Shown: positions 1 to 20,908 of the stretch, one piece after another
Layout: every line of letters begins with the position of its first letter
Numbering within the stretch: the first letter of the stretch is position 1
From: a bacterium
GTDB taxonomy: Bacteria > JALSQH01
NCBI GenBank assembly: GCA_026985515.1
Contig: JALSQH010000010.1
Location: 1 to 20,908, forward strand
Reading direction: 5' to 3'
Length of the DNA stretch: 20,908 bases
Notes under the pieces: model-generated
The model's input: the letters and a program-made list of their open reading frames with translations, nothing else
The model's database searches: none
Told to the model about the DNA's origin: nothing
Made by a program: the position numbers and the translations under genes

Positions 1-436
1 CTACAACAACATCTCCACCAGGGATAATGGTCATATCCTTCACCTCATCATCACCTTTTCCACCGAGAAAAGTAGAAGAAACAATATTATGATCACTGCC
101 AAGTTTCATTACAAATCCGTCTGTTCCACCACTGATCTCGTTATCGTATCCACTTTCCACAGGGAAATCTGGAGAATCTGTTTTACCCGATAGGAAAAGA
201 GAATCATCGTAATAAGCTATAGCATTAACTACATCATTACCACTGCCACCGATCAATGTTGAAAAATTTAAATTACTTAAATTCTGATCCAGGTATGCAA
301 TAAAAATATCATTTCCACCATTATGATTTTTCATGGTTGTAATAGGGAAATCTGGTGAAGAGGTATAACCTGCAACTACAACATTCCCGTTACCATCTAT
401 CAGCAGATCCTTTGCCACATCTTTTTTTGTGCCACC
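1..436 (-). repeat. Tandem SBBP coding repeats, 186-base (62-codon) period
   Basis: The Gly-Gly turn codons of successive repeats begin (plus-strand coordinates) at 59, 245 and 431, exactly 186 bases or 62 codons apart. Conserved features are [YIF]-L/I-G-G at the start of each unit and 'SPDFP' near its end. A more degenerate unit may lie upstream, around 440-660. The array continues past the window edge. Confidence 0.75.
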
Positions 437-1411
437 AAGATAAGTTGAGGAAACAATGTCAGAAAGGTCCTTTTTAATCTTCAATACGAAAGCATCCCCA
501 CTCCCAGAGTAATCTTTTTCGTACCCGTTGCCTCTCAGTGGTGTATCCCCATAAGAATACCCTGCTATGTAGAGATAATCTCCATAAGAAATAATTTTTT
601 CTCCCCCTTCTTTTCCACAGGCATCTTCTGAGCATGGGTTAACCTCACCAGCTCCAACATATCTTCCATAGACAAAAGGATCAATATAGAGAGGCTTGCT
701 TTTATCATACTTTCCAACACTAAAACCATACTCACTATCATTCAACAATCCGTATTTCACCTTAAAATACACTAACTTACCATCCACCTTCTGGTAAACT
801 TTCGGCACAGAAAATGCGAATTTTCCACTTTCAGTAAGAAGAATTAATTGGTCATCTTCTATAACCAGCTTTGCACCCTTTACCTTAACTCTGATATCAC
901 TTACACTGCCACCGGGCAAAACTTCAAAGATCTTCTCAACTTTTCCCTGATATGCCTTTAACTCAAGGTTAACTCTGTCAGCAACGCCCTTTAAAGAGAC
1001 AGAATCAAAGGAAGGCACATCATGAAAAGAATTTTTTCCATAAAAATAATTAACTCTTGTTACAGATCTCTTTCCATCTGAGGGAGTAAGGGAGTTTCCA
1101 AATTTCTCCACAACTTTGACTATTCTACCATCACTACCCTTAAGTAGATAAATAATATTTCCTTCCCGTGATATCCTTACTGATCCAGGTAAAATATCAG
1201 CATAGTATTTGATAGTTCTATCAAACTGACCAACATTTTTTACAAAGGGGATATGTAATCCCGTTACTCTGATAGCATTATCTTTTTTTTCAGCTAACTT
1301 ATAGTTTTCACTTACAAGATTAACAGGGTTTTTACCACTTCTAACAGCTTGAAACACAAAAAAACCAATCAACAAAAGAATAAATACAACCAAAAATCTC
1401 CTTCCCTTCAT
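1..1411 (-). CDS. Exported SBBP-repeat beta-propeller protein, 3' end outside window
   Basis: An open frame runs from ATG at 1411 to the left edge without a stop (470 codons visible). AGGAGG lies 6-7 bases before the ATG. Residues 1 to about 25 form a basic-hydrophobic signal sequence or membrane anchor (MKGRRFLVVFILLLIGFF). Residues about 50-250 contain 'VKNVGQFDRTIKYYADILPG' and resemble the domain that usually precedes SBBP repeats (DUF7948, as I recall). The repeats follow: 'YLGG..KDVAKDL', 'LIGGSGNDVVNAI' and 'FLGGKGDDEVKDM', each ending near 'G.T.SPDFP'. SBBP proteins are predicted cell-surface or secreted beta-propellers, and their ligand is generally unknown. The gene diverges from the metallophosphoesterase operon. 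The C-terminus is not visible, so no sorting signal can be judged. I am confident of the family and not of any specific role. Confidence 0.85.
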   Translation of the reverse strand, partial: MKGRRFLVVFILLLIGFFVFQAVRSGKNPVNLVSENYKLAEKKDNAIRVTGLHIPFVKNVGQFDRTIKYYADILPGSVRISREGNIIYLLKGSDGRIVKVVEKFGNSLTPSDGKRSVTRVNYFYGKNSFHDVPSFDSVSLKGVADRVNLELKAYQGKVEKIFEVLPGGSVSDIRVKVKGAKLVIEDDQLILLTESGKFAFSVPKVYQKVDGKLVYFKVKYGLLNDSEYGFSVGKYDKSKPLYIDPFVYGRYVGAGEVNPCSEDACGKEGGEKIISYGDYLYIAGYSYGDTPLRGNGYEKDYSGSGDAFVLKIKKDLSDIVSSTYLGGTKKDVAKDLLIDGNGNVVVAGYTSSPDFPITTMKNHNGGNDIFIAYLDQNLSNLNFSTLIGGSGNDVVNAIAYYDDSLFLSGKTDSPDFPVESGYDNEISGGTDGFVMKLGSDHNIVSSTFLGGKGDDEVKDMTIIPGGDVVV

Positions 1412-1458
1412 AAGCAACCTCCTTCTGATTTTACCTGGATTACTCAAATTACCTCCCC

Positions 1459-1486
1459 TTGACTAAAATATATCTATACTTAATAT
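1459..1486 (+). promoter_or_regulatory. Sigma70-type promoter for the metallophosphoesterase operon
   Basis: TTGACT (1459-1464), a 16-base spacer and TAATAT (1481-1486). Transcription would start near 1493, about 25 bases before the ATG at 1518. No good Shine-Dalgarno lies before that ATG. Confidence 0.6.
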
Positions 1487-1512
1487 TTTAAACTAAGTTA
1501 TAATAAAAACAA
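1485..1512 (-). promoter_or_regulatory. Possible promoter for the SBBP gene
   Basis: Reading the minus strand, TTGTTT (1512-1507), a 16-base spacer and TAAAAT (1490-1485). It would drive the SBBP gene with a leader of about 65 bases, and it overlaps the plus-strand promoter, so the two could compete. The region is AT-rich, so chance matches are likely. Confidence 0.3.
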
Positions 1513-1517
1513 ATCTT

Positions 1518-2594
1518 ATGAAAAAATTTTTTCTTTCGCTGACAGTTTTCATTTTAACCTCTATATACATAGCTGGAAACTACTACCTCCTCTACAACCT
1601 CACCGTCCTCCTTCAAATTCATATTGAAAATCTGCTGATCCCCGCCTTAATCCTTGCACTTCTATTCCCTGCTGGTGAGATTGCACGCCATTACAGGGCA
1701 TTTAACTTTATTACACTGACAGGTTCAATATATATGGGTTTTCTGGGGATATCGGCTTCCTTCTATGTTTTGAAAGACCTTGTGTATTTCCTCGCAGGAG
1801 GCGACCTGAGATCCCTCACAATTTACGCAACTCTCATAATAATTCTAATTTTCACCTATTCCCTCAGAGAACTCTTCCTCCCTCCCATTGTTCGGCAGAT
1901 ACAGATAAACACTGACAAAGTGAAAGGGAAATACAGAATTGTCCAGATATCAGATCTACACCTTGGATACCTGAAAAAGGTAAAATGGCTTGAAGAAATT
2001 GTGGAAAGGGTGAATCCCCTGAAACCTGATCTTATACTTATTACTGGAGATCTGATAGATTGTCATGGAAAATGCATTAATCAATACATTGAGTCTCTGA
2101 AAAATTTAAGTTCAAAATATGGCATTTTAACAGTGCCAGGCAATCATGATTATTTCAGCGGTCTGGAAAATTTCCACAAATTCTGTAGAGAAACGGGTAT
2201 AGAGCTCCTTGAAAACAGATGCGTCACCTTTGACACTCTAACAATCTGCGGTATTCATGATGAATCGGGGAAATATCTTGGGACGGGAAAACCCGACCTG
2301 ACTGTTGTCAGAAACGCTCCTGATGGTAACTTCAAAATCCTTCTCCACCACTCCCCAACCCTATGGAGGGAAGCAGAGAATGCAGGATTTGATCTAATGC
2401 TTTCGGGTCACACCCATGCAGGGCAGATCCCACCAATGGAACTTCTTGTTTTTCTCTATTACAAAAACTGCTGTGGAATGAAAAAATATGGTAAGATGTT
2501 ACAATATACAACATCCGGCACAGGAACATGGGGTCCACCCATGAGATTCCTGAGCAGGTCGGAAATTGCTTTGATTGAGATTGGAGATGGTTGA
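1518..2594 (+). CDS. Membrane-anchored calcineurin-like metallophosphoesterase
   Basis: A 358-residue protein with four or so hydrophobic helices in residues 1-120, followed by a cytoplasm- or periplasm-facing phosphoesterase domain. The full two-metal motif set is present: DLH (146-148), GDLID (177-181), GNHD (208-211), HH (277-278) and GHTH (297-300). This arrangement matches the YkoQ/YaeI-like branch; some relatives act on lipid A precursors or other phospho-lipid substrates, but I cannot assign a substrate here. It is the first gene of a run with the LysE-like and FetAB-like genes and overlaps the next gene by 8 bases. The start is the ATG just downstream of a clear promoter. Confidence 0.88.
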   Translation: MKKFFLSLTVFILTSIYIAGNYYLLYNLTVLLQIHIENLLIPALILALLFPAGEIARHYRAFNFITLTGSIYMGFLGISASFYVLKDLVYFLAGGDLRSLTIYATLIIILIFTYSLRELFLPPIVRQIQINTDKVKGKYRIVQISDLHLGYLKKVKWLEEIVERVNPLKPDLILITGDLIDCHGKCINQYIESLKNLSSKYGILTVPGNHDYFSGLENFHKFCRETGIELLENRCVTFDTLTICGIHDESGKYLGTGKPDLTVVRNAPDGNFKILLHHSPTLWREAENAGFDLMLSGHTHAGQIPPMELLVFLYYKNCCGMKKYGKMLQYTTSGTGTWGPPMRFLSRSEIALIEIGDG

Positions 2595-3192
2595 ATATCT
2601 TTTAATTGGAATTGCACTGGGAATTTCTGCGGGATTTTCTCCCGGACCCCTGACAGCCCTGATTATTTCAGAAACTCTGCTCTACGGTTTCAGATCAGGC
2701 TTGAAAATCTGCTTTGCTCCCATCTTTACTGATATCATTATAGTACCAATAACGATTTTACTTCTATCCCACATAAACAGTCACCTAATCATTGGCATCA
2801 TATCTCTTGTGGGTGCAGTTTATGTTACGACTCTGGGAATTAAAAATATAAAGTTTAACGGTCAGATCAAGCTCAACCTTCAGAGGACCAGATCCCTGCA
2901 GAAGGGGATCATAACGAATTTTCTCAGTCCCAGTCCCTATCTCTTCTGGACAACCATTGGGGGACCCATTTTTCTGAAAGGCAACAATGAAACTCACTGT
3001 GGTGGATACATCTTTGTTGCCATATTTTATCTCGTGATGATCAATGTGAAAATCTTCATATCTGCCATATCTGCGAAATCAAAAGAATTTCTAAAAGGCA
3101 AGACCTTCACTTATGTTATCAAAACAACTGGCGTTCTCCTTGTACTTCTGGCTCTCTTTCTTCTGAAAACTGGAATTGAACAGCTGAGGTGA
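2587..3192 (+). CDS. LysE/RhtB-family membrane exporter
   Basis: A roughly 201-residue polytopic protein, mostly hydrophobic with about six helices, which is the usual LysE size. The N-terminal 'GFSPGPLTALIIS' (PGP at residues 19-21) and the mid-protein 'NFLSPSPYLFWTTIGGP' are family hallmarks. Members export amino acids or other small solutes; the substrate here is unknown. I chose ATG 2587 over the in-frame TTG 2575: ATG is the stronger codon, GGAG lies directly before it, and it gives a compact 8-base overlap with the phosphoesterase stop, favouring translational coupling. FetA follows after 3 bases. A DedA or generic membrane protein is much less likely given the PGP motif. Confidence 0.78.
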   Translation: MVEYLLIGIALGISAGFSPGPLTALIISETLLYGFRSGLKICFAPIFTDIIIVPITILLLSHINSHLIIGIISLVGAVYVTTLGIKNIKFNGQIKLNLQRTRSLQKGIITNFLSPSPYLFWTTIGGPIFLKGNNETHCGGYIFVAIFYLVMINVKIFISAISAKSKEFLKGKTFTYVIKTTGVLLVLLALFLLKTGIEQLR

Positions 3193-3195
3193 CAG

Positions 3196-3822
3196 ATGAA
3201 ACCTGTAATAGAATTTGAAAATGTAACAATTGGTTATGAAGATAGGATACTATTCAAAAATCTTTCCTTCACAGTCTATGAACAGGAAGTACTACTCATA
3301 AAAGGTCCCTCAGGAACAGGGAAAACAACCATTCTCTACACTATCATGGGCCTGCTGAAACCTGTGGAGGGAAAAGTCAGAATTTGTGGTAAAAAACTCT
3401 CTCTGAAAAATCTTCCTTACATAAGGAGGAAAATCTCATATGTCCCTCAGAATCCAGATATATTGAGGGAGAACACAGAAAAAGCCATCGAGGAGATTCT
3501 GGAAAGGGAGAAGAAATTTGAGAGGAAAAAGCTGAAGGAACTTATTGACTTTTTCCAGCTCCCTGAGGAGACTCTCCAGAAGGACTTCTCAGAGTTATCC
3601 GGTGGAGAAAAACAGAGAATACTTCTCATAACTGCCATTCTGCTTGACAGAGATATTTTTCTACTTGATGAACCAACCTCAGCACTGGATGAGGATTTGA
3701 AGGTGAAAGTGGCTGATTTCATCGGCAAACTGGGTAAAACCACAGTTGTAATTTCCCACGACAGAGAGTGGGAAAGTGTTAATAACATCAGAGTAATGGA
3801 GGTTAACAATGGGGGGAGCTAA
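3196..3822 (+). CDS. fetA: ABC transporter ATP-binding protein, FetA-like
   Basis: A 208-residue ABC ATPase with all expected motifs: Walker A GPSGTGKT (37-44), Q-loop Gln85, signature LSGGE (134-138), Walker B plus catalytic Glu (FLLDEP, 155-160), D-loop SALDE and switch His188. It lacks any extra domain and is close to the size of E. coli FetA (YbbL). The partner gene downstream is a clear FetB/YbbM permease, which drives the assignment. FetAB is described in E. coli as an iron exporter that protects against oxidative stress. The GAGGTGA ribosome site overlaps the upstream stop codon, 3 bases before ATG. The metal specificity is inferred from the family only. Confidence 0.82.
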   Translation: MKPVIEFENVTIGYEDRILFKNLSFTVYEQEVLLIKGPSGTGKTTILYTIMGLLKPVEGKVRICGKKLSLKNLPYIRRKISYVPQNPDILRENTEKAIEEILEREKKFERKKLKELIDFFQLPEETLQKDFSELSGGEKQRILLITAILLDRDIFLLDEPTSALDEDLKVKVADFIGKLGKTTVVISHDREWESVNNIRVMEVNNGGS

Positions 3823-4600
3823 AGATATCTCCATTCTCTCAATGATGCTTTGTTTCCTTCTGCTAATAATTCCTGTCATCATCTATTCTTACATCAAGTT
3901 ACCTCTCATAAAGGAAACCCTTCTCTCGGCAGCCCGAATGACCATTCAACTCTTCCTGATGGGGATCTATCTCAAATATCTCTTTCAGTATGACAGCGCA
4001 ATTGTAAATATTCTCTGGCTGCTCATTATGATGATTGTTGCAACCTTTCAAGCAATCAGGCGAAGTAACCTGAACCGAAAGGTTTTTCTCGTACCAATCC
4101 TTCTATCATACTCAATAAGTATCTACACCATAACACTCTACTTTAATCGCTTTGTAATAGATGTCACCAGAATATTCAGTGCAAAATATCTCGTGGTCAT
4201 AGGAGGAATGATCCTTGGAAATTCTCTGAGAGGTATCATAATCTCAGTTTCCACATTCTACAAGGATATCGCACACGAAAAGGAAAGATACATATACAGA
4301 CTTATAACCTTTGGGAACAAATTTGAAGCGGTACTTCCCTATCTCAGAAATTCCATCCAGATTGCCATAAGTCCAACCATTGCCACCATGGCAACCATGG
4401 GAATAGTTTCCATTCCGGGAACGATGACCGGCCAGATCCTTGGAGGAGCCTCACCAATGGTAGCCATAAAATACCAGATTGCCTTAATGATAGCAGTTTT
4501 CGCAGCAACAAACATCAGCATAGTTCTTTCAATCTACACCACATCCAGGAGAGCCTTTGAAAAGAGAGGCCTTTTGAGAAAGGGAATAGTTAAGATTTGA
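3809..4600 (+). CDS. fetB: ABC transporter permease, FetB/YbbM (UPF0014) family
   Basis: A 263-residue integral membrane protein with about seven predicted helices. The family core is easily read: 'MGIVSIPGTMTGQILGGASP' (MGIVSIPGMMTGQILGG-type motif), 'GMILGNSLRGI' and an 'IQIAISPTIATMATMG' stretch. It overlaps fetA by 14 bases, and GGAGG sits 6 bases before the ATG, inside the fetA 3' end, so the pair is coupled. Together they should form the membrane export complex. The stop codon lies inside the -35 box of the next operon's promoter. Confidence 0.88.
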   Translation: MGGAKDISILSMMLCFLLLIIPVIIYSYIKLPLIKETLLSAARMTIQLFLMGIYLKYLFQYDSAIVNILWLLIMMIVATFQAIRRSNLNRKVFLVPILLSYSISIYTITLYFNRFVIDVTRIFSAKYLVVIGGMILGNSLRGIIISVSTFYKDIAHEKERYIYRLITFGNKFEAVLPYLRNSIQIAISPTIATMATMGIVSIPGTMTGQILGGASPMVAIKYQIALMIAVFAATNISIVLSIYTTSRRAFEKRGLLRKGIVKI

Positions 4601-4625
4601 CAATTCATGGAGTTTTATCTATATT
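4597..4625 (+). promoter_or_regulatory. Near-consensus promoter of the cNMP/K+ channel operon
   Basis: Perfect -35 TTGACA (4597-4602), a 17-base spacer and -10 TATATT (4620-4625). The TGA within the -35 is the fetB stop codon. Transcription would begin near 4632, which excludes the TTG at 4630 and supports ATG 4654 as the start of the next gene. Confidence 0.75.
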
Positions 4626-4653
4626 TTAATTGCACACTTCTGAAAGGGGAGTC

Positions 4654-6099
4654 ATGAAAGCAAGGAAACTGAAAGATAAAGGGTATGAATTTTTTCTGAA
4701 GAAGAAGTATGAAAAGGCGCTTCACTATTTCAACGAAGCTCTCAAACTTGATCCGAAGGATATTTCTCTTCATCAGAAAATCGGTGACACTCTTCTCAGG
4801 CTGGGAAGAAATGATGAGGCAGTTAGAGCTTACAAAAAAGCGGCTCAGATGTATGCCCAGAAAGGTTTTCTGATGAAGGCAATAGGAGTTTACAAACTGA
4901 TTCTGGAAATAAAACCGGAAGCAGAGGACGTCAAGGAACTTCTGGTGGAACTTTACGCAGAAAAGGGTGAGGAACCTGCCGAGACAATGGCAGTTTCATC
5001 CAGAACACTTCTTGAGAAAATCCAGCATAGGAAAGAAGAAATGGCTGAGGAAATATCACCTGCTGAAAAAGAAGAGGAAAAAATAAAAGTCAATCTTGAA
5101 GAACTTGAAATGGAAGAGGTGAAGGAGGAAGAAAAACCGGAAGAAAGTGAAGAGGAAATAGAAATTGACCTGGAAGAAGAGAAAGATGTAGATTCCTTCA
5201 TAAAAGAGCTTGGACTCGACGAAGAGGTGAATATCGAAATTGGGGAGAAGGAGGAACTGATTTCAAAACTTCCATCATACCCCATCTTTTCTCAGTGTAA
5301 CAGAGACTGTTTTTCCGACATAGTGGATTCCATCCAGTTAAAGCGATTCTCCAGGGGGGATCTCATAATCAGAGAGGGTGATACAGGCAGAAGTTTTTAC
5401 ATTATCGTGGAGGGAAGAGTATACGTTATCAAAAACACCCCTGAAGGTCCGGTAAAACTTGCAACTCTGGAAGAAGGGTCCTTCTTTGGAGAATTCGCAT
5501 TTCTCACAGGTGACAGAAGGAGTGCCTCAGTTGTGGCGGCTGAGGATGTTGCGGTGCTTGAATTCAGCGAGGACCTCCTTGAAGAATTACTGAAAAAACA
5601 TCCATCAGTAGCAGAAGTTCTGGTGGAATTTTACAAAGAGAGAATACTTGATACCATGCTGGCAATATCTCCATTTTTCAGAGTATTTGACCCCCGAGAG
5701 AGAAAGGAAATACTTAAAAATTTCAAATTCTACGAAGTGCCGGAAAACACAATTTTAATCAGAGAAGGTGAAGAGGGAGATGGATTCTACATAATCATGT
5801 TTGGAAAAGTGAGAGTTACCAGGAGAGATGAAACCGGGAAGGTGTATGAAGTGGCAACATTAGGAGCGGGGGATTTCTTTGGTGAAATTTCTCTACTCAC
5901 CCAGGGACCCACCACCGCCACGGTCACGACTCTGGAAAGAACGGGTCTTTTCAAACTCTCAGCCGCAAAGTTTCAGGAAATGATAATGACATACCCCCAG
6001 GTCCTTGAGATAACCTACCAGTACAAGGAGAAAAGAGAGGAAGAATTGAGGCAACTATTTGCCGACAGGGAATCCCTTATCCGGACGGGGATAGTGTGA
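4654..6099 (+). CDS. TPR protein with two cyclic-nucleotide-binding domains
   Basis: A 481-residue soluble protein. Residues 1-105 are two to three TPR-like helical repeats (e.g. 'GYEFFLKKKYEKALHYFNEA'), likely a docking surface. Residues 105-200 are a very acidic, Glu-rich, probably disordered linker. cNMP domain 1 spans about 205-320, with FGE at 278-280 and RRSAS at 288-292, an intact phosphate-binding cassette. cNMP domain 2 spans about 340-450, with FGE at 409-411, but the cassette Arg is replaced ('PTTATV', 419-424). There is no helix-turn-helix, so it is not a CRP-type regulator. AAGGGGAG precedes ATG 4654. It overlaps the K+ channel gene by 4 bases. I infer a sensor or scaffold for that channel; the ligand (cAMP, cGMP or other) is unknown. 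Confidence 0.85.
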   Translation: MKARKLKDKGYEFFLKKKYEKALHYFNEALKLDPKDISLHQKIGDTLLRLGRNDEAVRAYKKAAQMYAQKGFLMKAIGVYKLILEIKPEAEDVKELLVELYAEKGEEPAETMAVSSRTLLEKIQHRKEEMAEEISPAEKEEEKIKVNLEELEMEEVKEEEKPEESEEEIEIDLEEEKDVDSFIKELGLDEEVNIEIGEKEELISKLPSYPIFSQCNRDCFSDIVDSIQLKRFSRGDLIIREGDTGRSFYIIVEGRVYVIKNTPEGPVKLATLEEGSFFGEFAFLTGDRRSASVVAAEDVAVLEFSEDLLEELLKKHPSVAEVLVEFYKERILDTMLAISPFFRVFDPRERKEILKNFKFYEVPENTILIREGEEGDGFYIIMFGKVRVTRRDETGKVYEVATLGAGDFFGEISLLTQGPTTATVTTLERTGLFKLSAAKFQEMIMTYPQVLEITYQYKEKREEELRQLFADRESLIRTGIV

Positions 6100-7262
6100 A
6101 CTGGAGTGATCTGAAAAGATCAAGATTATTTCAGGCTTTTCTCATCTATGTTTTTATCTTCTTTCTCATTGCATATGCAGTACACATTGCTGAAGCTGGT
6201 GCCGGAAACCAGAACTTTTCCTCCATTTTCAGAACACTCTGGTGGGCAATTGTTACTGCAACCACGGTGGGCTATGGAGACGCTGTACCTGTAACTGCCA
6301 CGGGGAAAGCTCTATCATCCCTTTTAATGGTTGTGAGTCTCCTTTTCATGTCGGCGGTTACCGCAACTGTTGCCTCAAAGTTTGTGGAAGAAAAAATACT
6401 TGAGGAAAGGGGGTTGAAAAAATTTAAAGACTCCGGTCACATAATCATATGTGGCTGGAATGAATTTGGACTAACTCTGCTGAAATCAATTATAAGAGAG
6501 TCACTTGGGGAAAAGCCAGTATTTTACCTGATAAATGAGTTGAACCAGGAAGATATTGATGCAATAAGGTATGAAGTTCAGGGAACGGTGGTCAAATTCA
6601 TAAAGGGGAACTTTGTGAGTGAAGGCGTAATACATCGTGCAAATCCCTCAAAGGCTTCAAGAATAATTATTCTTGCAGATACCACCCACGATGGAAGCTA
6701 CAACAAGGCTGATGAAAGGACAATACTTGCGTCATTGAATTTCAAGGGCATTGCACCAGATGTCCCAATTGTGGCTGAACTTCTAAGTCCAGAGAATGAG
6801 ATATTTCTGAGGCGGGCAAAAATAGATGAAATAATAATCAGAGGGGAACTTGATAACTCCCTTCTTGGAATCGCCTCCATTTCTCCCGGAGCCGCTAAAT
6901 TGATAAAAGATATACTCAACCCGGATACCCTGAATTTTATATGGGAACTCACTCCTCCCCACCATCTCATCGGGAAAAGGATCTCTGATGTAAAAAAATG
7001 GCTTGAGGATGAGAAAAAGGGGATTCTCATAGGCATAGTAAGAGTGCAGGATACTCTCAAACTTGAAGAGATTTTCGGGGATTCTTCAAGTGTTATAGAT
7101 GAATTCATAAGGGAGCAGTTTGAAGAGGCAGAGATATTCTTCGGTGGGAAAAGATCCTATGATGTGGAACTCAATCCACCTGACGAAAGGATCCTGAATG
7201 AAAAGGAGAGGCTGGTGGTCATCAATTCGAGAAAACCTGTTGAAGAAGAGGTTTCCGTATGA
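6096..7262 (+). CDS. Two-helix K+ channel with RCK (TrkA-N) domain, MthK-like
   Basis: A 388-residue protein. TM1 is about residues 11-31, the pore helix about 43-55, the selectivity filter TVGYGD 57-62 and TM2 about 70-92. A cytoplasmic RCK Rossmann domain starts at 'HIIICGWNEFG' (115-125), very like the equivalent strand of MthK. A TrkA-C-like lobe occupies about residues 290-380. RCK domains gate such channels in response to ions or nucleotides in an octameric ring. The GTG start at 6096 shares GTGA with the upstream stop, and the stop overlaps the next gene by 4 bases (ATGA), so the pore is translated between two cNMP-domain proteins. A second, RCK-only product from TTG 6414 is possible (see findings). 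Confidence 0.92.
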   Translation: MNWSDLKRSRLFQAFLIYVFIFFLIAYAVHIAEAGAGNQNFSSIFRTLWWAIVTATTVGYGDAVPVTATGKALSSLLMVVSLLFMSAVTATVASKFVEEKILEERGLKKFKDSGHIIICGWNEFGLTLLKSIIRESLGEKPVFYLINELNQEDIDAIRYEVQGTVVKFIKGNFVSEGVIHRANPSKASRIIILADTTHDGSYNKADERTILASLNFKGIAPDVPIVAELLSPENEIFLRRAKIDEIIIRGELDNSLLGIASISPGAAKLIKDILNPDTLNFIWELTPPHHLIGKRISDVKKWLEDEKKGILIGIVRVQDTLKLEEIFGDSSSVIDEFIREQFEEAEIFFGGKRSYDVELNPPDERILNEKERLVVINSRKPVEEEVSV

Positions 7263-7759
7263 ATGGAGAAAAGATCCTTCTCTTCAGGGATCTTCAGCCT
7301 GATCAAATTGACAGAATAATGAATCTCGCCAGAGAAGAAAAGGTTCCTGCAGGGGAGATAATCATTCAGGAAGGGGAAAAGGGAAACGCTCTTTACATTC
7401 TCAAAGAAGGTACAGTGGACATTCTGAAATCCATTGTGCTTAAAGTTGGAGAGGGAATCACCCAGAATAAAGTCAAAAGGCTTGCAAGATTGAGGGCAGA
7501 AGACGGGGTTTTCTTCGGAGAAATGGCTTTTATCGGGGAAGAGGAGAGAAGCGCCACTGTCAAAGCAGTTACTGATTGTACTCTACTGGCAATAGAAAGA
7601 AGAGATTTTGAAAAAGTTGCCTCTCAGGACTGCAAACTTGCCTACACCATAATGGTAAACATTGCAAAGATACTCAGCCATCGTCTCAAACAGGCCAATG
7701 AAGACATCGCCAAGCTCACAACTGCCCTCAGCATAGCTATTTCCAGCAGAATAAAATGA
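7259..7759 (+). CDS. Stand-alone cyclic-nucleotide-binding domain protein
   Basis: A 166-residue protein that is essentially one cNMP domain: beta-roll 'AGEIIIQEGEKGNALYILKEG' (31-51), cassette FGE (86-88) and ERSAT (96-100) with the phosphate-binding Arg97 kept. A C-terminal helix runs from about 120 to 160. An insert of about 10 residues (about 58-75) between strands is longer than in the upstream paralogous domains. There is no DNA-binding domain. It overlaps the K+ channel stop by 4 bases (ATGA). The likely role is a regulatory subunit of the channel or a partner of the TPR protein, inferred from context only. Its last 177 bases are antisense to the 3' end of comEC. Confidence 0.85.
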   Translation: MNGEKILLFRDLQPDQIDRIMNLAREEKVPAGEIIIQEGEKGNALYILKEGTVDILKSIVLKVGEGITQNKVKRLARLRAEDGVFFGEMAFIGEEERSATVKAVTDCTLLAIERRDFEKVASQDCKLAYTIMVNIAKILSHRLKQANEDIAKLTTALSIAISSRIK

Positions 7760-9295
7760 GAGACATCTGATACCCTGCTTCAAAATAATTCTGCCTTTAT
7801 CCACACTGAACATGGAAGGGTAGTAACGCCACTTTCTCAGAATATAATTTCTCCATTTCTCACCAGACACATGCATTCTGAGATTCAGATCAAGCTGATA
7901 CTCATCCTCTACAAGAATGGGAGTGGGATTCCGCTCCAGCATATAAATCGCTCCGGCAAACTGAACGATCCCAAACAGCAACACAACTACGGCAAACCTG
8001 CCCCTCAGTCTGAAAAGTGCAATGGAAATTAAAGAGAGCATTGCTATCAGTCCATTCAGAGGCACTTGGAGAAAGTAATCGGGTAACCTTGATTTAAATA
8101 ACTCAAGTAAGGAAAAGGTTTTCCGGATCATAAAATCATTTACTTTCAGGAAGCCTGGATACCTGAGGGCAATTATCTGTCCTGCCACAAGAGATGGAAA
8201 AAGAATAACTCCAAATAACGGGACAAAGAGAAGATTCGCAAAGGGTGAAAAAAGAGGCAGGTAACCTGAAAGGTAAGAAGTGACAGGTATCATGGATCCA
8301 GAAATCATAAGAGGAAAAATGTACTTCATCTTTATGAATCTATTCCCAAGCCCCATCATAGCAAGAATGGTTCCATAAGCTAAAAAGGAGAGCAGAAAGG
8401 AGAGTGAGAATAATTCTCCAGGATCAAAAATCAGTATCATTAAAGCGACTAACTGAAATAGATGAATTGGATTGACTTTTCTCCTTATCCATACTGACAC
8501 CACATAGAATGCAAAAATGAGCAGTGCCCTTGCAGCAGAAATCTGCACACCGGAGAGAAAATAATATCCCGTTGTGCCTGCAAGGGAAAGGATAAGGGAA
8601 AGAGGTATCACAATTCCCCTTTCAAGGAGTTGTGGTATTTCCCTGAGTATAATCCTGAAAAGAAGATAAAGAATTCCTCCCACAAAACCAATATGGAGAC
8701 CAGAGATGGCAAGAATGTGGCTCAACCCAAGGTATTCAAAGAGGGTTTTCACTTTTCGCGGAAGTCCGCGTCTGTCACCATATATCACACCATTTACAAA
8801 AGCAGCCGACGAAATGCTCATGTAAGCCTCATTTCTAACCTTCCACCAGTTTACCGGGTTATCATTGTCACTCAGCGAATACAATTCCCTCACCGAAATT
8901 ACACACTCGTAAAAATACCCTTTCCATATACCTTTTTTGCTCACCACTGTGCCGGTTACAAATATTTTCCCCTCAAGGGGAGAGGCACCTTTTAAAAGAT
9001 AAAAAATATCGCCATTTTTTATAATGGCACTGTTTTCTCCTCTCTCCACCACTTTTCCATATATCTCTTTCTCGCACGGGATGTAATTACTGGTATGGAA
9101 TGAAGAAGTCAGGAGTACAATCATCAAAAAGAGAAAGAATAGCAGTAACCCTCTTCTTCTAAGCTTTAAAAAACCTGAGATATAAAGAAGCAGGATGAGA
9201 ACAGCAAGGGAAGGTGAAAATTGGCGAGTATAACCCTCAAGCCATGCGAGAAAATAGTGGTAACCTGTCAGAGCAAAAAGAAGTGTCTGCAGCAC
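7583..9295 (-). CDS. comEC: ComEC/Rec2-family DNA-uptake channel, short form
   Basis: A 570-residue polytopic protein. Two or three N-terminal helices (to about residue 65) precede a small beta-rich region (about 75-140, OB/DUF4131-like). The Competence domain (about 160-440) carries 'HILAISGLHIG' (193-203) and many helices. ComEC carries incoming single-stranded DNA across the inner membrane in transformation. The usual C-terminal metallo-beta-lactamase-like domain of full-length (about 750-residue) ComEC is absent: after the last helix only about 110 residues remain, of which 513-570 are antisense to the cNMP gene. The start is GTG 9295, since an in-frame stop lies 3 codons upstream; no Shine-Dalgarno is visible. 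No other competence gene is nearby, so uptake function is uncertain. Confidence 0.82.
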   Translation of the reverse strand: MLQTLLFALTGYHYFLAWLEGYTRQFSPSLAVLILLLYISGFLKLRRRGLLLFFLFLMIVLLTSSFHTSNYIPCEKEIYGKVVERGENSAIIKNGDIFYLLKGASPLEGKIFVTGTVVSKKGIWKGYFYECVISVRELYSLSDNDNPVNWWKVRNEAYMSISSAAFVNGVIYGDRRGLPRKVKTLFEYLGLSHILAISGLHIGFVGGILYLLFRIILREIPQLLERGIVIPLSLILSLAGTTGYYFLSGVQISAARALLIFAFYVVSVWIRRKVNPIHLFQLVALMILIFDPGELFSLSFLLSFLAYGTILAMMGLGNRFIKMKYIFPLMISGSMIPVTSYLSGYLPLFSPFANLLFVPLFGVILFPSLVAGQIIALRYPGFLKVNDFMIRKTFSLLELFKSRLPDYFLQVPLNGLIAMLSLISIALFRLRGRFAVVVLLFGIVQFAGAIYMLERNPTPILVEDEYQLDLNLRMHVSGEKWRNYILRKWRYYPSMFSVDKGRIILKQGIRCLSFYSAGNSYAEGSCELGDVFIGLFETMAEYLCNVYHYGVGKFAVLRGNFFKISSFYCQ

Positions 9296-9303
9296 ATATT
9301 CAG

Positions 9304-9309
9304 ATTATA
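9304..9309 (-). promoter_or_regulatory. Possible -10 element before comEC
   Basis: TATAAT on the minus strand, ending 8 bases before the GTG start. No convincing -35 is spaced correctly. If used, the transcript would be leaderless or nearly so, matching the lack of a ribosome site. Confidence 0.3.
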
Positions 9310-9333
9310 ACTTATGGACAAAAAATCAAGTAA

Positions 9334-11778
9334 TTACTTTTTTGGTGATTTCTTACTTTCCTTTTTCTTTCCCGTACTCTTTTTCCCTTTTTTCTCAGTA
9401 CTCTTACCAAAATTGATAAGGTTCTCCGCATATTCCCTGAGCTTTTTATCAACCAGATAGTTGATGGATCCCCGGGGAAATTTTCCGGTTCTGGTTCGCT
9501 TACCGGCAGGTTTACCCAGCATAAGTTCCACAGCGTCATCAATATGGGTTACGGAGTAGATGTGGAACTTTCCCTCTTCAACAGCCCTTTTCACCTCTGA
9601 TGAAAGAATAAGATTCTTCACATTAGCCTCCGGGATAATCACTCCCTGGTCCCCCGTCAGCCCTTTCTTTTTACAGATTCTATAGAATCCCTCGATCTTT
9701 TCATTGACTCCACCTATGGGCTGGATCTCACCCTTCTGATTAACAGAACCTGTAATGGCAAGGTTTTGTTTAACCGGCACACCTGAAAGTCTTGACAAAA
9801 TTGCTATCAGCTCGGCAGCGGATGCACTGTCACCATCAATCTGGGAATAGGACTGTTCAAAAGTGAGAGTTATGTTAAGGGATATTGGTTTATCCTGAGC
9901 AAATCTATCACCCAGAAAACTCGAGAGAATTAAGACACCTTTATTGTGGATGCGGCCGCTTAACTGTGCTTCCCTCTCAATATTTATTACACCGCTTCTC
10001 CCCATAAAAGTTCTCGCTGTTATCCTTGAAGGTCTGCCAAAATAAAACTCACCCAGAGAATAAACAGCCAGACCATTAACCTGCCCCACCACCTCTCCCT
10101 CAGTATCAATAAAAATTGTGTCCTCTTCAATAAGTTCCTCTATCTTTTCGGCTATGAGAGATGTCCTGTACTTTCTATTTTCAAAGGCCCTGAAAACATC
10201 CTCTTCTTCAACAACTTTTTTACCCTGACCGGCGGCAATCTGCTCAGCCTCAAAAATTATCTCGTCCAGGTATTTAAAATTGGCACTGAATTTTTCCTTA
10301 TGCTCTGCAAGTCTTGAACCAACTTCAAGGAGAGCAGAAATACCTGAAATGTGAAAGGGAAGCAGGTCGTTACTTTTTACAAAGTTTTTGAGATACTTTG
10401 CAAAAGATTTAACCAGTTCATCTTCCTTTTTCATCTCCCAGTCAAATTCAACCTTAACATTGAAGATCTTTTTAAAATCCGGGTCATACTCGTACAGCAA
10501 CCTGTAGAGAAGAGGATCACCCACGAGAATAACTTTTAAATCTATGGGAATGGGCTCAGGTTTTATGGACGAAGTAGCAACGAGACTGTACTGCTCTGCA
10601 AGATCCTCTATGGTCAACTTACCAGTTTTCAGAACCCTCTTCAGTGCATCCCACACTCCGAAGTTTCTGAGGGCATCGAGAACATTGATTATGAGATACC
10701 CACCATTGGCCTTCGCAATGGCACCGCTTTTTATCATGGTGAAATCGGTGGTATATACACCGAGCTGAACTCTCTTCTCAATCTTTCCAAAGAGGTTGTA
10801 ATAAGTGGGATTTGCCTCGTAAACAACCGGGGCTCCCTTTAAATCAGAATTATCAACAATCACATTTACTTTGTAATCAGTATAAACATCAGAGGCAATC
10901 AGGTTCATGGGAAAAGGAAGTGATTCAGGGGGTTGAATGAAGGTCTGAAGATTTTTAATAATGTGTTCCTTGAGGGATTCCAGCCATTCAGTTACACCGG
11001 GATATGGATACTTTTCTTTAATAAGCTCAATCTTGGTCCCCACTATGTAGAGACCCACTTTTTTCCTCAATTCTTCAATCTTCTCCTGGGTTTCCTGATC
11101 AATCTTTTTGACTTCCCTCAGGAACTCAGCTATTATGGGATCAAGTTTCCTTCTCTTTTCCTCTATTTCCTTTTTCACTTCATCTGGAAGGGCCTGGTAC
11201 TCTTCCTCTGTAAGAAGCTTGTTATTGTAGATGGGAATGGTCATCATTCCAACTTTGGTCCATCTAAGAGAGAACCCAATTTCTGCTGCTTTATTTTCAA
11301 GTTGATCAAAAAGTTTTGCCTTCTTTTCCCTGTTCTCCTGCTGTATTCTTGAAAGTTCCTCCTCAAAATCCCTGCTCTCAAAGGCCTGAGCAAGCTCCAC
11401 CTTCAGAGAATCTATAAGTTTGTCAATTTCCTCCCTGAATTTGCCCCCTTCTCCAGCCGGGAGGAAAAGAACCTTTGGACTCTGTCTGTCTTTAAAATTC
11501 TGGACATAACATATATCATCCGGGGTTTTATTATTCCGTGCGTATTTTTCAACCCATCTGAGAACTAATTTGGTCCTTCCTGTACCTGAAACACCCGCCA
11601 CAAAAATATGGAAACGATTCTTTCTGGTTTCAAGGCCAAATTTTAGAGCATTAAAAGCCCTCTCCTGGCCAACTATAATCTCCTCATCAGAGATCTGGTC
11701 ATCAGTTGTCTCAATCACCAGATGTGACAAATCAACCCGTGGGGATAACTCTTCAATTTTCAGCTCCCTCCAGCCCAT
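9334..11778 (-). CDS. Lon-family ATP-dependent protease (AAA_32 / YcbZ-LonH type)
   Basis: An 814-residue cytoplasmic AAA+ protease. The Walker A-like loop GVSGTGRT (62-69) has Arg where Lys is usual. A long charged coiled-coil insert (about 105-260) separates ATPase parts, as in AAA_32 proteins. The C-terminal Lon protease domain (about 550-775) carries the Ser-Lys dyad: Ser651 in GDSAS and Lys694 in GVNEK, 43 residues apart as in E. coli Lon (Ser679/Lys722). The extreme C-terminus is a Lys-rich tail. I chose ATG 11778 over GTG 11784 because GAGAGGTGA lies properly spaced before the ATG. It follows the thioesterase gene by 48 bases and is probably cotranscribed with it. Family members degrade misfolded or specific proteins; the substrate is unknown. 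Confidence 0.88.
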   Translation of the reverse strand: MGWRELKIEELSPRVDLSHLVIETTDDQISDEEIIVGQERAFNALKFGLETRKNRFHIFVAGVSGTGRTKLVLRWVEKYARNNKTPDDICYVQNFKDRQSPKVLFLPAGEGGKFREEIDKLIDSLKVELAQAFESRDFEEELSRIQQENREKKAKLFDQLENKAAEIGFSLRWTKVGMMTIPIYNNKLLTEEEYQALPDEVKKEIEEKRRKLDPIIAEFLREVKKIDQETQEKIEELRKKVGLYIVGTKIELIKEKYPYPGVTEWLESLKEHIIKNLQTFIQPPESLPFPMNLIASDVYTDYKVNVIVDNSDLKGAPVVYEANPTYYNLFGKIEKRVQLGVYTTDFTMIKSGAIAKANGGYLIINVLDALRNFGVWDALKRVLKTGKLTIEDLAEQYSLVATSSIKPEPIPIDLKVILVGDPLLYRLLYEYDPDFKKIFNVKVEFDWEMKKEDELVKSFAKYLKNFVKSNDLLPFHISGISALLEVGSRLAEHKEKFSANFKYLDEIIFEAEQIAAGQGKKVVEEEDVFRAFENRKYRTSLIAEKIEELIEEDTIFIDTEGEVVGQVNGLAVYSLGEFYFGRPSRITARTFMGRSGVINIEREAQLSGRIHNKGVLILSSFLGDRFAQDKPISLNITLTFEQSYSQIDGDSASAAELIAILSRLSGVPVKQNLAITGSVNQKGEIQPIGGVNEKIEGFYRICKKKGLTGDQGVIIPEANVKNLILSSEVKRAVEEGKFHIYSVTHIDDAVELMLGKPAGKRTRTGKFPRGSINYLVDKKLREYAENLINFGKSTEKKGKKSTGKKKESKKSPKK

Positions 11779-11826
11779 TTTCACCTCTCAAGCTTTTTGT
11801 AAATTATAACTGCAAAAATGGTAGGG

Positions 11827-12276
11827 TCAAGTTTTGATATGAAGAATACCTTCACCCTCTCTGGAAACTATTTTCTCTCTGAACCAATCAGGCAGAGGAT
11901 GGGGCTTGAATTCACCTGGAAGAATATTCACCACAACTGTGGTTCCTCTGACAATCTCCCTCCCGTCATCCTTGATTATCAGGTATCTGAAGCGAAAACT
12001 TGATCTTCCCAGATAGTAAATTGAGGCACCACACTTCAGTATATCGTTGAATGTGGCGGGAGATATATACTCAATTTCATGCTTTTTGACCACAAAAAAG
12101 ATCCCTGGATCCGGGGGTACAAGCTTTATACCAAGTGAATTGAAGTATTTCGTCCTGCATCTTTCAAAGTAGAGAAGATACTTGCTGTTGTGCACTATTC
12201 CACCCATATCCACATCATCAAAGGGAACCCACATCTCCATATGAAAGGGAAAATGATCAAAGGGGACCTTCTCCAT
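11827..12276 (-). CDS. Hotdog-fold acyl-CoA thioesterase, YbgC/4HBT family
   Basis: A 149-residue single hotdog domain. The N-terminal stretch 'VPFDDVDMGGIVHNSKYL' contains the acidic active-site residue and the His/Asn pattern of the 4-hydroxybenzoyl-CoA thioesterase/YbgC group, followed by 'YFERCR'. These enzymes hydrolyse acyl-CoA or acyl-ACP thioesters in the cytoplasm. In E. coli ybgC heads the tol-pal operon; here the gene lies at the far downstream end of the tol-mob gene block, behind its own promoter. GGAG sits 6 bases before ATG 12276. The Lon-family gene follows on the same strand. The acyl substrate cannot be told from sequence. Confidence 0.8.
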   Translation of the reverse strand: MEKVPFDHFPFHMEMWVPFDDVDMGGIVHNSKYLLYFERCRTKYFNSLGIKLVPPDPGIFFVVKKHEIEYISPATFNDILKCGASIYYLGRSSFRFRYLIIKDDGREIVRGTTVVVNILPGEFKPHPLPDWFREKIVSREGEGILHIKT

Positions 12277-12303
12277 GGTTAACTCCTGTTCAGGTTATGA
12301 AAT

Positions 12304-12332
12304 ATTTTAGCATTAAGAGGAAAGGAAGACAA
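12304..12332 (-). promoter_or_regulatory. Promoter for thioesterase and Lon-type protease genes
   Basis: On the minus strand: TTGTCT (12332-12327), a 17-base spacer ending in TGC (extended -10) and TAAAAT (12309-12304). Transcription would start near 12297, about 21 bases before ATG 12276. The -35 box abuts the T-tract of the preceding terminator-like hairpin. Confidence 0.55.
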
Positions 12333-12349
12333 AAAAGAGCTATTCTCTT
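12331..12349 (-). terminator. Weak intrinsic terminator after mobB
   Basis: On the minus strand, AAGAG (12349-12345), loop AATAG and CTCTT (12339-12335), running into a T-tract. The stem is only 5-6 pairs with two G-C pairs and overlaps the mobB stop codon. It would end the tol-mob operon, possibly with read-through. Confidence 0.4.
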
Positions 12350-12993
12350 CACTCCCCATACCACACCTTTATCACCACCTTGCCCGGCTTTCCCACCTTC
12401 TTCAGGGATTTTATCATTCCTCTGATGATCTCGTAGAACATGGTTCTTATGAAATCCTTGAGAGGAACATGACGGTCGTTGATGAAAAGCCATAGGTTGG
12501 GAACGGGGTTTTTCTTAATCACCTCCTCCTCAATCAGATCCGCAATCTTTTCTGTATCATCAGGAGAATAAACTTTCACATTCATCTCATCAAATCTCTC
12601 TGCCACAACACACAGGAGATTTTCATCATCTTTCAGAAGGAACTCCTTCCCATCATATACCTCTATTTTGGGAATGGGATGAGACTTGTATCCCTCAGTT
12701 ATAACCAGATCAACATCTTCCACAAATCTTTCAAGAATCTCCTCAAGGTCCATCTCCTTTTCTCTCATCTCCACAAGGGCAACTTTATCAGGTGAAGATA
12801 TAATCGTTAACCTTGCCCCTGCCTCTCTGTGGCGATAGGTATCCTTTCCCGGAATATCAATTTCAAAACCATGCACATCATGCTTAACCGTGGCAATTCT
12901 GTAACCCCGATTCCTCAATTCCTTCACCAATTTTTCAATAAGGGTTGTTTTCCCTGAATTTTTCTTTCCAGCAACTCCAACAACTGGTATCAT
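12349..12993 (-). CDS. mobB: Molybdopterin-guanine dinucleotide biosynthesis protein B
   Basis: A 214-residue P-loop GTPase-like protein. Walker A GKKNSGKT (9-16), then 'IATVKHDVHGFEID' and 'GKDTYRHREAGA', are diagnostic for MobB, with 'DLVITEGYKS' in mid-protein. MobB binds GTP and assists MobA in attaching GMP to molybdopterin. It is longer than E. coli MobB (about 170-175): residues about 165-205 form an extra C-terminal unit ('NDRHVPLKDFIRTMFYEII'), which I recall in some other bacterial MobB proteins. The ATG at 12993 overlaps the moeA stop by 4 bases, so it is the last gene of the coupled run. Confidence 0.93.
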   Translation of the reverse strand: MIPVVGVAGKKNSGKTTLIEKLVKELRNRGYRIATVKHDVHGFEIDIPGKDTYRHREAGARLTIISSPDKVALVEMREKEMDLEEILERFVEDVDLVITEGYKSHPIPKIEVYDGKEFLLKDDENLLCVVAERFDEMNVKVYSPDDTEKIADLIEEEVIKKNPVPNLWLFINDRHVPLKDFIRTMFYEIIRGMIKSLKKVGKPGKVVIKVWYGE

Positions 12994-14210
12994 GCTTCCT
13001 CCCTGTAAAAAATTTTCTCGTTTATTATTTCAACATCAACATAATCTCCCCTTTTATACTCCTCATCTTCGTAGTAAACGAGCAACCCATCTGCCTTCAC
13101 CATGGATGAGAGGATGCCTGATCCCTGGTTACCGGTGAGGGAGGCCCACCATTCTCCATCTTTTTCCGTTAGTTTCACTCTGACAAAATGCCTCAACCCC
13201 TTTTTCAACTTCAAATCAGTATCAATTCTTGCTTTTATTCTGGGGCGAAAAATCCTTTTATGACCCATCATCTTTAGCAGAACGGGCCTCACATGCTGTT
13301 CAAACATAACCGCAGTGGAAACCGGGTTACCCGGCAGGCAGAAAATCAGTGTTTCCCCTGCAGTGGCGAATAAAAGTGGAAGACCCGGTCTCTCCCTTAC
13401 TTTCCAGAAATGTATTTCCACATCCAGTTTCTGAAGAACTTTTTTCAAAAGATCATAATCACCCATGGAAATGGCACCTGAGGTAACAAGGATGTCAAAT
13501 TGCAATCCTGCCTTTACTCTCTCTTCCAGCTCCTCCTCACTATCACCGGCAATTCCAAGCATAAAGGGAATGGCACCCGCCTCTTTCACCTGAGAATAGA
13601 GAGTGTAACCGTTGGAGTTTCTGATCTGAAATTCATTTCTCCTCTCATCAATATCAACAATTTCATTGCCAGTTGCCAGAATTCCAACCGTTGCTCTGCG
13701 AAAAACCTTAATATGGCTCCTCCCCACGGAGGCAATCTCACCTATTTCGTAGGGTCTCAAAACTTTCCCTCTCTCAACCACAACCTCTCCTTCCCGAATA
13801 TCCTCACCCCTTCTCCTTATATTTTTCCCTTCAGGAATAACCCTTTTAAGGACCACATAGTCTCCCTCAACTTCGGTATCCTCAACCATGATTACCCTGT
13901 CTGCTCCGGGAGGAACAGGGGCACCCGTCATTATTTTGACCGCTGTGGTTTCTGTTACCTCCACATCTGAATAATCACCTGCCGCAACAATTTCCACGAT
14001 CTTTCTTTTATCCCCCTCTCTGTAATCACCTCTGATGGCATAACCATCCACTCCTGAATTATCCCAGGGGGGGAGAGTTATGTCTGAGACTATGTCCTCT
14101 GCAACAACCCTGCCAGGAGCTTCAAGAAGTGATACCTTCTCCCAGGGAAGCAACTTCGCATTTTCAAGCTCAATTTCCCTTGCTTCATCAAAAGGTATAA
14201 GTACCTTCAT
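12990..14210 (-). CDS. moeA: Molybdopterin molybdenumtransferase MoeA
   Basis: A 406-residue protein, the normal MoeA length. Order of domains: N-terminal 'ALLPWEKVSLLEAPGRVVAEDI'-like segment, then 'PPWDNSGVDGYAIRG' (the PP.(D/F)(N/R)S.(M/V)DGYA hallmark), 'AVKIMTGAPVPPGADRVIMVED', the MoCF-binding domain with 'GILATGNEIV' and 'SGAISMGDYD', and 'FCLPGNPVSTAVMFE'. MoeA inserts molybdate into adenylylated molybdopterin. It starts with ATG 14210, overlapping the mobA stop by 4 bases, and overlaps mobB by 4. No moaA-E or mogA gene is in the window, so the rest of the pathway must lie elsewhere. Confidence 0.95.
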   Translation of the reverse strand: MKVLIPFDEAREIELENAKLLPWEKVSLLEAPGRVVAEDIVSDITLPPWDNSGVDGYAIRGDYREGDKRKIVEIVAAGDYSDVEVTETTAVKIMTGAPVPPGADRVIMVEDTEVEGDYVVLKRVIPEGKNIRRRGEDIREGEVVVERGKVLRPYEIGEIASVGRSHIKVFRRATVGILATGNEIVDIDERRNEFQIRNSNGYTLYSQVKEAGAIPFMLGIAGDSEEELEERVKAGLQFDILVTSGAISMGDYDLLKKVLQKLDVEIHFWKVRERPGLPLLFATAGETLIFCLPGNPVSTAVMFEQHVRPVLLKMMGHKRIFRPRIKARIDTDLKLKKGLRHFVRVKLTEKDGEWWASLTGNQGSGILSSMVKADGLLVYYEDEEYKRGDYVDVEIINEKIFYREEA

Positions 14211-14779
14211 CGCAACTCCCTTCCTGTAAGTTTCTCATAATCCTCAAGGGTATTTACATTTATGAAAATTTCAGGTGCATTTTCACCTATTTCGCATTCC
14301 TCGACTATTCTCACCCTTACTTTCTCAAAAAGGTCTCTGATCCTGAAATTCCCTGCAAGTATCTGTTCCTTCATGGCACTGATCACAGAGGGAGAATAAA
14401 CAGCTGCAAGAGTTTCAAATCGGCCCCCTATCCTGGGCACCACCACATCCCATTCGTCAGAGTAGAAATCAGCAATTTTCCTTGCCACTTCGCCCCTCAT
14501 CAGGGGCATATCCACGGCGCAGAAAAAAGCAGGTTCTCCAATGTTAACAAGAGTTGAGTAAATTCCCCCCATGCTTCCTGCTTCAACTATATCAGGTATT
14601 TTCTGAAAAGGAATTTCAACATCTTCCCTCGCTGATACAAGAACCCTGTTAAAGTAACTGGCAAGTTCCCAGTACAGATGCTCCAGAAAAGTCTTACCCT
14701 TCCAGGGCAGGGACCATTTATCCCGTCCCATTCTCCTGCTTTTTCCACCTGCAAGGATAATCGCAGTTTCTACCTTCAT
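14207..14779 (-). CDS. mobA: Molybdenum cofactor guanylyltransferase MobA
   Basis: A 190-residue nucleotidyltransferase. The signature 'LAGGKSRRMGRDK' lies at residues 9-21, and 'FFCAVDMPLM' carries the metal-binding Asp. MobA transfers GMP from GTP to Mo-molybdopterin to make the bis-MGD cofactor of many bacterial molybdoenzymes. I chose ATG 14779, which shares TGATG with the tolB stop (1-base overlap), over TTG 14782. It sits between tolB and moeA in an unbroken chain of overlaps. IspD- or GlmU-type enzymes share the fold, but the mobB and moeA neighbours settle the call. Confidence 0.93.
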   Translation of the reverse strand: MKVETAIILAGGKSRRMGRDKWSLPWKGKTFLEHLYWELASYFNRVLVSAREDVEIPFQKIPDIVEAGSMGGIYSTLVNIGEPAFFCAVDMPLMRGEVARKIADFYSDEWDVVVPRIGGRFETLAAVYSPSVISAMKEQILAGNFRIRDLFEKVRVRIVEECEIGENAPEIFINVNTLEDYEKLTGRELR

Positions 14780-16086
14780 CAATAAATAACCCTTGACCAG
14801 GATGGTTCCTTTGCGTCCCCCGGCAAATCAATCACTTTCCATATCTTACCGCTACCCACATTCACAATATAGAGCTGATACCTTCCATCGCGGTTCGATG
14901 AAAAAACGATGTATCTTCCATCGGGTGACCACCTTGGATACTCATTGCTACCAATTCCATCAGTTACCACCCTCTCATCCGTCCCATCAGGTCTTATTAT
15001 GTAAATGTCAAATCTGCTACCATCCAGACTTTTGGAGAAGGCTATGTAATTCCCATCAGGAGACCAGTCGGGAGAGGCGTTGTACTTACCCGTTGTGGTG
15101 AGCCTCCGAACATTCCCACCATCACTGTCCATTATGTACAGATTTGGATTGCCGGCTCTGTTACTCACAAAAACAATCTGCTCACCATCGGGTGACCAGG
15201 CAGGACTCACATCGATGTATGGGGAAAAGGTGAGCCTTATGAGATTTCTCCCGTTCCTGTCAACTCGATAAATTTCGCTGTTTCCGCTTCTTGTGGAGCT
15301 GAAAGCTATGTACTTACCATCAGGTGAAAATCTCCCACTCACATCCTGGGAATTTGATCTGACAAGTGTTGAAATTGTGCCCCGACGGAGATCAGCTATG
15401 AAGAGATCAGGATAACTTCTTAGAAACGCTGAAAAAAGCATAAACTTACCATCTGGTGACCAGTCAGGAAACATGGCAAATCGGTTGTAAAAAGTCAGTC
15501 TTTTCAGATTCCTGCCATCCATGTCCACCACATAAATATCCTTCCACTTCTGACCCGGCTGACGATACTGAAAGGCAATCTTACTTCCAAAGCAGCCTCT
15601 TTTCCCTGTTATCTCCTCTAAAAGTTCATTGACAAATTTATAAACGGCTTCTCTCATGAGACTCTTTTTCAATTTGTATCTTCTCCCGAAGATAAACTTT
15701 GCCTGATAGGGATCATAAGTCCTTATTTCAACAACTATCTTATCTCCTTCAATCCTGTAACTCCCCTTTATGAGAAGTTCCGCTCCTATTGCCGTCCACT
15801 TATCAAACTGGATCTCATCAATTTTTACACCCTCTTTGTATGGGTTTACCAGATAGGCGGATTCTTCAATAATATCAAATAAATCAGTATAACTCAGAGC
15901 CCATGTGAGAATTTTTTGAAACTGCTTTGATAATGGGCCATTTTTCCCATCCATGGAGAGAAACGGAGGGACAGCAACGGGTATTCTTCTGAAATTTGCC
16001 CCACTTATGTTCAAAATAATCTTTTCATCTGCAGATGCACTCGAAACCATAATCAGCAGTACCACAGCCAAAATTATTTTTTTCAT
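14779..16086 (-). CDS. tolB: Tol-Pal system periplasmic beta-propeller TolB
   Basis: A 435-residue exported protein. A signal peptide (MKKIILAVVLLIMVSSASA) is followed by the N-terminal TolB alpha/beta domain (about 22-165) and a C-terminal propeller. At least five 'SPDG' units ('WSPDGKFM', 'FSPDGKYI', 'WSPDGEQI', 'WSPDGNYI', 'WSPDGRYI') at 42-45 residue spacing and a final 'EPSWSR' half-unit are visible. TolB sits in the periplasm and links the TolQRA motor to Pal during cell constriction and outer-membrane maintenance. ATG 16086 overlaps the tolA stop by 4 bases. No pal gene follows; mobA does. Confidence 0.93.
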   Translation of the reverse strand: MKKIILAVVLLIMVSSASADEKIILNISGANFRRIPVAVPPFLSMDGKNGPLSKQFQKILTWALSYTDLFDIIEESAYLVNPYKEGVKIDEIQFDKWTAIGAELLIKGSYRIEGDKIVVEIRTYDPYQAKFIFGRRYKLKKSLMREAVYKFVNELLEEITGKRGCFGSKIAFQYRQPGQKWKDIYVVDMDGRNLKRLTFYNRFAMFPDWSPDGKFMLFSAFLRSYPDLFIADLRRGTISTLVRSNSQDVSGRFSPDGKYIAFSSTRSGNSEIYRVDRNGRNLIRLTFSPYIDVSPAWSPDGEQIVFVSNRAGNPNLYIMDSDGGNVRRLTTTGKYNASPDWSPDGNYIAFSKSLDGSRFDIYIIRPDGTDERVVTDGIGSNEYPRWSPDGRYIVFSSNRDGRYQLYIVNVGSGKIWKVIDLPGDAKEPSWSRVIY

Positions 16087-16874
16087 CTCTGCAACTCCCT
16101 CAGGTTAAATCTCAATCCAATGGTGATCTTATCTCTGTTAAAAGGTGGCGGCGGTAACTGACCAAGTTTCTTTACCGCCCTCAGTGCACTTTCATCATAA
16201 AATGCATTACCTGATGACTTCTCAATAACTGCCCTCAAAATTCTGCCATCAGCAGCTATTGTGATGGCAACAATTACAACAAGGTTTCTCTTCTCATTTT
16301 TTAACTGAGGTGGGAGTATCCATTCATCCTTGATTCTTTCTATAAGATCGTTGAAATATGCCCTCTGCAAAACGGAAAAGGCTCTTGCACCCAGGAGCTC
16401 ACCTCCCTTCCCTTTACCTTTCTCGCCTCTACCTTCGCCACCTGCACCCTTTTCTTTCCCCCTTTTCTTCTTCAACTCCTTTATGAAATTACCTATTTTT
16501 GCCAAATTAAATTCATCACTCTTTCTGGCAACCTTTTTTCTGCTTTTAGTTACTGTTTTGCTTCTCCTGCTCTTTTTCTTCTTTGCTACAGAAATCACCC
16601 TGCTTCGACGAGTCCGGGCAGGTAAAGTTACACTTCTTTTAACATGACTGACCATCTTTCTGCTGTTCTGCCTGTTCCCCTTTGAAGCTGATTTGCCCCC
16701 TGCAGCTGAGGGCAAACCACCCACAAGTTTTACCCTGTAGGGCGAATATATTATTCTTCTGTTACGATGAAAAAAATTCCACGGTCCGGTGAAGATGATC
16801 AGATGAATAAAAAGGGAAAAAGTGAGTGCAACAAGAAATACTTTTCGAAGTGGATCATCATGATAAACATTCAC
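16083..16874 (-). CDS. tolA: TolA-like energy transducer with TonB-type C-terminus
   Basis: A 263-residue single-pass protein: a short cytoplasmic N-terminus, a membrane helix (about 11-30) containing 'SLFIHL' (the Ser-His pair typical of TolA/TonB), a long periplasmic linker (about 50-160) and a C-terminal TonB/TolA domain (about 165-260; 'IKDEWILPPQL', 'ITIAADGRI', 'YDESALRAVKKLGQLPPPP'). It carries proton-motive energy from TolQR to the outer membrane. The linker is unusually basic and Gly-rich at its end, unlike the Ala/Lys/Glu helix of E. coli TolA. The GTG start at 16874 overlaps the tolR stop by 4 bases (GTGA). It could be called TonB, but the tolB and tolQR context favours TolA. Confidence 0.88.
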   Translation of the reverse strand: MNVYHDDPLRKVFLVALTFSLFIHLIIFTGPWNFFHRNRRIIYSPYRVKLVGGLPSAAGGKSASKGNRQNSRKMVSHVKRSVTLPARTRRSRVISVAKKKKSRRSKTVTKSRKKVARKSDEFNLAKIGNFIKELKKKRGKEKGAGGEGRGEKGKGKGGELLGARAFSVLQRAYFNDLIERIKDEWILPPQLKNEKRNLVVIVAITIAADGRILRAVIEKSSGNAFYDESALRAVKKLGQLPPPPFNRDKITIGLRFNLRELQR

Positions 16875-17287
16875 CTTATCTTCTCCGGTTCCGTAACAAT
16901 TCCAATGGAGGTGATTCCTGATCTGTAGAGATAGCCCATCAGTTTAACCACTCTTCCGTAAGGTATATCTTTGTCAGCTTTGAGATAAACACTTTTATCT
17001 CTGCGATGAGTGAGAATCACGCGCAACTTCTGAGCAAGCTTATTCAGAGGGACTCTGGCGCTGTTTATGTACACACTCCCATCCTTCCTGAGAGTAACAA
17101 TAAGGGGATTTTCAGGCATTTTCAGTGGAGCCGTTGTCACCTCTGGAAGGTCAACATGGATACCCTGCTGCATCATTGGAGCTGTAACCATGAAGATAAT
17201 GAGAAGAACAAGCATAACATCCACAAGAGGAGTCACATTTATATCGGAGAAACTTTTCTTTTTTCTTCCTCCCGGACTCACACCCAT
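16871..17287 (-). CDS. tolR: TolR/ExbD-family motor subunit
   Basis: A 138-residue protein with a basic N-terminus, one membrane helix (about 18-38) in 'INVTPLVDVMLVLLIIFMV' and a periplasmic domain. Asp23 in 'PLVDV' is the proton-pathway residue conserved in TolR/ExbD/MotB-type proteins and has the same number in E. coli TolR. With TolQ it forms the proton-driven stator that energises TolA. ATG 17287 shares TGATG with the tolQ stop, and its own stop overlaps tolA by 4 bases. Confidence 0.93.
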   Translation of the reverse strand: MGVSPGGRKKKSFSDINVTPLVDVMLVLLIIFMVTAPMMQQGIHVDLPEVTTAPLKMPENPLIVTLRKDGSVYINSARVPLNKLAQKLRVILTHRRDKSVYLKADKDIPYGRVVKLMGYLYRSGITSIGIVTEPEKIR

Positions 17288-17994
17288 CAGATAAAGTACC
17301 TTTCACAGATATTGAGAAATTCCAGTATGAAATTATCAAGCTGCATCTCAAGAACTTCTGCCTCACGATTGAAGTAGTTATAGGCTATAACAGCCGGAAT
17401 TGCAGCGGCAAGACCTGTGGCAGTTGCGATTAGTGCATCTGCTATACCCGGTGCCACAACTGCAAGGGTCGCGGAACCGAGTCTTCCTATTCCTTCAAAG
17501 GCGTTCATTATACCCCACACCGTACCAAACAAACCGATAAAAGGTGATGAAGAAGCCACAGTAGCAAGAAAAGTGTGGTAACGCTCAATCCTCACTGTTT
17601 CATCAATGGCGCTCTTCTTCAACGCCCTTTCAATGTTTTCAAGTCCTGTCTTGTTCCTGTGTTTTCCCTCTCCATCAAAACCCACAGTGTCATCACCACT
17701 GCTGCTCTTGATTCTTCTCAACTCCCTGTAACCAGCTTTGAAAACCTCAGCCACAGGACTCCATTTATATCTCACACTTTCATCAAAAACTTTTTCCAGA
17801 TTTCTGATCTCCCAGAAGAGTTCAAGGAAATCAGATGTCTGTTTTTTTGCCTTCCTCAGCTGATAAATTTTAACAATAATAATTGCCCAGGTTACCACGG
17901 AGAAGGCTATAAGGATGAAAAGAACCAGCTTCACAACAGGTCCGCTGGAGGAAACCGTAATACTGGATGAGAGTGTTGATGCAAAGAGATTCAT
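17287..17994 (-). CDS. tolQ: TolQ/ExbB/MotA-family proton channel
   Basis: A 235-residue protein with three membrane helices: about 20-42, about 140-170 ('ATVASSSPFIGLFGTVWGIM') and about 175-205 ('VVAPGIADALIATATGLAAA'). A cytoplasmic loop lies between the first two. The last two stretches are the MotA_TolQ_ExbB signature. It assembles as a pentamer around TolR. GAGGAG is placed 6 bases before ATG 17994, and a TATAAT-containing promoter lies just upstream, so this is the first gene of the seven-gene coupled operon. The loop at 95-120 (Ser/Asp/Gly-rich) looks like a lineage-specific insert. Confidence 0.93.
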   Translation of the reverse strand: MNLFASTLSSSITVSSSGPVVKLVLFILIAFSVVTWAIIIVKIYQLRKAKKQTSDFLELFWEIRNLEKVFDESVRYKWSPVAEVFKAGYRELRRIKSSSGDDTVGFDGEGKHRNKTGLENIERALKKSAIDETVRIERYHTFLATVASSSPFIGLFGTVWGIMNAFEGIGRLGSATLAVVAPGIADALIATATGLAAAIPAVIAYNYFNREAEVLEMQLDNFILEFLNICERYFI

Positions 17995-18019
17995 AACTAG
18001 CTCCTCACGAGTTTATAAT

Positions 18020-18048
18020 ATTATAAGTATTTTTTCACTGACTTTCCA
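18020..18048 (-). promoter_or_regulatory. Promoter of the tolQRAB-mobA-moeA-mobB operon
   Basis: On the minus strand: TGGAAA (18048-18043), a 17-base spacer and a perfect TATAAT (18025-18020). The start point would be near 18013, giving a leader of about 19 bases that holds the tolQ ribosome site. Confidence 0.5.
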
Positions 18049-18064
18049 CAGAAGCCGCTTGTAG

Positions 18065-18092
18065 TTGCTAAAAAAAAGCTTGAAAATAAAAT
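18065..18092 (+). promoter_or_regulatory. Possible promoter of the 18100 gene, leaderless
   Basis: TTGCTA (18065-18070), a 16-base spacer and TAAAAT (18087-18092), which ends 7 bases before ATG 18100. No Shine-Dalgarno is present, so the mRNA could begin at the start codon. The stretch is AT-rich and the match may be chance. Confidence 0.35.
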
Positions 18093-18099
18093 ATAAGTT

Positions 18100-18753
18100 A
18101 TGTTCTGGATCATTTTAATCTGGATTACCCTGCAGCTCATCCTCATAAATCTCCTTCCTCATCTGGGAGTCGCCATTCCCACCTTCTTCTTCTATCTTTT
18201 CACTTTTTTCTTTGTTATTCCTCTCTCACTCATAATCGCTCATTTTGTCGCATCAAGAACACTGGTAAACAGAAAGGGGAAATTTGCCAATTTTCTCTTT
18301 GGAACCACTACAATTTTAGATATTCTTTTCATCATAGTTGTTCCACCTGCAATTAACTCTCTGCCTCAGGTGATACAGATGGAGACAGATAGAATGTTAG
18401 TCAAAAAAATTCCACTTAAAGAGAGAAAGAAATTCATAAAAAAAGTGGAACAAGTTGCCAGACTGACTGTAAATCTGATCTATGCAGATCCTCAACTTGT
18501 CAGACAGACAGAGTGGGAAAAGATTTCAAATTTCTGGAATACCTTCGCAACAGATATGAAGGATGGAAAAATAACCCCTGAAGAAATGAAAGAACTTGAT
18601 AAATTTACTGAAGAGATCCTTTCAAAGGAGGATGAAAATGAAGGCAATAAGAATAGACCACATCGGAATAGCAGTGGAAAAAGAAGGGGTATGGGAGACA
18701 ATAGCGGAAATTCTGGGGATAAGACCGTCGGAAAAGCAAAAGGTGGAAAGTGA
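18100..18753 (+). CDS. Unknown membrane protein with two or three N-terminal helices
   Basis: I do not recognise this 217-residue protein. Residues 1-20, 25-50 and 66-86 are strongly hydrophobic and probably membrane-spanning. Residues 92-178 are charged, helical and likely cytoplasmic ('KEDENE' at the end). Residues 180-217 are low-complexity, Gly/Asn/Lys-rich and out of frame with the epimerase gene that overlaps them by 116 bases, so this tail may be an accidental extension. The start is the first ATG; no ribosome site precedes it. Codon bias in the first 178 residues looks like the neighbours. It is probably cotranscribed with the epimerase gene. Confidence 0.65.
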   Translation: MFWIILIWITLQLILINLLPHLGVAIPTFFFYLFTFFFVIPLSLIIAHFVASRTLVNRKGKFANFLFGTTTILDILFIIVVPPAINSLPQVIQMETDRMLVKKIPLKERKKFIKKVEQVARLTVNLIYADPQLVRQTEWEKISNFWNTFATDMKDGKITPEEMKELDKFTEEILSKEDENEGNKNRPHRNSSGKRRGMGDNSGNSGDKTVGKAKGGK

Positions 18754-19036
18754 AGGAATCTCTGTTAGATTTCTCAAAATTGGTGATACGAGGATAGAAC
18801 TTCTCTATCCTGAAGATGAGAATTCAACAGTAAAAAAGTTCATTGAGAAAAGGGGACCAGGGATTCACCACATAGCCATAGAAGTTGAAGATCTGGAAAA
18901 GTGTGTAAAAGAATTGAGAGAAAAAGGGTTCTCCACAGTTGGTGAAAAACCTGTAACAGGTGCAGAGGGGTACAGAGCCATTTTCATTCATCCCAAAAGC
19001 ACTCAGGGGGTTCTCCTGGAACTTATTGAAAAATAA
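18638..19036 (+). CDS. mce: Methylmalonyl-CoA epimerase (VOC family)
   Basis: A 132-residue glyoxalase-fold protein. 'RIDHIGIAVE' (His8), 'TRIELLYP', 'GPGIHHIAIEVEDL' (77-78 His pair) and 'HPKSTQGVLLELIE' (Glu128) match the methylmalonyl-CoA epimerase pattern, including the metal-ligand positions. It converts (S)- to (R)-methylmalonyl-CoA in propionate/succinyl-CoA metabolism. I chose ATG 18638 because AAAGGAGG lies 6 bases upstream; ATG 18632 is too close to it and earlier codons are unsupported. No mutase or carboxylase genes are in the window. Another VOC enzyme is possible but less likely given the C-terminal motif. Confidence 0.85.
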   Translation: MKAIRIDHIGIAVEKEGVWETIAEILGIRPSEKQKVESEGISVRFLKIGDTRIELLYPEDENSTVKKFIEKRGPGIHHIAIEVEDLEKCVKELREKGFSTVGEKPVTGAEGYRAIFIHPKSTQGVLLELIEK

Positions 19037-19038
19037 TT

Positions 19039-19067
19039 TTTACAACATTTACACTTTCTGTTAAACT
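19039..19067 (+). promoter_or_regulatory. Possible promoter for the SlyD-like gene
   Basis: TTTACA (19039-19044), a 17-base spacer and TAAACT (19062-19067). Transcription would begin near 19074, 23 bases before ATG 19097, and the leader would contain AGGAGG at 19086-19091. Confidence 0.45.
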
Positions 19068-19096
19068 ATTTATCAGAAAATTTTTAGGAGGTATTG

Positions 19097-19561
19097 ATGA
19101 AAGTCGCACCAAAAACAGTTGTAACACTTGAGTACAAAATCACACTGACCACCGGTGAACTGGTTGATTCGTCGGAGGTGAGTGGACCTTTTTCCTATGT
19201 CCATGGAATTGGAGCAATTATTCCAGGACTGGAAAAGGGAATTGAAGGAATGGATGTTGGAGAAGAGAAGGAAATTGAAATTCCTGCTGCTGAAGCCTAT
19301 GGAGAGAGAAATGAGGACTTGGTAACCTCAGTTTCAAAATCACAATTCCCGGCTGACACAGAGCTTGCACCCGGTATGGAATTTTACACCTACAATGAAA
19401 AAGGAGAAGCAATTCCTTTTGTAATCAGGGAAATTAACGGCGACACTGTGGTTATCGATTTCAATCACCCTCTCGCTGGAAAAGATCTGATTGCATGGGT
19501 GAAAATTGTGGATGTAAGAGAAGCCTCACCAGAAGAAATTGCTCACGGGCATGTTCACTGA
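19097..19561 (+). CDS. FKBP-type peptidyl-prolyl isomerase, SlyD-like
   Basis: A 154-residue cytoplasmic protein (no signal peptide). The FKBP half-domains (about 1-70 and 125-142) carry 'DGxxxD'-like 'TTGELVDSSE', 'GIGAIIPGLEKGIEGMDVGE' and 'AYGER'. The insert-in-flap chaperone domain spans about 70-122, followed by the hallmark 'NHPLAGK' (123-129). The C-terminus is a short His tail (HGHVH), much shorter than the metal-binding tail of E. coli SlyD. It should act as a folding helper and prolyl isomerase. ATG 19097 is chosen over TTG 19094 because of AGGAGG 5 bases upstream. The stop abuts the archease stop on the other strand. Confidence 0.92.
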   Translation: MKVAPKTVVTLEYKITLTTGELVDSSEVSGPFSYVHGIGAIIPGLEKGIEGMDVGEEKEIEIPAAEAYGERNEDLVTSVSKSQFPADTELAPGMEFYTYNEKGEAIPFVIREINGDTVVIDFNHPLAGKDLIAWVKIVDVREASPEEIAHGHVH

Positions 19562-19969
19562 TCAAACATCAAAAAGCACCTTTGCTGCTTTTTTCTCTCC
19601 CTGAAGATCCAGTAAAAGATCATGATATGTGGCTGACTTGATCTCCAGGGAGAATTTTATTTTCTGGCATTTTAACCCGGAAAAAATAAAGGTAGCCTCA
19701 TCCTCTCTCATTTCATATTGACATGATAGGGGAATGTAATGACGATAGTAAAGAAGAAATATCAACTCGTTCAACAAAGAAATAAAAAGTTCCTCTCTGT
19801 CGGTAAAAGAAACTTTTATCCTTTCCTCTTTTCTTCTGCAACCCTTCCGTGAATCAATCACAGAGGAGAGAACCCCCTCCATGATCCCCAGAACGAGGTC
19901 ACAGAAATTCTCCCCTTCAGCTGAAATTAAAAGATCAGAGGGATGTTCCTCAATAAAAAAACGCCTCAT
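19562..19969 (-). CDS. Archease family protein
   Basis: A 135-residue single-domain protein. 'EEHPSDLLISAEG' with Asp12, 'ELFISLLNELIFLLYY', 'IKSATYHDLLLDLQG' and the C-terminal 'VLFDV' with Asp134 line up with archease, including the two metal-site acids. Archeases activate the RNA ligase RtcB and broaden its cofactor use; none of its usual partners is in the window. The ATG at 19969 has no ribosome site, but an extended -10 (TGATATAAT) ends 6 bases before it, suggesting a leaderless mRNA. It lies 12 bases after the NhaD-type gene. The 'EHPSD' start differs from the common 'DHTAD', so some divergence is present. Confidence 0.82.
   Translation of the reverse strand: MRRFFIEEHPSDLLISAEGENFCDLVLGIMEGVLSSVIDSRKGCRRKEERIKVSFTDREELFISLLNELIFLLYYRHYIPLSCQYEMREDEATFIFSGLKCQKIKFSLEIKSATYHDLLLDLQGEKKAAKVLFDV
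19571..19594. terminator. Bidirectional intrinsic terminator inside archease 3' end
   Basis: AAAAAGCA (19571-19578) and TGCTTTTT (19586-19593) form an 8-pair stem with a 7-base loop. A-tract and T-tract flanks let it work on either strand. It sits just past the SlyD-like stop and within the last archease codons. The G-C core is short, so strength is moderate. Confidence 0.5.
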
Positions 19970-19975
19970 ACAGGC

Positions 19976-19984
19976 ATTATATCA
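19976..19984 (-). promoter_or_regulatory. Extended -10 promoter element before archease
   Basis: TGATATAAT on the minus strand: the TG of the extended -10 belongs to the TGA stop of the upstream transporter gene. It ends 6 bases before the archease ATG. No good -35 is seen, which extended -10 promoters can tolerate. Confidence 0.45.
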
Positions 19985-20908
19985 GAAAAAGATAAACATG
20001 ATTATGAAAAATGAAGGAATCAGAATTGTCAACGAGTACTTGAGCACATAACCAAAGAAGCTCGGCATGGCAATTCCTGCTTCCTCAGCAATAGACTTGA
20101 CCATGAAGTTTGGAGCATTTCCAATGTAGGTATTGGCTCCCATAAAAACCGCCCCTGTTGAAATGGCTTCCAGAAATATTGCCTTCTGACTGAGGAGCAA
20201 CTTCACAGCCTGATGTTCAGGCATGCCCATAAAGAACTTTCCAAGTGCCGAGTTGAAGAATGTGAGATATGTTGGGGTATTGTCCAGGAAACTGGAGAGT
20301 ATCCCTGTGGCCCAGTAGTAGTGGGCGGGATCGTTGATGGCTCTTATCAATCCTGCAAGAGCACCTTCCTCTCCTGCTCTGAGTATATCAAGGGCGGGAA
20401 TCATTGTAACAAAGATTCCGGCAAAGAGAATGGCAACCTCCTCAATAGCATACCAGGTAAATTCATTTTCCTTATAAAGTTCCTTATCGGTGAAGTAGAG
20501 GGAGAGCAGTCCCATAAGTATCAGAAATCCATCTCTGATTAAGTTTGCCACCTTCAGTTCAATGGGTCCAAGAGCGATGGAACCGAGATCAACAAGCCCT
20601 GAAAAAAGAACTCCACCAACAATGCCAGCCAGAAAAATGAAATTGTGCAGACCCACAATTCTCAGTTTCTGATTGTTCTCCGGTGTGAAGTTCCTGATTT
20701 CTTCCTTTTCCTTTCTGTAGTAGTAAGAATCAATAATGTAATAGATCAGAAGAAGCATTCCAACCTCGGTTAGCCATACCGGTAGCAGTCTAACTGTCGT
20801 CCAGAAAAAGGGGACACCATGGAGAAATCCCATGAAGAGTGGTGGATCTCCAAGGGGAGTCAGAAGACCTCCAATATTACTCACCAGGAAAATGAAAAAT
20901 ACTACAGT
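19982..20908 (-). CDS. NhaD/ArsB-type (CitMHS superfamily) ion transporter, 5' end outside window
   Basis: The frame is open from the right edge (308 residues visible) to TGA at 19984-19982. The first visible residues continue straight into 'SNIGGLLTPLGDPPLFMGFL', the loop typical of NhaD-like Na+/H+ antiporters and arsenite permeases, so the true start lies upstream of the window and GTG 20884 is not the start. Seven or so hydrophobic helices follow. A second half-repeat has 'GILSSFLDNTPTYLTFF' and 'GANTYIGNAPNFMVKSIAEE', again characteristic. The likely role is cation/proton exchange; the substrate (Na+, Li+ or organic anion) is not decided by sequence. The archease gene follows after 12 bases. 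Confidence 0.85.
   Translation of the reverse strand, partial: TVVFFIFLVSNIGGLLTPLGDPPLFMGFLHGVPFFWTTVRLLPVWLTEVGMLLLIYYIIDSYYYRKEKEEIRNFTPENNQKLRIVGLHNFIFLAGIVGGVLFSGLVDLGSIALGPIELKVANLIRDGFLILMGLLSLYFTDKELYKENEFTWYAIEEVAILFAGIFVTMIPALDILRAGEEGALAGLIRAINDPAHYYWATGILSSFLDNTPTYLTFFNSALGKFFMGMPEHQAVKLLLSQKAIFLEAISTGAVFMGANTYIGNAPNFMVKSIAEEAGIAMPSFFGYVLKYSLTILIPSFFIIMFIFF

Follow-up and report, generated by a model that had tools for sequence, protein, structure and literature searches.

A candidate two-component K+ channel in which an MthK-like RCK ring is joined by a separately encoded cyclic-nucleotide-binding subunit

Introduction

To our knowledge, the sensor of a cyclic-nucleotide channel is part of the pore protein, and in RCK channels it is the RCK itself that detects ions or nucleotides. 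The window, which is the whole 20,908-nucleotide stretch of bacterial DNA analysed here, contains a K+ channel gene placed between two genes for proteins with cyclic-nucleotide-binding domains (CNBDs). This arrangement raises the question of whether a channel pore can be governed by a nucleotide sensor encoded apart from it, and which of the neighbouring genes would belong to such a system. A first-pass annotation had proposed that an RCK channel is controlled here by separate sensors, with a TPR-containing protein as the adaptor.

Results

Organization of the locus

The three genes lie on the forward strand in the annotated order, and open reading frames and Pfam agree on their content: TPR and two PF00027 domains in gene 1, Ion_trans_2 and TrkA_N/RCK in gene 2, and one PF00027 in gene 3. 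The features are listed below.

4597..4625, + strand: sigma-70-like promoter TTGACA-17-TATATT, an 11/12 match (tentative)
4654..6099, + strand: gene 1, TPR, acidic linker and two CNBDs; ATG start with an SD-like ggggag (ORF call and Pfam)
6096..6099, + strand: 4-base overlap (GTGA) of genes 1 and 2, from the sequence
6096..7262, + strand: gene 2, 2TM K+ channel with an RCK domain, 388 aa; GTG start (ORF call, Pfam)
6264..6281, + strand: selectivity filter TVGYGD, residues 57-62 (sequence and alignment)
6402..6416, + strand: predicted internal start, with SD GAGG at 6402-6405 and TTG at 6414-6416 (residue 107) (codon and SD statistics)
6414..7262, + strand: predicted soluble RCK product, 282 aa (internal-start signature; position next to MthK Met107)
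7259..7262, + strand: 4-base overlap (ATGA) of genes 2 and 3, from the sequence; the commonest junction of the family
7259..7759, + strand: gene 3, stand-alone CNBD subunit, 166 aa; ATG start, C-terminal helix with a DIxKLTTALS motif
7514..7555, + strand: phosphate-binding cassette FGE...RSA of gene 3 (F86-A99); G87, E88, R97 and A99 invariant

Both junctions show the 4-base overlaps already annotated, and Pfam detects no DNA-binding domain in the gene 1 or gene 3 product, again as described. The claim of one strong promoter fared less well: the upstream match stands, but its strength is only plausible, since the region holds 13 promoter-like sites against 11.3 ± 3.3 expected, which is chance level. 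On the opposite strand, a ComEC-like ORF (PF03772, window 7583-9295) shares 177 nt with the 3' end of gene 3 in antisense.

The channel and the single-CNBD gene form the conserved core

Across genomes, the conserved core is the pair formed by the 2TM-RCK K+ channel (6096-7262) and the stand-alone single-CNBD protein (7259-7759). With the channel protein as the only query, a genome-contig scan gave no relatives; the same query against 192 genomes recovered full-length homologues at about 24-35% identity. At 17 loci (L002-L016, L018, L020) a single-CNBD ORF of 160-200 aa lies directly 3' of the channel on the same strand. When three CNBDs from paired loci served as queries against named genomes, a channel lay directly 5' of the CNBD at each family locus that had sufficient sequence, with the exception of L035, where the CNBD is preceded by 925 bp without a channel; this count leaves out L034, L056, L057 and L063, near a contig end, and L076, outside the family. 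The records recovered in this way include MAGs of KSB1, Calditrichota, Neomarinimicrobiota, Ignavibacteria, Bacteroidota, Chlorobiales and Fibrobacteres.

In a profile search of 386 genomes, each of the 28 loci fetched with scores above 300 bits carries the CNBD gene, and the weaker L125 (278 bits) and L126 (271 bits) are channel matches without one. In the two genome searches taken together, the CNBD gene accompanies each close channel homologue with visible downstream DNA; L021 (387 bits) is left out of judgement as its ORF extends past the fetched stretch. The CNBD match of L023 (256 bits) ends downstream of its channel. The profile was seeded with paired members, but pairing was no criterion in either the initial search with the channel or the search with CNBDs.

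Altogether there are 83 pair loci, 62 of them distinct at 95%, spread over many phyla. No more than 30 nt separates the two genes in 58 of these 62 pairs, and 19 share the -4 overlap (ATGA); the 315-nt gaps of L033 and L038 contained no conserved ORF on inspection. The pairing of the channel with the single CNBD is far beyond chance. No natural fusion of the two was found among the loci examined, the 386-genome profile search included, and no published account of the pair was found among the open-licence papers searched.

Several further features were seen around the pairs. A gene for a HEAT-like protein (about 610 aa) lies 3' of the pair on the same strand at 14 loci (e.g. L060:1794-3620), and a valyl-tRNA-synthetase-like gene lies within about 3 kb 3' in 17 of 57 paired loci. 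At L115:970-2661 (G282), the channel ORF places two pore units in tandem (TVGYRD then TVGYGD) before a single RCK, and the CNBD gene comes next.

Gene 1 is an accessory of this locus

Gene 1 has homologues in 14 other genomes of 145, none of them beside a channel at the loci examined, and at no other channel locus with upstream sequence does such a gene precede the channel. The genome G049 holds a homologue at 41% and no channel match; in G041, a CHASE2 cyclase lies between two homologues on a contig different from that of the channel. The second CNBD of the gene 1 product has lost the pocket arginine (PTTATV). The trio was considered as a conserved unit and ruled out, and the three-part layout that had been put forward as the unit dissolves into the pair and a local neighbour. 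Gene 1 is thus accessory, outside the conserved core and dispensable in other organisms. Its product may be an additional local cNMP-binding protein that shares the signal or acts as an adaptor. That all three proteins assemble into one complex, with the TPR protein as the adaptor, is unlikely: the 4-base overlap with gene 2 and the shared operon would fit such an assembly, but the TPR gene precedes the channel at no other locus examined and its homologues occur apart from channels.

On contig C73 of G041 (L079, L093), the cluster reads TPR-2CNBD, CHASE2 adenylate/guanylate cyclase, TPR-2CNBD and GAF-HD-GYP.

The channel has an MthK-type layout with altered RCK ligand sites

The channel protein possesses two TM helices around a pore loop, not six, with Ion_trans_2 spanning residues 16-97. 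The TVGYGD pore followed by an RCK is the layout of MthK, which is also the closest match in sequence and fold. The Ca2+ ligands of MthK, which we take to be D184, E210 and E212, are only partly retained in the RCK alignment: D184 is kept in 48 of 54 sequences, the E210 column is His in 34 of 54, and the E212 column is hydrophobic. Two of the three ligands (E210, E212) are consequently not conserved in the family, and the window's channel reads D, E and L at the three columns. The glycine-rich GxGxxG nucleotide motif is absent from the RCK, and a CGWN motif occurs instead. Such losses in the RCK would fit a handover of ligand sensing to the CNBD protein.

A predicted internal start within the channel gene

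At the column of residue 107, TTG is used in 45 of 50 leucine codons, compared with 8.2 expected from the leucine usage of each gene; in 20,000 simulations the maximum was 19. Where the residue is not leucine, L002 has ATG and L015 has GTG. L018 and L020 form a divergent sub-clade, in which the CNBD is without the loop insertion seen in the rest of the family and an ATG stands one codon further on. An SD match of at least 4 bases precedes the site in 83% (mean over columns 9.7%), and among sequences below 55% identity TTG is kept in 21 of 29. These statistics point to a conserved internal start in the channel ORF and predict a soluble RCK product. The soluble RCK of MthK is made from Met107 (PMC9440719), and Kch-type proteins have been reported with a Met in the linker between TM2 and RCK (PMC2920069). 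If this reading is correct, MthK-style internal initiation would be a trait that a bacterial family has maintained.

The CNBD protein retains an intact pocket, and cyclases are present

The closest solved relatives of the gene 3 CNBD by sequence are those of PKG, PKA-R and MloK1 (PDB). Its four pocket residues listed above are invariant in 41 aligned sequences, and the Glu/Arg cassette is intact. The family shares a DIxKLTTA motif in the C-terminal helix and is devoid of a DNA-binding domain.

The source genome encodes two class III cyclases, an FHA-GAF-cyclase (L031) and a CHASE2-cyclase (L032), whose metal and substrate motifs, read by eye, are of the adenylate-cyclase type; cAMP is for this reason the most likely ligand. 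All 28 genomes with the pair carry a class III cyclase, compared with 107 of 165 genomes lacking the pair; for the 18 pair genomes that belong to the sample, Fisher's test gives p 0.0009, uncorrected for phylogeny and genome size. No cyclase family recurs beside the channel-CNBD pair. In the window's genome, a TPR-Ser/Thr kinase ORF (L031:3-1499) is convergent with the FHA-GAF-cyclase.

Discussion

Genes 2 and 3 probably specify a K+ channel of two components, in which an MthK-like RCK ring is combined with a cyclic-nucleotide sensor acting in trans. Four full-length 388-aa subunits would form the K+-selective 2TM pore, and their RCK domains, together with soluble RCK initiated at the internal TTG (codon 107), would build the cytoplasmic ring as in MthK. 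The 166-aa CNBD protein would bind a cyclic nucleotide, cAMP most likely, or possibly cGMP, and dock on the RCK ring in a complex with the channel, so that the pore opens or closes as the nucleotide level changes. The proposal of an RCK channel under a separate cNMP sensor is retained in its main part, strongly favoured by the pairing, the intact pocket, the lost RCK ligand sites and the co-occurring cyclases; the TPR protein drops out of it as a component. With somewhat less confidence, we favour the view that the pairs constitute a widespread and undescribed class of cyclic-nucleotide-regulated K+ channels, in which a free CNBD subunit acts on the RCK gating ring and two genes give three products: the pore subunit, an internally initiated soluble RCK and the CNBD protein.

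The CNBD protein might instead have no part in gating and serve the RCK ring as a chaperone, assembly or stability factor, with the cyclic nucleotide controlling assembly or turnover. Obligate pairing and short overlaps fit this equally well, and AF2 models of in-frame read-through fusions of L062 reach domain pLDDT of 91-92 with a pTM of only 0.71 (full) and 0.70 (RCK+CNBD), too low to fix the relative placement of the CNBD. The fully conserved ligand pocket and the lost RCK ligand sites point rather to ligand control of activity, which makes such a role quite improbable. A different ligand for the CNBD (cCMP, cUMP or none) is very improbable, as is a role of the pair as a Pycsar-like antiphage effector: PADLOC matches gene 3 to the CNBDs of Pycsar TIR effectors, but the match covers the CNBD only, the channel has none, and a recurrent adjacent cyclase family is missing. 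An ordinary Ca2+-gated channel of the MthK type beside an unrelated CNBD gene is equally improbable, for although MthK is the closest solved structure, two of its three Ca2+ ligands are not conserved and the CNBD is an almost invariant neighbour.

If confirmed, a sensor acting in trans would connect K+ flux with cAMP signalling in phyla where both are poorly known, among them Calditrichota, KSB1, Ignavibacteria and Neomarinimicrobiota. The channel and its separate CNBD would also provide a separable system for how a CNBD drives an RCK ring.

Compared with known systems, the pair most resembles MthK (PDB 1lnq/6u68; 2TM-RCK, Ca2+-gated), with which it shares the TVGYGD-bearing 2TM pore, the RCK ring and the position of the predicted internal start between TM2 and RCK; it differs in the unconserved E210 and E212, the TTG start and the separate CNBD gene on the 3' side. 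With MloK1 and SthK (6TM, fused CNBD) it has in common a K+-selective pore and a CNBD with an intact Glu/Arg cassette, but here the pore is 2TM, an RCK is present and the CNBD is a separate ORF at every locus. GsuK, a dual-RCK K+ channel gated by ADP/NAD+ (PMC3510474), has the same 2TM-RCK layout, whereas the present channel has a single RCK, no glycine-rich nucleotide motif and a separate CNBD. The regulatory CNBDs of PKA and PKG are the closest PDB matches of gene 3 by sequence, yet no kinase is involved here and the CNBD is single. Pycsar differs in that the pair has no recurrent neighbouring cyclase and its channel no PADLOC counterpart. In KtrAB and TrkAH, a K+ transport protein is under a separate cytoplasmic protein. 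KefC is likewise regulated by the separate KefF (PMC2920069). The pair shares with these systems the principle of a separate cytoplasmic regulator; they are transporters, however, with an oxidoreductase or an RCK protein as the separate part, where the pair described here has a CNBD.
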